From positions 958,415-1,022,414 of the forward strand of contig NZ_AP023418.1 of NCBI RefSeq assembly GCF_018408575.1: 64,000 nt of DNA. Direction: 5' to 3'. Below, in pieces: positions 1 through 64,000 of this stretch. The notes beneath the pieces are model-generated. The model was given only the letters and a program-made list of their open reading frames with translations, had not been told where the DNA came from and did no database searches. The translations under genes and the position numbers were made by a program. This DNA comes from Vescimonas coprocola. GTDB taxonomy: Bacteria; Bacillota; Clostridia; Oscillospirales; Oscillospiraceae. The first letter of the stretch is position 1. The number at the start of each line of letters is the position of its first letter.

Positions 1-124
1 GGCACTGTGCCGTGAACGGGGCGTGGGCAGCCTGACCGTGTGCTGCGCCCCTTGTGACGAGGCCATGTATCAGGCGCTGGGCTTCAACGTCCCGCTGGGC
101 GTGAGCCGGAGCTGCCTGCTGTAA
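1..124 (+). CDS. GNAT-type acetyltransferase, C-terminal end (partial)
   Basis: Only the last 40 residues lie in the window; the gene starts to the left. The tail has the pattern of the final beta strands of GNAT N-acetyltransferases: a strand ending in CAPCDEAMYQALGF resembles the usual ...N..A..LYE.LGF motif that closes the acetyl-CoA fold. Substrate cannot be inferred. A hairpin starting 12 bases after the stop (136-152) may be its terminator. The family call rests on a short stretch. Confidence 0.5.
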   Translation, partial: ALCRERGVGSLTVCCAPCDEAMYQALGFNVPLGVSRSCLL

Positions 125-135
125 AAAATCAAAAT

Positions 136-292
136 CTCCGGCTAAGCCGGAGGTTTGACGAGGCCCTATAAGGGCCTATTACGGGCGAAGCCCCTTAAGG
201 GGCCCGAAAGGTCTGCCGACCGCATTTCCTTCTCGGGCTACCCCTTAAGGGGTCTTATTTATGCCTTGGATTCTTACTACCCGTAAACGGGT
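136..292. repeat. Cluster of five consecutive palindromes
   Basis: Five inverted repeats sit end to end: 136-152 (CTCCGGC/GCCGGAG), 161-177 (AGGCCCT/AGGGCCT), 182-206 (CGGGC outside a CCCCTTAAGGGG core), 240-253 (ACCCCTTAAGGGGT) and 279-292 (ACCCG/CGGGT). No gene is seen between the acetyltransferase end and base 446. The first may terminate the upstream gene. The rest lack U-runs and look like a small repeated element, next to other mobile-element debris. Confidence 0.7.
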
Positions 293-445
293 CTATAAAT
301 TCCTTTATGCTGATTTAGTCGGATATTTTGTCCTGATAATGTACAATAAATTGCGCAAATTGGAAAATGCATAAAAGAAGACATAGCTTGCAGGCTCTGG
401 CAGAATGAAGTTCCCACACAAACATTCGAAAGGAGACAGCAAACT

Positions 446-620
446 ATGTCCGAGAAAATTATACAGCTGAATGAGGACGGCTTTCGTGAGGTTTTGGGCG
501 CCGCCGAGGGCATGAAAGAGGACAAGACCAGCTGGGTCAGCTTCTTCCAGTGGCTCCGTGGACGCAGCTTGGATGGCGCAAAGCTCATCGTTGGTGACAA
601 GTGCATGGGGATGCTGGGAG
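446..620 (+). pseudogene. IS256-family transposase remnant
   Basis: A short frame starts MSEKIIQLNE, typical of IS256-type transposases, preceded by AAAGGAGA. It then jumps to the internal segment FFQWLRGRSLDGAKLIVGDK, which in intact copies lies some 200 residues further on in the catalytic domain. The family is about 400 residues long, so most of the protein is deleted. Similarity stops near 615, where a LysR-like fragment on the other strand begins. It is a scar, not an active element. Confidence 0.75.
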
Positions 621-712
621 ATGGCGGACTGGGAGAGGTAGTTCTCCTCTATCGCCTGCGAACAGCTGCGCAGCCGCACCACGAACTGGAAGTATTTGAG
701 TTGTCTCAGCAC
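612..712 (-). pseudogene. LysR-family regulator, N-terminal fragment
   Basis: Read leftwards from a GTG at 712 the frame gives VLRQLKYFQFVVRLRSCSQA and then ENYLSQSAISQ. This is the winged helix-turn-helix start of LysR regulators (typically M.L.QLKYF...A...S.S.AAE.L..SQSA.S.QI..LE). The match ends at SAISQ, where the sequence runs into the IS256 remnant near 612-615. The rest of the regulator is absent. A GGGAGTGG upstream of the GTG could be its old ribosome binding site. Confidence 0.6.
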
Positions 713-844
713 TTGCCCACTCCCTTTTCCTGATGCTCTCCCATTGTAACGCAGCACTTCCACAGCGTCCACCGCCTGCGCCCACACCATAGTCCATCCC
801 AAGGAGCGCCTCGCCGCCTGTCATGCGGAAAAATCGTTATGCCG

Positions 845-1201
845 TTACAGCTTCCCCAACTGCTCCGCCCACTGGGCCTCCTTGAAGCCCACCAGAACGA
901 AATCGCCGCCCACCAGCAGCGGTCGCTTCACCAGCATCCCATCCGTGGCCAGAAGCTGCAACATCTCCTCCTCGCTCATGCCCGGCAGCTTGTCCTTCAG
1001 CCCCATGGACTTATACAGCAGCCCGCTGGTGTTGAAAAATCTCTTCAGCGGCAGCCCGCTGCGCTGATGCCACGCAGTCAGCTCCTCATAGCTGGGGTTC
1101 TCCTCCTTGATGTCCCGCAGCTCATAGCTGATGTGGTGCTCATCCAGCCACTTCTTCGCCTTCTGGCAGGTACTGCACTTGGGATAGCAAACAAAAATCA
1201 T
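845..1201 (-). CDS. ArsC/Spx-family thioredoxin-fold protein
   Basis: A 118-residue protein of the ArsC/Spx/YffB family. It opens MIFVCYPKCSTCQKAKKWL, a CxxC redox motif at about residues 9-12 within a thioredoxin fold, and continues with the family block ELRDIKEENPSYEEL and a late LVKRPLL segment (cis-Pro region). These proteins are arsenate-reductase-like oxidoreductases or, as Spx, RNA polymerase-binding regulators of thiol stress. No ars genes are nearby, so the Spx/YffB type is as likely as an arsenate reductase. The start at 1201 follows GGAGGAGA; an upstream in-frame ATG at 1222 would place that site inside the gene. Confidence 0.85.
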   Translation of the reverse strand: MIFVCYPKCSTCQKAKKWLDEHHISYELRDIKEENPSYEELTAWHQRSGLPLKRFFNTSGLLYKSMGLKDKLPGMSEEEMLQLLATDGMLVKRPLLVGGDFVLVGFKEAQWAEQLGKL

Positions 1202-1238
1202 GGTTCTCTCCTCCTGTTTCATTAGATCGTATGAATTA

Positions 1239-1649
1239 CTACCTGCTTTTCTTGTTCCTGTAAATCGGCCGCTCCTGTATTTTCTTTAGGCGATTTTCAA
1301 TAGCCGTCGGCGTCCGTTTTAAAACATTTGCAATCATGTAGATATTAGCTCCTCTATGATGCATTTGGATAAGTTGCCTCTCCTCTTCTTTACTCCAAAA
1401 CTCCATACAACGTGGATATTTTTTTCTATTCTCTTCCCTACGCTGCTTTCTTTCCTGCACCTTTTCTTGCTTAATACGAAATAGGTACTGTTCGTTAGAT
1501 TCGATCGTGCAATGATCCAAAATTTCGATCAATGCATCTTGGATCTTCTCATTTGAACAGCTGTCATTCAGTGGAAGCACTCTGCCGCTGAGCGGGTTAA
1601 TTCCTTTGCTAAGGCTCTCAACCATAGTTCTTGCGAGAAAAGGATCCAT
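1239..1649 (-). CDS. Small SANT/Myb-like helix-turn-helix protein
   Basis: A 136-residue basic protein. The C-terminal third reads FWSKEEERQLIQMHHRGANI followed by a second helix pair ending TPTAIENRLKKI, the pattern of SANT/Myb-like DNA-binding domains. The N-terminal half is unlike anything I recognise and includes a charged KQEKVQERKQRREENRKK stretch that may bind nucleic acid. AGGAGG lies 8 bases before the ATG at 1649. Codon use is much more A/T-rich than in neighbouring genes and it lies beside transposon debris, so recent acquisition is likely. Target and role unknown. Confidence 0.7.
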   Translation of the reverse strand: MDPFLARTMVESLSKGINPLSGRVLPLNDSCSNEKIQDALIEILDHCTIESNEQYLFRIKQEKVQERKQRREENRKKYPRCMEFWSKEEERQLIQMHHRGANIYMIANVLKRTPTAIENRLKKIQERPIYRNKKSR

Positions 1650-1806
1650 ACCATCATCCTCCTGTTGATTTCCTGTGATACACGTTCCAAGGCTGCCCCT
1701 TTCATTCACCCGTACCACGTTGTCATCACAATATACGGCTATCTTTCCTCCCTCAATTATACCGATTCCCCCGCAAAAAGACAACAAAAAATGTGCAGGC
1801 GCTTGC

Positions 1807-1847
1807 TTGCACATTCTTCCCCCGACTGCTACAATGTTAAAAACATT
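1807..1847 (+). promoter_or_regulatory. Sigma-A promoter with dyad at the transcription start
   Basis: TTGCAC (1807-1812), a 17-base spacer and TACAAT (1830-1835) form a good sigma-A promoter for the flavodoxin-ferredoxin gene at 1866. A perfect inverted repeat AATGTT-AAA-AACATT (1833-1847) overlaps the -10 and start site and could be a repressor site. Confidence 0.6.
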
Positions 1848-1865
1848 CTGCGAAGGAGTTTTCAT

Positions 1866-2615
1866 ATGATCCTCTATTTTTCCGGCACCGGCAACAGCAA
1901 ATATGTGGCCCAGCGCATGGCGGAGGCTCTGAACCAATCGCTGCTGAGCATGAATGACTGCATCCGCTCCCACGACACCTCCCCCGTGGAGACGGACGAG
2001 CGCCTTGTGATCGTCACGCCTACCTACGCATGGCGCATCCCCCGTCTGGTGCGGGACTGGCTGCTGGAGACGGAGTTCCCCGGCGCAGCGCAGGTGTGGT
2101 TCATCATGACCTGCGGCAGCGAGATCGGCCACGCCAGCCGGTATAACCGCTCCCTCTGTCAGACCAAGGGCCTGACGGACATGGGGACAGCCCAGATCAT
2201 CATGCCGGAGAACTACATCGCCATGTTTGACGCTCCGCAGGCGGAGGAAGCCCGACGCATCGTGGCCAAGGCCCAGCCGGATATCGACCGTTCTATCGCC
2301 GCCGTCCGGGAGGGCCGCCCCTTTCCCCCGCCCCACGATCGTCTCTATGACCGCTTCATGAGCGGGCCGGTGAACCCCATCTTCTATGCCTGCTTCGTCA
2401 AATCCAGCGCCTTTACCGTTTCGGAGGCCTGCACCGGCTGCGGCCGGTGCGCCCGCCGCTGTCCCACCAACAGCATCACCCTCCGGGACGGCAGGCCCGT
2501 CTGGGGCAAAGGCTGCACCCACTGCATGGCCTGTATCTGCTACTGCCCCACGTCCGCCATCGAGTACGGAAAAAAGAGCCTCGGCAAGCCCCGGTATCAC
2601 TTCGAGGCCCTGTAA
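1866..2615 (+). CDS. EFR1-type flavodoxin-ferredoxin fusion protein
   Basis: A 249-residue cytoplasmic electron-transfer protein. The N-terminus MILYFSGTGNSKYVAQRMA is a flavodoxin FMN-phosphate loop (SGTGNS). The C-terminus carries two 4Fe-4S motifs, CTGCGRCARRCPTNSI and CTHCMACICYCPTSAI, from about residue 190. This domain order is that of the EFR1 family of anaerobes; the redox partners are unknown. GAAGGAG lies 7 bases before the ATG. It is monocistronic, and the next gene is on the opposite strand. Confidence 0.88.
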   Translation: MILYFSGTGNSKYVAQRMAEALNQSLLSMNDCIRSHDTSPVETDERLVIVTPTYAWRIPRLVRDWLLETEFPGAAQVWFIMTCGSEIGHASRYNRSLCQTKGLTDMGTAQIIMPENYIAMFDAPQAEEARRIVAKAQPDIDRSIAAVREGRPFPPPHDRLYDRFMSGPVNPIFYACFVKSSAFTVSEACTGCGRCARRCPTNSITLRDGRPVWGKGCTHCMACICYCPTSAIEYGKKSLGKPRYHFEAL

Positions 2616-2624
2616 GCCCTCCCG

Positions 2625-2780
2625 TCAGGCGATGGCCTCCCGCCACGTTCCCGCAGCGGCAAATTTCCGGTACTGCTCCTGATTCCTCCGGAAGAAGCCC
2701 CGGATGATCAGCAGCACGAACACCGTCGGCACCACGCCAAAGGACAGCAGCAGCACACCCTTTTTATATTGTGTGTTCAT
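2625..2780 (-). CDS. Small single-pass membrane protein, 51 residues
   Basis: A short frame running convergently with the flavodoxin-ferredoxin gene. It starts MNTQYKKGVLLLSFGVV, spans the membrane once (about residues 8-27, rich in V, L, F, I) and ends in a basic/aromatic tail RRNQEQYRKF. GGAGCGGG precedes the ATG at 2780. A perfect dyad operator-like site sits 21 bases upstream. No family is recognised. The start, ribosome binding site and clean membrane segment make it likely to be real. Confidence 0.6.
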   Translation of the reverse strand: MNTQYKKGVLLLSFGVVPTVFVLLIIRGFFRRNQEQYRKFAAAGTWREAIA

Positions 2781-2801
2781 GTCCCGCTCCGTATGTTTGC
2801 C

Positions 2802-2817
2802 TTACACTACTGTGTAA
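2802..2817. promoter_or_regulatory. Operator-like perfect dyad TTACAC-TACT-GTGTAA
   Basis: A perfect 6-bp inverted repeat with a 4-base spacer directly upstream of the 51-residue membrane protein. The shape fits a dimeric repressor (compare the TACAnnTGTA core of the CopY/BlaI group), but no such regulator is encoded beside it. Confidence 0.45.
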
Positions 2818-2872
2818 TATTCAGTCGTTTCATTTTTTCAATAAGACTTTTGAAAAAATTTGCATATCATGG

Positions 2873-2909
2873 AAAGCGCCACCGGAAGATATCTCCGGCG
2901 GCGCTTTTT
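2873..2909. terminator. Hairpin terminator
   Basis: AAAGCGCC and CCGGA on the left arm pair with TCCGG and GGCGCTTT on the right. It lies just beyond the stop of the minus-strand gene at 2952. The T-run is longer on the plus strand (five) than on the minus strand (three). Confidence 0.6.
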
Positions 2910-2951
2910 GGTATACTATTTGGGAAGAATCTTACCTCGTCCAGCCTCACC

Positions 2952-4094
2952 TTATAGGTATTCTGCATAAGCTGCAAGCTTTTCCTCAGCAGCGGCAGCT
3001 TCCTGCCGTATCCTGTCGGCACGGGACAGCAGGGCCGACAATTCATCATATTCCCCTTTATCGACTCCCGTTTTGAGGGAAATGATCCCCGATTTGATGC
3101 AATCACGCCATACCAGCGTAACGGAACGGCTCTTTTCGGGAAATTCCACTTCGATCAAATATTTGCCGGGCCGCCCTATGACCCTCCCAACACCAAAGCT
3201 TCTGTGCGCAATGGGACTGCCCGCAGAGAGTCTTTCTTCAAAGAACTCCTCTGCGTGCTCCAACCTCGCCACCTGCTCCTCCGCCTTTGCCCGTTCCTCT
3301 GCTGCGGCTCTTGCGGCGTCTATCTTTGCCAGATAGGCCTTTCTCTCCTGCCCATTCCTCATGGTATAATGGATACCATCAAACAGGCCGTAGACCGAGC
3401 AGCAGTAAATGATGTCAAACGCCAGAAGATGCAGTGCTTCGTCCGGATGGATAGGACCTCTTGCATAATCTGCCCTGCCCCGGTTTGTTTCCAGCAAAGC
3501 AGGACAATCCCTGATGGCCTTTACAAGCTCATCGCACATCCGGTGATAGACCTGCAAGTCCATCTGGGTGCCGCTGCCCCAGTTGTCATAGAACTCCACA
3601 CAATCAGCGAATCTCTTGGCCTGAAGCGCCTTATACAGATAATAATGCTCCGGGTCGTAGAATCCCGTTATCATCATGGGAAGCCGGATGCCTGCCTGAT
3701 AGCGCCACCGATCCCGATAATATTTTTCATGCATGGTCTGGCAAAAATTCAAGAATCCTGTAAATCGATGGTTTCTTACCTGCAAGTCGCCGCCGTCCGG
3801 CTCCAGCAAGTCACGAAGCGCTTGACGCACCGCCGTCGGCTCACGCTTGGCATAGTCCGACAGCGCATAGAAGGAAAGTTCATAGCGATTGTCGATGGTC
3901 TGTTCCGTCAACTGCACCACATCCACAAGCCGCTTGGGAAAACTGGTATCATCAGCCGCCAAAGCCCTATCTATCATCGGGCGGAACTGCGCTGCGATTT
4001 CCCATTTATATACCTCGTCATGTCCCCCGGTATTCAATTCCGGAAACCGCTTCACATAGCGTCCAAAAATCTGTTCCAGATTTGCACGATTCAT
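2952..4094 (-). CDS. Protein of unknown function with C-terminal Tudor-like domain
   Basis: A 380-residue soluble protein with no recognised family over its first 250 residues, which are rich in aromatic and charged residues (for example FYDPEHYYLYKALQAKRFAD). A coiled-coil-like charged helix follows (about 265-300). After it comes HRSFGVGRVIGRPGKYLIEV, the pattern of the small Tudor-like beta barrel found at the C-terminus of UvrD/PcrA helicases and in CarD proteins. A second charged helix ends the protein. It stands alone with its own terminator. A nucleic-acid-linked role is only suggested by the Tudor-like module. Confidence 0.6.
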   Translation of the reverse strand: MNRANLEQIFGRYVKRFPELNTGGHDEVYKWEIAAQFRPMIDRALAADDTSFPKRLVDVVQLTEQTIDNRYELSFYALSDYAKREPTAVRQALRDLLEPDGGDLQVRNHRFTGFLNFCQTMHEKYYRDRWRYQAGIRLPMMITGFYDPEHYYLYKALQAKRFADCVEFYDNWGSGTQMDLQVYHRMCDELVKAIRDCPALLETNRGRADYARGPIHPDEALHLLAFDIIYCCSVYGLFDGIHYTMRNGQERKAYLAKIDAARAAAEERAKAEEQVARLEHAEEFFEERLSAGSPIAHRSFGVGRVIGRPGKYLIEVEFPEKSRSVTLVWRDCIKSGIISLKTGVDKGEYDELSALLSRADRIRQEAAAAEEKLAAYAEYL

Positions 4095-4259
4095 TCTATC
4101 TATCCTTTCGCCCGGTATATCTTCTGTCTACTGTTTATTATAATACTACATCCAACTATAAATAGCAAGAAATCCCTGTTTCTTACGACATCTAATATTC
4201 TCCCCTCCCCTGCATCTTTCCCTCCTTCACCGCATAGGCTTGTCTGTGAGGTGATACCA

Positions 4260-5390
4260 ATGAAACAGATCCATATACGCCGATTCCTGTCCCTGCTGCT
4301 GGCGGCGCTGACTCTGTGGGCCGCCGCCGTCACCGCCGGGAGCGATTCTGCCGCCGCAGCCCTCCAGCAGCTGCGGCAGGGCAGCCGCCTGCCCCAGCAG
4401 GCGCTGCGCTGGGAGCTGGGGGACTTCTTCGGTCTGGACTCCCTGTCCGCCGTCACGGTGATGACGCTGGCCCAGTCCCCCCTGCTGCTGGCAGGCCGCA
4501 GCACTGTGGCAGCTCTGCTCTCCGCCGGCGTGACCAGAGATCCGCCGGAGCCTGCGGCCCCGGAGTCGCCGGATACGCCCTCCCCCTCCGCAGATCCCTC
4601 CCTCACCGACGGCCTGACCTTTGCCGACAACGGTGTCCCCGCCCAAACCACCGCTCCTACCTCCTCCAAGGGGTACACCGTGGTCAACGGCGTATATCTG
4701 AAAAACTCCTCCGGTACGGAGCTGGATGCTGATGCTCTCGCCGACGGCAGCTTTGCCGCCCAGCTCACCGATGACGGCCCGCAGGTGCTCATCGTCCACA
4801 GCCACGGCAGCGAGGCCTACACCATGCCCGCCGGGCAGGAATACACCCCCACCGGCAGCTTCCGCACCGACAACGATGCCTGCAACGTGGTGCGGGTAGG
4901 CGACGAGATCGCCGCCGCCCTGTCGGAGCGTGGCATTTCCGTCCTCCACGACCGCACCCTTCACGACGTGCCGGACTACAACGACGCCTACCCCCACAGT
5001 CTGGCTTCCGTGGAGGATTACATGGAGAAATACCCCTCTCTGGTGTTCGTGCTGGATGTCCACCGGGACGCCGTCTCCGACGCCGACGGCAACCAGTACA
5101 AGCTGGTCAGCGCCGAGGAGCCCCACGCCGCCCAGATGAGTTTTATTATGGGCAACGCTTACGACGGCTGGCAGGAGAATCTGAAGCTGGCCATAGCCAT
5201 TCAGCAGAACCTCAGCGCCGACTATCCTACCCTCATGCGGCCTATTACGATGCTGAACTACCGCTATAACCAGTTCGTCAGTCCCGGCGCCATGCTGCTG
5301 GAGGTGGGAGCCGCCGGCAACTCGCTGGACGAGGCCCTTTACGCCGCCCGTCTCTTTGCACAGGGCTTTGCCGACACGCTGCAAAGCTGA
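4260..5390 (+). CDS. spoIIP: Stage II sporulation protein P
   Basis: A 376-residue secreted or membrane-anchored cell-wall hydrolase. In the family SpoIIP is an amidase and endopeptidase acting with SpoIID and SpoIIM to thin septal peptidoglycan during engulfment. Residues 1-28 form a signal/anchor (MKQIHIRRFLSLLLAALTLW). A low-complexity Pro/Ser linker lies around 100-130. The catalytic domain has VLIVHSHGSEAY, NVVRVGDEIA and VFVLDVHRDA with the expected histidines and acids, and closes with MLLEVGAAGN. The ATG at 4260 follows GAGGTGAT. It shows that the host makes spores. Confidence 0.93.
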   Translation: MKQIHIRRFLSLLLAALTLWAAAVTAGSDSAAAALQQLRQGSRLPQQALRWELGDFFGLDSLSAVTVMTLAQSPLLLAGRSTVAALLSAGVTRDPPEPAAPESPDTPSPSADPSLTDGLTFADNGVPAQTTAPTSSKGYTVVNGVYLKNSSGTELDADALADGSFAAQLTDDGPQVLIVHSHGSEAYTMPAGQEYTPTGSFRTDNDACNVVRVGDEIAAALSERGISVLHDRTLHDVPDYNDAYPHSLASVEDYMEKYPSLVFVLDVHRDAVSDADGNQYKLVSAEEPHAAQMSFIMGNAYDGWQENLKLAIAIQQNLSADYPTLMRPITMLNYRYNQFVSPGAMLLEVGAAGNSLDEALYAARLFAQGFADTLQS

Positions 5391-5391
5391 A

Positions 5392-5430
5392 AACCACACG
5401 GGACAGAGCACCGCTCTGTCCCGTGTGGTT
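5392..5430. terminator. Perfect 18-bp hairpin terminator
   Basis: AACCACACGGGACAGAGC pairs fully with its complement across an ACC loop, directly after spoIIP. The tail is only moderately T-rich. It separates spoIIP from the convergent padR-like gene. Confidence 0.8.
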
Positions 5431-5445
5431 CGTTCAATTTTCCCG

Positions 5446-5769
5446 TCATAGTCTCTCCCCCGCATCCTCCCTTTCCGCATCCGCCAGACACAACCGCAGA
5501 CGCAGCCGTTCATTCCGGTACGCCCGCTGCCCCTTCTCCGTCAACCGATAGTTCCGCTGCCGTCCCTGCACCGACGTCTCCTGAATGAAGCCCTCCTCCA
5601 GAAAACGCCCCAAGATGGTATACAGCGTCCCCGGCCCCAGACGGACCCGCCCCTCCGTACACCGCTCCGTCCATGCGGCGATCTCCGTGCCACACACCTC
5701 TCCCCGCCGCAGCGCCATCAGCACGTAGAACATGGCCTCCGTCAGCGGTGCGCCCGCTTTTCCTGTCAT
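5446..5769 (-). CDS. PadR-family transcriptional regulator
   Basis: A 107-residue winged-helix repressor. Family marks are the first helix LTEAMFYVLMALRRGEVCGT, the recognition region LGPGTLYTILGRFLEEGFI and the wing QGRQRNYRLTEKGQ. PadR proteins act as dimers that repress stress or efflux genes and usually themselves. A perfect dyad upstream (5792-5808) would suit autoregulation. The usual partner membrane-protein gene is missing downstream; the neighbour there is spoIIP, convergent. Ligand unknown. Confidence 0.9.
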   Translation of the reverse strand: MTGKAGAPLTEAMFYVLMALRRGEVCGTEIAAWTERCTEGRVRLGPGTLYTILGRFLEEGFIQETSVQGRQRNYRLTEKGQRAYRNERLRLRLCLADAEREDAGERL

Positions 5770-5791
5770 AGCTCCCCTCCTACATCGTCAT

Positions 5792-5808
5792 TCGATATCA
5801 TATATCGA
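5792..5808. promoter_or_regulatory. Probable PadR operator TCGATAT-CAT-ATATCGA
   Basis: A perfect 7-bp inverted repeat 22 bases upstream of the PadR-family start codon. Dimeric winged-helix repressors bind sites of this shape, and autoregulation is usual in the family. Confidence 0.6.
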
Positions 5809-5864
5809 TATTGTATCCTTTCCTGTGGGCTCTGTCAAGAAAAATGCAAAATTTACAAAAATTT

Positions 5865-5894
5865 TTGTGGACAACTCTTATAAGCTGTGATAAT
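5865..5894 (+). promoter_or_regulatory. Probable promoter of adenine deaminase
   Basis: TTGTGG (5865-5870), an 18-base spacer and GATAAT (5889-5894) lie about 65 bases before the adenine deaminase start. No purine-riboswitch core is visible in the short leader. Confidence 0.45.
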
Positions 5895-5958
5895 ATGAGG
5901 AATCAATAAAAGAGATACCATCCAGAGCATCCCGCCCGGCGGGAGAAAGGAGCCGTTT

Positions 5959-7686
5959 ATGTCTGTCAAGGAAAGCTATGCCGGCAAGATCAACCGTAAG
6001 CTCAACAAGAAGCTCCACGTCATCGACGTGGCGGCGGGCCGGGCTCCGGCGGATCTGGTGCTGAAAAACGCCACTTACGTCAACGTATTCTCCAATGAGC
6101 TGTGTCACGGGGACATCGCCGTGGCAGAGGGTCTCATTGTAGGTATGGGCGAATACCACGGCAAGGTGGAGGTGGACGTGTCCGGCAAGCTGGTGCTGCC
6201 CGGCTTCATCGACGCTCACATCCATCTGGAGAGCTCTCTGGTGAGTCCCACGGAGTTTGCCAAGGCGGTGCTGCCCCACGGCACCACCACCGTCATCACC
6301 GACCCCCATGAGATCGCCAACGTCATGGGTACCGACGGCATCGAGTATATGCTGCAGGCCACGGAGGACCTGCCGGTGGACGTGCGCTTCATGCTGCCCT
6401 CCTGCGTCCCCGCCACGCCGCTGGACGAGTCCGGCGCCAATCTGGATTACCGTGCCATCGACTCCTTCTATGACCATCCCCGTGTGCAGGGACTGGCGGA
6501 GATGATGAACTATGTGGGCGTGGTCAACGGCGACGGTCAGGTGGTGGAGAAGATCGTGGCCTCTCAGGCCCACCATAAGAAGATCGACGGCCATGCGCCG
6601 GGCCTTTCCGGCAAGGATCTCAACGCCTACATCGCCGCCGGCGTCTACTCCGACCACGAGTGCTCCGATATGGAGGACGCCATGAATAAGCTGCGTCTTG
6701 GCCAGTACATCATGATCCGTGAGGGTACGGCCGCCCGGAATCTGGAGGCTCTCATGCCCCTGCTCACCAGCCAGTACGTGGATCGCTGTATGTTCTGCAC
6801 CGACGACAAGCACCCCAACGACCTCCTGGAAAAGGGCCACATCGACTACATCGTCAAAAAGGCTATCTCCCTGGGGGCCGACCCCATCGTTGCCGTGAAG
6901 GCCGCCTGCCACAACGCCGCTCGGTACTTCCTGCTGAACAACCGTGGTGCCATTGCCCCCGGCTATTTGGGCGACTTCGTCATCATCGACGACTTCCAAC
7001 ACTTCGAGATCGAGATGGTCTATAAACGTGGTGTCCTCATGTACGACGGTCAGTTGCGGGACTTCCCCGCCCCGGAGATCGACCCCTATCTGGTGAAGCG
7101 GGCTCACGACACCTTCCATGTGGCCCACCTGACGGCGGAGGACTTCTCCGACGGCCGTCCCCACGCCGTCATCGGTATGATCCCCGGTGAGATCGTCACT
7201 CAGGATGCCGGCTACGCCGACCACGCCGACCCGGAGCAGGACATTCTGAAGATCGCCGTTATCGAGCGGCATAAGAACACCCACCACATCGGCTTGGGCT
7301 ACATCAAGGGCTACGGCCTGAAGCGTGGCGCCGTAGCCACCTCCATCAGCCACGACAGCCACAACATCATCGTGGTGGGTGCCACCGACGAGGATATGGC
7401 CGCCGCCGCCAACCGCATCGTGGAGAACCGTGGCGGCATCACCGTCATGGAGAACGGTCAGGTGCTGGGCGAGGTGACGCTGTCCATCGCCGGCATCATG
7501 TCCGACGACAGTCTGGTGATGGTGAACAGCGCTCTGGAGGATGCCAAGGACGAGGCCTTCGGTTTGGGCGTCTCCCGTGGCATCGACCCCTTCATGACCC
7601 TGAGCTTCATGGCCCTTCCGGTGATCCCTTCTCTGCGGATCACCACCCGTGGTGTGTTCGATGTCTCCAGTCAGCGTTATATCTGA
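5959..7686 (+). CDS. ade: Adenine deaminase
   Basis: A 575-residue amidohydrolase-fold enzyme that hydrolyses adenine to hypoxanthine and ammonia (EC 3.5.4.2). The metal-binding strand-1 motif GFIDAHIHLESS lies near residues 80-91, GTTTVITDPHEIANV follows, and an acidic motif FCTDDKHPNDLLEKGHI is near 275. Length and the C-terminal domain (HNIIVVGATDEDM, MSLSF-type end) match the Ade family rather than adenosine-deaminase-like enzymes. GAAAGGAG precedes the ATG. With the facing phosphoribosyltransferase and the guanine deaminase at 54.5 kb it makes a purine salvage and nitrogen-release set. Confidence 0.95.
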   Translation: MSVKESYAGKINRKLNKKLHVIDVAAGRAPADLVLKNATYVNVFSNELCHGDIAVAEGLIVGMGEYHGKVEVDVSGKLVLPGFIDAHIHLESSLVSPTEFAKAVLPHGTTTVITDPHEIANVMGTDGIEYMLQATEDLPVDVRFMLPSCVPATPLDESGANLDYRAIDSFYDHPRVQGLAEMMNYVGVVNGDGQVVEKIVASQAHHKKIDGHAPGLSGKDLNAYIAAGVYSDHECSDMEDAMNKLRLGQYIMIREGTAARNLEALMPLLTSQYVDRCMFCTDDKHPNDLLEKGHIDYIVKKAISLGADPIVAVKAACHNAARYFLLNNRGAIAPGYLGDFVIIDDFQHFEIEMVYKRGVLMYDGQLRDFPAPEIDPYLVKRAHDTFHVAHLTAEDFSDGRPHAVIGMIPGEIVTQDAGYADHADPEQDILKIAVIERHKNTHHIGLGYIKGYGLKRGAVATSISHDSHNIIVVGATDEDMAAAANRIVENRGGITVMENGQVLGEVTLSIAGIMSDDSLVMVNSALEDAKDEAFGLGVSRGIDPFMTLSFMALPVIPSLRITTRGVFDVSSQRYI

Positions 7687-7707
7687 CCTCCTCATCCTCC
7701 CCATAGC

Positions 7708-7746
7708 GTGATACCCCCCGGAGCCTTCGGCTCCGGGGGGTATCAC
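7708..7746 (+). terminator. Terminator after adenine deaminase
   Basis: A perfect 18-bp stem (7708-7725 with 7729-7746) closed by a 3-base TTC loop and followed by ATTTTCCC. Confidence 0.85.
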
Positions 7747-7757
7747 ATTTTCCCTTG

Positions 7758-7793
7758 AAAAGAGGGAGGACGCCGCAGCGTCCTCCCTCTTTT
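7758..7793 (-). terminator. Terminator of the phosphoribosyltransferase gene (bidirectional)
   Basis: AAAAGAGGGAGGACGC pairs perfectly with GCGTCCTCCCTCTTTT around a CGCA loop. A- and T-tracts at the two ends let it work for both convergent genes. Confidence 0.85.
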
Positions 7794-7805
7794 CACAGGC
7801 TATTC

Positions 7806-8363
7806 TTACTTCACCGTACCGTCGGCGTTGAACACCGGCAGCGGAGCCAGATACTGGATGTCCTTGCGCTGCTGGGCGTCGCCCTCGGCCAGCACGGCGA
7901 TGCGGTCCACCACGATGCCGCCGGCCAGCTTCACCAGCTCCTCCATGGCGTGGAGGCTGCCGCCGGTGGAGATCACATCGTCCATCAGCACGATGCGCTT
8001 GCCACGGATCATGTCGGCGTCGTCCCGACCCAGATACAGCTTCTGCACCCCGGCGGTGGTGATGGAGCGATCCTCCACATGGATGGGATCGGGCATATAG
8101 GCCTTGGGGCCCTTCCGGGCGATGAAGTACTTCTTGGCGCCGGACTGCCGGGCCATTTCGTGAATCAAGGGGATGCTCTTGGCCTCGGCGGTGAAGAGGT
8201 AGTCGTACTCCTCATTCTCCACCAGCTTCAGCAGGTCACGGGCGCAGGCCACCGTCAGCTCCGCATCACCGAAACAGATGAATGCACCGATATACAGATC
8301 ATCCGCAACCTTGCAGATGGGAAGTTCCCGCTGCAGGCCCGCCACGGTCATGGAATAGGTCAT
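7806..8363 (-). CDS. Purine-type phosphoribosyltransferase
   Basis: A 185-residue type I phosphoribosyltransferase. The PRPP loop is RIVLMDDVISTGGSL (about residues 127-141), nearer to adenine than to xanthine or hypoxanthine phosphoribosyltransferases. The mid-region YDYLFTAEAKSIPLIHEMAR matches the base-recognition part of the Apt-like group. These enzymes join a purine base to PRPP. Facing adenine deaminase supports purine salvage, but the base is not settled and a regulatory PurR-like role cannot be excluded. The ATG at 8363 has GGAG upstream; longer in-frame extensions run into the leader. Confidence 0.8.
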   Translation of the reverse strand: MTYSMTVAGLQRELPICKVADDLYIGAFICFGDAELTVACARDLLKLVENEEYDYLFTAEAKSIPLIHEMARQSGAKKYFIARKGPKAYMPDPIHVEDRSITTAGVQKLYLGRDDADMIRGKRIVLMDDVISTGGSLHAMEELVKLAGGIVVDRIAVLAEGDAQQRKDIQYLAPLPVFNADGTVK

Positions 8364-8474
8364 CTTTGAAACTCCAATCCGCCGGGCGCAGCCACGCCCC
8401 GGCTGCCGCCTTTGGGCGGACGGCACGCCTTTGTTTTTAAGTACCGCTTGGATGCACTGGCCAAGCCATAGTAT

Positions 8475-8502
8475 ATTATATAAGCAATTTGGCAAATGTC
8501 AA
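8475..8502 (-). promoter_or_regulatory. Consensus sigma-A promoter of the phosphoribosyltransferase gene
   Basis: On the minus strand TTGACA (8502-8497), a 16-base spacer and TATAAT (8480-8475). The leader of about 105 bases holds a GC-rich hairpin (CCGCCCAAAGGCGG) but no riboswitch that I recognise. Confidence 0.8.
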
Positions 8503-8675
8503 TATCCGTCTGCACTTCTGCTTATGAAAGTTCCTGCTTTTCGCTCCCACCTGTTTCTCTCCATTCTAATATTTTTTCTTGTGCTCTCATAAATTTTCAG
8601 CTTATTTTTACGTTTTGCACAAAAAACGCCGGTATTTTTCAGTAACCCCCGCTCGTCCTTTTCCCTCGGACCCCC

Positions 8676-8704
8676 TTGCGGGAACCGGAAATTGGTGTTA
8701 TCAT
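8676..8704 (+). promoter_or_regulatory. Probable gdhA promoter
   Basis: TTGCGG (8676-8681), a 17-base spacer and TATCAT (8699-8704), 63 bases before the gdhA start. Confidence 0.55.
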
Positions 8705-8767
8705 GACCTTAACAGGGTTCATTCTTCCTGTGAAAGTAACGGAACAAGGATTTAGGAGGAACAAATT

Positions 8768-10120
8768 ATGAACGCATATCTGGCCAGTGTTTTGGAAAAC
8801 GTTCGGACAAAGCACGGCAACGAGCCGGAGTTCGTGCAGACCGTAGAGGAGGTTTTCTCCTCCATCGAGCCGGTCATCGAAAAGCACCCTGAGTATGAGA
8901 AGGTAGATCTGCTGGGCCGTATGGTGGAGCCCGAGCGTATGTTCACCTTCCGGGTGGTGTGGTGTGACGACAATGGCCAGTGGCATACCAACCGTGGCTG
9001 GCGCTGCCAGTTCAACGGGGCCATCGGCCCCTACAAGGGCGGCCTGCGGTTCCAGAAGAACGTCTACGAGGGCATCATCAAGTTCCTGGGCTTCGAGCAG
9101 ACCTTCAAAAACAGCCTGACGGGCCTGCCCATCGGCGGCGCCAAGGGTGGCTCCGATTTCGATCCCGCCGGCAAGTCCGACGCCGAGGTCATGCGCTTCT
9201 GCCAGAGCTTCATGACGGCTCTGTACCGCTACATTGGGCCGGACGTGGACGTCCCCGCCGGCGACATGGGCGTGGGCGGCCGTGAGATCGGCTACCTGTT
9301 CGGTCAGTATCGCCGCCTGAAGGGCGCTTGGGAGAACGGCGTCCTCACCGGCAAGGGCCTCAGCTACGGCGGCTCCCTGATCCGTCCGGAGGCCACCGGC
9401 TACGGCGCTGTCTACTATCTGCAGGAGGTCCTCAAGCACGAGGGCGACACCATCGAAGGCAAGCGCATCGCCCTGTCCGGCTACGGCAACGTGGCATGGG
9501 GCATCATGAAGAAGGCCGCTGAGCTGGGCGCCAAGGTCACCTATATGTCCGGCCCCGACGGCTATGTCCACGACCCCGACGGCATTAACACCGAGGAGAA
9601 GCTGAACTTCATTCTGGAAATGCGTGCCAAGGATCCCATGCACTGCAAGCCCTATGCCGACCGCTTTGGCTGCGAGTTCGTGGCCGGTGCCAAGCATTGG
9701 GGGGCCAAGGATGTGGATGTGAATATGCCCTCCGCCATGCAGAACGACGTCCGCATGGATTCTGCCGAAAAGATCGCCGCCTCCGGCGTGAAGTACTACA
9801 TCGAGGTAGCCAATATGCCCACCACCAATGACGCTTTGAACTTCCTGCGGGCCCAGAAGCATATGATCGTGGCCCCCTCCAAGGCCGTCAATGCCGGCGG
9901 CGTGGGCGTCTCCGCTCTGGAGATGGCACAGAACTCCGAGCGTCTGGTCTGGACCGCCGAGGAGGTGGATGCCCAGCTGCATAAGATGATGAAGACCATC
10001 CATCAGGTGTCTGCCGAGGCCGCTGAGGAATACGGTCTGGGCTACGATCTGGTGGCCGGTGCCAATATCGCAGGCTTCAAGAAGGTGGCGGAAGCCATGA
10101 TGGCGCAGGGCTGCTTCTAA
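8768..10120 (+). CDS. gdhA: NADP-type glutamate dehydrogenase
   Basis: A 450-residue hexameric-class glutamate dehydrogenase that interconverts 2-oxoglutarate plus ammonia and glutamate. Visible are the substrate loop GPYKGGLRF (about 88-96), the catalytic-lysine motif PIGGAKGGSDFDP (about 122-134), DVDVPAGDMGVG and the dinucleotide fold LSGYGNVAWG (about 237). Length and N-terminus match the short bacterial NADPH type, though cofactor is inferred. AGGAGGAAC precedes the ATG. It is a single gene with its own promoter and terminator, and links to glnA and gltX in nitrogen assimilation. Confidence 0.95.
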   Translation: MNAYLASVLENVRTKHGNEPEFVQTVEEVFSSIEPVIEKHPEYEKVDLLGRMVEPERMFTFRVVWCDDNGQWHTNRGWRCQFNGAIGPYKGGLRFQKNVYEGIIKFLGFEQTFKNSLTGLPIGGAKGGSDFDPAGKSDAEVMRFCQSFMTALYRYIGPDVDVPAGDMGVGGREIGYLFGQYRRLKGAWENGVLTGKGLSYGGSLIRPEATGYGAVYYLQEVLKHEGDTIEGKRIALSGYGNVAWGIMKKAAELGAKVTYMSGPDGYVHDPDGINTEEKLNFILEMRAKDPMHCKPYADRFGCEFVAGAKHWGAKDVDVNMPSAMQNDVRMDSAEKIAASGVKYYIEVANMPTTNDALNFLRAQKHMIVAPSKAVNAGGVGVSALEMAQNSERLVWTAEEVDAQLHKMMKTIHQVSAEAAEEYGLGYDLVAGANIAGFKKVAEAMMAQGCF

Positions 10121-10146
10121 GCCGTCCCTTCCCCCTATTCACCCAT

Positions 10147-10188
10147 AAAAAAGCATCCCCGGTACAGCTGCGCCGGGGATGTTTTTTC
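10147..10188 (+). terminator. Terminator after gdhA
   Basis: GCATCCCCGG pairs with CCGGGGATG(T) and is flanked by A6 and T6 runs, so it is strong in the gdhA direction. Confidence 0.85.
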
Positions 10189-10200
10189 TTTGGATGCGGA

Positions 10201-10500
10201 AACCACCAGCCCTGTCGGCGAAGGTACTCCCTGAAAGCTTTCCCTTCCATCGACGAGCAGCCAAGTGAGCCGCAAGCAGATGTCTTGATCGAGGAGTTTG
10301 TGCAAGCAGATGCCTTAATAGGGAGAATCCGTGTAAACAGAACACAAGTTTCCCGTTTACGGGTCGAAAATCGCAAGGAAATAAAATTCAGTGGTTTCTG
10401 CTCCGTGTCCCTTGATTGGTTCCGCCAGCAAAATTGCCCATTTCAGGGCAATCGAACCTCCGGAGTCATCGAGAAATATATTTCTTCACAAGAAAAACGG
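10201..10500. other. Intergenic stretch without a supported gene
   Basis: No convincing gene. A direct repeat GCAAGCAGATGYCTT occurs at 10272-10286 and 10302-10316. A CCCGTTTACGGG palindrome near 10350 resembles the one at 279-292, and ATTGCCC/GGGCAAT forms a hairpin near 10434-10452. Short open frames here lack ribosome binding sites and family features. It may hold eroded repeat elements. Confidence 0.5.
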
Positions 10501-10524
10501 CTGTAAGGTAGCTCTACCTTACAG
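10501..10524. terminator. Bidirectional terminator
   Basis: CTGTAAGGTA pairs with TACCTTACAG around GCTC, with A-rich and T-rich flanks on both sides. It ends the minus-strand PAP2 gene. Confidence 0.75.
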
Positions 10525-10537
10525 CTGTTTTATTTTC

Positions 10538-11461
10538 TCACTTTTTCCCTTTTCCCCACTTACTCATAGGGCGGAATACCAGCGGCCAGACGGCTCCCGC
10601 CACCAGCACCAGCAGGAAGTACCGCACGCCGCCGGCCAACCCCTCATGGCCCAATAGCGCCAGCAGCGGAGCCTTCAGGCCGCTCTTGATGGCCAGCAGC
10701 AGCGCCATGCCCACGACCACCTTGAGTACCTGCACCCACCAGACGGCCTGCGTCTCGAAGTGAATATACCGCCGATCCAGCAGCCAAGCCAACGTCATAC
10801 CCGCCACAGCGCCCAGCATCTTCCATGCATTGCCGATGCCGCTGGCCAGATTCTCCGCATCCATATCCGCCGGAAAGCCGCAGGCCTCCACGAACACCAC
10901 AAAGGCCCCGCTGACCACCAGCATGGCAGCCAGCACATAGCCCATGTATCGGGGCTTTTCCTGCGCCCGCCGCATCAGGGGATACAGTCCCAGCACCAGC
11001 GCCGCCGCCAGTACCAACGACACCCCCACGTCCGCCGGGGTATGTACCCCCAGATACATCCGGGAAAAGGCGATGATCAGCGCCAGTGCCGTCAGCCCCA
11101 GCCGCACCCACCGGCGGCCGCCCCACAGGGCCATGCCGCCGAAGAGCCCTATGGCGTTCTGGGTATGGCCGCTGGGGAAGGAGTACCCCGTGGCCTCCGC
11201 CCGTGCGCTCTCCACAATGGTAAAGTTGGGGTCCCGCACCCACGGCCTCGGCACCCGGCAGATCAGCTTCAGAAACTGGTTCAGCACCGTGCCGCAGAAA
11301 GCGATGGTCATCAGATAGTACCCCTCCCATTTGCTGACGCACCAGAACACCACCACCGCCGCCACAATGAAGATCACCTCGCCGCCCAGTTGGGTCACGG
11401 CACTCATGACGCCGTTCCAAAAGGGCGTTCGAATTTTTTCCAGCGCATATAAAATGTCCAC
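10538..11461 (-). CDS. PAP2-superfamily membrane phosphatase
   Basis: A 307-residue integral membrane protein with about eight hydrophobic segments. The three phosphatase motifs are intact: KLICRVPRPW (near 65-75), GYSFPSGHTQ (near 91-100) and SRMYLGVHTPADV (near 133-145), which supply the catalytic histidines. Members dephosphorylate lipid phosphates such as phosphatidic acid or undecaprenyl pyrophosphate. The long membrane C-terminal half resembles the larger members; substrate unknown. AAAGGAGACGG precedes the ATG. It stands alone. Confidence 0.9.
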   Translation of the reverse strand: MDILYALEKIRTPFWNGVMSAVTQLGGEVIFIVAAVVVFWCVSKWEGYYLMTIAFCGTVLNQFLKLICRVPRPWVRDPNFTIVESARAEATGYSFPSGHTQNAIGLFGGMALWGGRRWVRLGLTALALIIAFSRMYLGVHTPADVGVSLVLAAALVLGLYPLMRRAQEKPRYMGYVLAAMLVVSGAFVVFVEACGFPADMDAENLASGIGNAWKMLGAVAGMTLAWLLDRRYIHFETQAVWWVQVLKVVVGMALLLAIKSGLKAPLLALLGHEGLAGGVRYFLLVLVAGAVWPLVFRPMSKWGKGKK

Positions 11462-11718
11462 TTTTCCGTCTCCTTTTGTCCTGATCTCTGACAGAAATTT
11501 CGTCCTATATCTGTCCGATATCAGTTGGAATTTTGTCCAGATTATTTGTCTCGATCAGAAAACTGCATTTTCTTCTTCCAAACAATCCTCCTCCGATTCT
11601 TTCTTCCGACAAGGCTACCGAGAAGGGCAGCAGCTGCCCTTCCTCAGCTGTCTGACTTTTCCGTCATTTCTTTCTCCGACAGCTGTTCCCCGATCGTCTG
11701 CTTTCCAACCGCCCTCTT
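11462..11718. other. A/T-rich leader between two minus-strand genes
   Basis: No gene is seen. A 10-bp perfect palindrome (GAAGGGCAGC-A-GCTGCCCTTC, 11622-11642) lies downstream of the PPOX gene. It lacks a U-run, so it may be a weak terminator or a regulatory hairpin. Confidence 0.45.
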
Positions 11719-12219
11719 TTAGTGGTGGCCGCCGCAGCCGTGGGACTCCTTCTCCGGGGCGGCGTAGCTCTTTCCCGTCACCGTCTCCGGTACGATCCTC
11801 ACCACACGGGTGGCCGACATATATTTTTCCATATACTCGCTGAACCGGCCCATGCCCTTGGGGTCATAGGCGGTACACAGCAGCAGCATGGCCTTCACCT
11901 GCTCCGCTTCATCGGTGACCACCTCCGCACGGCCATGAAGCACCGCCGAGGCATAGGCCATGGAGAACTCGTTGGGGATGGCCGCCGCATAGGAGACTGC
12001 CGACAGGCATACCGGCGGGTTTTTCGCCAGCAGCTCCCACTTCTCGCCGTGACCGGCGCAGTGGAAATACACTACATGGTACGCCTCATCCACCACCGGG
12101 GAGATGGGGATGGCGTAGGGCTTCCCCACCTCATCCGTCAGAGACAGGGTGGCATAGGGAGCCTTCTGGAATACCTCCCAGGCAAAGGCGGCATCCCGCT
12201 CCCGATCCTTTCGCAGCAT
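11719..12219 (-). CDS. Pyridoxamine 5'-phosphate oxidase-fold flavoprotein (NimA-like)
   Basis: A 166-residue FMN-binding split-barrel protein. The family pattern is APYATLSLTDEVGKPYAIPI near the N-terminus, then VYFHCAGHGEKWELLAKNP, the FMN-contact region of the nitroimidazole-reductase-like (Nim) group. Such proteins reduce nitro compounds or bind flavin or heme; the substrate is open. The C-terminus ends SHGCGGHH, a Cys/His-rich tail that could bind a metal. AAGGAGG precedes the ATG at 12219; an upstream in-frame ATG at 12252 is less likely. Confidence 0.85.
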   Translation of the reverse strand: MLRKDRERDAAFAWEVFQKAPYATLSLTDEVGKPYAIPISPVVDEAYHVVYFHCAGHGEKWELLAKNPPVCLSAVSYAAAIPNEFSMAYASAVLHGRAEVVTDEAEQVKAMLLLCTAYDPKGMGRFSEYMEKYMSATRVVRIVPETVTGKSYAAPEKESHGCGGHH

Positions 12220-12379
12220 TGCTTTTTCCTCCTTATCAGGCGGCCGGGCCACCCTGTTTTACCCCGCTCTCTTGACCAGCAGCCAAGCGGATATGCGGGG
12301 AAAATATCAGACATATTCAAGTGATATGGTCTATCCTATGGATGGTACCATGATTCCCATAGAAATGCAACAAACATTC

Positions 12380-12407
12380 TTGACTTTTCCCGGAGGTGAA
12401 ATATAAT
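12380..12407 (+). promoter_or_regulatory. gltX promoter
   Basis: TTGACT (12380-12385), a 16-base spacer and TATAAT (12402-12407), 54 bases before gltX. Confidence 0.75.
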
Positions 12408-12460
12408 ATATGGGTGAAAATTTTTGCAACGTGATGAATCGATATTAGGAGGACAAGCCC

Positions 12461-13948
12461 ATGACACTGGATCACAGCTATTTCGAGGAAATGGAGGCCA
12501 AGATCCCCCACGGAAAGGTCCGCACCCGGTTCGCCCCCTCCCCCACCGGCTATATGCACGTGGGCAATCTGCGGACGGCGCTGTACACCTGGCTCATCGC
12601 CCGCAGCCACGACGGCACGTTTATCCTGCGGATCGAGGACACCGACCAGAGCCGTCAGGTGGAGGGCGCTGTGGATGTCATCTACCGCACCATGGCCGAG
12701 TGCGGCCTGACCCATGACGAGGGCCCGGACGTAGGCGGCCCCGTGGCCCCCTATATCCAGTCCCAGCGCCGGGACACCTACGGAAAGTACGCCCGGCTGC
12801 TGGTGGAAAAGGGCGGCGCCTACTACTGCTTCTGCGAAAAGACGGAGTCTGAGGAGGATTCCGGGGAATTTGACCGGGCCGCCGATCCCTGCCGGGAGTT
12901 GACGGCCCAGCAGGTGCAGGAAAAGCTGGAGGCAGGTCTGCCCTACGTCATCCGCCAGCGTATCCCCGCCGGAACCACCACCTTCCACGACGCCATTTTC
13001 GGGGACATCACCGTGGACAACAGCACGCTGGACGATCAGGTGCTGCTGAAGCGGGACGGTCTGCCCACCTATAACTTCGCCAACGTCATCGACGACCACC
13101 TGATGGGCATCACCCATGTGGTGCGGGGCAGCGAGTATCTGGCCTCCGCCCCAAAGTATAACCTGCTGTATGAGGCCTTCGGCTGGGAGGTCCCCACCTA
13201 TGTTCACTGCTCCCCCGTCATGCGGGACGCTCAGAACAAGATGTCCAAGCGCCACGGCGATCCCTCCTATGAGGATCTGAAGGCGGAGGGCTATCTCACC
13301 GAGGCCATCCTCAACTATGTGGCCCTGCTGGGCTGGAGCCCCAAGGGGGAGTTGGCGGAACAGGAGCTGTTCACCCTGCCGGAGTTGGTGAAGGCCTTTG
13401 ACATGACGGGCATCTCCAAGTCTCCCGCCATTTTCGACCGGCAGAAGCTGGATCACTTCAACGCCGTCTATCTGCGGGGCATGGCCCCGGAGGCCTTCGC
13501 CAAGGCCGCCGAGCCCTACATCCGCCAGACGGTGACAGACCCCCGATTCGACACCGCCGCCATCGCCGCTCTTTTGCAGGCCCGGTGCGAGAAGCTCACG
13601 GACATCCCGGAGAAGGTGGACTTCTTCGATGCCCTGCCGGAGTATCCCGTGGACTACTATACCAATAAGAAATCCAAGACCAACCCCGACGTCTCCCGTG
13701 CCATGCTGGAGGCGGTCATCCCCGTGCTGGAGGGCCTGACGGAGTGGACGGACGAGGCCATTCACGACGCACTGGTTGATCTGGCGCAGCGGCTGGAGGT
13801 GAAGAACGCCACCCTCATGTGGCCTGTCCGCATCGCCGCCGCCGGTAAGCTGGTGACCCCCGGCGGAGCCGTGGAGATCTGCCGCATTCTGGGCAAAGAT
13901 GAGACGCTGCGCCGCCTGAACGCCGGTCTCGCCATGCTGGGGGCATGA
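12461..13948 (+). CDS. gltX: Glutamate--tRNA ligase
   Basis: A 495-residue class I aminoacyl-tRNA synthetase charging tRNA-Glu (and, where no GlnRS exists, tRNA-Gln for amidation). The HIGH-type signature FAPSPTGYMHVGNLRTALY is at about residues 24-42, LRIEDTDQSR follows, and the KMSKR loop is in QNKMSKRHGD near 260. Length is normal for bacterial GluRS, with a C-terminal anticodon-binding helical domain. AGGAGGACA precedes the ATG. It overlaps the following SpoIIM-like gene by four bases, implying translational coupling. Confidence 0.96.
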   Translation: MTLDHSYFEEMEAKIPHGKVRTRFAPSPTGYMHVGNLRTALYTWLIARSHDGTFILRIEDTDQSRQVEGAVDVIYRTMAECGLTHDEGPDVGGPVAPYIQSQRRDTYGKYARLLVEKGGAYYCFCEKTESEEDSGEFDRAADPCRELTAQQVQEKLEAGLPYVIRQRIPAGTTTFHDAIFGDITVDNSTLDDQVLLKRDGLPTYNFANVIDDHLMGITHVVRGSEYLASAPKYNLLYEAFGWEVPTYVHCSPVMRDAQNKMSKRHGDPSYEDLKAEGYLTEAILNYVALLGWSPKGELAEQELFTLPELVKAFDMTGISKSPAIFDRQKLDHFNAVYLRGMAPEAFAKAAEPYIRQTVTDPRFDTAAIAALLQARCEKLTDIPEKVDFFDALPEYPVDYYTNKKSKTNPDVSRAMLEAVIPVLEGLTEWTDEAIHDALVDLAQRLEVKNATLMWPVRIAAAGKLVTPGGAVEICRILGKDETLRRLNAGLAMLGA

Positions 13949-14568
13949 TGGACTGGCTGGAACAGCAGCGCACCCGGCTGCACGGATTTTACCGCACGGA
14001 GTACCGCTACTCCCTCCGCATCACCGCCATCGCCTTCGGCGCACTGATCCCGCTGGGCTTTGCCGGCAGCCTGCTGCTGCCGGATCTGGCAGACCAGCTG
14101 TTCCTGCAGTTCGCCCAGCAGATGGCGGAGCTGGGCATCATGGACACCACCGGCCGGGTGGATGTGCTGGCGCTGTTCGGCAACAACGTCCGGGCGACGG
14201 TGTTCAGCATCGCCTACGGCTTTATCCCCTTTATCTATCTCCCGGCCCTGTCCATCGGCATCAACTCCCTGCTGCTGGGGCTGTTTGCCGGGGTGTACGT
14301 CAACAACGGCATCTCCCTGCTGGCGTATTTTGCGGGCATCGTCCCCCACGGCATTTTCGAGTTGCCGGCCCTGATCCTGGCCCTCAGCAGCGGCATCTAT
14401 CTCTGCCGCAAGGTCACAGACTACGTCCGGCACAACGAAAAGGGCGTTATGGGTCCCCTGATGAAGGATCTGCTGCGCCTGTTCGTCATGCACATCATCC
14501 CACTGCTGATGGCAGCGGCGGTGATAGAGGCCTATGTGACACCGCAGCTTTTGAAGCTGTTTCTGTAA
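13945..14568 (+). CDS. SpoIIM-like (DUF95) membrane protein
   Basis: A 207-residue protein with five or six membrane segments. The block FGNNVRATVFSIAYGFI and the later GIVPHGIFELPALILA are the hallmarks of the SpoIIM/DUF95 family. In sporulating bacteria SpoIIM recruits SpoIIP and SpoIID to the engulfing membrane; many paralogues in this family have other, unknown roles. It starts inside the gltX stop (ATGA), so it is expressed with gltX. Whether this copy is the true sporulation SpoIIM cannot be told from sequence alone. Confidence 0.8.
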   Translation: MMDWLEQQRTRLHGFYRTEYRYSLRITAIAFGALIPLGFAGSLLLPDLADQLFLQFAQQMAELGIMDTTGRVDVLALFGNNVRATVFSIAYGFIPFIYLPALSIGINSLLLGLFAGVYVNNGISLLAYFAGIVPHGIFELPALILALSSGIYLCRKVTDYVRHNEKGVMGPLMKDLLRLFVMHIIPLLMAAAVIEAYVTPQLLKLFL

Positions 14569-14607
14569 AAACTTTAGTGCCGCAGCGTGCGGCGAAAGGA
14601 GCATCAC

Positions 14608-16713
14608 ATGAACGAGAAGAATGTACGAAGCATCCCGGAGCTTTTTGGCAGCATGGTATTCAGCCAGGCTCAGATGCGACAGCGTCTGCCGGAACGGGTC
14701 TATGACGCATGGCAGCAGTGCCTGATCCAAGGAACTTCTCTGGATCGCTCCATCGCCGACGAGATCGCCGCCGCCATGAAGGACTGGGCCATCGAAAAGG
14801 GCGCTACCCACTACACCCACTGGTTCCAGCCCATGACGGGCTTTACCGCCGAGAAGCACGACAGCTTCATCGCCCCCAACGTCCCCGGCACCATTTTGAT
14901 GGAGCTGTCCGGCAAGGAACTGTCGCAGGGTGAGGCGGACGCCTCCAGCTTCCCCTCCGGCGGTCTGCGGGCCACCTTCGAGGCCCGTGGTTATACGGCG
15001 TGGGATCCCACGTCCTATGCCTTCATCAAGGATCAGACCCTGTATATCCCCACCATCTTCTGCTCCTACGGCGGCGAGACGCTGGATAAAAAGACGCCTC
15101 TGCTGCGCTCCATGAAGCAGCTGGATACGCAGGCCGTCCGCATCCTGCGGCTGTTCGGCAACACCACGGTGCAGCACGTTACCGCTCAGGTGGGGCCGGA
15201 ACAGGAATACTTCCTCATTGACAAATCCATGTATCGCCGCCGGGAGGATCTGATGCTCTGCGGCCGCACGCTGTTCGGTGCCAAGCCTCCCAAGGGGCAG
15301 GAGCTGGACGACCACTACTACGGCGCCATCAAGCCCCGTGTGGCGGCCTTTATGCACGAGCTGGATCAGGAGCTGTGGCAGGTGGGCGTGCTGGCCAAGA
15401 CGGAGCACAACGAGGTGGCGCCCGCCCAGCACGAGATCGCCCCGGTGTACTCCGACGCCAACAGCGCCTGCGACCACAATCAGTTGACCATGGAGTTTCT
15501 GAAGAAGGTGGCCGACCGCCACGATCTGGTGTGCCTGCTTCACGAAAAGCCCTTTGCCGGGGTCAACGGCAGCGGCAAGCACGACAACTGGTCGCTGGCC
15601 ACGGATACCGGTGAGAACCTCCTCAAGCCCGGACGTACCCCCAGTCAGAACGCCCAGTTTCTGCTGTTTCTGGCGGCCTTTATCAAGGGCGTGGACGAGT
15701 ATCAGGAGATGCTGCGCTGCTGCGTGTCCTATCCCGGCAACGATCACCGGCTGGGCGGCAACGAGGCGCCTCCCGCCATTGTGTCTATCTTCCTTGGCGA
15801 CGAGCTGACGGCCATCCTCCGCTCCATCATCGACGGCACGGCCTATGTGGACATCACCAAGAAGAAGCTGGAGATCGGCGTGGACACCCTGCCGGAGCTG
15901 CCGCAGGATACCACCGACCGCAACCGCACCTCCCCGCTGGCCTTTACCGGCAACAAGTTCGAGTTCCGGATGTTGGGCTCCTCCCAGTCCATCGCCAGCC
16001 CCAATGTGGTGCTCAACACCATCATGGCCGACGAACTGAAGCAGTTTGCCGACCGGCTGGAGCGGGCGGAGAGCTTCCATCAGGCCCTGCAGGAGCTGCT
16101 GCGGGATACCTTCCGGGATCACCAGCGCATTATCTTCGACGGTAACGGCTACGACGACGACTGGGTACAGGAGGCCAAGCGCCGGGGGCTGAGCAATCTG
16201 CGGGACACCGTGGACTGTATGCCCGCCTACATCGACGAGAAGAATGTGGCGCTGTTTTCCCGCTTCGGCATCCTGACGCCGGAGGAGATGCACGCCCGGT
16301 ATGAGATCCATCTGGAGAATTACTGCAAGGTCACGGCCATTGAGGCCGCTACCCTGCGGGATATGACCCTGCGGGGCATCCTGCCCGCCGTCACCCGCTA
16401 CACCGGCGATCTGGCCAAGGGCGTTGTGAGGAAGCGGCAGGCGGAGATGGCCACTCCCTGCCGGGTGGAGAACTATCTGGTGGCGCAGCTGGACGCCCTC
16501 AGCGGCGACCTGCTGGACGCCTGCCAGGCTATGAGCCGGGCGCTGGAGGCCGCTCCCGCCGCCGATGCCGGCATCGACGCCGCCCGGTACTACCGGGATC
16601 AGGTGGCCTCCCGGCTGGAGGAGATGCGGAGCATCATCGACCGCATGGAGCCGCTGGTGGGGGCCGACTACTGGCCCTATCCCACCTATGCAGACATCCT
16701 GTTCTCCGTGTAA
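14608..16713 (+). CDS. glnA: Glutamine synthetase type III
   Basis: A 701-residue glutamine synthetase of the large GSIII class (about 700 residues, against 450 for type I). It makes glutamine from glutamate, ammonia and ATP as a dodecamer. The class marks are the N-terminal [63 protein letters not shown] (metal and glutamate site) and [24 protein letters not shown] precedes the ATG at 14608. With gdhA it forms the ammonia assimilation route of this region. Confidence 0.95.
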
Positions 16714-16727
16714 TGATACCCGATACG

Positions 16728-16765
16728 AAAAGAGAGTGTGTTCCGGATGGAACACACTCTCTTTT
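16728..16765 (+). terminator. Terminator after glutamine synthetase
   Basis: A 17-bp perfect stem (16728-16744 with 16749-16765) around a GGAT loop, with the T-run at the 3' end of the stem. Confidence 0.85.
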
Positions 16766-16815
16766 TCGTCAACCGGCGGGGTGAGCCAGACGGCTGAGTA
16801 AACTAAACGGAGGGA

Positions 16816-18084
16816 TCAATAGTCGGAGTTCAGCCACGGCTTCTGGCCGTAGTGAAGAAGCTGCGCCAGCTGCTGCCAAGGGCCGGTGACGGCGACGGCT
16901 CCCAGCCGCACCATGCTCTCCAATCCGCAGGAGGCCATCAGCAGGGATGCCAGATCCCCCTGCCGGCACGTCACCGTTACCTCGGCGGGTGCTTCCTCCG
17001 GGAGGGCGGACCAGCGGCCGCCGTCGAAGCGCAGCACCGTGCGGCAGTCCCGGTGGGCCAGCTCATCACGGTAGCAGAAGGCCGCTGTCAGCGTCCCCTG
17101 CGGGAGGGTGCGATAGGCGGTGGCGGTCACGAAGGCCGCCGGGTCCAGAATCTTGAACATGGTGCCTATGGCGGAGACGTTGGTTTGCAGGAAGCCGTAG
17201 TCGATGTAGTTGCCGGAGACGTCCTGCGGATCCTCCAGCAGGTGGTGGAAGTCCTCCTCTCCGGTGCGGAGGAGCACCGTCTGGGCCAGATCCTCCTGCA
17301 GCTTCAGCGCTCCCAGCAGCGCCCGGAGGACAGCGCCGTCGTCGTACACCAGTTCCTCCACCGACAGGCGGTTGCGGGTGTAGTTGGTGTCGCTGGCGCT
17401 CTCAAAGCGATAGGCCACATAGCCCTGCAGCGTCCCGTCGTCGGCGCAGTAGCCGATGCGGCGCACCTGAACATCCGTGCGGGCTGCCCGAACCTCCTCC
17501 TCGAACTTCTCCACCATGCCGTGGTTTTGGGCGGCGAAGCGGCTGTGACAGGCCAGCACCCGGTCAAAGTCCTCCGGCTGCAGCAGGCGCAGATGGCGGC
17601 GGGCCTCTCCGTCGGGCTTGGGCAGCACGGCGGTGGGCAGATGGTACTCGTAGAGCTTCCCCGCAAAGCCATAGCCCATGCGGCGGTAAAAGGAGATCTG
17701 GAAGGGCAGCAGCAGCGTCAGCAGAGCGCCGTGGCGACGGGCGTAGTCCTCGAAGTAGCGGATCATCTCCAGCGCCGCCCCCTGCTTTTTATGGAGGGGG
17801 TGCACCTCCAGCGCCATCAGGCCGCAGGCCGTCTGCATCCGGCCGAAGCAGTTCATGGAAAAGAGGATCAGCTTCATGGTGGCAATGAGTACGTCCCCTT
17901 CAAACAGGCCCACCGTCTGCACCTGACGGTCCTCCCGCAGCTCCAGACGGTGCTTCTCCCGGTAGTGCTCCCGGCACGCTTCGTCCAGCGTTTTATAGGC
18001 CGGGTAGGCGTTGAGGTAGATGTCCAGATAGGCCTCCAGATCCTGCTGGGTCAAGGGGCGGATGGTGCGGTTGGTGTGTTCCAT
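16816..18084 (-). CDS. Eis-like GNAT acetyltransferase
   Basis: A 422-residue protein with the Eis layout: an N-terminal GNAT domain (TIRPLTQQDLEAYLDIY; acetyl-CoA region LMALEVHPLHKKQGAALEMI near 90-108), a second GNAT-like domain, and a C-terminal sterol-carrier-like domain from about residue 310. Eis enzymes acetylate amines, including aminoglycosides in mycobacteria; homologues in Firmicutes are mostly of unknown substrate. The ATG at 18084 follows AAAGGAGC. It is downstream of, but separated by a terminator from, the flavodoxin genes. Confidence 0.85.
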   Translation of the reverse strand: MEHTNRTIRPLTQQDLEAYLDIYLNAYPAYKTLDEACREHYREKHRLELREDRQVQTVGLFEGDVLIATMKLILFSMNCFGRMQTACGLMALEVHPLHKKQGAALEMIRYFEDYARRHGALLTLLLPFQISFYRRMGYGFAGKLYEYHLPTAVLPKPDGEARRHLRLLQPEDFDRVLACHSRFAAQNHGMVEKFEEEVRAARTDVQVRRIGYCADDGTLQGYVAYRFESASDTNYTRNRLSVEELVYDDGAVLRALLGALKLQEDLAQTVLLRTGEEDFHHLLEDPQDVSGNYIDYGFLQTNVSAIGTMFKILDPAAFVTATAYRTLPQGTLTAAFCYRDELAHRDCRTVLRFDGGRWSALPEEAPAEVTVTCRQGDLASLLMASCGLESMVRLGAVAVTGPWQQLAQLLHYGQKPWLNSDY

Positions 18085-18157
18085 GGCGGCGGGCTCCTTT
18101 CACATGATCAGATGAAGCTATTGTACCGTGTTTTGCCGGTTCCGTCAACGATGGGTA

Positions 18158-18190
18158 AGAAAAAAGCCCATCTGCTCAGGCGGATAGGCT
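18158..18190 (-). terminator. Terminator of the redox operon
   Basis: Read on the minus strand, AGCCTATC pairs with GATGGGCT (one G-U) and is followed by six T. It lies just past the frameshifted flavodoxin. Confidence 0.75.
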
Positions 18191-18206
18191 TTCAAGGGAA
18201 ACTACT

Positions 18207-18687
18207 TTACAGGGACAGGCTCTTCGTCCACGCAGAGACCTCCTGTGCGGAGGCATGGCTGGACAGGCGCTTGCCCTCGTTCCAGCGGGTATCGGGGGGC
18301 GCAGGAGGATCGCAGGAGCTCCACGGTCTTGCCCATACCGCTGCCGCCGGAGGTAGCGAAGGGAATCACGGTCTTTCCAGAGAAATCGGCGCTCTCCAGA
18401 AAGGTCTGGATGATGCGGGGCGCCTGATACCACCAGATGGGAAAGCCCACGAACACCGTGTCATACCCCGCCAACCGAGGGGTCTCCGCCATGGCCGGGC
18501 GGCTCTTGGGGTCGTTCATCTCCACGCTGCTGCGGCTTTTGGCGTTGTTCCAGTCCAGATCGGCTGCAGTGTAGGCCGTCTGGGGACGAATTTCGAAGAG
18601 ATCGCCGCCGGTGACATCCGCCAGTGTCTTGGCCAGACGGGCCGTTTCGCCGCTGGCAGAAAAATAGGCAACCAGAATTTTGCTCAT
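18207..18687 (-). pseudogene. Flavodoxin with a frameshift in a six-C run
   Basis: The gene starts [20 protein letters not shown], the FMN loop of flavodoxins, and is normal through [20 protein letters not shown] and [13 protein letters not shown]. At a run of six G on the plus strand (18294-18299) the frame is lost: the zero frame ends in an unrelated tail at 18202. Shifting the frame there restores the expected ending [20 protein letters not shown] with a stop at 18207. This is either a real inactivating or phase-variable slip, or a homopolymer sequencing error. The neighbour upstream is a related flavodoxin with an intact end. Confidence 0.75.
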
Positions 18688-18805
18688 GTGTATGCTCCTT
18701 TCAACATTTCTCCGGGATCGCTCCGGGCGGCGGGACATCCCACTCTCCCCCCATTGTATCAGCCGAGGGCGGCGGATGCAAGGCACTTTTCCCGGAAATG
18801 GGTGC

Positions 18806-19456
18806 TTATCGGACAGTGAAGCCCAGCCCCGTCAGCCAGTCCGCCACGTCGCTCCGGGCGGCGCTGCTGCCGAAGCGCTGGCCCTCCTGCCAGTCGCCGG
18901 TGCCGGCCAGCTGAGCCAGCGTCTCCCCGCTCTGGCCGAGGGCGGAGGAGGCGGAGGTACAGAAGGGGATCACCGTCTTCCCTGTGAAGTTATTTGCCTT
19001 CACAAATCCGTTGACAGGCCATGCGCTGCCGCCCCACCAGATGGGATAGCCCACAAACACCGTGCTGTATTGTTCCCAGTGCTCCACGGTGGCGGAGGTG
19101 AGAGCCACATCTTGCAGAGAGACATTCTCATGCTCCCGACAGGCCCGGCTCTCGCTGTTGTTGTAGTCCAGATCCGCCGCCAGATAGGGCTCCTGCGGTG
19201 TCAGCTCAAAGGTATCGGCTCCCAGTGTCTCGGCGATGTATCCCGCCACAGCCTTGGTGCTGCCGGTGGCGGAGAAATACACCACCAGCACCTTGGTCTG
19301 CTCCTCGGTGGGGGTGCTATCCTGTGGGGTATCGGCGTCCTGCACCTCGTTCTGCGAGGCATCGCTGTCGGGCTGCTGCTTCTTTCCGCAGGCGGCCAGC
19401 GCCGGCAGCATCAGCAGAGCCAGCAGCAGGCAGCTCCATTTTTTCAGTTTACGCAT
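18806..19456 (-). CDS. Flavodoxin-domain lipoprotein
   Basis: A 216-residue predicted lipoprotein. The signal peptide ends in the lipobox LAAC (Cys near residue 23), then a Ser/Asp/Gln-rich linker (about 25-50), then a flavodoxin domain starting [19 protein letters not shown] with [19 protein letters not shown] and [13 protein letters not shown]. It should carry FMN on the outer face of the membrane. It follows the aldo/keto reductase by 13 bases and probably shares its operon. Two ATGs lie side by side (19459, 19456); the second is better spaced from AAAGGAG. Confidence 0.85.
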
Positions 19457-19469
19457 CATTCTTCTCCTT

Positions 19470-20339
19470 TCACGCCAACGGCTTACCGCTGAACACCGGA
19501 AATCCATTGTAATCGCCGTAATCCGTCAGGTGCTCCATGCTCCGCAGCGTCTCCATGTCCTCCGGGGAGATGGCAAAGTCCACGGCGGCGTTGGAGCGCA
19601 TATGGCCGGGGTCCGCCGTCTTGGGCAGGGCCACCGCTCCCAGCTGCAGGACATAGCGGATGCACAGCTGCGGCACGGAAACGCCGTATTGCTCCGCCAT
19701 GGCGGTGATGGCCGGATTTTTCAGGGCCTCGCCGTGGGCGATGGGGGAATAGGCCTCCACTCGGATGTCCTGCCGGGTGCAGTAGTCCAGCAAGGGCAGG
19801 TCCGTACCGGCGATGTGCAGCAGCAGCTGGTTCACTGCCGGACGCACCCGGCAGCCGGTCAGCAGGTTCTCCAGATCGTCCCGCAGAAAATTGGAGACAC
19901 CGATGACCCGCACCTTTCCCGCTGCCTGAGCATCCTCCAGCGCACGCCAGACGGCCCTGTTCTCCTGAAAATACCGCTTTTCGGCCCGGAACTCCCTCCA
20001 CGGCTGGGGAGAGTGGATGAGCATCTGGTCCAGATACGTCAGGCCCATTTTCTCCAGCGTCTCGTCAATGGAGCGGGCGGCGTCCTCATAGGTCTTGTGC
20101 TCCGCCGCCACCTTACTGGCCACGAACAGCTCCTCCCGCTTCAGGCCGCAGGTGCGGATGCCCTTGCCCACGCCCTGCTCGTTGCCGTAGGCCTGAGCCG
20201 TATCGATGAGCCGGTAACCCAGCTCCACCGCCGTGCGGACGGCCTGCGCCGCCTTGTTGTTGTCAATGAACCATGTGCCAAGCCCCAGCTTGGGGATGGC
20301 TATACCGTTTGCCAGCGTATAGGTCTCCTGCAAAATCAT
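19470..20339 (-). CDS. Aldo/keto reductase
   Basis: A 289-residue NADPH-dependent carbonyl reductase with the (beta/alpha)8 fold. The catalytic tetrad is visible: Asp and Tyr in DTAQAYGNE, Lys in VASKV and His in LIHSPQPW. The cofactor end is VALPKTADPGHMRSNAAVDF. The ATG at 20339 follows GGAGGATG and overlaps the upstream CMD gene by four bases, so the two are co-translated. It belongs to a small operon controlled from the MerR-type promoter at 20783-20813; the substrate is unknown. Confidence 0.92.
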   Translation of the reverse strand: MILQETYTLANGIAIPKLGLGTWFIDNNKAAQAVRTAVELGYRLIDTAQAYGNEQGVGKGIRTCGLKREELFVASKVAAEHKTYEDAARSIDETLEKMGLTYLDQMLIHSPQPWREFRAEKRYFQENRAVWRALEDAQAAGKVRVIGVSNFLRDDLENLLTGCRVRPAVNQLLLHIAGTDLPLLDYCTRQDIRVEAYSPIAHGEALKNPAITAMAEQYGVSVPQLCIRYVLQLGAVALPKTADPGHMRSNAAVDFAISPEDMETLRSMEHLTDYGDYNGFPVFSGKPLA

Positions 20340-20671
20340 TTCGCATCCTCCTCCGTCCAGATCCCCTTGGCCATGCGGAACACCGCCCACGCCTTGGGCC
20401 AGCCGCAATAAAAGGCCGCATGGGTGACGATCTCTGCGACCTCCTCACGGGTGATACCGTTTTTCTTAGCGCTGAGCAGGTGGTAGCGGAAGGATTCATC
20501 CGTCAAGCCCTGCGCCATCAGGGCCACCACCGTCACCAGCGAGCGATCCCGCAGGGATAGCCTGTCCTCTCGACTCCATACCTGACCGAACAGGACATCG
20601 TCATTGATCTCTGCGAATTTCGGGGCGAACTCCCCCAGGGCGTCCCGCCCCGCCGTCTGTTTGACTGCCAT
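20336..20671 (-). CDS. Carboxymuconolactone decarboxylase-family protein
   Basis: A 111-residue member of the CMD/AhpD-like family. Marks are LRDRSLVTVVALMAQG and the helix FRYHLLSAKKNGITREEVAEIVTHAAFYCGWPKA in pieces near 60-95. The AhpD CxxC pair is absent (a single Cys is seen), so it is the CMD/gamma type rather than a peroxidase partner. It is first in the operon with the aldo/keto reductase and flavodoxins. This combination with a divergent MerR regulator is common and suggests an electrophile or aldehyde stress response. Confidence 0.88.
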   Translation of the reverse strand: MAVKQTAGRDALGEFAPKFAEINDDVLFGQVWSREDRLSLRDRSLVTVVALMAQGLTDESFRYHLLSAKKNGITREEVAEIVTHAAFYCGWPKAWAVFRMAKGIWTEEDAK

Positions 20672-20734
20672 ATGGCTCTCCTCCTTACAGTTTGCTGTAT
20701 GCTTCGTCGCTGACCGGCTCCGAGAAACGGAGTC

Positions 20735-20763
20735 TTGACAGTAACGCTCCTACGCTGTATGAT
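20735..20763 (+). promoter_or_regulatory. Promoter of the MerR-family gene
   Basis: TTGACA (20735-20740), a 17-base spacer and TATGAT (20758-20763) read toward the regulator. It lies inside the leader of the divergent operon. Confidence 0.75.
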
Positions 20764-20782
20764 GCTCTTAAAGCTTATCTAT

Positions 20783-20813
20783 ACTCTAAAACTGAAAGTA
20801 CACTTTAAGTCAA
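20783..20813 (-). promoter_or_regulatory. MerR-type promoter with long spacer and internal dyad
   Basis: On the minus strand TTGACT (20813-20808) and TAGAGT (20788-20783) are 19 bases apart. The spacer holds the dyad AAAGT-GT-ACTTT (20795-20806). A 19-base spacer with a dyad between -35 and -10 is the mark of MerR-activated promoters. It would drive the CMD, aldo/keto reductase and flavodoxin genes. Confidence 0.8.
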
Positions 20814-20848
20814 GGGGTTTTGCAAAATTTTTTCGGAGGAATTGGAAA

Positions 20849-21322
20849 ATGGTCTATACCGTGGGTGAAATGGCGAAGCTGCTGGATATCCCGGCATCCA
20901 CGCTGCGCTACTATGACAAGGAGGGGCTGCTGCCCTTTGTGGAGCGCTCCTCCGGCGGAATCCGTCTGTTCCGGGAGTCGGACTTCGAGTGGCTGCAGGT
21001 CATCGGGTGCATGAAAAAGGCCGGGATGTCCATCCGTGACATCCGGCAATACATCCAGCTGGCCATGCAGGGAGACGACACCATCGACACCCGGCTGCAG
21101 ATGTTCCACCACCAGCGGCAGGTTCTGCTGGATCAGATCCGGGAGATGCAGCACACGCTGGAGACGGTGGAATACAAGTGCTGGTTTTACGAGACGGCGC
21201 AGGCCGCCGGCACCACGGACGTCCCCATCCGCATGGCGGAGGAGGAGGTCCCCCAGCGCTTCCGGGCCATCCGGCGGGAGCTTCACGGCGAGGAGCCGGT
21301 GAAGGACGATGCGTCGGCGTGA
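20849..21322 (+). CDS. MerR-family transcriptional regulator
   Basis: A 157-residue regulator. The MerR winged helix is plain: YTVGEMAKLLDIPASTLRYY (residues 3-22), then DKEGLLPFVERSSGGIRLF, followed by a dimerisation coiled coil (about 75-115). The C-terminal part has one Cys (KCWFYETAQAAG) and no metal-binding Cys cluster, so an organic or electrophile signal is likelier than a metal. It is divergent from the operon whose promoter has the 19-base MerR spacer. The ATG at 20849 follows GGAGGA. Confidence 0.92.
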   Translation: MVYTVGEMAKLLDIPASTLRYYDKEGLLPFVERSSGGIRLFRESDFEWLQVIGCMKKAGMSIRDIRQYIQLAMQGDDTIDTRLQMFHHQRQVLLDQIREMQHTLETVEYKCWFYETAQAAGTTDVPIRMAEEEVPQRFRAIRRELHGEEPVKDDASA

Positions 21323-21333
21323 GATTTTCCCTC

Positions 21334-21362
21334 TTGACAAGCTCTTTACGGGATGGTATGAT
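21334..21362 (+). promoter_or_regulatory. brnQ promoter
   Basis: TTGACA (21334-21339), a 17-base spacer and TATGAT (21357-21362). The transcript should begin near 21369, at the foot of the T-box leader. Confidence 0.85.
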
Positions 21363-21368
21363 GTCCGT

Positions 21369-21651
21369 GACAAGTGAACATCAAAAGCGATGACGAAGAC
21401 GGAGCTGGCAGCACGTCGCATAGAGAGCCGGGGACGGTGGAAGCCCGGCGGACAGCGCCAGAACTCTTATCCCTTCCGAGCCGAGTCCCCCAACGCATCT
21501 GTCAGTAGGAGACTCCGTGTAGGCTACGTGAGTGCATAGGGCTTGATGGAGCCTGAAGTGGCAGGACGTTTTTCGTCGTGCAATTTGAGTGGTACCGCGG
21601 GTATTGTATAGCAAGACTCGTCTCAAAGGAATTTGGGACGGGTCTTTTTTT
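21369..21651 (+). ncRNA. T-box leader of brnQ (branched-chain amino acid type)
   Basis: A tRNA-sensing transcription attenuator. The distal part of Stem I is recognisable (AGAGAGCCGGGGACGGTGGA at 21422-21441, then AAGCCCGGC). The T-box proper, GGTACCGCGG, is at 21591-21600 after TTTGAGT. A terminator stem with its T-run covers 21613-21651. Uncharged tRNA pairing with the T-box should prevent termination. The specifier is in GAACTCTTATCCC: ATC (Ile, 21469-21471) fits best by position, CTC (Leu, 21464-21466) is possible. Either suits the branched-chain amino acid carrier downstream. Confidence 0.9.
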
Positions 21652-21684
21652 GCGGAAATTTTGAAAAAAACAAGGAGTATCGAC

Positions 21685-22995
21685 ATGAAACTGAGTAGGA
21701 ACAAAATGCTGCTGGTGAGCTTTATGCTGTTTTCCCTGTTCTTCGGAGCGGGGAATCTGATCTTCCCGCCCTTTCTGGGGCAGAACGCCGGAAGCCACAC
21801 CCTGCCGGCCATGCTGGGCTTTCTGGCCACGGCGGTGGTGCTGCCGGTGCTGGGTGTGGTAGTGGTAGCCCGCTTCGACGGGCTGGACCGGTTGGGGCAA
21901 CAGGTGGGCAAGCGCTTCGCCATCGTCTTTACCCTGCTGATCTATCTCTCCATCGGGCCCGGTCTGGGTATCCCCCGTGCTGCCTCTGTCCCCTTCGAGA
22001 TGGCGGTGGCCCCCTATCTGCCGGAGGGCGCCAATACCACCGTGTGGATGCTGGTGTACTCGCTGGCGTTCTTTCTGGTGGCCCTATGGCTGTGCATGAC
22101 GCCGGGAAAGCTGGTGAACCGCATCGGCCACTTCCTGACCCCCAGTCTGCTGGTGCTGCTGGTGTTCCTGTTCGTTTGCTTTCTGTTCCGGGGAGAGGTG
22201 AACGTGGCCCCGTCCCAGACGGCCTATGACGCCGCCCCCTTCCTGAAGGGCTTTTCCGAGGGCTACCAGACCATGGACACCATCGCCGCCCTGAACTTCG
22301 GATTGGTCATTGCTACCACGCTGGGTTCCTTCGGCATGACGGAAAAGCGCGATCGGATGCGCCACACCGTTCTGGCAGGTATCTTCGCCGGAACCATTCT
22401 GGCGCTGGTGTATGCCATGCTGTCCTACATGGGGATGTGCAGCTCCGGAGTCTATGCCATTCAGGAAAACGGCGCATGGACCCTGCGGTGCATCGTCTAC
22501 CAGCTGTTCGGCGCACCGGGAGCCGTGCTGCTGGCGGCCATCTTCACGCTGGCCTGTCTCACCACCTGCGTGGGGCTTATCAACTCCATCTCCCAGTATT
22601 TCTCCACCCTTTTCGGAAAGCTCTCCTACCGCCAGTGGGTGCTGGTGATGACGGGCTTCTCCTTTTTGGTGTGCAATCTGGGACTGAACGCCATCCTCAG
22701 CATCTCCATCCCCATTCTCAACGCCATCTACCCCGTGGCCATTGTGCTGATCCTGCTGGGGCTGACCCACAGCCTGTGGGTCAAGAATCGTTGGGTCTAC
22801 TCTCTGGTGGTGGCGGGCACCGGAACCGTCAGCGTCATCTATGCGTTGGATGCCGCACAGCTGTCGCTGGGCGCTGTGACGGAGCTTTGCCGGAAGCTGC
22901 CCCTGTACGATATGGGCTTCTGCTGGGTCAATGTGGCGGCGGTGATGCTGGCAGTGAGCCTGCTGCTGGGTCTTGTGCGGCGGGAACGGGCGTAA
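21685..22995 (+). CDS. brnQ: Branched-chain amino acid:cation symporter
   Basis: A 436-residue protein with about twelve membrane segments, the LIV-II carrier that imports leucine, isoleucine and valine with Na+ or H+. The N-terminal signature FSLFFGAGNLIFPPFLGQNA and the conserved GPGLGIPRAASVPFEMAV match BrnQ. AAGGAGTATC precedes the ATG at 21685. It is expressed alone from the T-box leader, so uptake should rise when the matching tRNA is uncharged. Confidence 0.95.
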   Translation: MKLSRNKMLLVSFMLFSLFFGAGNLIFPPFLGQNAGSHTLPAMLGFLATAVVLPVLGVVVVARFDGLDRLGQQVGKRFAIVFTLLIYLSIGPGLGIPRAASVPFEMAVAPYLPEGANTTVWMLVYSLAFFLVALWLCMTPGKLVNRIGHFLTPSLLVLLVFLFVCFLFRGEVNVAPSQTAYDAAPFLKGFSEGYQTMDTIAALNFGLVIATTLGSFGMTEKRDRMRHTVLAGIFAGTILALVYAMLSYMGMCSSGVYAIQENGAWTLRCIVYQLFGAPGAVLLAAIFTLACLTTCVGLINSISQYFSTLFGKLSYRQWVLVMTGFSFLVCNLGLNAILSISIPILNAIYPVAIVLILLGLTHSLWVKNRWVYSLVVAGTGTVSVIYALDAAQLSLGAVTELCRKLPLYDMGFCWVNVAAVMLAVSLLLGLVRRERA

Positions 22996-23071
22996 GGGGC
23001 AGAAAAAGCTTGCCCTTCTCCTCCAAGGCTGGTAGAATGAGACATATTCTCCACCGAAAGGAGTTTTTCTC

Positions 23072-23614
23072 ATGAAACTGATGATCGCCTCCGACCTCCA
23101 CGGCTCCGCCGCCTACACCCGGCGGCTGCTAAAGCTCTATCGGGATACCGGCTGCCAGCGGCTGGTGCTGCTGGGAGACCTGCTGTACCACGGCCCACGA
23201 AACCCGCTGCCGGAGGGCTATGAACCGCCCGCCGTGGCCAAGATGCTCAACGACATGGCGGACGAGCTGCTGTGCGTGCGGGGCAACTGCGACGCCGAGG
23301 TGGACCAGATGGTTCTCCACTTCCCCATTCTCTCCGACTCCGCCCTGCTGGTGCTGGACGGCCTCACCATCCACGCCACCCATGGCCACATCCACGGGCC
23401 GGACACGCCACCGCCCCTGCGGCAGGGAGATATCCTGTTGTGCGGACACTTCCATGTGCCGGTGCGCCGGGACTGCGGCCGTTACACCTATCTGAATCCC
23501 GGCTCCGCAGCCCTGCCCAAGGAGAACAGCCCCCACAGCTGTATGGTGCTGGAGGGCGGACAGTTCACATGGCTGGACGTGGTGACGGGTCAGCCCTTCC
23601 AGCCCCGTGGATGA
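23072..23614 (+). CDS. YfcE-type metallophosphodiesterase
   Basis: A 180-residue calcineurin-like phosphoesterase. The metal-binding motifs are in order: MIASDLHGS (D, H), LLGDLLYHGPR (GD), VRGNCDAEV (GNCD), ATHGH (GH) and CGHFHVP (GHxH). Length and motif spacing match the YfcE/MJ0936 group, which hydrolyses phosphodiesters in vitro; the natural substrate is not known. GAAAGGAG precedes the ATG. It is a single gene with a strong terminator. Confidence 0.92.
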   Translation: MKLMIASDLHGSAAYTRRLLKLYRDTGCQRLVLLGDLLYHGPRNPLPEGYEPPAVAKMLNDMADELLCVRGNCDAEVDQMVLHFPILSDSALLVLDGLTIHATHGHIHGPDTPPPLRQGDILLCGHFHVPVRRDCGRYTYLNPGSAALPKENSPHSCMVLEGGQFTWLDVVTGQPFQPRG

Positions 23615-23636
23615 CGGTGCTGCTTGACGCTGCATA

Positions 23637-23677
23637 AAAAAGAGGACTCTGAGCCGATGGCTCAGAGTCCTCTTTTT
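23637..23677. terminator. Bidirectional terminator
   Basis: A 19-bp perfect stem (23637-23655 with 23659-23677) with A5 and T5 ends, between the convergent phosphoesterase and hydrogenase genes. Confidence 0.88.
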
Positions 23678-23682
23678 ATGTC

Positions 23683-25419
23683 TTACTTCTGGTTGGGCAT
23701 TTTCCAGCCCTCGTGATCCGTATGGAGCAGATGGTGCGAACGGCCGCTGAGAGGCGCACGCAGGTACTCCCGGTACAGGGTCTGAATTTCCGGGTTCTCG
23801 TGGGAGAACCGCACCGGGGACTTCTTATCGATGTTCCACAGGACATTTCCACGGGCCTCGGCCATCTCCGTGCCGTCGTGGATGGGTTGCCCGCCGCCGC
23901 CGGCACAGCCGCCGGGACAGGCCATGACCTCCACGAAATCGTAGTGGACCCTTCCCTCCTCCAGATCGGTCATCAGTTGGCGGGCGTTGGAGAGGCCGCT
24001 GACCACCGCCACGGAGAGGTCGCCCTCCTTCGGAATGGTGAAGGTGGCCTCCTTCCAACCCTTCACGCCACGGATGGCGCTGAAGGCATCAGGGTCGGGA
24101 TTGGAGCCGGTGACCAGATAATAGGCGCTGCGGAGGGCGGCGTCCATCACACCGCCGGAGGCACCGAAGATCACCGCCGCACCGGTACCGGTACCCAGCG
24201 GACTGTCGAAGGGAGTCTCCTCCATGGTGGCGGGGTTGATCTGCTCGCCCCGGAACATCCGCACGATCTCACGGGTGGTCAGCACCACATCCACATCGGG
24301 ATCGTCGCTGACGGTCCGCATGGTAGGCAGGGCCGCCTCGCTCTTTTTGGCGGTGCAGGGCATGATGGACACCACGAAAATGCGCTTGGGGTCCACACCG
24401 ATCTTCTCGGCAAAGTAGCTCTTGGCCAGAGCGCCGAACATCTGCTGGGGACTCTTGGCAGTGGAGAGATTGTCGGTATAATCCGGGAACTGGCCCTTCA
24501 GGAACCGCACCCAGCCGGGACAGCAGGAGGTGAACATGGGCCACGTGTACCGCTCCCGATGGGTAAAGCGGTCCACGAACTCACTGCCCTCCTCCATAAT
24601 GGTGAGGTCGGCAGTAAAGTTGGTATCAAACACGTAGTCAAAGCCCATCTGCTTCAGGGCGGTGACCATGCGCTCCGCCGAGGCGAACTCCGGCGTCAGA
24701 TGGTAGTACTCTGCCCAGGCCACCCGGACGGCGGGGGCCATCTGCACCACGGTGATCTTATTGGGGTCGGCCAGAGCATCGAACACCTTGCCGGTGTCAT
24801 CGTGCTCCTGCAGGCCACCCACGGGACAGTGGACCACGCACTGGCCGCAGAAGGTGCAGTCGGACTCCCCCAGGGTGCGGTACTTCCCCACGCCGATGGT
24901 GGTGTGGGAACCGGTACCCATCAGATCCCAGACGTGCATCCCCTGGACCTTATCGCAGATCTGGACACAGCGCATACAGCGGACGCAGCGGTTCTCGATC
25001 CGCACCACGGGGTTGCTGAAATCCGTGGGGATATTCCGCAGGTCCTTGATGTAGTGCTCCCCCAGCAGGTTATAGTCGTTGGCCAGCTGCTGAAGACGGC
25101 AGTTGCCGCTGCGGGTACACTTGGTGCAGCGGATCTCATGCTGGCTCAGTAGCAGCCGGAGATTCACCCGGCGGGCCTCCCGCACACGGGGAGAGTGGGT
25201 ATGGATCACCATGCCCTCGGCCACCACGTTGTTGCAGGAGGGGATCAGGCGCTCCTGCCCCTCCACCTCCACGATGCACAGGCGGCAGGCACCGATTTCG
25301 TTGATCTCCTTGAGATAGCACATGGTGGGGATCTCGATGCGTGCGGTGCGGGCGGCCTCCAGAATGGTGGTACCCTCCGGCACGGTAACGGTCCGATTGT
25401 CGATGGTCAATGTTACCAT
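23683..25419 (-). CDS. hydA: [FeFe]-hydrogenase catalytic subunit (group A type)
   Basis: A 578-residue hydrogenase that interconverts H2 and protons. In order: a 2Fe-2S domain (CYLKEINEIGACRLC, later PSC), a His-ligated cluster motif (HEIRCTKCTRSGNC, near 97-110), two 4Fe-4S clusters (CVRCMRCVQICDKVQG and CTFCGQCVVHCPVGG), then the H-cluster domain with TSCCPGW (near 300), MPCTAKKSEA (near 352) and ACPGGCAGGGGQP (near 500). All cluster cysteines are present. AGAGGAGG lies upstream of the ATG. It overlaps the stop of the NuoF/GltD-like gene by seven bases, so the two are translated together. Confidence 0.95.
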   Translation of the reverse strand: MVTLTIDNRTVTVPEGTTILEAARTARIEIPTMCYLKEINEIGACRLCIVEVEGQERLIPSCNNVVAEGMVIHTHSPRVREARRVNLRLLLSQHEIRCTKCTRSGNCRLQQLANDYNLLGEHYIKDLRNIPTDFSNPVVRIENRCVRCMRCVQICDKVQGMHVWDLMGTGSHTTIGVGKYRTLGESDCTFCGQCVVHCPVGGLQEHDDTGKVFDALADPNKITVVQMAPAVRVAWAEYYHLTPEFASAERMVTALKQMGFDYVFDTNFTADLTIMEEGSEFVDRFTHRERYTWPMFTSCCPGWVRFLKGQFPDYTDNLSTAKSPQQMFGALAKSYFAEKIGVDPKRIFVVSIMPCTAKKSEAALPTMRTVSDDPDVDVVLTTREIVRMFRGEQINPATMEETPFDSPLGTGTGAAVIFGASGGVMDAALRSAYYLVTGSNPDPDAFSAIRGVKGWKEATFTIPKEGDLSVAVVSGLSNARQLMTDLEEGRVHYDFVEVMACPGGCAGGGGQPIHDGTEMAEARGNVLWNIDKKSPVRFSHENPEIQTLYREYLRAPLSGRSHHLLHTDHEGWKMPNQK

Positions 25420-27248
25420 TTTTCGTTTCGACCTCCTCTGAAAATTCCGTAGCCGAAGTGGTCGCACCGCAGGCAGCGGCCTGCCTCGGCGCAGGCCCCC
25501 TCTTGGGTCAAGCCGCACTCGATATCCTCGAAGTCGCGCTTGCGCTCACAGGCCTCCCGCTCGGTGGTATCGATGCGCCCGTGGGGGGGCGAGTTGTTCA
25601 GCTTGGGGCTGGGAATCTCCACGTCCACGGTAATCTCGTGGCGGAAGCCCAGATGCTCGTCGATGTTGGCGGCTGCCACCTTGCCGGCGGCAATGGCCCG
25701 GATGGCAGTGGCAGGGCCGGTAACGCAGTCGCCGCCGGCGAACACGCTGTCCATATCCCGCACCTGCCCCGACAGGCCCGCCACAAAGGCACCCCGCTGG
25801 ATGGGGACGCCGGCCTGATCGAAGCCCTGGATCTCGACGCCCTGTCCAATGGCCACCACGATGACATCCGCCGGGATGCGGACCTCCTCCAGCGCCGCCT
25901 TGCCGGGACGGGGACGCCCTGCCTTGTCCACCTCCCCGATGATCTGGGGCTGGACCCACAGGGCCTTGGCGGCGCCGTCCTCATCGGCCTCGATGCGGAC
26001 GGGAGCGGCCAGCGTCATCAGCTCGGCTCCCTCCGCCAGCGCACCGGTGATCTCGTCCGGCAGCGCCGTCATGTCCGCCTGACGGCGGCGATAGACGCAG
26101 GTGACCTTGTCGGCCCCCAGTCGGATGGAGCTGCGGGTGACGTCCATGGCCACGTTGCCGCCGCCGATGACCACCACCTGCTTGCCGGTGAAATCCGGCA
26201 TCTCGTTGTCGCCGATGGCACGCAGCATCTCCACGGCGGAGATGACGTTCTTACTGTTCTCGCCGGGGATGCCGGTCTTTTTATCCTGATGAGCGCCGAT
26301 GGCGATGTAGATGCAGTCATACTCCTGCTCCAGCTTCTCCAGCCAGATATCCCGGCCCACGGTGACGCCGGTATGTACCTCAATGCCAAGAGACAGAATG
26401 GATTCGATCTCGGCGTCCAGCTTCTCACGGGGGAAGCGGTAGCTGGGGATGCCGTAGCGCAGCATACCGCCCAGCTGCTCCCGCTCCTCGTACACCGTGA
26501 CCCCGTGACCCATAAGGGCCAAGTAGTAGGCGCAGCTGAGACCGCTGGGGCCTCCGCCGATGATGGCCACCTTCTTGCCGGTGGCGGGAGCGCACTCCGG
26601 CTGGGGTACCACCCCGGCGTGGTCCACGGCATAGCGCTTCAGGCCACGGATATTGATGGCATCGTCCACCATATTCCGGCGGCAGCGGGCCTCGCAGGGA
26701 TGCTCGCAGATATAGGCGCAGGCCGTGGGGAAGGGATTGTCCTTGCGGATCAGGCGCACTGCATCAGCGCAGCGACCCTCCCCTACCAGCGCCATGTAGC
26801 CGGGGATATCCACGCCGGCGGGACACAGTGCCACACAGGGAACGGGATTTTGCAGGCCCGCCAGACAGCGGTTGTGCTTCACGTGCTCCTCGTAGTCATC
26901 CCGGAAGCCCTCCAGCCCCTCCACCACCAGACGGGCGGCGTCACGGCCGATGGCACAGTCGGCGGTGTTGACGATACTGCGGGCGGTCTTTTCGATGATG
27001 GCAATGGTCTCCATGGTAGCCTCGCCGTCCAGCACCTGATTGATCAGCAGCGTCAGCTGCCCCAGCCCGATCCGGCAGGGGACACATTTGCCGCAGGTCT
27101 GTGCATGGCACAGCTGCAGAAACGACAGGGACATATCCACCGGACACAGGCCCGGAGGGCTGGCGGCAATGCGCCGCTCCATATCCCGGTAAAGCCCTTC
27201 CACCACGGTCTGGGCCCGGCTGGGTGTCTTGATATCCAGTCTGCTCAA
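25413..27248 (-). CDS. NuoF/GltD-type Fe-S flavoprotein partner of the hydrogenase
   Basis: A 611-residue fusion. Residues 1-120 carry the 4Fe-4S domain found at the C-terminus of NuoF/HydB (CGKCVPCRIG near 51, later ADCAIG). A GltD/NfnB-like reductase follows: helical Fe-S part (CPAGVDIPGY near 143), FAD fold AIIGGGPSGLSCAYYLALMG near 224 and NAD(P) fold VVVIGGGNVAMDV near 360. Two Cys close it (RCLRCDHFGYG). The NuoF FMN/NADH-binding domain is absent. It probably passes electrons between NAD(P)H and the hydrogenase. The start is TTG at 27248 after AAAGGAG; an upstream ATG at 27302 has no ribosome binding site. Confidence 0.85.
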   Translation of the reverse strand: MSRLDIKTPSRAQTVVEGLYRDMERRIAASPPGLCPVDMSLSFLQLCHAQTCGKCVPCRIGLGQLTLLINQVLDGEATMETIAIIEKTARSIVNTADCAIGRDAARLVVEGLEGFRDDYEEHVKHNRCLAGLQNPVPCVALCPAGVDIPGYMALVGEGRCADAVRLIRKDNPFPTACAYICEHPCEARCRRNMVDDAINIRGLKRYAVDHAGVVPQPECAPATGKKVAIIGGGPSGLSCAYYLALMGHGVTVYEEREQLGGMLRYGIPSYRFPREKLDAEIESILSLGIEVHTGVTVGRDIWLEKLEQEYDCIYIAIGAHQDKKTGIPGENSKNVISAVEMLRAIGDNEMPDFTGKQVVVIGGGNVAMDVTRSSIRLGADKVTCVYRRRQADMTALPDEITGALAEGAELMTLAAPVRIEADEDGAAKALWVQPQIIGEVDKAGRPRPGKAALEEVRIPADVIVVAIGQGVEIQGFDQAGVPIQRGAFVAGLSGQVRDMDSVFAGGDCVTGPATAIRAIAAGKVAAANIDEHLGFRHEITVDVEIPSPKLNNSPPHGRIDTTEREACERKRDFEDIECGLTQEGACAEAGRCLRCDHFGYGIFRGGRNEKW

Positions 27249-27309
27249 AGCAGGACACTCCTTTCGTCGGCACGGAGAATAGCGCCCCATTCTCCGGCGC
27301 ATATGATTG

Positions 27310-27333
27310 AATTATGTTAAGAATGACATAATT
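27310..27333. promoter_or_regulatory. Inverted repeat upstream of the hydrogenase operon
   Basis: A perfect 8-bp repeat AATTATGT-N8-ACATAATT, 62 bases upstream of the TTG start of the hydrogenase partner gene. It has the size of a Crp/Fnr- or Rex-type site but does not match the Rex consensus TTGTGAN6TTCACAA. Confidence 0.5.
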
Positions 27334-27569
27334 CACAGCCAAAGTCAATGGGATAAAATCTTTTGTTGCAGTGAAAAATTATCATTAGTTTTCTGAAAAA
27401 GTCACGAAAGTGTATACAATTCCGCAAGAATTGTGAGATTTTTCCATGGAACATGGCTTTTCACCTCATGGGGGCCGGGCGTCCTGCCCTCCTGCGGCGA
27501 TGTTTTTTGTGCAAAAATTTTCGTCCCACGCAGTCCCCTCCCCTCTCCGGCGGGGGCATCGGGCCGGAC

Positions 27570-27644
27570 TTGACAGGGACAGTCCGGGGGAATATAATTT
27601 GAATACTTATGGCCATTTGCGATACGGCTATTTCCTATTATAAT
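27570..27644 (+). promoter_or_regulatory. Two promoters in series for trkH
   Basis: P1 is TTGACA (27570-27575), a 17-base spacer and TATAAT (27593-27598), a perfect sigma-A match. P2 is TTGCGA (27617-27622), a 16-base spacer and TATAAT (27639-27644). The rest of 27249-27569 holds no gene. Confidence 0.75.
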
Positions 27645-27673
27645 ATTTACGGAATGTGCAAAGGACAAGTGAC

Positions 27674-29119
27674 ATGAACTTTCGTTTGATACTGAACATC
27701 ATGGGCTATACCCTCTGGGTGGAAGCCGGGTGCCTGCTGCTGCCGCTGCTGGTGTCCGCAGGCTATGGTGAGGCCTGCTGGGAGCCGTTTTTGTGGACGC
27801 TGGGGCTGTGCAGCCTGTGCGGGCTGATCCTCACCCGCATCCCGGCCCGGAAGAACCGTCTGCAGGGCCGGGACGGCTATGCGGTGGTGGCCATGGCGTG
27901 GATCGTGCTGTGCCTGTTCGGGGCGGTGCCTTACGTCCTCAGCGGGGCTGTCCCCCACTATGCTGATGCCCTGTTCGAGACGGCCTCTGGCCTCACCACC
28001 ACCGGAGCCACCATCCTGACGGATGTGGAGGCCATGCCAAGGGGTATCCTCTTCTGGCGGGCGCTGACCCAGTGGATGGGCGGCATGGGTGTGCTGGTGC
28101 TGTTTCTGGCCCTGATGCCCCGGACGGGGGCGGGGGCCGTACACCTGATGCGGGCCGAAAGCCCCGGTCCCATCAAGAGCAAACTGCTGCCCCATGTCAG
28201 TGACACCGCCAAGGTGCTCTATGGCATCTACATTGGTCTGACGGCGGCAGAGATCGTGGCCCTGTGTCTGGCAGGCATGGACTTTTACGAGGCTGTGCTC
28301 CACTCCTTTTCCACCATCTCCACCGGTGGCTTCTCCACCCGCAACGCCAGCATTGCCGCCTTCGGCTCCCCGGCCATCACATGGATCGTGGCCATCTTCA
28401 TGTTCCTGTCGGGCATCAACTTCTCTTTGATCTTCATCTCCCTGCGGGGACACATCCGGGCGGCGCTGCACAGCGAGGAGCTGCGGCTGTATACCCTGCT
28501 GACGCTGGGATCCATCGGCCTTATCGCCGCCAGTCTCATGGTGCAGCAGAGCGTTCCGCTGGGTCGGGCGCTGAAGGATTCCGTCTTCAACGCCGTGTCC
28601 ACCGTGACCACCACCGGCTTCGCCACGGCGGACTTTGCCCAGTGGCCGGTCTTTGGTCAGATGCTGCTGGTGATCCTCATGTTCACCGGCGCCTGCGCCG
28701 GGTCTACCTCCGGCGGCATCAAGGTCTCCCGCATCCTGCTGCTGGGAAAGCTGCTGCACCGGGAGATCAAAAAGATCCTGCACCCCAAGCATATCTCCGT
28801 CATCACCGTGGACGGACAGCTGGTGGAGGACCGGGTGGTCTCCTCGGCGGCGGCCTACATGGTGGCGTATATGATCCTGCTGCTGGGTGGGGCCACCCTT
28901 CTGGCTTGGGACAACCTGGGCTTTACGGAGTCCTTTACCGCCGTGCTGACGTGTCTCGGCAACGTGGGACCGGGGCTGGGCCGTCTGGGCCCGGCGGGGA
29001 ATTTCAGCCCCTTCTCCGGGTTCAGCAAGGTGGTCATGTCGCTGCTGATGCTGCTGGGGCGGCTGGAGCTGATGCCCATTCTGGTGATGCTCTCCCCACG
29101 GATGTGGCGGGAGCGGTAA
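27674..29119 (+). CDS. trkH: TrkH-family potassium uptake membrane protein
   Basis: A 481-residue channel-like K+ transporter subunit with four pore repeats. The four selectivity loops read TTGAT (in SGLTTTGATILTD), STGGFS, TTTGFAT and GNVGPG, matching the Gly-containing filters of TrkH/KtrB. Such proteins normally need a cytoplasmic TrkA/KtrA partner; none is encoded next to it. The ATG at 27674 follows AAAGGA; a GTG at 27656 is an alternative start. Confidence 0.93.
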   Translation: MNFRLILNIMGYTLWVEAGCLLLPLLVSAGYGEACWEPFLWTLGLCSLCGLILTRIPARKNRLQGRDGYAVVAMAWIVLCLFGAVPYVLSGAVPHYADALFETASGLTTTGATILTDVEAMPRGILFWRALTQWMGGMGVLVLFLALMPRTGAGAVHLMRAESPGPIKSKLLPHVSDTAKVLYGIYIGLTAAEIVALCLAGMDFYEAVLHSFSTISTGGFSTRNASIAAFGSPAITWIVAIFMFLSGINFSLIFISLRGHIRAALHSEELRLYTLLTLGSIGLIAASLMVQQSVPLGRALKDSVFNAVSTVTTTGFATADFAQWPVFGQMLLVILMFTGACAGSTSGGIKVSRILLLGKLLHREIKKILHPKHISVITVDGQLVEDRVVSSAAAYMVAYMILLLGGATLLAWDNLGFTESFTAVLTCLGNVGPGLGRLGPAGNFSPFSGFSKVVMSLLMLLGRLELMPILVMLSPRMWRER

Positions 29120-29171
29120 TAGCGCTGCCCGAAAATCTAAGGATCTTTCAAGCGTCGATCTTGGCAAGCAA

Positions 29172-29206
29172 AAAACAGCCTGCCGGTGTTACCGGCAGGC
29201 TGTTTT
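29172..29206. terminator. Bidirectional terminator
   Basis: AAAACAGCCTGCCGGT pairs perfectly with ACCGGCAGGCTGTTTT around a 3-base GTT loop, between the convergent trkH and ECF S-component genes. Confidence 0.85.
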
Positions 29207-29231
29207 CCGTTAAAAGACGGTTGATACGTTC

Positions 29232-29756
29232 TTACTTGGAGCGCAGAGCCTTGCGGATCAGGGGGGCGATGGTCACGGCCAGCACGCCGCCGATGGCGGC
29301 AGTCACCAGCTGGGGCCAAGAGAAGCTGGCAGAGATTGCCGCCACCTGCTTTTCCGCTAGTCCCAGTGTAGGCAGCACCAGCTTCACGATCAGCAGCCAC
29401 AGGGCCAGAAACTTGGTCACGGCTCCTACAGCCACGGCCAGATAGCTACGTGCGGCGATCTTGTCACGGCTTGCCAGAAGGTGCAGGATAACCACCAGCA
29501 CCATGTTGCCGACGGCCACCATGGGGACAATGGGCAGAAACGCCGGGCCGATGCCCAGCAGAAAAGCGAAGAAGGGACTCACCAGCGCCACCGTCAGGCC
29601 GCACCACAGGCCACCCACCAGCACCGATACCCCCAGCACCAGATTCACGCAGGAGCCGGTGACGAACTGTCCCAAGGGTTTGGTGGCCCACTGCAGCGCC
29701 ACCAGCAGGGCGATCATCACGGCGGTCTCCGTGATCCAGAGTGTTTTCTTGTTCAT
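29232..29756 (-). CDS. ECF transporter S component
   Basis: A 174-residue hydrophobic protein with five or six membrane helices, the substrate-binding subunit type of energy-coupling-factor vitamin transporters. The first helix begins TLWITETAVMIALLVALQW, a typical S-component start, and the second region KPLGQFVTGSCVNLVLGVSV holds the usual polar loop. No AT module (EcfA/EcfT) is adjacent, so it would use a shared one. No riboswitch is visible in its short leader, so the vitamin is unknown. Confidence 0.78.
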   Translation of the reverse strand: MNKKTLWITETAVMIALLVALQWATKPLGQFVTGSCVNLVLGVSVLVGGLWCGLTVALVSPFFAFLLGIGPAFLPIVPMVAVGNMVLVVILHLLASRDKIAARSYLAVAVGAVTKFLALWLLIVKLVLPTLGLAEKQVAAISASFSWPQLVTAAIGGVLAVTIAPLIRKALRSK

Positions 29757-29810
29757 GGGTTTATACCTCCAGAAGTTTTTCCCTATTTTACCACACTATC
29801 GCTGGGCTTA

Positions 29811-29826
29811 CGTTGCCCGTGCAACG
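29811..29826. promoter_or_regulatory. Dyad CGTTGC-CCGT-GCAACG before a Crp/Fnr gene
   Basis: A perfect 6-bp inverted repeat ending 13 bases before the Crp/Fnr-family start codon. Its TTGC-N4-GCAA core has the size of a Crp/Fnr-family half-site pair, so autoregulation is possible. Confidence 0.5.
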
Positions 29827-29839
29827 AAAGGAGCCGTCT

Positions 29840-30529
29840 ATGCAGCCGGACATCCCTCTGTTACAACAAACCATTCTCTTCTCCGGCATCGAGGCGGAGG
29901 AGCTGCGGCATCTGCTGACGTGCCTTGGCGGCTCCGTGCGCCGCTATGGCCGGGGGGAGTTCCTCTGGCACGCCGGGGACACGGTCCTGCAGGCGGGCAT
30001 CGTCCTACAGGGGGCCGTGGACGCCGTACAGTACCGGGAGGACGGGGCCATGCAGCTGGTGGCCCGCCACACCGCCGGGGGCGTGTTCGGGGAAATGCTC
30101 ATGGCAGCAGGCGAGGCAAGCCCGGTATCGGTGCTCTCCCCGGAGGGGGCGGAGGTGCTGTTTTTGCCGCTGGAGCGGATCATGGAGGGCTGTGAGCGCC
30201 ACTGTGAGGGCCATGCCCGGCTGCGAATGAATCTGCTGCGGGAATCGGCCCAGAAGTTCTGGCAGATGCGGCACCGGGTCACCTATCTCTCCGAGCCAAG
30301 CCTGCGGCGGCGGGTGCTGCTGTATTTGCAAGACTGCCGCAGCCGTCAGGGATCCGACTGCTTCCGGCTCTCCCTGTCCCGAGAGGAGATGGCGGCGTAT
30401 CTGGCGGTGAACCGCAGCGCCCTGTCCCGTGAGCTGAGCAGGCTCCAGCAGGAGGGGCTCATCGAGTTCTACCGCAATTCCTTCCGGCTGCACTTTTCCC
30501 CGGAGCAGCTGTCGGTGACGGAAATGTAA
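29840..30529 (+). CDS. Crp/Fnr-family transcriptional regulator
   Basis: A 229-residue regulator. The N-terminal cyclic-nucleotide-binding-like beta roll spans about residues 15-130 (GEFLWHAGDTVLQAGIVLQG, GGVFGEMLMA). A long dimer helix follows. The C-terminal helix-turn-helix contains LSLSREEMAAYLAVNRSALS, then RELSRLQQEGLIEF. No Cys cluster for an Fnr Fe-S centre is seen. The FGE motif is kept but the cAMP-contact Arg-Ser pattern is not clear, so the ligand is unknown. AAAGGAG precedes the ATG at 29840. It is the only regulator close to the hydrogenase and ECF genes. Confidence 0.9.
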   Translation: MQPDIPLLQQTILFSGIEAEELRHLLTCLGGSVRRYGRGEFLWHAGDTVLQAGIVLQGAVDAVQYREDGAMQLVARHTAGGVFGEMLMAAGEASPVSVLSPEGAEVLFLPLERIMEGCERHCEGHARLRMNLLRESAQKFWQMRHRVTYLSEPSLRRRVLLYLQDCRSRQGSDCFRLSLSREEMAAYLAVNRSALSRELSRLQQEGLIEFYRNSFRLHFSPEQLSVTEM

Positions 30530-30583
30530 TGGATTTTTCGCCAGACGTCTGGTATACTTCTCCTCAACAAGGAGGGATGACGG

Positions 30584-31261
30584 ATGGAAAAGCGATACTC
30601 CGGCCGCAGACGGCGGCGCTTTCGGTGGCTGTGGCTGCTGATGATCCCGGTACTGGCGGCAGCGGGATATACCCTGTGGCGCTTCGGACCGCAGCGGTCC
30701 TACACCGCCCAGCAGCTGGGACTGACGGACCTGCAAAGCCCCAACGACGCCGACGGCGACGGCGTGGACGACTGGACGGATGTGGTGCTGGGCGCACGGG
30801 CCTACATCGCCACGGATCCCCACTATCAGAGCAAATACTACGCCGGAGGCTATCCCGATGACGGACTGGGGGTCTGCACCGACGTCATCTGGCAGGCCCT
30901 TCAGGCGGCAGGCTATGACCTGAAGGCGCTGGTGGATGCGGACATCGCCGCCTGTCCGGAGGCGTATCCCCACATCACCACCCCCGACTCCAATATCGAC
31001 TTCCGCCGGGTCAACACCTTGGATACCTTCTTCCGCCGCCATGCGCAGGTGCTGACCTGCGGCCTGTCGGATGGGCAGCAGTGGCAGCCGGGGGACATCG
31101 TGGTGTTCGGTGACCGGGCCCATATCGGGCTGTGCTCGGATCGGCGGAACCGGCAGGGTATCCCCTTCCTGATCCACCACGGAAACCCCATCGACGAGGC
31201 GGTGGAGCGCAACGACATCCCCCGCATGACGGTGACAGGACATTTCCGCTGGCTGGGCTGA
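30584..31261 (+). CDS. DUF1287 exported protein
   Basis: A 225-residue protein with an Arg-rich start and one membrane/signal segment (about residues 13-30, FRWLWLLMIPVLAAAGYTLW), then a DUF1287 domain. The domain marks are DWTDVVLGARAYIATDP, GGYPDDGLGVCTDVIWQAL and QPGDIVVFGDRAHIGLCSD, with a conserved Cys and His that resemble the NlpC/P60-like cysteine hydrolases. The function is unproven; a cell-wall role is plausible. AAGGAGGGATG precedes the ATG. Confidence 0.88.
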   Translation: MEKRYSGRRRRRFRWLWLLMIPVLAAAGYTLWRFGPQRSYTAQQLGLTDLQSPNDADGDGVDDWTDVVLGARAYIATDPHYQSKYYAGGYPDDGLGVCTDVIWQALQAAGYDLKALVDADIAACPEAYPHITTPDSNIDFRRVNTLDTFFRRHAQVLTCGLSDGQQWQPGDIVVFGDRAHIGLCSDRRNRQGIPFLIHHGNPIDEAVERNDIPRMTVTGHFRWLG

Positions 31262-31287
31262 CGGGAAAAAAACAAAACGGTGACAAA

Positions 31288-31342
31288 AAAGACATTGCGG
31301 AGCGAAATTTTCCGTCAGATTTTTTCGCTCTGTAATGTCTTT
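31288..31342 (+). terminator. Long imperfect hairpin terminator
   Basis: AAAGACATTGCGGAGCGAAA (31288-31307) pairs with TTTCGCTCTGTAATGTCTTT (31323-31342) with one mismatch-like position. It separates the DUF1287 gene from murA. Confidence 0.75.
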
Positions 31343-31346
31343 GTCA

Positions 31347-31374
31347 TTGCTTTTAGAAAAAATTGTGGTATACT
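31347..31374 (+). promoter_or_regulatory. murA promoter
   Basis: TTGCTT (31347-31352), a 16-base spacer and TATACT (31369-31374). The leader is about 130 bases and contains a short hairpin, CCCTCG...CGAGGG, near 31386-31405. Confidence 0.6.
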
Positions 31375-31508
31375 ATGTTATGTATCCCTCGTGAAAAGCC
31401 GAGGGTATCCTTATGTTAAAACGCTTCCGGCCGCGGCCGTATGAAGCTTACCGTCTCCGGGCAAGCTACCCTTGTCCCGGCTATATGTAAAAAGAGAGGA
31501 TGCCTGTT

Positions 31509-32801
31509 TTGAACAAGTATATCATTCACGGTGGCCGTCCCCTGTTTGGTGAGGTCACGATCAGCGGTGCCAAGAACGCCGCCGTTGCCATCATCCCTGC
31601 CGCCCTGCTGGTGGACGGCGTATGCCGCATCGAGAACATCCCCCAAATCAGCGACGTGACCCTGTTTTTCTCCATTCTGGATGAGCTGGGCGCACGGGTG
31701 CGGGTGCTGAATCAGCACGCCGTGGAGATCGACTGCCGCACCGTCCGCAGCACCCATCCCTCCTATGATATGGCACGGCGCATCCGGGCGTCCTACTATC
31801 TGCTGGGGGCGCTGCTGGGCCGCTTCGGCGAGGCCACCGTGGCCATGCCCGGCGGCTGCAACTTCGGCGTGCGGCCCATTGACCAGCACGTCAAGGGCTT
31901 CCGGGCCATGGGCGCCGAGGTGACGGAGGGCAACTTCGTCCATGCCGCAGCCAGAGGCGGCCGGCTCACCGGCGCCAACGTCTACATGGACGTGGTGTCC
32001 GTGGGTGCTACCATGAACATCATGATGGCCGCCGTGCTGGCCGACGGCACCACCACCATCGAAAACGCCGCCAAGGAGCCACACATCGTGGATCTGGCCA
32101 ACTTCCTCAACTCCATGGGCGCCGACATCAAGGGTGCCGGTACGGACTCCATCCGCATCAAGGGCGTGGAGCGCCTCAGCGGCGGCACCTACTGCATCAT
32201 CCCCGACCAGATCGAGGCGGGGACCTATATGGCCGCTGTGGCCGCCACAGGCGGACAGCTGCTGATCCGCAACATCATTCCCAAGCACATGGACTGCATC
32301 TCCGCCAAGCTCATGGAAATGGGCGTCACGGTGGAGGAGCAGGACGACACCATGCTCATCCGCCGCAGCGGGCCGCTGCAGCGGGCCAACGTCAAGACCC
32401 TCCCCTACCCCGGCTTCCCCACGGATATGCAGCCCCAGATCACGGTGGCGCTGTGTCTGGCCCAAGGCACCAGTCTGGTGACGGAGGGCGTATGGAACAA
32501 CCGCTTCAAGTATGTGGAGGAACTGCGGCGTATGGGCGCTCAGATCCAGGTGGACGGCCGGGTGGCCGTGGTGGAGGGCGTCACACAACTCACCGGTGCG
32601 CCGGTGCAGGCCTGTGATCTACGGGCCGGTGCGGCTCTGGTCATCGCCGGTCTGGCCGCTCAGGGCGAAACGGAGCTGACGCAGGTACAGTATATCGAGC
32701 GTGGCTACGAGGATCTGGTGGGCAAGCTCCGCCAGTTGGGCGCCGATATCCGGGTGGAGGAGATTCCGGAGCCGGAGGAGACCGAGGCTCACATCTGCTG
32801 A
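31509..32801 (+). CDS. murA: UDP-N-acetylglucosamine 1-carboxyvinyltransferase
   Basis: A 430-residue EPSP-synthase-fold enzyme for the first committed step of peptidoglycan synthesis (enolpyruvyl transfer to UDP-GlcNAc). The N-terminus KYIIHGGRPLFGEVTISGAK and the loop PGGCNFGVRPIDQH with the catalytic Cys (near 117, fosfomycin target) are intact. The likely start is TTG at 31509 (giving MNKYIIHGG), about 8 bases after AGAGAGGA. An ATG at 31500 overlaps that ribosome binding site and would add three residues. Confidence 0.94.
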   Translation: MNKYIIHGGRPLFGEVTISGAKNAAVAIIPAALLVDGVCRIENIPQISDVTLFFSILDELGARVRVLNQHAVEIDCRTVRSTHPSYDMARRIRASYYLLGALLGRFGEATVAMPGGCNFGVRPIDQHVKGFRAMGAEVTEGNFVHAAARGGRLTGANVYMDVVSVGATMNIMMAAVLADGTTTIENAAKEPHIVDLANFLNSMGADIKGAGTDSIRIKGVERLSGGTYCIIPDQIEAGTYMAAVAATGGQLLIRNIIPKHMDCISAKLMEMGVTVEEQDDTMLIRRSGPLQRANVKTLPYPGFPTDMQPQITVALCLAQGTSLVTEGVWNNRFKYVEELRRMGAQIQVDGRVAVVEGVTQLTGAPVQACDLRAGAALVIAGLAAQGETELTQVQYIERGYEDLVGKLRQLGADIRVEEIPEPEETEAHIC

Positions 32802-32877
32802 TAGGACATAATCTTTCCGCCGCAGGCTGTTGGCAGTCTGCGGCGGTAGTCGGTTTATTGCGAGGAAAGACACATTG

Positions 32878-33669
32878 ATGACCATACATACACTGGCCAG
32901 CGGCTCCGAAGGGAACTGCCTGCTGCTGTCGGACGGGGGCGTGCATCTGCTGCTGGACGCCGGAATTTCCACACGCCGCATCAAGGCGGGGCTTTTGCAG
33001 CTGGGGCTGACCATGGCGGACGTGGACGGCGTACTCATCACCCATGAGCATTCGGATCACGTCAGCGGCCTGCAAACCATGGTAAAGCACCACCGCATCC
33101 CCATTTACACAAGTCCCGGCACCGCCCGGCAGCTGGCCTACCGCATCGCCGGCATCGAGTCCCTGCTGCGTCCGGTGGAGCCGGGGACGGTGTTTTCCGT
33201 GGGAGACTGCCGGGTGACGGTATTCCGCACCTCCCATGACGCCGCCCAGAGCGTGGACTATCGGGTGGACGGCAGCGCCGCCGTGGGTTTTCTCACGGAT
33301 ACGGGCTATGTGACCCCGGAGGCGGAAGCCGCTCTGGCGGGGGTAGATACGCTGGTGCTGGAGAGCAACCACGACGTGGAGTGGCTCCGCAGCGGGCCGT
33401 ATCCCTATTCCCTGAAGGCCCGCATCCTGGGAGACGAGGGGCATCTGTCCAACGATGCAGCGGCGGAGTTCGCCGCCCGGATGGCCCGGTGCGGCACACG
33501 GTGCATCGTTCTGGCCCACCTGAGCCGGGAGAACAACACCCCCCAGCGGGCATGGGACACGGTGCAGCGACGCCTGAATACGGTGGAGGCGGAGGTACTG
33601 CTGGAGGTGGCTCCCCGCAGCGAGGTCAGTCCCCCCTACGGGATGGAGGTACCGGTATGCAGCGAGTGA
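32878..33669 (+). CDS. MBL-fold metallohydrolase, YycJ/WalJ type
   Basis: A 263-residue metallo-beta-lactamase-fold protein. It opens HTLASGSEGNCLLLSDGGVH and holds the metal motif ITHEHSDHVSG (HxHxDH, near 58), a mid histidine in SHDAAQS, DTGYV, ESNHD and a late LAHLSRENN. These are the marks of the YycJ/WalJ group linked to cell-wall and DNA maintenance in Firmicutes. The walKR genes that usually precede it are not here. It overlaps rlmH by 13 bases, an arrangement often seen. Confidence 0.9.
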   Translation: MTIHTLASGSEGNCLLLSDGGVHLLLDAGISTRRIKAGLLQLGLTMADVDGVLITHEHSDHVSGLQTMVKHHRIPIYTSPGTARQLAYRIAGIESLLRPVEPGTVFSVGDCRVTVFRTSHDAAQSVDYRVDGSAAVGFLTDTGYVTPEAEAALAGVDTLVLESNHDVEWLRSGPYPYSLKARILGDEGHLSNDAAAEFAARMARCGTRCIVLAHLSRENNTPQRAWDTVQRRLNTVEAEVLLEVAPRSEVSPPYGMEVPVCSE

Positions 33670-34139
33670 CGGTTCTGTGCGTAGGCAAGCTGAAGGAGAA
33701 ATTCTATCTGGAGGCGGCGGCGGAGTACGTCAAGCGGTTCCAGCGCTTCTGCAAGCTGGAGCTGGTGGAGCTGCCGGAGAGCCGTCTGCCGGAGTCTCCC
33801 TCCCCGGCGGAGGTACAGCGGGCGCTGGCGGCGGAGGCGGCAGCCATCCGGGAAAGGCTCCCCAAGGGTGGGGCAGTCATCGCCCTGTGCATCGAGGGAA
33901 AGCCCTGCTCCAGCGTGGAGCTGAGCCGTCGGATGGAGGAACTGGCCGTGGCCGGTAAGACGCAGCTGACCTTCCTCATCGGCGGCAGCGTGGGGCTGGA
34001 CGAGAGCCTGAAACGGCAGGCGGACTGGCGGCTGTCCATGTCCCCCATGACCTTCCCCCACCATCTGGCCCGGATCATGCTGCTGGAGCAGATCTATCGG
34101 GCGTATCAAATCTCCGCCGGAACAAAATATCACAAATGA
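33657..34139 (+). CDS. rlmH: 23S rRNA (pseudouridine-1915-N3)-methyltransferase
   Basis: A 160-residue SPOUT-fold methyltransferase. The family blocks are VTVLCVGKLKEKFYLEAAAEY, ALCIEGKPCSSVELS and the knot region FLIGGSVGLDESLKRQADWR, then MTFPHHLARIMLLEQIYRAY at the end. It methylates pseudouridine 1915 in helix 69 of 23S rRNA. Its ATG lies inside the end of the metallohydrolase gene, so translation is coupled. Confidence 0.95.
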   Translation: MQRVTVLCVGKLKEKFYLEAAAEYVKRFQRFCKLELVELPESRLPESPSPAEVQRALAAEAAAIRERLPKGGAVIALCIEGKPCSSVELSRRMEELAVAGKTQLTFLIGGSVGLDESLKRQADWRLSMSPMTFPHHLARIMLLEQIYRAYQISAGTKYHK

Positions 34140-34202
34140 AACACTTCCCTTTTAAGAAAATTCGTGATATAATACAAGGACATATATAAAGGAGGCCTAT
34201 CC

Positions 34203-34511
34203 ATGGAACTGAGTTACTGGGGTATCTCCCCCAATATCCCCGCTTGGCCCACTGACGAAAACGGTGAGCGGGAGCAGGCAGTCCTGCTTGCCCACACCTT
34301 CGATTCCCCTGCCGACGCAGACGTGACCATCTCCCTGCTGACGGCTTACGGGATCCCATGTTTCAAATACTACGACAAGGAGGGCGGCGCCGGAAAGGTC
34401 ATCAACGGCTTCTCCGGCTTCGGCGTGGGATTGTACGTCCCGGCCTCCATGGCGGAGGACGCCCAGAATCTGCTGGCCTCCATGCCCATGCCCAACGAGG
34501 CAGACGAGTAA
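34203..34511 (+). CDS. Small DUF2007-like protein
   Basis: A 102-residue cytoplasmic protein. The block LLAHTFDSPADADVTISLLT followed by YGIPCFKYYDKEGG and VGLYVPASMAEDAQNLLA matches the compact alpha/beta fold of DUF2007 putative signal-transducing proteins. AAAGGAGG precedes the ATG. It sits 19 bases before the phosphosugar mutase and is likely in the same transcript. Function unknown. Confidence 0.75.
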   Translation: MELSYWGISPNIPAWPTDENGEREQAVLLAHTFDSPADADVTISLLTAYGIPCFKYYDKEGGAGKVINGFSGFGVGLYVPASMAEDAQNLLASMPMPNEADE

Positions 34512-34530
34512 ACCGAAAGGAGCATCCATC

Positions 34531-36258
34531 ATGTCTTATATGCAGGAATATGAAAAGTGGCTGGCATCCCCTGCCCTGAGCGAGCAGGAGCACGCCGAGC
34601 TGGAGAGCATCCGGGACGATGAGAAGGAGATCCGGGAGCGGTTCTATGGGCCGCTGGAATTCGGTACCGCCGGTCTGCGTGGCACCATGAAGGTGGGCCT
34701 GCACCAGATGAACATCCACGTCATCCGCTGGGCCACTCAGGGCTTTGCCAACGTCATCTGCGCTGAGGGCGAGGAGGCCAAGGGCCGGGGCGTGGCCCTG
34801 TGCATGGACTGCCGCAACCACTCTATGGAGTTTGCCAGAGCCGCCGCAGAGGTCTGCGCCGCCAACGGCATCCATGTGCGTATCTTCGAGTCGCTGCGGC
34901 CCACGCCGGAGCTGAGCTTCGCCGTGCGGGAATACGACTGTCAGGCGGGCATCAATGTCACCGCCAGCCACAATCCCAAGGAGTATAACGGCTATAAGGT
35001 CTACTGGTCTGACGGCGCCCAGCTGCCGCCCCAGCACGCTGCCGCCATTGCCCGTGAGCTGGAGCAGATCGACATTTTCACCGGCATCCGCCGGATGGAG
35101 TTTGACGATGCCAAGGCCCAGGGCCTCATCGAGATCATGGGTGCCGAGACGGACGAACGGTTCATGTCCCACGTCATGGCCATGGTCAACGACCGGGAGT
35201 CCATGGCCAAGGTGGCCGATACCTTCCATATGGTCTATACCCCCTTCCACGGCTGCGGCTGGAAGCTGGTACCGGAGGCGCTGCGGGGTCTGGGCGTGAA
35301 GCATCTGCACTGCGTTCCGGAGCAGATGGTGCTGGACGGCAACTTCCCCACGGTGGTCTCCCCCAATCCGGAGAACCCGGAGGGCTTCTATCTGGCCATC
35401 CAGCTGGCGGACAAGGTGGGCGCCGACTTCATTCTGGGCACCGACCCGGACAGCGACCGGGTGGGCATCATGGTTCGCAGCCGGGACGGCTCCTTCATCC
35501 CCGTCACCGGCAACCAGACGGGCGTTCTGATGCTGGATTACCTCATCGGGGCCATGCGCCGGGCAGGCAAGCTGCCGGAGCATCCCTACTTCCTCAAGAC
35601 CATCGTCACCACGGAGATGGCCCGGAAGGTGGCCGAGGCCAACGGCGTTACCTGCTGCGATACCTTCACCGGCTTCAAGTTCATGGCGGAGAAGAAGAAC
35701 CAGCTGGAATCCCAAGGGTTGGGCCATGTGATCATGAGCTACGAGGAGAGTTACGGTTATATGCTGGGCGACTATGTCCGGGATAAGGACGCCGTTACCG
35801 CCTCCCTGATCCTGACGGAGATGGCGGCGTGGTATGCCGTGCAGGGCATGACCCTGTTCGATGCGCTGGAGGCCCTGTACCGGAAGTACGGCTTCTACGG
35901 CGAAAAGACCCATAATCTGGTGATGCCGGGTCTGGACGGGCTGGAGAAGATGGCGGCACTGATGAAGTCCCTGCGGGCCGCTCCCCCCACCCACATCGCC
36001 GGGGTAGAGGTGCTGCGCCGCAAGGACTACACCGACGGCAGCGTCATCGACTGCCGCACCGGCGAAAAGACCGCTATGGAACTCTCCGGCAGCAATGTGC
36101 TGCGGTATGAGCTGGCGGACGGCACTACCATTCTGGTGCGGCCCTCCGGCACGGAGCCTAAGATCAAGGTCTACATTCTCACCATCGGCAAGGATGAGAC
36201 GGGGCGGGACGAGAATCTGGCCAAGTACAGCCAGTGGGTCGCCACGCTGACAAAGTAA
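34531..36258 (+). CDS. Phosphoglucomutase/phosphomannomutase
   Basis: A 575-residue alpha-D-phosphohexomutase. The four domain motifs are present: substrate entry FGTAGLRGTMKVG (near 45), the phosphoserine loop NVTASHNPKEYNGYK (Ser near 147), the metal loop GTDPDSDRVG (near 308) and the phosphate-binding RPSGTEPKIKVY (near 540). The 575-residue length matches the PgcA type that interconverts glucose 1- and 6-phosphates. GAAAGGAGC precedes the ATG. Confidence 0.93.
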   Translation: MSYMQEYEKWLASPALSEQEHAELESIRDDEKEIRERFYGPLEFGTAGLRGTMKVGLHQMNIHVIRWATQGFANVICAEGEEAKGRGVALCMDCRNHSMEFARAAAEVCAANGIHVRIFESLRPTPELSFAVREYDCQAGINVTASHNPKEYNGYKVYWSDGAQLPPQHAAAIARELEQIDIFTGIRRMEFDDAKAQGLIEIMGAETDERFMSHVMAMVNDRESMAKVADTFHMVYTPFHGCGWKLVPEALRGLGVKHLHCVPEQMVLDGNFPTVVSPNPENPEGFYLAIQLADKVGADFILGTDPDSDRVGIMVRSRDGSFIPVTGNQTGVLMLDYLIGAMRRAGKLPEHPYFLKTIVTTEMARKVAEANGVTCCDTFTGFKFMAEKKNQLESQGLGHVIMSYEESYGYMLGDYVRDKDAVTASLILTEMAAWYAVQGMTLFDALEALYRKYGFYGEKTHNLVMPGLDGLEKMAALMKSLRAAPPTHIAGVEVLRRKDYTDGSVIDCRTGEKTAMELSGSNVLRYELADGTTILVRPSGTEPKIKVYILTIGKDETGRDENLAKYSQWVATLTK

Positions 36259-36328
36259 CAGGAACGATAAAAAGAGGCGGTGCGGCTATGTCCCCCCCCT
36301 CACAGGGGGAACAAGTGATCCCCAGGAT

Positions 36329-36367
36329 ACCCCGGCAGGTCATCGTGTTTACGATGCCTGCCGGGGT
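36329..36367. terminator. Terminator after the phosphosugar mutase
   Basis: ACCCCGGCAGG-T-CATCGT pairs with ACGATG-CCTGCCGGGGT around GTTT, with one bulged T. It overlaps the 3' end of the recombinase fragment and followed by TTCTCT, so the tail is weak. Confidence 0.65.
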
Positions 36368-36645
36368 TTCTCTGTGTCCTGGGGTTCTGGTGCTTCCAGT
36401 GCTTCTTCCACATCCTGCTGACCACTGCCGACATAGCCAATGCCGTTGTAGTAAATCTCCACGGTCTGGGGCGCGTGTTTAGACCACGTTACCTCTTTCT
36501 TGTGGACCACGATCCTCTCAATGAACGGCCACAGCAACTCTGGTGCCAGCGCCGTGATATCCGTGTACCGCTTTGCTTTATCAAGGAAGCTGTCCGTCCC
36601 GTTCACGGTTTCCCGCAGGCGCTGGATCTCTCTCTTTCTGTGGAA
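36349..36645 (-). pseudogene. Large serine recombinase, C-terminal fragment
   Basis: Reading leftward, the frame REIQRLRETVNGTDSFLDKA-KRYTDITALAPELLWPFIER-IVVHKK matches the C-terminal coiled coil and DUF4368 domain of the TnpX/resolvase family found on conjugative and mobilisable transposons. It ends QTVEIYYNGIGYV plus an acidic tail, as those proteins do. The catalytic serine domain (about 300 N-terminal residues) is gone, and sequence upstream of about 36645 is unrelated. It marks a former integration at the left edge of the accessory island. Confidence 0.75.
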
Positions 36646-36961
36646 TACCGGTGGCGTTTCCCGCCCCACACGGGTGTTCTCCCACTCCGGCGGGCAAAGG
36701 ATGCCAGCAGGTGTGAAAGAAGGCTGCACGGGGCCAACATGGGTAGTTATCGCCCAACCGCTTTCGGCAATGTTACCCAAAGCGGTTCTCGACTTCTGCG
36801 TAGCCCCCTCACTATCCCTCCCGAAAAAACAGCGTGGTGAGTAACCAGAAATTAAAAATTTCTACAAAAAATTGATGGTATAGGGTGTTTCATTGACCCC
36901 CTGCCGCCGAAATTGAGGGTGTCTGACAGCCCCCCCTCATCATAGATAATTCGCACAAAAA

Positions 36962-36998
36962 ATCAGCGGACAGACCCTTGCAAAGTCTGTCCGCTGAT
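36962..36998. repeat. Perfect 14-bp hairpin
   Basis: ATCAGCGGACAGAC (36962-36975) and GTCTGTCCGCTGAT (36985-36998) pair perfectly across a 9-base loop. No U-run follows. It is longer than the neighbouring array units and may be a different element or a terminator relic. Confidence 0.6.
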
Positions 36999-37035
36999 GG
37001 TAACATGCAACAAATTACGGAAGGAAGCATGGAAC

Positions 37036-37273
37036 ATGATGCATGCTTTTTTGATGCTGGGAGTGACGCTGCCTGGCGGGCTCGTCCGTCTGATGCAGGC
37101 GCTGCGGCTGTCTGTACCGCTGCCTGTATGGGGCACTGGCAGTTACCGTGTCTCGTCCATGGTATCTGGCTCACACCACGCCGGCGGATGGTATTTTCTT
37201 CGTACTGGCGGGACTTGCAGCATTGTCCTGGGTGGTGTCCCTGATCTGTGTGGCGCGGGAAATGGTCGTGTGA
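37036..37273 (+). pseudogene. Possible frameshifted small membrane protein
   Basis: One frame starts MMHAFLMLGVTLPGGLVRLM. After a shift near 37100 another frame continues LYRCLYGALAVTVSRPWYLA and ends in a hydrophobic helix FFVLAGLAALSWVVSLICVA and a stop at 37273. Joined, these would give a protein of about 80 residues with two membrane segments. Neither half belongs to a family I recognise. It may be a relic of the element that brought the recombinase fragment. Confidence 0.35.
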
Positions 37274-37814
37274 TGATAAGGTTTGGCAAGATTGCCAAAC
37301 CTTACTTTTAGACGACTTTGCCAAAAAGTAATATCGGGTTCGGTGAATTCAGCGAACCCGATATTTTATGCTTTGCACGTGAAGAAATACTTTAGAATGC
37401 GAGGCATCGTTTTTTTGAGAACGGGTTTTGCAGCATTGTCAAACCCGTTTTTCGGCGGCTGCCGCTTGTGACAAGATTGTCTGCAGCGCTTTCGTGCAGT
37501 CCGCTGTGATCGGGTTTGGCAATATGGGCGAACCCGATTCTGCGCCCTCACCTTCTGGCAACGTTGCCGAGAAGTTTCCGCCCGCAGGCGGCATGGTTGA
37601 CTGGGGATTTCCCCAGCAAGCGCATTTGTCATACAAACGCTATGCTTGCGCCAGCGAAAGCAAACCCGGTATGGGAGTTTTTCATTTTATAGCGACAGAT
37701 AATTCATCAGAAATTGTAATAAGCCTGTAGGAAAGATTGTTTTGAAACTGCAATAAGCCGGAGAGCAATTTGTTGACTTTACAAAAAGCTGATGGGATCA
37801 AGGCAGACAATCAA

Positions 37815-38456
37815 TTACTGAGCTTCTAACTTGCTCACATCCAAAATCCTGTAGCGGCTGCGACCAACGTGCTCCAAAATACCCTTGTCGCAGAAGGAAC
37901 GAAGTGTCCGCAGCAGATGCCGTTGACTGGTTTCCAGTACGTCAGCGCAAAGTCTGGTGTTGTAGCCGAAGTAACCATCTTTTTGCTCCCGCAGAATAAA
38001 CTGAGCTAATCTGGTTGGCAGCTGTTCATAGTGAATGAAATTTTTCCTGATATGCTCTGCCAGATACGAGCAGGCGTAGTTGAGAAACTTTGTATCTTGG
38101 TGAAGCGCCTCCCCGTATAGATCCACGGAAAGACTCAGACACAGGCAGGGGGTCAGCGCTTCAATGGTGTTAATGGCGGGCTTATTCCAAAGAGCGGAAG
38201 TAAGTCCTAAAATGTTAGGACTCTGATACTGCAGCTCGCAGTGCAGTTTTCCGCTTTTAGAAACGCTGGAGGCTATGAGTGCCCCATCCGCCAACAGCTG
38301 GATCTCCGGATAGATCTCACCGCTGTGGCACAGGGTTTCTCCTGCCTCACAACGCAGCAGGACAGAGCATTTCTCCAGATCAAGCGAGAAATACTCTTGA
38401 AAATGGTGTTTTTCTATCAGTGCGCATTTCAGCGCAGGATCGTTCAACTGGATCAT
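37815..38456 (-). CDS. Crp/Fnr-family regulator (YeiL-like) of the peptide island
   Basis: A 213-residue regulator. The beta-roll domain occupies about residues 15-120 (LRCEAGETLCHSGEIYPEIQ, a GELHCE-like strand) and the helix-turn-helix is FGYNTRLCADVLETSQRHLL followed by RTLRSFCDKGILEHVGRSRY. Overall pattern is that of YeiL/PrfA-like Crp/Fnr proteins rather than cAMP-binding CRP; no Fe-S cysteine cluster is seen. The second ATG (38456) is 9 bases after AAAGGA; the first (38465) abuts it. It is divergent from the peptide transporter run and is its probable regulator. Confidence 0.88.
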   Translation of the reverse strand: MIQLNDPALKCALIEKHHFQEYFSLDLEKCSVLLRCEAGETLCHSGEIYPEIQLLADGALIASSVSKSGKLHCELQYQSPNILGLTSALWNKPAINTIEALTPCLCLSLSVDLYGEALHQDTKFLNYACSYLAEHIRKNFIHYEQLPTRLAQFILREQKDGYFGYNTRLCADVLETSQRHLLRTLRSFCDKGILEHVGRSRYRILDVSKLEAQ

Positions 38457-38699
38457 AGCAAACATTCCTTTAGAAGGTGCAAAAGTAATCGTTTTCTTCT
38501 TGTGCAGCCATATTTCTTAGTAATAGTAAAGATAACATAGGTTTATAAAAAAGTAAAGGGATGACAAAACATTATCTTTGGAGAAACAAAAAGTGGGCAT
38601 TTGTCCTTGAAGAAAAGACAAATTTTGGGAAGTCCTTTTGTTTGCACGCCCGCATCAAAAATTCCGGGGAAACCGCAAAAAAGTTCGGCGAAAAGAACG

Positions 38700-38740
38700 T
38701 GACATATGTCATTTATTTTTAGCCGTCAGAGAACTATGAT
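38700..38740 (+). promoter_or_regulatory. Activator-type promoter with TGACATATGTCA palindrome
   Basis: A perfect 12-bp palindrome TGACATATGTCA (38700-38711) lies upstream of TATGAT (38735-38740). The -35 position 17 bases before it (TTTATT) is poor. With a start near 38747 the palindrome is centred at about -41.5, the class II position of Crp/Fnr activators. The regulator encoded divergently is the obvious candidate. The rest of 38466-38873 holds no gene. Confidence 0.65.
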
Positions 38741-38873
38741 AGCAAAAATTAATTTTAAGTTTAGTGTTGCAAAGCGGTAAAGTGTTAAAGCGTTTGAAAG
38801 CTCAAGCGCGAGGCTGAAATGCATTGATTCCGTTTAGAAGTGGAAATGAACAGAGGAAAGGTGGGTATCAACA

Positions 38874-39863
38874 ATGTCAACACAGGTACAATTCAAGGAT
38901 TACAGCATGGGTTTTAAGGACGATGACGGAAAGGTCTACAACCTGATCGACCATCTGAATATGCAGTTGGACGAAGGAAAGGCTTTGGGAATCGTAGGTG
39001 AATCCGGCTGCGGCAAAAGCATGACCAGCCTTTCTCTGATGCGGCTTCTGCCGGCTGCGGCCTCTGTACAGGGAGGAGAGATCCTGCTCAATGGAGAGGA
39101 TCTGCTGAAAAAGTCTGAGCCGGAGATGGAAAAGATCCGGGGAAAGCAGATCGCAATGATCTTTCAGGAGCCAATGACAGCGCTGAATCCAGTCATGACA
39201 ATCGGCAAGCAGATTGGCGAATGTCTGAAGCTGCACCATCCGGAAATGAAGGAAGATGAGATTCGGAAACAGGTCTGTGAGGCGCTGAATGATGTGGGCA
39301 TTGCCAATCCAGAGACCCGGATCAATCAATATCCGCATGAATTTTCCGGCGGTATGCGCCAGCGGGTAATGATTGCCATGGCCATTATCAACCATCCCGC
39401 CATACTGATTGCCGACGAACCGACCACCGCATTGGATGTAACGATCCAGGCGCAGATCCTGGATATCATGCGCCGCCTGAAGGGATCCTCCGGCAGTCTG
39501 ATGCTGATTACGCACAATCTGGGGATCGTGGCAGAGATCTGCGAGGAGGTGGTGGTGATGTATGCGGGCCGTGCCATTGAGCGTGGCACACTGAAAGCGA
39601 TTTTCGACAACCCGCTGCATCCCTACACCCAGGGACTGATGGCCTCCGTACCTACTATGCGCAGTGAAAAGAAGCCGCTCTACACCATACCCGGCACTGT
39701 GCCTACTGTGTATGATTTTAAGGAGGGGTGTCGGTTTGCGGATCGCTGCCAACACTGCACGGAGGAGTGCCGCACCAAAATTCCACCGGTAAAGCGGGTG
39801 GGAGAAGACCATATCGTTCAATGCTGGATGAACTTTGAAGGGGAGGAACCGTACCATGAGTGA
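38874..39863 (+). CDS. Dipeptide/oligopeptide ABC transporter ATPase (DppD-like)
   Basis: A 329-residue ATP-binding subunit. Walker A GESGCGKS is at residues 42-49, the signature FSGGMRQRVMIAMA near 155, Walker B ILIADEPTTALD near 180. The C-terminal oligopeptide-transporter extension has a Cys-rich GCRFADRCQHC...C motif, typical of the DppD/OppD family. GGAAAGGTGG precedes the ATG. It starts the nine-gene run and overlaps the next ATPase by eight bases. Confidence 0.95.
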   Translation: MSTQVQFKDYSMGFKDDDGKVYNLIDHLNMQLDEGKALGIVGESGCGKSMTSLSLMRLLPAAASVQGGEILLNGEDLLKKSEPEMEKIRGKQIAMIFQEPMTALNPVMTIGKQIGECLKLHHPEMKEDEIRKQVCEALNDVGIANPETRINQYPHEFSGGMRQRVMIAMAIINHPAILIADEPTTALDVTIQAQILDIMRRLKGSSGSLMLITHNLGIVAEICEEVVVMYAGRAIERGTLKAIFDNPLHPYTQGLMASVPTMRSEKKPLYTIPGTVPTVYDFKEGCRFADRCQHCTEECRTKIPPVKRVGEDHIVQCWMNFEGEEPYHE

Positions 39864-40851
39864 AAAAAAGGAAACCCCCATTTTGAAAGCAGAACATCTG
39901 ACTAAGATGTTCCCTGTGAAAAAGCGAAAGCTGATTGAAAAACAGAGATACGTGCACGCCGCAGAGGATGTCAGTTTCGAAGTCTATCCCGGCGAGGTGC
40001 TGGGAATCGTGGGAGAATCCGGTTCCGGTAAGTCCACGTTGGCCCGAACGATCCTTGCGCTGACGCCCTCCACCTCTGGGCAGGTGTTTTATCAAGGAGA
40101 GGACATTACGGACTTCAAAGTATCTGCCGGCGAAAAGCGTCGCCTGCGCAGCGAAATACAGATGATCTTTCAGGATCCCTACGCCAGCCTGAACCCAAAA
40201 ATCAAGATCGGCAATGCGATCGCCGAGCCAATGCTGCTTCACGGTCAGGCATCCAGTTATGCTGAGGCAAAGGAAAAGATCCAGCACCTGTTGGAAGTCG
40301 TGGGGCTGCAGCCTGCGGTGTTCGACCGATATCCCCATGAGTTCTCAGGCGGTCAGCGGCAGCGTATCGGCATCGTCCGGGCCTTGGCGGTGAATCCAAA
40401 GCTGATTTTTTGCGATGAGTCCGTTTCCGCACTGGATGTTTCCGTACAGGCACAGATTTTGAACCTGTTTCAAAGTCTGAAGGAGCAGTTTCATCTGACT
40501 TATGTGTTCATTGGCCATGATTTGGCTGTGGTTCGCTATATCAGCGACCGGGTCATGGTGATGTACTTGGGCAAGGTCATGGAGATCGCCCCGTACAGTG
40601 AACTGACGGGGGACGATATCCACCCATATACCCGGGCTCTGCTTTCCGCTGTACCGGAACCCAGCATTGCGCTCCACAAGGAGCGGATCCTGCTGGAGGG
40701 AGATATTCCCAGCGCAGTAGATCCTCCGGCAGGCTGCCGATTCTGCCAACGCTGCTTCATGGCAAAGCCCATTTGTTTCGAGCAGGAGCCGGATATGAAA
40801 ACGGTGGGGACTGATCACTGCGTGCGCTGTCACTTTGCAAAGGAGGGTTGA
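39856..40851 (+). CDS. Dipeptide/oligopeptide ABC transporter ATPase (DppF-like)
   Basis: A 331-residue second ATPase of the pair. Walker A GESGSGKS lies near residues 54-61, the signature EFSGGQRQRIGIVRALA near 165 and Walker B IFCDESVSALDVS near 188. The C-terminal Cys-rich segment (GCRFCQRC...C) is present. DppD and DppF normally form a heterodimer powering the permeases. The start at 39856 follows GAGGAACC within the end of the preceding gene. Confidence 0.95.
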   Translation: MSEKKETPILKAEHLTKMFPVKKRKLIEKQRYVHAAEDVSFEVYPGEVLGIVGESGSGKSTLARTILALTPSTSGQVFYQGEDITDFKVSAGEKRRLRSEIQMIFQDPYASLNPKIKIGNAIAEPMLLHGQASSYAEAKEKIQHLLEVVGLQPAVFDRYPHEFSGGQRQRIGIVRALAVNPKLIFCDESVSALDVSVQAQILNLFQSLKEQFHLTYVFIGHDLAVVRYISDRVMVMYLGKVMEIAPYSELTGDDIHPYTRALLSAVPEPSIALHKERILLEGDIPSAVDPPAGCRFCQRCFMAKPICFEQEPDMKTVGTDHCVRCHFAKEG

Positions 40852-40854
40852 TCC

Positions 40855-41817
40855 ATGGTTCGTTATCTTCTGAAACGTCTCGGGCGGGGTATTCTGACGA
40901 TCCTGCTCTCCGTGACGCTGGTATTCTTTATTGTCCGTGCTATGCCCTCCAATCCCGTAGATCTGATGGTCAGTCCCCAGATGTCCGAGGAGGCGCAGCA
41001 GGCGCTGATCGAGGAGTTCGGCCTGGACCAGTCGAAGCTGACCCAGTACGGCCTCTATATGAAGGAATTGCTTCATGGCAACCTGGGAAGCAGCTTTGCC
41101 AAGCGAATTCCGGTTTCCCAGTATATTGCGGAAAAGCTGCCTTGGACGCTGCTGCTTTTGGCGGCAGTCATGCTGATCGTCATTCTGATTGGCATCAGCG
41201 TGGGCTTGTACGCAGCAGCCCACAAAGGAAAACTTTCGGACCGGGTCATCAGCGTGCTGGTGACGATGGGAATATCTGTATTCATTCCATTTATGGCGTT
41301 CCTACTGTTGTACCTTTTTTCCTTTAAGCTGAAGCTGCTGCCTACCGGCGGCGCATATACGCCGCCCAAGGGCACCGGCTGGTCTTATTACGGCGACGTT
41401 GCCAAGCATCTGATCCTTCCCGCCATCGCCCTGTCCATCACCAACCTTGCCAATGCGGTGCTGTATACCCGCAACAGCATGATCGATGTGCTGCATGAGG
41501 ACTATATTCGCACCGCTTACGCCAAGGGAAATAACAAGGGGCGTGTACTTCGTGTCCATGCGCTGAAAAACGCACTGATCCCCACTGTGACGGTCATCGG
41601 TATGCAGATCGGATTCATGGTAGGCGGCGCCACGGTAACGGAAACGGTATTCTCTTGGCCGGGCATCGGTCGGATGGTCTATGACGCTGTGAATGCACTG
41701 GATTACCCGGTGCTTCAGGGTGCGTTTCTTGTGATGGCGGTAGCCGTGGTAATCATGAGTTTTCTCACTGACCTTGTGGTCGCTTGGCTGGATCCCCGAA
41801 TCAAGCTAGGAGGTTGA
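40855..41817 (+). CDS. Peptide ABC transporter permease (DppB-like)
   Basis: A 320-residue inner-membrane permease with six predicted helices. The N-terminus MVRYLLKRLGRGILTILLSV is typical of DppB/OppB, and the EAA loop that docks the ATPases is in YIRTAYAKGNNKGRVLRVHA near 222. It begins three bases after the DppF stop, and pairs with the DppC-like permease that follows. Confidence 0.94.
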   Translation: MVRYLLKRLGRGILTILLSVTLVFFIVRAMPSNPVDLMVSPQMSEEAQQALIEEFGLDQSKLTQYGLYMKELLHGNLGSSFAKRIPVSQYIAEKLPWTLLLLAAVMLIVILIGISVGLYAAAHKGKLSDRVISVLVTMGISVFIPFMAFLLLYLFSFKLKLLPTGGAYTPPKGTGWSYYGDVAKHLILPAIALSITNLANAVLYTRNSMIDVLHEDYIRTAYAKGNNKGRVLRVHALKNALIPTVTVIGMQIGFMVGGATVTETVFSWPGIGRMVYDAVNALDYPVLQGAFLVMAVAVVIMSFLTDLVVAWLDPRIKLGG

Positions 41818-41819
41818 TT

Positions 41820-42665
41820 ATGAAAGAACGAAAAGGCTTCCTCTATTATTTTGTACGTAATCGCAACGGTATGATCGGTATGATCGGCGTCTTGCTGATT
41901 CTGCTGATCGGTCTGGTGGGGCCGATGCTGATCGCCAAACCAGATGGCTACACGCAGGATATTCTTCAGGCTCCCAGCGCTCTGCACTGGCTGGGGACCG
42001 ACAACATTGGTCTGGATATTTTTGCAGAACTGGTCTGGGGTGCTCGCACCTCGCTGTACGTTTCCGTTATGGCTATGCTCATTGCCGGCGTGATCGGCAT
42101 ACCGGTGGGCCTGCTGTGCGGCTATAACACCGGCTGGCTCCGGGAAGTGATCGACGGCTTCATTGACATTTTTATGACGCTGCCCATGCTACCGCTGATG
42201 ATTATTATTGCGGCGGTAATGGGAACCTCTATTACCAACGTGGCGATCATCTTAGGTATATTCTCCTGGCCGCAGTTGGCCCGTGTAACGAAGAACAGCA
42301 CCATGAAGATCCGGGAGATGCAGTATATTGAGGCCTGCACCTGTCTGGGACTCTCCAAGCCTCGTATCCTCTTCAAACACATACTCATCAATGCTACCGG
42401 CCCGGTGTTCGTCAATATGACACTGGTGATGGCCTCCGCCGTGTTGACGGAAGCCAGCCTGAGCTTTCTTGGCTTGGGTGATCCGACCACTTGGAGCTGG
42501 GGGACCATGCTCAAGCGGGCGTGGGGGCAGAACGCCGTGATCAGCTCCCCCAATCCCTGGTGGTGGTGGCTGCTGCCCAGCTTGTGCATCGTCGTGTATG
42601 TGGTTTGCTTCAATTTGCTGGGAACGGCCATCAATGACAGTCTCAGCCCTAAATCCAGAGAGTGA
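41820..42665 (+). CDS. Peptide ABC transporter permease (DppC-like)
   Basis: A 281-residue permease. The OppC-type N-terminal helix is near 15-35 (RNGMIGMIGVLLILLIGLVG), followed by the conserved HWLGTDNIGLDIFAELVWGA. The EAA loop is EMQYIEACTCLGLSKPRILF near 175. It starts two bases after the DppB stop with AGGAGG just upstream. Confidence 0.94.
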   Translation: MKERKGFLYYFVRNRNGMIGMIGVLLILLIGLVGPMLIAKPDGYTQDILQAPSALHWLGTDNIGLDIFAELVWGARTSLYVSVMAMLIAGVIGIPVGLLCGYNTGWLREVIDGFIDIFMTLPMLPLMIIIAAVMGTSITNVAIILGIFSWPQLARVTKNSTMKIREMQYIEACTCLGLSKPRILFKHILINATGPVFVNMTLVMASAVLTEASLSFLGLGDPTTWSWGTMLKRAWGQNAVISSPNPWWWWLLPSLCIVVYVVCFNLLGTAINDSLSPKSRE

Positions 42666-42685
42666 TTAGAAAGGAGTAGAAACGT

Positions 42686-44305
42686 ATGTATGATTATCTG
42701 ATTAAAAACGGCTTGGTAGTGGATGGCTCCGGAAAGCCTGCTGTTAAAGCGGATGTTGCGGTAAAGGGTGACAAGGTAGCCCGTATTGCCCCTGATATTC
42801 AGGAGCCTGCTGCCGAGGTATACGATGCCGCCGGCAAATACGTGATTCCCGGCCTTATCGACCCCCACGTTCATGAGGAATGGTATTGCTTTGACGATGG
42901 GCGCTATGAGTCCTATATCCGTCAGGGCGTGACCACGCTGGTGAACGGCAATTGCAGCCACAGCATTACACCCGGACATAAAAAGGAAGTATTGGACTAT
43001 TATCTGGGAAACGGCCTTGTGGGACTGAAGCAGTATCAGCGCTATCTGCGGGACTGGCCCGACTGGCATGATTTTGAGGGGTATGCTCAGGCCGTGGAAC
43101 AGGTGGGAACCAACTGCAACTTTGTCACCCTGTTGGGCCACGGCAGTATCCGCCAGTATGTGATGCATGGTGCCTATAACCGGGCACCGGACGAGCTGGA
43201 GCAGGCACAAATCGAAAATATCATCCGCCACAACATGGATCAGGGCGCTTGGGGTATTTCCTTCGGTCTGGACTATGTCCCCAGCCGGTATGCCTCTATG
43301 GAGGAACTGTGCAATGTAGTCAGTCAGATCAAACGATATGACGCAGTTTCCGCAGCCCATCTCCGCCACCAGATCGGTATTCCCGAGTCTACTGCGGAAT
43401 TCTGCGAGGTGGGCCGCCGCACCGGTGCCAAGATCCAGATCTCCCATCTGGCTTCCGCTGTGCCCGAGGCATACGACATTGCTCTGAAAGCCATCGAAGA
43501 AGACGGCGTTCGCGCCCGGATCGATGTGATTCCCAGCAGTGTGGGACACTGCACCGGCAAGGAGCGGATGCTGCTGTTCACCATGGCCCTCAGTGACGAG
43601 CTGTTCAGTCAGGGCATTGAGGGTGTTAAGAGGGCGCTGCATACGCCTGAGGGCCGGGCAATGATCAAGAAGGACAACTATACCTTTGCCGGTCCTAAGG
43701 ACAAGGTTTACATCGTCAACTCCGATGATCCGCATCTGGAAAACCGGTCTGTCCGGGATATTGCGCAGGAGCGGGGCATCGATGAGGATGACTGCATGCT
43801 GGATCTGCTGGGGGATGAGAAGAACTATGTGTTCTGGCTCAACGCACCCGCCGCCAATGTGCCCAGCAACTTCATCGACCACTGTGAATCCATCGTGAAG
43901 AATCCCTATGTTTCCGTAGGCAGCGACACCATCATGGGAGATCCCGCAGATCCTTACGATTGGTACGAGATCCGACGCCGGGGCGGGTTCGCCATCTTCG
44001 CCCAGATGTATGTGGGCAAGGGCGTTCCCTATGAAGAGGTTGTCCGCAGAAATACCAGCATGGTGGCCGATCACTTCGGCATCTATAAGCGGGGCCGTCT
44101 GGTGGAAGGCAATTACGCCGATATCGCCGTGATCGATCTGCCCAACTACCGGTATCCGGAGATGGATCAGATGCAGTACAAAACACCGCAGATGAATGCC
44201 ACCGGCTGCGATCTGGTGCTATGCAACGGCAAGGTCGAACTGAAAGACGGTGACCTGCTGAGAACCTACGCAGGTCGTGTCCTTCGGAAAAATGCTCAGG
44301 GCTGA
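42686..44305 (+). CDS. N-acyl-D-amino-acid deacylase-like amidohydrolase
   Basis: A 539-residue amidohydrolase of the D-aminoacylase family. Metal motif HVH at residues 61-63 (GLIDPHVHEEWY), the family Cys in VNGNCSHSITP (near 90) and the later metal histidines in AAHLRHQ and ISHLAS. An aspartate in SVGSDTIMGD (near 413) fits the catalytic acid. Relatives cleave N-acyl-D-amino acids or dipeptides with a C-terminal D-residue. Lying between permeases and binding protein, it probably acts on the imported solute. No signal peptide, so cytoplasmic. AAAGGAG precedes the ATG. Confidence 0.85.
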   Translation: MYDYLIKNGLVVDGSGKPAVKADVAVKGDKVARIAPDIQEPAAEVYDAAGKYVIPGLIDPHVHEEWYCFDDGRYESYIRQGVTTLVNGNCSHSITPGHKKEVLDYYLGNGLVGLKQYQRYLRDWPDWHDFEGYAQAVEQVGTNCNFVTLLGHGSIRQYVMHGAYNRAPDELEQAQIENIIRHNMDQGAWGISFGLDYVPSRYASMEELCNVVSQIKRYDAVSAAHLRHQIGIPESTAEFCEVGRRTGAKIQISHLASAVPEAYDIALKAIEEDGVRARIDVIPSSVGHCTGKERMLLFTMALSDELFSQGIEGVKRALHTPEGRAMIKKDNYTFAGPKDKVYIVNSDDPHLENRSVRDIAQERGIDEDDCMLDLLGDEKNYVFWLNAPAANVPSNFIDHCESIVKNPYVSVGSDTIMGDPADPYDWYEIRRRGGFAIFAQMYVGKGVPYEEVVRRNTSMVADHFGIYKRGRLVEGNYADIAVIDLPNYRYPEMDQMQYKTPQMNATGCDLVLCNGKVELKDGDLLRTYAGRVLRKNAQG

Positions 44306-44371
44306 GTGTCAGCCCAATCAATTTCAAACGTTGCAGTGAAGCTGTGATGAAATATTACTGGAGGTAACAAT

Positions 44372-45988
44372 ATGAAAAAATTTCTTGCACTCGTGCTGTC
44401 TCTCTGCCTGGTGCTTTCCCTGGCAGCCTGCGGCGGAAAGACGGCGGATGATGACACTGGCGAAGGTTCCAAGACCGGCGGCACCATACAGGTGGGCCTG
44501 AACAGCGCTCCCGTGAGCATGAATATCTGGTGTCAGAATGACCTGAATTCTGCAACCATCATGAATCTGGTCTGCCCCAACCTCGTTGCCATTGATGATG
44601 ACGGCAACAAGTATGACTATTTGACTGAGTCCTCCGAGTCCAACGAGGACTGCACCGTCTGGACCATCAAGCTGAAGGAACTCTACTGGAATGATGGTAC
44701 CCCCGTCACTTCTGCGGATCTGCTGTTCACCGCCAAGTACGGTGTGGAGCATCACATCGGCTTCTTCGACAGCTACTATGGTCTGGTGGATTTTGAAAAG
44801 TCCTCCTGCCCGGATGAGCGCACCGTGGAATTTGCTCTGACTTCCGGAAACGTGAACTTCTGGAAGGGCGCCGGCAACTGGATACCCGTGATGCGTGAGA
44901 GCGAGTGGTCCTCTGTGGAAGAGCCCACTACCTATTCTTACTCCGGCGCTGGTTACGGTCCCTACTATATTTCCGAGTGGGTGGACGGCGAGTATGTCAC
45001 TCTGAAGCGCAACCCCTATTTCACTCAGGCCAATGACGGTGCCGGAGCCTGCATTGATGAAGTGGTATTCCGCGTGTACACCGACGAGAATGCTATGGTG
45101 CTGGCCTTGCAGAACGGCGAGGTCGATGTCTGTGCCAACTTCCTCAGCGCATCTTCCATTTCTCAGCTGCAGAGCAACTCCAACTATCAGATCGAATCTG
45201 TTGGCTCCCTTGGCTATACGCTCATCACCTTCTCTCAGACCAACGAACTGCTGCAGGATGTGAATGTTCGTAAGGCCCTGGCCGCCAGCTGCGACCGTGA
45301 GGCTCTGGTAAACGTGGCCATGTCCGGCGCTGCAACGCCGATGTACACGCCTATCAGCCCCGTTTACAGTGACTTTACCGCTTCCAACATCCGTCAGCCT
45401 GAGTTTGATACCGCTGCTGCCGCCTCCATTTTGGAGAACGCCGGTTATGTGGATACCAACGGCGACGGCATCCGTGAAAGCGCCGATGGCAAGCCTCTGA
45501 GCTTCACCATTACCTACAAGGGCACGATGGCCAATGTGGACGGCATCATGTCCATTCTGTCCTCTGACTTTGCCAAGGCCGGCGTGGAATTGAAGCTGCA
45601 GCCTGTGGACGCCGCAACTTTCTCCGCCAACGTGACCCAGGGCCACAAGTATGACATCAGCTACAGCAGCTGGGGAACCATCGACGATGTGGATACCACC
45701 CTGCTGACGGTCTTCGGCATCGGCCAGACTCTGAACTTCATGGAGTTCAACAGTCAGGAGCAGGAGGATCTGCTGAATGCCATGCAGAGCGAAACCGACT
45801 ACAACAAGCGTTTGGAGCTGCTGAACCAATGGCAGACGTGGTTTGTGGAGAACCTGCCCTGCTGCCACCTGTTCGTGCCCAACAACACCTATGCCGCTGA
45901 CACCACCAACTTCACCGGCTGGCACCTGTCCCCCGGCAATAGCGCGTTCCTGGCCTGCGCCAACTTTGTCAACGTCCATGCGAAATAA
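44372..45988 (+). CDS. Peptide ABC transporter substrate-binding lipoprotein
   Basis: A 538-residue extracytoplasmic solute-binding protein of family 5 (DppA/OppA type). The signal peptide MKKFLALVLSLCLVLSLAAC ends in a lipobox with Cys at residue 20. The mature part has TSADLLFTAKYGVEHH and LKRNPYF with NVRKALAASCDREALV, all typical of the family. It captures the peptide and delivers it to the DppBC permease. GGAGG precedes the ATG. A terminator follows, so the dipeptidases may rely on read-through or their own promoter. Confidence 0.94.
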   Translation: MKKFLALVLSLCLVLSLAACGGKTADDDTGEGSKTGGTIQVGLNSAPVSMNIWCQNDLNSATIMNLVCPNLVAIDDDGNKYDYLTESSESNEDCTVWTIKLKELYWNDGTPVTSADLLFTAKYGVEHHIGFFDSYYGLVDFEKSSCPDERTVEFALTSGNVNFWKGAGNWIPVMRESEWSSVEEPTTYSYSGAGYGPYYISEWVDGEYVTLKRNPYFTQANDGAGACIDEVVFRVYTDENAMVLALQNGEVDVCANFLSASSISQLQSNSNYQIESVGSLGYTLITFSQTNELLQDVNVRKALAASCDREALVNVAMSGAATPMYTPISPVYSDFTASNIRQPEFDTAAAASILENAGYVDTNGDGIRESADGKPLSFTITYKGTMANVDGIMSILSSDFAKAGVELKLQPVDAATFSANVTQGHKYDISYSSWGTIDDVDTTLLTVFGIGQTLNFMEFNSQEQEDLLNAMQSETDYNKRLELLNQWQTWFVENLPCCHLFVPNNTYAADTTNFTGWHLSPGNSAFLACANFVNVHAK

Positions 45989-46026
45989 AGCACCCCTGCT
46001 GCTTCGTATGTAATGGTTGCATGGAG

Positions 46027-46059
46027 AGAGGGGGGCTCCTGCGGGAGCCCCCCTCTTTT
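46027..46059 (+). terminator. Hairpin after the binding protein gene
   Basis: AGAGGGGGGCTCC pairs with GGAGCCCCCCTCT around TGCG and is followed by TTTC. It may attenuate transcription into the dipeptidase genes. Confidence 0.75.
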
Positions 46060-46092
46060 CAAAAAAGATTATGAAGAAAGGTGTTTGAACTG

Positions 46093-47304
46093 ATGAACTT
46101 TGTACAAAAACCTGCTTATAAGGGTTATAAGGCTTATGAATATCTGGAAGAGGGCAAGGACTATCCAAAGATCGAATGGGCACAGTGGGACTGGGCCGGA
46201 CGCCATGTTGTAGAGCTGGAGCCGGATCAGGAAGCCATGGTGCAGGAGATCCTGAAGAAGCATCCTTACATCAGCCTTCACGATCACCCTACATTTTACC
46301 CAAAGGATATGTCCAGCATTGACCACATTTATGATTCCATGCGGCAGGGCCGTGCTGTCTGCGGTTATGAGGCACTGTCCTATTCCAATATTGACTGCAT
46401 CTTCGACAATATGATGGACGGTGTGAATATCATCTCCAGTCCCGGCGGCTGGAAGTGGATCGACATTATTCATGATCTGGGAATGCGGCTGTGCGACCTT
46501 GCTCATCAGGATTTTCTGATCCAGTGCAAGACGGTTGATGACATTTTTGCTGCCAAGAAGGCTGGCAAGATCGCCTGGGTGCCTTGCATTGAGGGCGCAG
46601 CTCCCATTGAAAATGAAGTGGATCGCATCGATATTCTCTACGGTCTGGGCGTCCGTCAGTTGGGCGTGACCTATTCTGAGAGCAACGCTTTGGGTAATGG
46701 CATGAAGGAGGATCACGACGGTGGCTTGACCATGTTCGGCAAGCAGTGCGTGGAGCGGATGAACAAGGTGGGTATGCTTATTGATGTGTCCCACTGTGGC
46801 CAGCAAACAGCCTATGACGCGGTCATGTATTCCAAGAAACCCATTATCATGAGCCACGTGGGCGCCAAGGGCGTATGGGACATTAAGCGTATGGCCGGCG
46901 ATGATCTCATTAAAGCCATCGGTTCCAAGGGCGGCGTGGTCGGTATTGAATCTGCCCCCCACACAACCATGTCCAAAACCAAGATGACCCATGATCTGGA
47001 CAGCGTGATGGAGCACTTCGAGTATGTGAAGAACCTGATCGGCATCGACCACGTTGGTTTTGGCGTGGACTGCCTGTACGGCGACCATGTGGGCGTACAC
47101 CACGCCTTTGCCGCTGCCCTGTCTACAGCGGAAACTGCGAATACCTCTTACGAGGAAGTGCCCTTCGTCTGGGGCCTGGAGAATCCCACAGAAGCCAGCT
47201 GGAACATCATCCGCTGGCTGGTAAAGCACAATTACAGCGAAGAGGACATCGGCAAGGTCATCGGCGGCAACGCCATCCGGGTGCTGCGGGAAGTCTGGGC
47301 CTGA
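46093..47304 (+). CDS. M19 (renal dipeptidase-type) peptidase, copy 1
   Basis: A 403-residue metallodipeptidase-fold protein of family M19. Ligand regions: ISLHDHPTF (near 66), a Glu in CIEGAAPIENEVDRI (near 170), His in MLIDVSHCG (near 235) and MSHVGAKGV (near 257), and Asp in GIDHVGFGVD. The family usually has HxD at the first site; here it is HDH. M19 enzymes cleave dipeptides, often with a C-terminal D-residue, and cyclic or beta-lactam-like amides. No signal peptide. The ATG at 46093 is preferred because a GTG at 46081 abuts the ribosome binding site AAGAAAGG. Confidence 0.9.
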   Translation: MNFVQKPAYKGYKAYEYLEEGKDYPKIEWAQWDWAGRHVVELEPDQEAMVQEILKKHPYISLHDHPTFYPKDMSSIDHIYDSMRQGRAVCGYEALSYSNIDCIFDNMMDGVNIISSPGGWKWIDIIHDLGMRLCDLAHQDFLIQCKTVDDIFAAKKAGKIAWVPCIEGAAPIENEVDRIDILYGLGVRQLGVTYSESNALGNGMKEDHDGGLTMFGKQCVERMNKVGMLIDVSHCGQQTAYDAVMYSKKPIIMSHVGAKGVWDIKRMAGDDLIKAIGSKGGVVGIESAPHTTMSKTKMTHDLDSVMEHFEYVKNLIGIDHVGFGVDCLYGDHVGVHHAFAAALSTAETANTSYEEVPFVWGLENPTEASWNIIRWLVKHNYSEEDIGKVIGGNAIRVLREVWA

Positions 47305-47331
47305 CCGTTCTGCTGAACAGGAGCAAATTGT

Positions 47332-48549
47332 ATGGAATTTCAACTGAAGAAAGGGTATCGCCCCTATGAGGCGTATCAGTATCTTGAGCCGGGAAGGGAT
47401 TTTAAGGTCATTGACTGGGCGGACTGGGACTGGGCCGGTCGAAACGTCCTGCCCTTGAATCCGGAAGAAGAGGCCCGGTGCAGGGAACTGCTGGAAAGAA
47501 CGCCCTACGTCAGCCTCCACGATCATCCGGACTTTACCACACGGGATATGTCCACCTGTGAACCGCTGTTTGACGCCATGCGGACTGGCCGGGACCGCTG
47601 CGGATATGAGGCGCTGGCCTATTCCAACATCGACTGTATCTTCGATAATATGATGGACGGCACCAACATTATTTCCAGTCCTAACGGTTGGAAGTGGATC
47701 GACATCATTCATGATCTGGGGATGCGGCTGTGTGACCTGGCCCATCAGGATTTTATTGTCCATTGTAAAACCGTGGACGATATCTTTGCCGCAAAAAAAG
47801 AGGGCAAGATCGCCATGGTGTTTGTGATCGAGGGAGCTGCTCCCATTGAAAACGAGGTGGACCGCATTGACATCCTGTATGGATTGGGCGTCCGCCAACT
47901 GGGCGTGACTTATTCCGAGAGCAATGCATTGGGGAGCGGCTGCAAGGAGGACCACGACGGCGGGCTGACCATGTTCGGCAAGCAATGCGTGGAGCGGATG
48001 AACAAGGTGGGTATGCTTATTGATGTGTCCCACTGCGGCTCTCAGACCGCTTATGATGCGGTGGTCCATTCCACCAAGCCCATTATTATGAGCCATACCG
48101 GAGCGAAGGGTGTTTGGAACACAAAGCGCCTTGCAAGCGACGAATTGATTCAAGCCATTGCTGCCAAAGGCGGTGTGGTCGGTATCGAGGCTGCCCCACA
48201 CACCACCATGTCAAAGACCCGTATGACCCACGATATTGACAGTTACATGGAGCACTTCGAATATGTAAAGAATCTGGTGGGCATCGACCATGTGGGATTC
48301 GGCGTGGACTGTATGTACGGCGACCACGTGGGTCTGCATCACGCTTTTGCCGCAGCCCTGTCTACCGGGGATACTTCCAAAACCACGGTGCCTTATCAGG
48401 AGGTTCCCTTTGTGAAGTATCTGGAAAATCCGACTGAGGCAAGCTGGAATATTCCCAGATGGCTCATCAAACACGGTTATACGGACGAGGAAATTATCAA
48501 GGTGCTGGGCGGCAATGCCATCCGGGTGCTGCGAGAAGTCTGGTCCTAA
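47332..48549 (+). CDS. M19 (renal dipeptidase-type) peptidase, copy 2
   Basis: A 405-residue paralogue of the preceding gene, aligning over its whole length. VSLHDHPDF, VIEGAAPIENEVDRI, LIDVSHCGSQT and MSHTGAKGV are conserved. It differs most in the first 35 residues (KKGYRPYEAYQYLEPGRDFK) and around 95-115, regions likely to shape the substrate pocket, so specificity may differ. CAGGAGC precedes the ATG, 27 bases after copy 1. Conversion between copies is suggested by nearly identical central segments. Confidence 0.9.
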   Translation: MEFQLKKGYRPYEAYQYLEPGRDFKVIDWADWDWAGRNVLPLNPEEEARCRELLERTPYVSLHDHPDFTTRDMSTCEPLFDAMRTGRDRCGYEALAYSNIDCIFDNMMDGTNIISSPNGWKWIDIIHDLGMRLCDLAHQDFIVHCKTVDDIFAAKKEGKIAMVFVIEGAAPIENEVDRIDILYGLGVRQLGVTYSESNALGSGCKEDHDGGLTMFGKQCVERMNKVGMLIDVSHCGSQTAYDAVVHSTKPIIMSHTGAKGVWNTKRLASDELIQAIAAKGGVVGIEAAPHTTMSKTRMTHDIDSYMEHFEYVKNLVGIDHVGFGVDCMYGDHVGLHHAFAAALSTGDTSKTTVPYQEVPFVKYLENPTEASWNIPRWLIKHGYTDEEIIKVLGGNAIRVLREVWS

Positions 48550-48574
48550 TTAAAAACAGAAAGGAAACCATGCA

Positions 48575-49792
48575 ATGGAGTACAAAATGAAGCCTGCCTA
48601 TAAAGGCTACAAAGCATATGAGTATCTGGAGGAGGGAAAGGATTTCCCCAAATTTGAGTGGGCCGACTGGGACTGGGCCGGCCGCCATGTAGTAGAGCTG
48701 GAACCGGAGCAGGAGGCTCGTGTTGCGGAGCTGCTGGCAAAATATCCCTATGTCAGCGTCCATGATCATCCGACTCTGTTCCCGAAGGACGTTACCAGCA
48801 AGCAGAATATCGACAATGTGATGCGCAACGGCCGGGAGATGACCGCTTATGAAGCACTGGCCTATTCAAATATCGACTGCGTATTCGATAACCAGCTGGA
48901 CGGTGTGAATATCATCTCCAGTCCCGGCGGCTGGAAGTGGATCGACATCATTCACGATCTGGGTATGCGGCTGTGCGATCTGGCTCATCAGGATTTTATT
49001 ATCCATTGTAAGACCGTGGATGACATTTTTGCCGCCAAGAAGGCTGGAAAGATCGCTATGGTATTTGTGGTGGAGGGAGCCGCTCCTATTGAAAACGAGG
49101 TAGACCGCATTGATATTCTCTACGGCTTGGGCGTCCGCCAGCTGGGTGTGACCTATTCCGAAAGCAATGCGCTGGGCAACGGCTGCAAGGAGGTCCATGA
49201 CGGCGGCCTGACCATGTTCGGCAAGCAGTGCGTAGAGCGAATGAACAAGGTGGGTATGCTCATTGACGTATCCCACTGCGGCCCTCAGACTGCTTATGAT
49301 GCAATCACCTATTCCAAGAAGCCGATCATTATGAGCCATGTAGGTGCAAAAGGCGTGTGGAACACCAAGCGGATGGCCAGCGATGAGATGATTCAGGCCG
49401 TTGCTGTCAAGGGCGGCGTGGTCGGCATTGAGGCCGCTCCCCACACCACTATGTCCAAAACCAAGATGACCCACGATCTGGACAGCTTTATGGAGCACTT
49501 TGAATATGTGAAAAACATGGTGGGCATCGACCATGTGGGCTTTGGCGTGGATTGCCTGTACGGTGATCACGTGGGCGTGCATCATGCCTTTGCACAGGCA
49601 CTGTCCATCGCCGCCACCTCCAAGACCGGTGCGGAGTATGAAGAGGTCCCCTATGTGAAGTATCTGGAGAACCCCACCGAATCCAGCTGGAACATTATCC
49701 GCTGGCTGGTAAAGCACAACTACAGCGATGAGGATATTGCCAAGGTCATCGGCGGTAACGCCATCCGGGTGCTGCAGGAAGTCTGGGCCTGA
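48575..49792 (+). CDS. M19 (renal dipeptidase-type) peptidase, copy 3
   Basis: A 405-residue third paralogue, closer to copy 1 in its N-terminus (MKPAYKGYKAYEYLEEGKDF). The metal and active-site segments VSVHDHPTLF, VVEGAAPIENEVDRI, LIDVSHCGPQT and MSHVGAKGV are retained. AAAGGA precedes the ATG and the gap to copy 2 is 25 bases. A perfect 19-bp hairpin closes the run at 49936-49979. Three adjacent copies with the same predicted metal site suggest a widened substrate range or dosage. Confidence 0.9.
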   Translation: MEYKMKPAYKGYKAYEYLEEGKDFPKFEWADWDWAGRHVVELEPEQEARVAELLAKYPYVSVHDHPTLFPKDVTSKQNIDNVMRNGREMTAYEALAYSNIDCVFDNQLDGVNIISSPGGWKWIDIIHDLGMRLCDLAHQDFIIHCKTVDDIFAAKKAGKIAMVFVVEGAAPIENEVDRIDILYGLGVRQLGVTYSESNALGNGCKEVHDGGLTMFGKQCVERMNKVGMLIDVSHCGPQTAYDAITYSKKPIIMSHVGAKGVWNTKRMASDEMIQAVAVKGGVVGIEAAPHTTMSKTKMTHDLDSFMEHFEYVKNMVGIDHVGFGVDCLYGDHVGVHHAFAQALSIAATSKTGAEYEEVPYVKYLENPTESSWNIIRWLVKHNYSDEDIAKVIGGNAIRVLQEVWA

Positions 49793-49935
49793 TGCGAAAA
49801 CGGATGCAGGCAGCAGACTGTTTTTAGAAATATCCGAGTCGATCATTTCCCACGTTGACCGCTATTCGTGTGTCTACCATAAGGAATCGAAATTGATAAA
49901 ATGCTAACCTGAAAGCTGCAAGTCCTTTATTGATC

Positions 49936-49979
49936 AAATCGGCGGCAATATACCTAATGAGGTATATTGCCGCCGATTT
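49936..49979 (+). terminator. Strong terminator of the peptide island
   Basis: A perfect 19-bp stem (49936-49954 with 49961-49979) around TAATGA, ending in ATTTAT. The bases before it, 49793-49935, hold no gene. Confidence 0.85.
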
Positions 49980-50073
49980 ATATGCTCTGAACGCAATTCA
50001 TGTTGTCCTTGTGCGTGGATAACTTATGCCGCACCGTCTCTTTTTATCTTGTAGGAAGCCTTCCTCATCCCGG

Positions 50074-51549
50074 TCACAGGGCCTGTGGGCGGGACTCCAG
50101 CAGCTCACGGGCGCAGGAGCGGACCGTCTCCTCTTCGTCGTAGGGGATCTTCTTCCCCTGCACCAGCTGGTAGCCCTCCCGGCCCTTGCCGCACAGCAGC
50201 AGCATATCGCCGGGACGCATCTGCTCCAGCGCATAGCGCACCGCCTCCCGGCGGTCCACAATACCCACATGGGGGCAGCTGCCGGGGCCGAAGCAGGTGG
50301 CAATGTCCGCAATGACCTCCGCCGGGTCGTCCCGATCCGGGTCGTCGGTGGTAATAATGGCCAAATCGGCCCCCTTGGCCACTGCCTCCCCCAGCTGGTG
50401 GCGGCGCACTCTGGTGCGGCCGCCGGTGCCGAACACGGCGATGATGCGAGCCGGATCGTAGCTGCGGGCCGTTTGCAGCAGGGCGTTCATGCTGATGGAG
50501 TTATGGGCAAAATCCAGCACTACGGTACATCCCGGCATCACGTCCGGCAGCACCTCGAACCGGCCCGGCACCGTCACATAGCTGAGGGCCTCCGCCAACT
50601 CGCAGGTGCGGTCCGTATAACGCCCCACCAGTGCCACCACCGCCAGAGCGTTGTAGACGTTGTACTCCCCCGGCATCCGAATGTGGTAGGTAGTGCCGGC
50701 CGCCGTGAACTCCATACCGAACAGGTCCCCGGCCTTCAGGATGTTCACTCTCTCCGCCCGGAGATCCGCCGGACGGTGAATGGCATAGGTGCTCTTTTCG
50801 CAGGGACTGCCCGCCATCATGTACTCCGCCTCCGGGTCGTCGGCGTTGAAGATGCCGTGGCGGCACTGGGCGAACAGCCGCTTCTTGCTGTCCCGGTAGT
50901 GGGCATAGTCCGGGTGCTCCTCGGTGCCGATGTGGTCCGGGGAGAGGTTTGTGAACACCGCCGTATCGAAGGTGATGCCGTCCACCCGGTGGCGGGCCAG
51001 CGCCTGAGAGGACACCTCCATCACCACATACCGGACGCCCTCGTCCCGCATGGCCCGAAACAGCCGCATCAGCTCGTAGCTCTCCGGTGTGGTATTGCTG
51101 GTTCCCACGTGCTTCCCGGCGTAGGCGGCCCCGTTGGAGCCGATGACGCCGCAGGACAAGCCCATGCGGTTCATGACGGAGCAGGCCGTCTCCGCCACGG
51201 TGGTCTTGCCCTTGGTGCCGGTGACGCCGATGATGGTCACATCCCGCTGGGGAAAGCCAAAAAACGCCGCCGAGATCTGCGCCAGCGCCTGACGGGCATC
51301 CGATACCCGCACCACGTCCGCATCCTCCGGCACGTCCAGCGTCCCCTCGCTGACGAAACAGCGGCAGCCCTGTGCATAGGCCGCCGGCGCAAAGTCCTCT
51401 CCGTTGGAACGGGCGCCCCGCAGACAGAAAAACAGGCTCCCGGTCTGCGCCTTCCGGGAGTCGTAGGTCAGCGCCGTGATCTCCTCTTCTCCGCAACCGC
51501 CGGATAGTAACTGCACGCCGGAGCGCTCCAGCAGGTCCTTTATCTTCAT
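50074..51549 (-). CDS. murE: UDP-MurNAc-dipeptide:amino acid ligase (MurE)
   Basis: A 491-residue Mur ligase adding the third residue of the peptidoglycan stem peptide. ATP loop GVTGTKGKTTVAET lies near 110-123, the substrate part TSNTTPESYELMRLF, the carbamylated-lysine region, and DFAHNSISM in the middle. The C-terminal motif that selects the amino acid reads TTDDPDRDDP, where DAP-adding enzymes have DNPR. The donor therefore cannot be set from the motif. The ATG at 51549 follows a G-rich stretch; a weak ribosome binding site is accepted. It is the first core gene after the island. Confidence 0.93.
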   Translation of the reverse strand: MKIKDLLERSGVQLLSGGCGEEEITALTYDSRKAQTGSLFFCLRGARSNGEDFAPAAYAQGCRCFVSEGTLDVPEDADVVRVSDARQALAQISAAFFGFPQRDVTIIGVTGTKGKTTVAETACSVMNRMGLSCGVIGSNGAAYAGKHVGTSNTTPESYELMRLFRAMRDEGVRYVVMEVSSQALARHRVDGITFDTAVFTNLSPDHIGTEEHPDYAHYRDSKKRLFAQCRHGIFNADDPEAEYMMAGSPCEKSTYAIHRPADLRAERVNILKAGDLFGMEFTAAGTTYHIRMPGEYNVYNALAVVALVGRYTDRTCELAEALSYVTVPGRFEVLPDVMPGCTVVLDFAHNSISMNALLQTARSYDPARIIAVFGTGGRTRVRRHQLGEAVAKGADLAIITTDDPDRDDPAEVIADIATCFGPGSCPHVGIVDRREAVRYALEQMRPGDMLLLCGKGREGYQLVQGKKIPYDEEETVRSCARELLESRPQAL

Positions 51550-51660
51550 GGGAAGGTCCCCCCTTTTATACAAGATAGGCGGCAGGACAAGACATCCCGC
51601 CGCCTATATTATACCAATAATTGTGCCGGATGCAACCTCTCCGGCGCAGAAAATCCGGCC

Positions 51661-52506
51661 TTAGCGCCAGACCTCGCCGAAGAAGAACAGCGCCACCGTG
51701 CCGGGGCCCACATGGCCACCGGTGACCGGCTCATAGCACACCGACAGGATCTCGCCGGTCTGACCGGCATCCCGCAGCTTAGCCTGCAGCCGCAGCGCCC
51801 CGTCCGGGCAGTCGGCATGGGCGATGCCCACCGTCCGGGTGCCGTCCACAGCGTACTCCTTGTACAGCTCCGCCAGCGTCTCCATGGCCTTCAGCTGACC
51901 ACGAACCTTGCTGTGCTGGATGATGTGGCCCTCCGGATCGGACTGAAGGATGGGCTTGATCTTCAGCAGAGAGCCCGCTACCTGCGCCGCAGCGCTGATG
52001 CGGCCGCCCCGGCGCAGATACTTCAGGTCGTCCACCATGAAGAACTGGCGCATCCGCCCGCAATTTTCCTCGGCCTGCCGGATGATTTCATCTGCCGTGC
52101 AGCCCTTCTCCAGCATTTTGGCTGCCTCCAGCACCACGAGGCCTTCTCCCAACGAAGCGCCGCAGGTATTCAGTACCCGGATCATGCGGTCAGGATACTC
52201 GCCCCGCAGCTCCTCCGCCATAAGCTCAGCGCTCCAGCAGGTGCCGCTGATGCCGCCGGAGATGGCGATGTACAGTACGTCATCCCCATCCTTGAGCGCA
52301 CTCTCCATGGTGTCCCGAATCAGAGCCGGGCTCACCAGCGAGGTCTTGACCTCGGCGCCCTTCCGCATGGCCTCGTAGTAGTCGTGGCCCACCAGCTCCG
52401 TGGGCTGGCCGTCCAGCAGATACGTCAGGGGCATGGCGGTGATGTGATACTGTTCCAGCAAGTGGGGCGGGACGTTGGCCGCCGTATCGGTGAAAATTCT
52501 CAGCAT
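51661..52506 (-). CDS. DegV-family fatty-acid-binding protein
   Basis: A 281-residue DegV protein. The N-terminus RIFTDTAANVPPHLLEQY and the motif KTSLVSPALIRDTM are standard, with ISGGISGTCWSAELM in the lipid pocket and FMVDDLKYLRRGGRISAAAQ near 160. DegV/FakB proteins bind a fatty acid for phosphorylation by FakA; fakA is not in the window. GGAGTAGAAAGCT lies before the ATG. The SGNH gene upstream ends 17 bases before it, so they form an operon. Confidence 0.93.
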   Translation of the reverse strand: MLRIFTDTAANVPPHLLEQYHITAMPLTYLLDGQPTELVGHDYYEAMRKGAEVKTSLVSPALIRDTMESALKDGDDVLYIAISGGISGTCWSAELMAEELRGEYPDRMIRVLNTCGASLGEGLVVLEAAKMLEKGCTADEIIRQAEENCGRMRQFFMVDDLKYLRRGGRISAAAQVAGSLLKIKPILQSDPEGHIIQHSKVRGQLKAMETLAELYKEYAVDGTRTVGIAHADCPDGALRLQAKLRDAGQTGEILSVCYEPVTGGHVGPGTVALFFFGEVWR

Positions 52507-52522
52507 AGCTTTCTACTCCTTC

Positions 52523-53203
52523 TTATACCCGTATCCGCAGCCAGTCCGCCAGTGTGTCGAACAGCCGCTCATAGCCGGGCATGGTCAAATGGATACCGTC
52601 TGCGGCGATGAGCCGCATCAGCCTGTGGTCGTTGAGGAACTCCTCCCGCACCGGGATCAGGGGCAGGCCCTCGGCATAGGCCAGCTGGGTCACCGCATCG
52701 GAGTACATCTCCTGATGCCGGTAGATCATCTGCACGTCCCCCAGCCAGTCCATGATCCGCTCCTTCCGCAGTCCGTCCCGGCAGATGAAGGCCAGATACC
52801 GGGTGGCGTCAATGGGCGGTAGGCTCATGAGCACCGGCTGGATGCCCTTCTCCCGCAGCATGGTCACCGTGTGGCGGAGCTTCTCCCGAAAGGCAGGCAG
52901 CTCCGTCCGGGGATGATGGTTCCCCGCCGGGTCTGCGTCGATGGCTGCCCAGTCGTAGTCACTGTCGTTGCCGCCGTAGGCCACCAGTGCATAGTCGGCC
53001 TCCAGCCCCCGGTTCAGATCGTGCTGCACCAGCGACTCGCCCTTGGAGATGGTGGCTCCCATTTTGGATCGGTTCACCACCTGCGTCCGGCGTTCCGGAT
53101 AGCGCTGCAGTACCTCGTCGTAATGGAAATGATAGTGATACCCCTCATCCGGCATGGTGGCCTTCAGCAAGGAGTCACCATAAATATACACCTGCTTGGG
53201 CAT
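52523..53203 (-). CDS. SGNH/GDSL-type esterase
   Basis: A 226-residue hydrolase. The catalytic blocks are YIYGDSLLKAT (Ser near 11), the Gly/Asn block VAYGGNDSDYD and the C-terminal ADGIHLTMPGYE, which gives the Asp-His pair. No signal peptide is seen, so a cytoplasmic lipase or esterase on a small acyl or acetyl substrate is likely. It is followed closely by the DegV gene, hinting at a lipid link. Confidence 0.85.
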   Translation of the reverse strand: MPKQVYIYGDSLLKATMPDEGYHYHFHYDEVLQRYPERRTQVVNRSKMGATISKGESLVQHDLNRGLEADYALVAYGGNDSDYDWAAIDADPAGNHHPRTELPAFREKLRHTVTMLREKGIQPVLMSLPPIDATRYLAFICRDGLRKERIMDWLGDVQMIYRHQEMYSDAVTQLAYAEGLPLIPVREEFLNDHRLMRLIAADGIHLTMPGYERLFDTLADWLRIRV

Positions 53204-53284
53204 AATAGCAAGCCCCCTATCTTCTGTTTTTCCTAATATAGCATATTAGATTTCGAAAGTCAACAGGTCAACTGCTATTTACCC

Positions 53285-53313
53285 TTGCAAAAAACAAGTT
53301 TTTCTGATATTAT
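53285..53313 (+). promoter_or_regulatory. Promoter of the DUF1836 gene
   Basis: TTGCAA (53285-53290), a 17-base spacer and TATTAT (53308-53313), about 85 bases before the start codon. Confidence 0.6.
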
Positions 53314-53398
53314 ATAGTAGTTGTTTAAAGACTGTTAAGAAAAACAGCCGACTTCCACGCTGCCGGTGCGCCGACGGCGCCTGCACAGGAGGTACGCC

Positions 53399-54001
53399 AT
53401 GTCATACGATAAGAAACTCATTATTCACAAGCTGGAGCGCTGGGATCGGTTCATCACCAATTACCATCTGCCGGACTGGGATTCCATCCCTGATCTGGGG
53501 CTCTACATGGATCAGGTGGTGGTGCTGCTGGTGCAGTATCTCGGCTTCATCCCGTCCATCCCCGGCGGCAAGGAGAGCTTTGTCACCTCCTCCGCCATCA
53601 ACAACTATGTGCGCCTGAAGATCATGCCTGCTCCGGTGAAGCGGAAGTACTACCGGGTACACATCGCCTACCTCATTATGATCCTCACCATGAAGCAGAG
53701 CATCAGCATCAGCGACGTGCAGAAAATTTTGCCCGCCGACAGCAGCGAGGACTGCGTGCGGTCGGTATACGAGGCCTACTCCGAAAAATTCCGGCAGCTG
53801 GCCCTGTTCTTCAACCAGCAGGTCCAAAGCGCCGCCACCGACATCCGCACCCCCTCCAGGGACGAGGAGGGGGCCGTGGGGCGGCTGGTCATCGAGTGCG
53901 GACTCATCGCCGGGTTCTCCAAAATTCTGGCGGAGAAGTTGATCCGCCTGTGCGACGCCGATACGGAGGCCGTTCTGGCCGCCGAGCAGCCCCATGAGTA
54001 A
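53399..54001 (+). CDS. DUF1836 protein
   Basis: A 200-residue helical protein of the DUF1836 family, common in Firmicutes. The family parts are LPDWDSIPDLGLYMDQVVVL, FVTSSAINNYVRLKIMPAPV and YRVHIAYLIMILTMKQSISI. The middle looks like a MerR- or helix-turn-helix-like DNA-binding fold, but its role is unproven. AGGAGGTACGCC precedes the ATG. It overlaps the next gene by eight bases. Confidence 0.85.
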   Translation: MSYDKKLIIHKLERWDRFITNYHLPDWDSIPDLGLYMDQVVVLLVQYLGFIPSIPGGKESFVTSSAINNYVRLKIMPAPVKRKYYRVHIAYLIMILTMKQSISISDVQKILPADSSEDCVRSVYEAYSEKFRQLALFFNQQVQSAATDIRTPSRDEEGAVGRLVIECGLIAGFSKILAEKLIRLCDADTEAVLAAEQPHE

Positions 54002-54482
54002 CGCCGTCTGTCCCGCCCGCCGCCTGACGGAGGCGGATGCAGCGCAGGTCTGTGCGCTGATGCAGGGCAATCCCCTGTTCTACCGGTATCACCCGCCGCA
54101 GCCCACGCCGGAGAGCATCCGGACCGATATGACCGCCCTGCCGCCGGGAAAAGCTATGGAAGATAAGTGGTTCGTGGGCTTTTACGACGGAGACTGCCTG
54201 ATTGCCGTGATGGATCTGATCCTGAACTATCCCGCCGCCGACACCGCCTTCATCGGCCTGTTCATGACGGCTCATGACCGTCAGGGCTGTGGACTGGGCA
54301 GCCGCATCCTCCGGGACTGCATAGCCCGGCTGGCCGCTGCCGGATATCACCGGCTGCGGCTGGCGGTGGATGAGGGCAATCCCCAGAGCCTGGCCTTCTG
54401 GACCAAGAACGGCTTCGTCCTCACCGGTGAGGTCCACCCCAATGATTTTTCCGCCTATCTCCCTATGGAGCGCAGTATTTGA
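53994..54482 (+). CDS. GNAT-family acetyltransferase
   Basis: A 162-residue GNAT acetyltransferase. It has the acetyl-CoA pyrophosphate loop in DRQGCGLGSRILRDCIARL (near 101-119) after AFIGLFMTAH, and ends with the usual NPQSLAFWTKNGFVLTGEV. Substrate unknown. It starts within the end of the DUF1836 gene, implying translational coupling. Confidence 0.9.
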   Translation: MSNAVCPARRLTEADAAQVCALMQGNPLFYRYHPPQPTPESIRTDMTALPPGKAMEDKWFVGFYDGDCLIAVMDLILNYPAADTAFIGLFMTAHDRQGCGLGSRILRDCIARLAAAGYHRLRLAVDEGNPQSLAFWTKNGFVLTGEVHPNDFSAYLPMERSI

Positions 54483-54490
54483 AGCAGCAA

Positions 54491-54514
54491 GCCCTCCGGC
54501 CAAGGCCGGAGGGC
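54491..54514 (+). terminator. Terminator after the acetyltransferase
   Basis: GCCCTCCGGCC pairs with GGCCGGAGGGC around AA and is followed by five T. Confidence 0.85.
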
Positions 54515-54532
54515 TTTTTCTTCATTTTTCCT

Positions 54533-55807
54533 TTATTGCAGCATCTGCCCCACCACGCAGCGACCGTCGGACCAGACAGCGGTGATGTTGTGGCGGTGGA
54601 GCATATATATGGCCCGCTCGAACCGCTCCCGCACCGTCAAGGGATGGCTGGCCTCCGTGAAATCGCTGTCGTCCACCACGATGGCGTGGAGCCGGTTGCC
54701 TGGGGCGAAGCCATCTCTGTCCCCGAAATAACGGTGACCTGAGCTGGTAGCCAGATAGTAGGCCTCCGGCACCGTCAGGAAGTCCTCGGACCAGTCCGTC
54801 TCGATGCGCTTGATCTTGGAGGCCCGGATGCTCATGGTAGCCACCTTATACATGGGCAGACAGGCGCCGCCGGCGATGTCGGACCCCAGCGTCACCCAGA
54901 TGCCCTGCTGGAGCATCTCCCGCACCGGCGACACGCCGCTGCACAGATTGATGTTGGAACCGGCGCAATGAGCCACCACCACCCCAGCCCGGCGCATGGC
55001 GTCGCACTCCCGCCGGTCGGAGTGGACACAGTGGGCCATGATGGTGCGCTCCTTCCACAGGCCGTACTTATCATAGGTCTCCCAGTACTGCTGACAGTCC
55101 GGGTGCAGCTCCTTTACCCACTGGATCTCCCCCAGATTCTCCGACAGGTGAGACTGAACATACAGCCCCTTCTCCTGCGCCAGACGGCCCAGCGCCGCCA
55201 TCAGCTCATCGGTGCAGCTGGGGGTAAAGCGGGGGGTCAGAATGGGCTTGACATGGTCGAAATGACATCCCTCCAGCCACCGCAGCGTCTCCCGGATGGA
55301 TTCCTCCGTGGTCTCCTGCAGCACGCCGGGCAGGCCATTGCGATCCATGTTCACCTTGCCCACATAGCCGGTGACGCCGGCCCGCTCCAGCTCCTCCATG
55401 AGGATCCACGTGGCGTCGGTGTGGAGGGAGGAGAACATACACACACGGGTGGTGCCGTTGGTGATGAGGTCCGTGGCCAGACGGCGATAGATGCGGCGGG
55501 CGTAGTCCGTGTCGGCAAACCGTGCCTCCGTGGGGAAGGTGTAGGTGTCCAGCCACTCCAGCAGCGGCAGATCCATGCCCATGCCCAGCATGGGGTATTG
55601 GGGGGCGTGGAGGTGCATATCCGCAAAGGACTGCATCACCAGTGCCTGACCGTAATCCACCAGCGGCGCCGTAGCATATTCCAGTGGCAGCCGGTCATAG
55701 ACGCCCCGGATGACGCCGTCCTCCATCACCAGATAGCCCTGCTCCGTGATCTGCAGCTCCCCCAGCGCCGGGGCCTGCACGATGTTTCCCTTCAAAACCT
55801 GCACCAT
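54533..55807 (-). CDS. guaD: Guanine deaminase
   Basis: A 424-residue amidohydrolase converting guanine to xanthine and ammonia (EC 3.5.4.3). Metal motif FADMHLHAPQYPMLGMGMDL (HxH near 64) is the guanine deaminase version of the fold, followed by LEWLDTYTFPTEARFAD. Later metal residues are in SHLSENLGEI and HCVHSDRRE, and the acid in GSDIAGG. The ATG at 55807 follows AAAGGAAGG. A guanine-class riboswitch and terminator precede it, matching the substrate. It works with ade and the phosphoribosyltransferase in purine breakdown and salvage. Confidence 0.94.
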   Translation of the reverse strand: MVQVLKGNIVQAPALGELQITEQGYLVMEDGVIRGVYDRLPLEYATAPLVDYGQALVMQSFADMHLHAPQYPMLGMGMDLPLLEWLDTYTFPTEARFADTDYARRIYRRLATDLITNGTTRVCMFSSLHTDATWILMEELERAGVTGYVGKVNMDRNGLPGVLQETTEESIRETLRWLEGCHFDHVKPILTPRFTPSCTDELMAALGRLAQEKGLYVQSHLSENLGEIQWVKELHPDCQQYWETYDKYGLWKERTIMAHCVHSDRRECDAMRRAGVVVAHCAGSNINLCSGVSPVREMLQQGIWVTLGSDIAGGACLPMYKVATMSIRASKIKRIETDWSEDFLTVPEAYYLATSSGHRYFGDRDGFAPGNRLHAIVVDDSDFTEASHPLTVRERFERAIYMLHRHNITAVWSDGRCVVGQMLQ

Positions 55808-55828
55808 ATCCGTTTCCTTCCTTTCCGC

Positions 55829-55867
55829 AAAAAATAGGCACCCCGCCGCTTTTCCGGCAGAGCACCC
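55829..55867 (-). terminator. Riboswitch-controlled terminator before guaD
   Basis: On the transcript GGGUGCUCUGCCG pairs over 13 bp (several G-U) with CGGCGGGGUGCCU around GAAAAG, then A and six U. Its first four bases are also the 3' strand of aptamer P1, so the two structures exclude each other. Confidence 0.8.
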
Positions 55868-55930
55868 ATAGTAGAGCCTTCGGCGGCTCCGTAGAAACGC
55901 CTTGCACCATTTCCGCAAGGCTATATGAGC
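55864..55930 (-). ncRNA. Purine riboswitch aptamer, guanine class
   Basis: Read on the minus strand: P1 GCUCAUA (55930-55924) with UAUGGGU; P2 GCCUUGC/GCAAGGC around GGAAAUGGU; the conserved GUUUCUAC junction; P3 GGAGCC/GGCUCU. These match the purine aptamer (UAUA, AUGG loop, GUUUCUAC, ACUAUG). The base before the final UAUG is C (plus-strand G at 55871), which selects guanine rather than adenine. It lies 57 bases before guanine deaminase. Confidence 0.9.
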
Positions 55931-55971
55931 TTTCCTATCACGGGCCGCAGCCCGTTTTTCTGTTCAGCCGT

Positions 55972-56121
55972 TCAGGACACCTGACCGCTCTCACTCTCCC
56001 AGTTATACGGTGCCTCTCTCTGTGCCAGCATAGCCTGATGCTCTTCGGCTGACAGGAGCAGGTCGTCTACCTGTATATCGCCCACTTCCACGATCTCATA
56101 GCTGTCCACATCGTTCTCCAT
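55972..56121 (-). CDS. Possible small acidic protein, 49 residues
   Basis: A short frame from ATG at 56121 (GGAG six bases before it) reading MENDVDSYEIVEVGDIQVDD and ending in WESESGQVS. It is strongly acidic, with no membrane part and no recognised family. A longer version from a TTG at 56184 would add a basic start (NRRRKGRR). It lies just upstream of the guanine riboswitch on the same strand. Whether it is expressed is unclear. Confidence 0.35.
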   Translation of the reverse strand: MENDVDSYEIVEVGDIQVDDLLLSAEEHQAMLAQREAPYNWESESGQVS

Positions 56122-56297
56122 CAGCTGCTCCAAGGCCGGGGAGCGCCTACCCTTTCTCCTCCGGTTTTTCACACCGGGCAGCAACGGGCCTGCACTCTAT
56201 GGTGATTTTACCATATATTTCTCCTCTTTGCAAGGGTAGATTTGTTTATATTTCCGCCGGTGCCTGACTCTCACCGGGAAAATATTTCCCGCCGTGG

Positions 56298-56326
56298 TTG
56301 AAAACTTCACAATTTCCGTTTAAGAT
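56298..56326 (+). promoter_or_regulatory. Promoter of the YccF gene
   Basis: TTGAAA (56298-56303), a 17-base spacer and TAAGAT (56321-56326). Confidence 0.6.
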
Positions 56327-56369
56327 AGAACCAGTCTCCCTCGGAGACAGCTACAAGCGAGGTATTTCT

Positions 56370-56729
56370 ATGAAAACGATCGGCAACATCCTCTGGTTTC
56401 TCTTCGGCGGACTCATCGGCGGACTGAGTTGGGTGCTGGCGGGCTGCCTGTGGTGCATCACCATTGTGGGCATCCCTGTGGGCCTTCAGTGCTTCAAATT
56501 CGCCTCTCTGGCCTTTTTCCCCTTCGGCAAGGAGGTAGTCTACGGCGGCGGGGGCTTCTCACTGCTGGTGAATATTCTCTGGCTGCTGCTCTCCGGAATG
56601 GAGATGGCCTTGGGCTATGTCATTCTGGGATGCCTGTGGTGCGTCACCATTGTCGGGGTCCCTGTGGGCCTCCAGTGCTTCAAAATGGCCCGTCTGGCCC
56701 TGATGCCCTTTGGGGCGTCGGTTGTGTAG
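56370..56729 (+). CDS. YccF-domain inner-membrane protein
   Basis: A 119-residue protein built from two copies of the YccF repeat: ILWFLFGGLIGGLSWVLAGC then CLWCITIVGIPVGLQCFKFA, and a second ILWLLLSGMEMALGYVILGC then CLWCVTIVGVPVGLQCFKMA. Four membrane segments are expected. The family is widespread and has no proven function. The ATG at 56370 follows GAGGTATTTCT. Confidence 0.9.
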   Translation: MKTIGNILWFLFGGLIGGLSWVLAGCLWCITIVGIPVGLQCFKFASLAFFPFGKEVVYGGGGFSLLVNILWLLLSGMEMALGYVILGCLWCVTIVGVPVGLQCFKMARLALMPFGASVV

Positions 56730-56769
56730 CTTTTTGTTCCCATGATCCCCACTTTTTTATGAAAAACAC

Positions 56770-56798
56770 TTGCATTGTACCACTCGTTGTGCTATGAT
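56770..56798 (+). promoter_or_regulatory. Promoter of the DUF6110/P1B-ATPase pair
   Basis: TTGCAT (56770-56775), a 17-base spacer and TATGAT (56793-56798), 83 bases before the DUF6110 gene. No clear Fur-type box is seen. Confidence 0.65.
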
Positions 56799-56881
56799 TC
56801 TGCCACGGATCGGAGCACTTCGATCTTAGGAGTTGCGCCTGTTTCAGCGCAGCAATCGCAATCAACAGGAGGAAATTTATC

Positions 56882-57142
56882 ATGAAACACATTGGTTTGT
56901 TCGCCGCCGGTCTGCTGTTCGGCACGGCCGGCCTGAAGATCCTCACCAGCGAGGACGCTAAGAAGGTCTATGCCCACACCACCGCCGCCGCTCTGCGTGC
57001 CAAGGACTGCATCATGCACACCGTCACCTCTGTCCGCGAGGGCGCCGACGACATCTACGCCGACGCCAAGGCCATCAATGACCACCGGGCCGCTGAGGCC
57101 GAGGCCGAGACCATTGAGGACACTTCCGCACAAGAGGCTTAA
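56882..57142 (+). CDS. DUF6110-like small membrane-anchored protein
   Basis: An 86-residue protein: a hydrophobic N-terminal helix (HIGLFAAGLLFGTAGLKILT, about 3-22) then a long charged amphipathic helix (SEDAKKVYAHTTAAALRAKD) and an acidic tail. The pattern resembles DUF6110/YtxH-like small proteins that stand before P1B-type ATPases in Firmicutes. GGAGG precedes the ATG. The ATPase follows after 70 bases and no terminator is seen between, so they are likely co-transcribed. It may help the ATPase or shape membrane, which is inference. Confidence 0.75.
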   Translation: MKHIGLFAAGLLFGTAGLKILTSEDAKKVYAHTTAAALRAKDCIMHTVTSVREGADDIYADAKAINDHRAAEAEAETIEDTSAQEA

Positions 57143-57212
57143 GTTCAGCACTGCGTTATAGGAAGAGCCGCATTCTGCGGTTCTTCTTTCGTTTGGAGGT
57201 TCAAACTGATCT

Positions 57213-59330
57213 ATGAAATGCAACATTCTCCACGAGTCCCCCAACCGCCTGCGGGTACATCTGCACTGCGCCCGGATGTCGTTGCATGAGGCGGATCTGC
57301 TGGAATACTATCTTCGCAGCGTAGACGGTGTCACGGAGGTCACGGTCTATGACCGCACACAGGATGCCGTGGTGCGCTACACCGGCCAGCGCAGCGCCGT
57401 GATCGGCGCACTGGCTTCCTTCTCCTTCGCCAAGGCCGAGGCCATGGAACTGGTGCCGGAGCACACCTCCCGTGCTCTGAACCGGGAGTTCGAGGACAAG
57501 CTGGCCATGACGGTGATGCGCCGTATCTTCTCCAAGCTGTTCCTCCCCGCCCCCATCACCACGGCCATGGCCCTGTACCGCTCCGTGAAGTACATCCGGG
57601 AGGGGCTGACGGCCCTGTGGCACGGCGAGCTCTCCGTGGCGGTGCTGGACGCCACCGCCGTCACCGTCTCTATGGTTCGGGGCGACTTCTCCACCGCCGG
57701 CTCCGTCATGTTCATGCTGCGGCTGGGCGAAATTCTGGAGGAGTGGACCCACAAGAAGTCTGTGGCCGATCTGGCCGGGGCCATGTCCCTGAATGTGGAC
57801 AAGGTATGGCTGCAAAGGGGCGATACGGAGGTACTGGTTCCCATCGGTGACGTGCAGCTGGGCGACCGGATGCTGGTCCGCACCGGCAGCCTTATCCCGC
57901 TGGACGGTCAGGTGGTCAGCGGCGAGGCCATGGTGAATCAGGCCTCCATCACCGGGGAGTCCATGCCCGTGGTCAAGCGCCCCGGCAGTCCGGTATACGC
58001 CGGAACAGTGGCCGAGGAGGGCCAATGCGTGGTGGAGGTTCAGAAGGTGCAGGGCAGCGGCCGCTACGACCGCATCGTCCGGATGATCGAGGAGTCCGAG
58101 AAGCTGAAATCCACCACCGAGGACAAGGCCGCCCGTCTGGCGGACCGGCTGGTACCGTATACGCTGGGCGGTACGGTGCTGACGTACCTGCTGACCCGGA
58201 ACGTCACCAAAATGCTGGCGGTGCTGATGGTGGACTTCTCCTGCGCTCTGAAGCTCTCCATGCCCATCGCCGTGCTCTCCGCCATGCGGGAGTGCAGCAG
58301 CTATCACATCTCCGTCAAGGGTGGCCGCTTCCTGGAGGCCGTGGCCCAGGCGGATACCGTGGTGTTCGACAAGACCGGTACCCTCACCTACGCCGTCCCC
58401 ACGGTGCAGGACGTGGTCCCCTTCGGGGGTCACGACGCTCAAGAGATGCTGCGTCTGGCGGCGTGTCTGGAGGAGCACTATCCCCACTCCATGGCCACCG
58501 CCGTGGTGGAGGAGGCCAAGCGCCGGGGCCTGTCCCACGAGGAGTACCACTCTCAGGTGCAGTACATCGTGGCCCACGGCATCTCCAGCATGGTAAACGG
58601 CGAAAAGACCCTCATCGGCAGCGCCCACTTCGTTTTCGAGGACGAGGGCTGCACCATCCCCGCCGGGGAGCAGGAGAGGTTCGATGCCCTGCCCACCCAG
58701 TACTCCCACCTCTATTTGTGTCTGGCCGGGCAGCTAGCGGCGGTGATCTGTATCCACGATCCCCTGCGGGCCGAGGCCAAGGACGCCATCCGTGCGCTCC
58801 ACGACTGCGGCATCCGCAAGGTGGTCATGATGACCGGCGACAACCGCCGTACCGCCGCCTGTGTGGCGGAGGAGGTAGGGGTGGACGAGTTCCACGCCGA
58901 GGTCCTGCCGGAGGATAAGGCAGACTTCATCCGCCGGGAGCGTTCCGCCGGACACACGGTCATCATGATCGGTGACGGCGTCAACGACTCCCCTGCCCTG
59001 TCGGAGGCCGATGCCGGTATCGCCATCTCCACCGGCGCCGCCATCGCACGGGAGATCTCCGATATCACCATCACCTCCGAGGATCTGTTCCAGCTGGTGA
59101 CGCTGCGGCGCATCAGTCAGAGCCTTATGGATCGCATCCATCGGAACTACCGCTTCATTGTGGGCTTCAATCTGGGCCTGATTCTTCTGGGCGTGGCGGG
59201 CATCCTGCCCCCCACCACCTCTGCGCTGCTGCACAATGCCTCCACGCTGGGCATCAGCCTCAAGAGCATGACGGATCTGCTGCCGGAGCCTGAAGCGGCG
59301 GCAACCGTCCCGGAGAGATCCGGCGAGTGA
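57213..59330 (+). CDS. P1B-type metal ATPase with SCALK channel motif
   Basis: A 705-residue P-type ATPase. The N-terminal ferredoxin-like domain (about 1-70) lacks CxxC and instead has NRLRVHLHC. Actuator TGES is near 245, the phosphorylation motif DKTGTLTY near 386, HP region EEHYPHSMATAV and hinge GDGVNDSPAL near 587. The channel helix reads VDFSCALKLSMPIA in place of CPC, so it is not a standard copper or zinc pump. This unusual P1B class with a DUF6110 partner recalls the P1B-6 ATPase (FezB) of ferrosome loci. The metal is not proven; iron is my first guess. Confidence 0.85.
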   Translation: MKCNILHESPNRLRVHLHCARMSLHEADLLEYYLRSVDGVTEVTVYDRTQDAVVRYTGQRSAVIGALASFSFAKAEAMELVPEHTSRALNREFEDKLAMTVMRRIFSKLFLPAPITTAMALYRSVKYIREGLTALWHGELSVAVLDATAVTVSMVRGDFSTAGSVMFMLRLGEILEEWTHKKSVADLAGAMSLNVDKVWLQRGDTEVLVPIGDVQLGDRMLVRTGSLIPLDGQVVSGEAMVNQASITGESMPVVKRPGSPVYAGTVAEEGQCVVEVQKVQGSGRYDRIVRMIEESEKLKSTTEDKAARLADRLVPYTLGGTVLTYLLTRNVTKMLAVLMVDFSCALKLSMPIAVLSAMRECSSYHISVKGGRFLEAVAQADTVVFDKTGTLTYAVPTVQDVVPFGGHDAQEMLRLAACLEEHYPHSMATAVVEEAKRRGLSHEEYHSQVQYIVAHGISSMVNGEKTLIGSAHFVFEDEGCTIPAGEQERFDALPTQYSHLYLCLAGQLAAVICIHDPLRAEAKDAIRALHDCGIRKVVMMTGDNRRTAACVAEEVGVDEFHAEVLPEDKADFIRRERSAGHTVIMIGDGVNDSPALSEADAGIAISTGAAIAREISDITITSEDLFQLVTLRRISQSLMDRIHRNYRFIVGFNLGLILLGVAGILPPTTSALLHNASTLGISLKSMTDLLPEPEAAATVPERSGE

Positions 59331-59410
59331 CCCCGCAGCCGGTAATCGTAATCTGGCGGCCGGTGATTTTGCAGCGACATATCTGCTGCTGTTCCGATGG
59401 AACATCTGAA

Positions 59411-59453
59411 AAGGAAGGAAGCCCTGCGGCAAAGCCGCAGGGTTTCCTTCCTT
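59411..59453 (+). terminator. Terminator after the metal ATPase
   Basis: A 20-bp stem (59411-59430 with 59434-59453; one G-U) around AAA, followed by GTTTATTTTT. Confidence 0.85.
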
Positions 59454-59511
59454 GTTTATTTTTCCCTCACCGGGGCAAACTACCTCAAATACGAAACACG
59501 AGGTGAAGTCT

Positions 59512-60537
59512 ATGCAGACCAAACGAGCGGGCCGCCAGACGGTGCAGCTCTCCCATCCTCCCAGCGTGGTGTCCTTCGCCAACATCGGCGGCCGCATGGA
59601 GGGGCAAGGCCCCCTCTCCGACTATTTCGACGAGCTATCCCCCGATGCCTTCTTTGGGAAAAAGACATGGGAACAGGGAGAATCCGCCATGCAGGAGCGG
59701 GTCCTGCGCCGGGCGCTGGAAAAGGGTGGCCTCACCGCCGGTGAACTGGACTACGTGCTGGCTGGGGACCTGCTGAACCAGTGCATCGGCACCTCCTTCG
59801 GCCTGCGGAGCTTCCATATCCCCTTCTACGGGCTGTACGGCGCCTGCTCCACCATGGGAGAGAGCCTGTCCCTGGCGGCGCTGCTCATTGACGGGGGCTT
59901 CGCCCGGCTGGCCGCTGCCATGACCTCCTCCCACTACTGCACCGCCGAGCGCCAGTACCGGATGCCGGTTCCCTACGGCAGCCAGCGCACCCCCACCGCC
60001 CAGTGGACGGCCACCGCCTCCGGCTGCTGTATTCTGGGTGCTCAGGGGGACGGCCCCTATATCACCCACGTCACCTGCGGCCGCATCGTGGACTGGGGCA
60101 TCACCGATGCCAACAACATGGGGGCCGCCATGGCCCCCGCCGCCTACGACACCCTGCGGGCGCACTTCACTGCTACCGCCACCGGCCCGGAGGATTATGA
60201 CCTCATCGTCACCGGCGATCTGGGGTTGCTGGGCCACCAGATCGTCACTGACCTCTTCCGGCAGGACGGCGTGGACATGACGAAAAACTACACCGACTGC
60301 GGGCTGCTGCTGTACCATCTGGAGAAGCAGGATATGCACGCCGGAGGCTCCGGCTGCGGCTGCTCCGCCGCCGTGTTCAACGGCTACCTGCTCCGTGGCC
60401 TGCGGGAGGGACGCTGGAAGCGCCTGCTCTTCGCCCCCACCGGGGCGCTGCTGAGCCCCACCTCCTCCTTTCAGGGGGAGTCCATCCCCGGCATCTGTCA
60501 TGCGGTGGCGCTTTCCGCCGCAAAGGAAGGAGTGTAA
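59512..60537 (+). CDS. spoVAD: Stage V sporulation protein AD
   Basis: A 341-residue thiolase-fold protein of the SpoVA channel that moves dipicolinic acid into and out of spores. The family blocks are VSFANIGGRMEGQGPLSDYF, YVLAGDLLNQCIGTSFGLR, LYGACSTMGESLSLAALLI and PTAQWTATASGCCILG. GAGGTGAAGTC precedes the ATG at 59512. spoVAE follows after three bases. The usual upstream spoVAC is not present before it; the ATPase gene is there instead. Confidence 0.94.
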   Translation: MQTKRAGRQTVQLSHPPSVVSFANIGGRMEGQGPLSDYFDELSPDAFFGKKTWEQGESAMQERVLRRALEKGGLTAGELDYVLAGDLLNQCIGTSFGLRSFHIPFYGLYGACSTMGESLSLAALLIDGGFARLAAAMTSSHYCTAERQYRMPVPYGSQRTPTAQWTATASGCCILGAQGDGPYITHVTCGRIVDWGITDANNMGAAMAPAAYDTLRAHFTATATGPEDYDLIVTGDLGLLGHQIVTDLFRQDGVDMTKNYTDCGLLLYHLEKQDMHAGGSGCGCSAAVFNGYLLRGLREGRWKRLLFAPTGALLSPTSSFQGESIPGICHAVALSAAKEGV

Positions 60538-60540
60538 GCC

Positions 60541-60897
60541 TTGGATTACCTGAACGCATTTCTCTGCGGCGGCGTCCTCTGTGCCATCGGCCAGTTTCTC
60601 ATCGACCGCACCCAACTGACCCCTGCCCGCATCCTCACCGGCTATGTGGTGGCCGGGGTACTTTTGCAGGCGGTGGGCGTCTACCAGTATCTGGTGGACT
60701 GGGGCGGCGCCGGCGCCACTGTCCCCCTCACCGGCTTCGGATACAGTCTCGCCAAGGGCGTGGCCAAGGCCGTGGCGGAAAAGGGGCCGCTGGGCATCCT
60801 CACCGGTGGCCTTACCGCCACCTCCGGCGGCATCGCCGCAGCGGTGGTCTTTTCCGTGCTGGCAGCCATTTTCTTCAAGCCCAAGGAAAAACGTTGA
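60541..60897 (+). CDS. spoVAE: Stage V sporulation protein AE (SpoVAEb type)
   Basis: A 118-residue membrane protein with three or four helices. LNAFLCGGVLCAIGQFLIDR at the start, the middle block PLTGFGYSLAKGVAKAVAEK and the closing GGIAAAVVFSVLAAIFFKPK are the SpoVAE marks. It starts with TTG at 60541, seven bases after AAGGAAGGAG. It is part of the dipicolinate channel with SpoVAD. Confidence 0.92.
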   Translation: MDYLNAFLCGGVLCAIGQFLIDRTQLTPARILTGYVVAGVLLQAVGVYQYLVDWGGAGATVPLTGFGYSLAKGVAKAVAEKGPLGILTGGLTATSGGIAAAVVFSVLAAIFFKPKEKR

Positions 60898-60953
60898 CAA
60901 ATACCCACAGGGGGTATATAATGCCACCATGAAATTATACCCCAGGGAGGTAT
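60894..60953 (+). promoter_or_regulatory. CsoR-controlled promoter of the copper operon
   Basis: TTGACA (60894-60899), a 17-base spacer and TATAAT (60917-60922) make a consensus promoter. The spacer contains ATACCC-ACAGG-GGGTAT (60901-60917), a CsoR-type operator. A second related site, ATACCCC-AGG-GAGGTAT, lies at 60937-60953 over the ribosome binding site. Copper-free CsoR should block both. Confidence 0.88.
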
Positions 60954-60957
60954 TTGC

Positions 60958-61251
60958 ATGGACTGCTGCTGCCATAAGACAAAGCACCGCTCCGACGAGG
61001 AGCAAAAGAAACTCACCCATCGCCTCAACCGCATCGAGGGACAGGTCCGTGGCCTGCGGGAGATGCTGCAAAAGGACGCCTACTGCCCGGATATCCTGAT
61101 CCAGGTCTCCGCCGTCAGCGCCGCCCTCAACAGCTTCAGCAAGGAGCTGCTGGCCACCCACATCCGTACCTGCGTGGCCGATGGCATCCGTCAGGGGGAT
61201 GACGCCGTCATTGACGAGCTGGTCACCACCCTGCAAAAGCTCATGAAGTAA
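60958..61251 (+). CDS. csoR: CsoR-family copper-sensing repressor
   Basis: A 97-residue all-helical repressor. The core [20 protein letters not shown] and the metal ligands are in place: Cys in AYCPDIL, His in LATHIR and Cys in RTCVADG, the C-H-C set that binds Cu(I). The N-terminus adds CCCHKTKH, which could bind more metal. GGGAGG precedes the ATG. Operator sites sit in its own promoter, and copA follows ten bases later. Confidence 0.94.
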
Positions 61252-61261
61252 GGGGGTGCCG

Positions 61262-63778
61262 ATGATGACAGAGCAATTCGCCGTGACCGGCATGACCTGC
61301 GCCGCCTGCTCGGCTCATGTGGAAAAGGCGGTCTCCAGGCTCAGCGGCGTGCAGAGCGCCCCGGTGAACCTGATGCTGGGCAGCATGACCGTCACCTACG
61401 ACGAGAAGGCGGTCACCGAAAGTGACATCATCGCCGCCGTAAAGGCGGCGGGCTACGGAGCCTCTCCCGCCTCTCAGACGGATCAGGGCCAGCTGCGCCG
61501 GGATCAGGACGCCGCCCTCCGCCGCCGGAAGAAGCACCTCATCTGGTCGGTGGTATTTCTGGTGCCGCTGTTCTACCTGAGCATGGGCCACATGATGGGC
61601 CTGCCCCTGCCGCAGGTGCTGCATATGCACCCTCTGCTGCTGGCCTGCCTGCAGCTGGCGCTGGTGATCCCCATTCTCATTCTCAACCGCAATTACTTTA
61701 CCGTAGGCTTCTCCCGTCTGGTGAAGCTCAGCCCCAATATGGACTCGCTGGTGGCCGTCGGCGCTGCGGCTGGCCTTGTATACAGCCTCATTGAAATGGG
61801 CCTGCTGGCCGCCGGACAGGTATCCGGTATGCCGGACCTGTACTTCGAGTCCGCCGGCATGATCCTGACGCTGGTGACGGTGGGCAAGTATCTGGAGGAG
61901 CGCTCCCGTGGCAAGACCACCGGCGCCATCTCCGCCCTGCTGGCTCTGGCCCCGGAGAGCGCCATGGTGCGCCGTCAGGGACAGGAGCTCACCATCCCCA
62001 CGGAGGAGATCGTGGCCGGTGACACCGTCATCGTCCGTCAGGGCGGCCGTATCCCCGTGGACGGCGTCATCACCGACGGCCACGCCGCCGTAGACGAGTC
62101 CGCCATCACCGGTGAGAGCCTGCCGGTGGAGAAGGTCCCCGGCGACGCCGTCACCTCTGCCACTGTCACCAGCTCCGGTTATCTGGAGCTGCGTGCCACC
62201 CGTGTGGGCGGAGACACCACCCTCTCCCAGATCATCCGGCTCATGGAGGAGGCCGCCTCCTCCAAGGCCCCCATCTCCCGGCTGGCAGACCGCATCAGCG
62301 GCATCTTCGCGCCGGCGGTCATGGCCATCTCCCTGACGGCGGCCCTGCTGTGGGCCTTCGTGGGGGGCATGGATGTCCGCTTCTGCCTCTCCATCGCCAT
62401 CGCCGTGCTGGTGATCTCCTGCCCCTGCGCTCTGGGTCTTGCTACCCCCGTGGCCATCATGGTAGGTACGGGACAGGCCGCCCAGCAGGGCATCCTCATC
62501 AAGTCCGCAGAAAGTCTGGAGCTGCTGCACAAGGTGCAGACGGTGGTGCTGGATAAAACCGGCACCGTCACCATGGGCCAGCCCCGTGTCACGGATACCC
62601 TCTGCGCCCCCGGCGTCACGGAGGAGGAGCTGCTCTGCGTGGCCGCCTCGGCGGAGAAGCCCTCGGAGCACCCGCTGGCCCACGCCATCGTGGAGGAGTC
62701 TCAAGCCCGCCACATCCCCCTCTGCCCCGTGTCCGGCTTCCGCTCCGTCCCCGGCGGCGGGATCCAGGCCACCCTCTCCGGCGAAGCGGTGCTGGCCGGC
62801 AATGCCGGTTATCTGGCGCAGAACGGTGTCTCGCTGGCGGCCATGGAGGCCGACGCTCACCGGCTGGCCGAGGACGGCAAAACGCCCCTGTTCTTCGCCG
62901 AGAGCGGCCATCTGCTGGGCTGTATAGCCGTGGCGGACGTGGTGAAGCCCGACAGTGCCAAGGCCATTGCAGCCCTGCGGCGCATGGGCCGCCGAGTGGT
63001 GCTGCTCACCGGCGACAACCAGCGCACCGCCAACGCCATCGCCCGTCAGATCGGCGTAGATCAGGTCATCGCACAGGTGCTGCCGCAGGATAAGGCCAAG
63101 TGCGTGGCCCAGCTCCAGCAGCAAGGTCAGCGGGTGGCCATGGTGGGCGACGGCGTCAACGATGCCCCGGCGCTGGCGCAGGCCGATGTGGGCCTTGCCA
63201 TCGGCGCCGGTACGGACATCGCCATCGAGTCGGCGGATGTGGTGCTGATGAAGAGCAGTCTGCTGGACATCCCCGCCGCCATGGACCTCTCCCGTGCCGT
63301 GCTGCGGAACATTAAGCAGAACCTGTTCTGGGCCTTCTTCTATAACTCCATCGGCATCCCTGTGGCCGCCGGTGTCCTGTATCCGGCCCTGCACCTGACC
63401 CTGAATCCCATGCTGGCCGCCGCCGCCATGAGCCTCAGCTCCGTGTGCGTGGTGTCCAATGCCCTGCGTCTGCGGGGCTGGAAGCCCCCGGCCTTTCCCG
63501 ATCAGCCTGCACCCACCGCTCCCCTGCCGGAGAGCGCCGTGTTCCAGTCTCAAGGAAAGGAGGAGAATACCGTGAACAAGACCATCCATATTGACGGCAT
63601 GATGTGCACCCACTGCACCGGCCGTGTGGAAAAGGCCCTCAATGACCTGCCCGGCGTAGAGGCCACCGTGGATCTGGACTCCAAGTCCGCCGCCGTCACC
63701 TGCACCCCCGACGTGTCCGATGACACCCTGCGTCAGGCCGTGGAGGACGCCGGCTACCACGTTACCGGCATCCGGTAA
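61262..63778 (+). CDS. copA: Copper-exporting P-type ATPase fused to a CopZ-like domain
   Basis: An 838-residue P1B-1 ATPase that exports Cu(I). The N-terminal HMA domain has GMTCAACS (near 12-19). Actuator TGES, channel CPC in ISCPCALG (near 386), DKTGT (near 432), SEHPLA and GDGVNDAPA (near 630) are all intact. Past the last membrane helix a Pro-rich linker leads to a second HMA domain with MMCTHC (near 780), which has its own ribosome binding site inside the gene. The ATG at 61262 follows AGGGGG; ATG at 61265 is an equal option. It is co-transcribed with csoR. Confidence 0.94.
63572..63778 (+). CDS. copZ: Internal in-frame CopZ-like copper chaperone start
   Basis: Within copA, AAAGGAGGAG lies seven bases before GTG at 63572, in frame with copA. 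It would give a 68-residue protein [21 protein letters not shown]..., the size and motif of CopZ chaperones (MxCxxC). No stop separates it from copA, so the domain is also made as the CopA tail. This looks like a copZ gene whose upstream stop was lost, or a deliberate two-product gene. Confidence 0.6.
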
Positions 63779-63843
63779 TTGCCGCCTCCCACCACGGGGC
63801 TTTCCTCCCGGGAGGACGCCCCATCCCATGGCATTTTCCCAAG

Positions 63844-63891
63844 AAAAAGAGCATCCTGTGAGGGCTATTTCCTTCACAGGATGCTCTTTTT
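63844..63891. terminator. Terminator after the copper operon
   Basis: AAAAAGAGCATCCTGTGA (63844-63861) pairs with TCACAGGATGCTCTTTTT (63874-63891). With both A- and T-runs it also serves the convergent gene at the window end. Confidence 0.88.
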
Positions 63892-63898
63892 AATTCTG

Positions 63899-64000
63899 TT
63901 ATCCGTTGTTCTGCTGAACCACATAGGAGAAGTAGTACCCGCCGATACCATCCGTCAGCAGTCCCGTGTAGGCGCTGCTGAGCCGGCTGCTCTGGCCGGT
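63899..64000 (-). CDS. C-terminal end of an unidentified protein (partial)
   Basis: The last 33 residues of a gene entering from the right edge: SSRLSSAYTGLLTDGIGGYY followed by FSYVVQQNNG and a stop at 63899. It is in frame to the window end and convergent with copA, sharing the terminator. Too short to assign a family. Confidence 0.5.
   Translation of the reverse strand, partial: TGQSSRLSSAYTGLLTDGIGGYYFSYVVQQNNG

Follow-up and report, generated by a model that had tools for sequence, protein, structure and literature searches.

Within the 64,000-nucleotide stretch of the Vescimonas coprocola genome analyzed here (the window), positions 37815-49792 hold a genuine gene block consisting of a divergent regulator, an ABC importer, a hydrolase and three tandem M19-type enzymes. 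All ten genes are open where the original prediction had placed them. That prediction had described a complete Dpp-type ABC importer and hydrolases lying together as one block, and the Pfam assignments bear this out. The features of the locus and its flanks are the following:

36352-36780, minus strand: recombinase debris, the C-terminal piece of a serine recombinase with DUF4368 (PF14287, 68.7 bits versus 25)
37815-38465, minus strand: divergent Crp/Fnr-type regulator (PF13545, PF00027)
38700-38711, no strand assigned: palindrome TGACATATGTCA, candidate operator (only exact site in the genome; retained in relatives)
38874-39863, plus strand: OppD-type ATPase (PF00005, PF08352)
39856-40851, plus strand: OppF-type ATPase (PF00005, PF08352)
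40855-41817, plus strand: permease B (PF00528, PF19300)
41820-42665, plus strand: permease C (PF00528, PF12911)
42686-44305, plus strand: D-aminoacylase-fold amidohydrolase with altered carboxylate anchor (PF07969, PF01979)
44372-45988, plus strand: family-5 solute-binding lipoprotein (PF00496, 230.5 bits; lipobox identified by eye)
46081-47304, plus strand: M19-like enzyme a, HxH (PF01244)
47332-48549, plus strand: M19-like enzyme b, HxH (PF01244)
48575-49792, plus strand: M19-like enzyme c, HxH (PF01244; model with pLDDT 87 and the M19 fold)
49936-49979, plus strand: 20-pair hairpin, candidate transcription end (-34.8 kcal/mol, z -7.8)

For three genes, a start other than the first ATG/GTG/TTG was preferred, namely 39856 for OppF, 41820 for permease C, and 46081 or 46093 for the first M19 gene. 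With these starts, the nine plus-strand genes are separated by gaps of -11 to 92 bases, and nine co-directional genes so closely spaced would likely form a single transcript. The hairpin 3' of the last M19 gene is perfect over its 20 pairs. Consensus promoters and terminators were no more numerous than in shuffled sequence, and no Rfam family was found at its gathering score.

Regulator, candidate operator and importer

The regulator carries a sensor domain (PF00027, 27.6 bits versus a cutoff of 27.5) and a Crp-type helix-turn-helix domain (PF13545, 31.6 versus 27). Its sole NCBIfam match is to YeiL (NF007707, residues 8-214), but it differs from the YeiL-type Crp/Fnr proteins in that it scores 79.8 bits against a cutoff of 180 and adjoins an importer operon. 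An orthologue is present in 5 of the 10 genomes that have the hydrolase and M19 genes, and in all five it adjoins OppD, divergently in four and co-directionally in the genome of locus L028.

An alignment of the whole intergenic region was uninformative as to the regulator site; a palindrome scan revealed TGACATATGTCA between the regulator and the importer. This is the sole exact match to TGACWTATGTCA in the 2.56-Mb host genome, and the backwards control gave zero. Among 100 loci, TGACNTATGTCA was found in three (L026, L027 and L028), each with the regulator. In two genomes, the first loci had stopped short of the site, and later stretches contained it between the regulator and OppD, exactly in L104 and with one mismatch in L103. 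The palindrome hence lies between these two genes in all five other genomes in which the regulator was found, with one copy mismatched. When two mismatches are allowed, chance alone would yield 0.35 matches in L103 and 0.67 in L104, so that L103 is the weakest case. The control by a Crp/Fnr-type protein that had been predicted is thus backed by a candidate shared site kept in five other genomes, and we infer that the regulator may bind at 38700-38711.

The importer set is complete by Pfam, with two ATPases, two permeases and a family-5 binding protein, the latter having a lipoprotein-like N terminus. Among the matches listed, no NCBIfam transporter model reached its cutoff, the lists for the two ATPases comprising the best 25 of 186 and the best 25 of 189. 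The same importer families make up E. coli dpp, opp and ddp, and ddp likewise adjoins a gene annotated as a dipeptidase, ddpX. However, the present locus differs from these systems in its M19-like and D-aminoacylase-fold hydrolases and in its Crp/Fnr-type regulator. Furthermore, the Asp that we take to hold the peptide N terminus in DppA/OppA is out of register in the binding protein, with other Asp residues nearby, in an alignment that is itself uncertain.

Active sites of the metal hydrolases

The three M19-like enzymes match PF01244 with 222-230 bits (versus 26), over residues 137/141 to 402/404 only. The HxD metal-ligand pair, which we take to define canonical M19 enzymes, is replaced by HxH in 72/72 rows of their clade; these rows are copies of at least 90% length, with partial copies in L080 and L081 outside the set, and one working alignment comprised 48 of them. 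HxH was also found in 5/5 plasmid relatives (clade relatives at 46-54% identity, five of eight having been opened). By comparison, 17 of 20 M19 proteins from relatives have HxD; the other three (L005, L012 and L016) show neither an HxD nor an HxH start and were left out of the comparison alignment. The ligands E167, H234 and H255 and the catalytic D326 are invariant in all 72 rows. The same is true of Arg266, which is in register with Arg230 of renal dipeptidase, a residue whose role we presume. Tyr194 of the clade takes the place of DPEP1 His152, in the numbering that we assume for DPEP1.

Profile alignments of the M19 N terminus, local or forced global, did not pair the HxH strand with the HxD strand. 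Because of this, their equivalence was taken from spacing, model and structural alignment. The metal-site residues are spaced 63-167-234-255 in the enzymes of the block and presumably 20-125-198-219 in renal dipeptidase, the register of the latter coming partly from alignment. The model of M19c places the HxH strand at residues 60-68, and its structural alignment with a PDB relative, given by end residues only, has the ends 44 to 1. Where the renal and membrane dipeptidases (1itq, 3id7/3s2j, GliJ 5lwz and 2i5g) carry HxD on strand 1, the present clade thus carries HxH; judging by its PDB title, the engineered GliJ D38H mutant (5lx4) bears a like change. In a tree of 71 of the 72 rows, enzymes a, b and c each cluster with copies from other genomes, and the three appear to have been separated for long.

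The hydrolase at 42686-44305 retains the D-aminoacylase fold and metal set. In the D-aminoacylase group, the alpha-carboxylate anchor made of Lys, Tyr, Ser and Arg is reported to be strictly conserved (PMC12017989). Measured against this anchor, 11 sequences of the hydrolase clade kept the Lys in 2/11 and the Tyr and Ser in 0/11, with replacements at 9/11, 11/11 and 11/11, respectively; for the Arg, two alignments disagree. Six plasmid proteins served as a yardstick and kept the Tyr and Arg in 6/6, the Lys in 5/6 and the Ser in 3/6, although three of the six have no Cys ligand and are poor yardsticks. In its anchor, the clade therefore differs from D-aminoacylase, N-acyl-D-glutamate deacylase and OngB (1m7j, 3gip, 9gv8 and 9kb1) by the replacement of most of these residues, and this speaks against reading the enzyme, which the original prediction called N-acyl-D-amino-acid deacylase-like, as a deacylase of that kind. 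Separately, the idea of a bile-salt hydrolase was dropped; the amidohydrolases treated in PMC13081902 form a subgroup in which a lysine is conserved. As no signal peptide was visible by eye, all four metal hydrolases are probably cytoplasmic.

Acquisition and distribution of the operon

The block is an insertion between phosphoglucomutase and DegV, since it splits phosphoglucomutase from DegV/SGNH, which lie near each other in 7/10 sister-species loci. In these seven stretches, a convergent SGNH or DegV gene follows phosphoglucomutase within 2.4 kb, and in four of them within 0.5 kb; in the present genome, the distance from phosphoglucomutase to DegV is 15.4 kb. Of the other genomes of the genus, 28 gave a match to phosphoglucomutase, and the sister flanks come from ten of these. 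Two of the stretches ended at a contig end; L093 and L096 have neither neighbor, and L094 has DegV in the opposite orientation. The island (36300-50000) has a GC content of 52.7%; outside it, left of 36258 and right of 51661, the window has 60.9%. The first M19 protein has no close copy in 119 related genomes, of which 31 belong to the same genus, and its best match by E value outside its own genome reaches 33% identity over residues 146-406. An acquired origin is thus supported both by this absence and by the interrupted gene order.

The prediction of recombinase debris on both flanks held for the left side, where the fragment at 36352-36780 carries DUF4368, presumably the tail of large serine recombinases, in agreement with loci L116 and L117. 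On the right side, no such debris was seen, and a Pfam search, which there covered 49998-50312, gave no family. A plasmid origin was considered and rejected, matches being limited to short ATPase pieces in four plasmid records. A 5.7-kb fecal scaffold labeled "Bacteriophage sp." and marked unverified (MT838069.1) is 98.6% identical to 37313-42635 and represents either another carrier strain or bacterial DNA within a virome set. This near-identical scaffold is missing the 577 bases at 36736-37312, and in MT836419.1 (L116), positions 36653-37360 have an 82% copy close to a frame resembling a serine recombinase; together, these two observations suggest that 36736-37312 may be a small mobile remnant. 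Next to the island, and convergent to it, lies a second MurE gene (50074-51573, minus strand), the other one of this genome being at C1:512976. The island-side copy has a GC content of 65%, which differs from that of the island, and has matches in only 2/31 other same-genus genomes, at 42-43% identity (E ≤ 1e-100).

A scan with M19c yielded 59 loci, on which the following neighborhood counts are based. The same gene order was indeed found in other genomes: OppD-OppF-permease B-permease C-hydrolase-binding protein-M19 is retained in 9/59 other loci (L024-L029, L031, L038 and L039, with one additional gene in L031), and a tenth, L047, has the hydrolase and M19 genes in a different order. In an even sample of 391 genomes from the class (E ≤ 1e-90), the hydrolase clade was present in six, the M19 clade in six and both in five (Fisher p = 4.8e-10; 2.6e-8 without the own genome). 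The two genes lie within a few kilobases of each other in the own genome, G148, G266 and G424, and on separate contigs in G486. In 49/59 loci, the fetched stretch, in many cases a short one, contains the M19 clade but lacks this hydrolase, so the two enzymes need not have the same substrate. An importer gene stands beside the M19 clade in 51/59 fetched loci (21 ABC and 30 SSS symporters), as expected for an enzyme acting on an imported solute. Proteins resembling TRAP-transporter subunits were noticed by eye in L053, L055, L060, L062, L063, L064, L066, L068, L070 and L081.

A gene of the Asp/Glu/hydantoin-racemase family adjoins the M19 gene in 6/59 loci. Among six genomes searched, it is beside M19 in G148, G211 and G266 and absent there in G424, G486 and G302. 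Two such proteins (L025:11221-11952 and L031:11211-11960, PF01177) are 42% identical, with two Cys aligned, and neither reached an NCBIfam cutoff. The own genome has racemase-family matches at C1:3278 and C2:3281, and these nearly equal offsets suggest that contig C2 may be a second copy of the first part of C1. Peptidase-type genes in the 59 loci were of the prolyl-iminopeptidase type (seven), M24 (three) and M28 (two).

Candidate substrates

Judging from the sequence, we consider it reasonably probable that the block is a horizontally acquired, inducible operon for scavenging a small solute that is an amide or resembles a dipeptide. With the solute present, the regulator would act at TGACATATGTCA; the lipoprotein would catch the solute, and the importer would take it in. 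The D-aminoacylase-fold enzyme would then hydrolyze amides of one kind, and dipeptides with differing side chains would be cut by the three M19 copies, releasing amino acids. D-residue dipeptides would be a plausible substrate class. Our estimates for this mechanism and for the substrate readings that follow overlap.

In the original prediction, the genes were suggested to form a route dedicated to peptides with D-residues, here taken to cover N-acyl-D-amino acids as well. Its block, importer and hydrolases stood, but its substrate case rests on family names and is weakened by the HxH site, found in place of HxD, and by the replacement of most of the carboxylate anchor. The hydrolase fold and metal set still speak for such a route, as do M19 relatives in the PDB whose titles name mimics of L-Leu-D-Ala and L-Ala-D-Ala, and the racemase-family gene in some relatives' operons keeps a theme of chirality. 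However, the operon in the window has no racemase gene, and the M19 entry 3neh was solved with a dipeptide mimic whose title begins with L-L, indicating that the family is not D-only. A D-peptide function of the operon would be a fair guess; a route dedicated to D-residue substrates seems to us doubtful. A similarly tentative reading is that the importer would take up ordinary L-dipeptides for dipeptidases of broad specificity, with the hydrolase only incidental. It would fit the general peptide families of the importer and binding protein, the absence of the hydrolase from most of the fetched loci with the M19 clade, and the peptidase-type genes near this clade in relatives. It fits poorly with the private regulator site and the repeated co-inheritance with the hydrolase, both of which suggest a specific solute. 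We find it improbable that the operon serves cyclic amide catabolism, with the hydrolase opening diketopiperazines or hydantoins and the M19 enzymes cutting the resulting dipeptides. We give as little credence to a wider formulation, in which an M19-like clade with a natural HxH site would be paired with the importer available in its host, be it ABC or SSS, and in Firmicutes also with a D-aminoacylase-fold enzyme opening ring amides (diketopiperazine/hydantoin), the M19 enzymes cutting dipeptides of either handedness and a racemase joining in some sister operons.

The operon favored here as a scavenging system consists of known parts, is real and conserved, and is acquired and separately regulated. 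In line with the original statement that the arrangement was not known as a described system, we found no description of it in the open-licence library to which the search was limited. The HxH M19-like enzymes and the anchor-altered D-aminoacylase-fold enzymes are two groups whose family names may mislead, and annotation as "membrane dipeptidase" or "D-aminoacylase" may conceal a different activity. If the solute were identified, gut anaerobes would gain a further described nutrient route, and the role of a natural HxH site in the M19 fold would become apparent.
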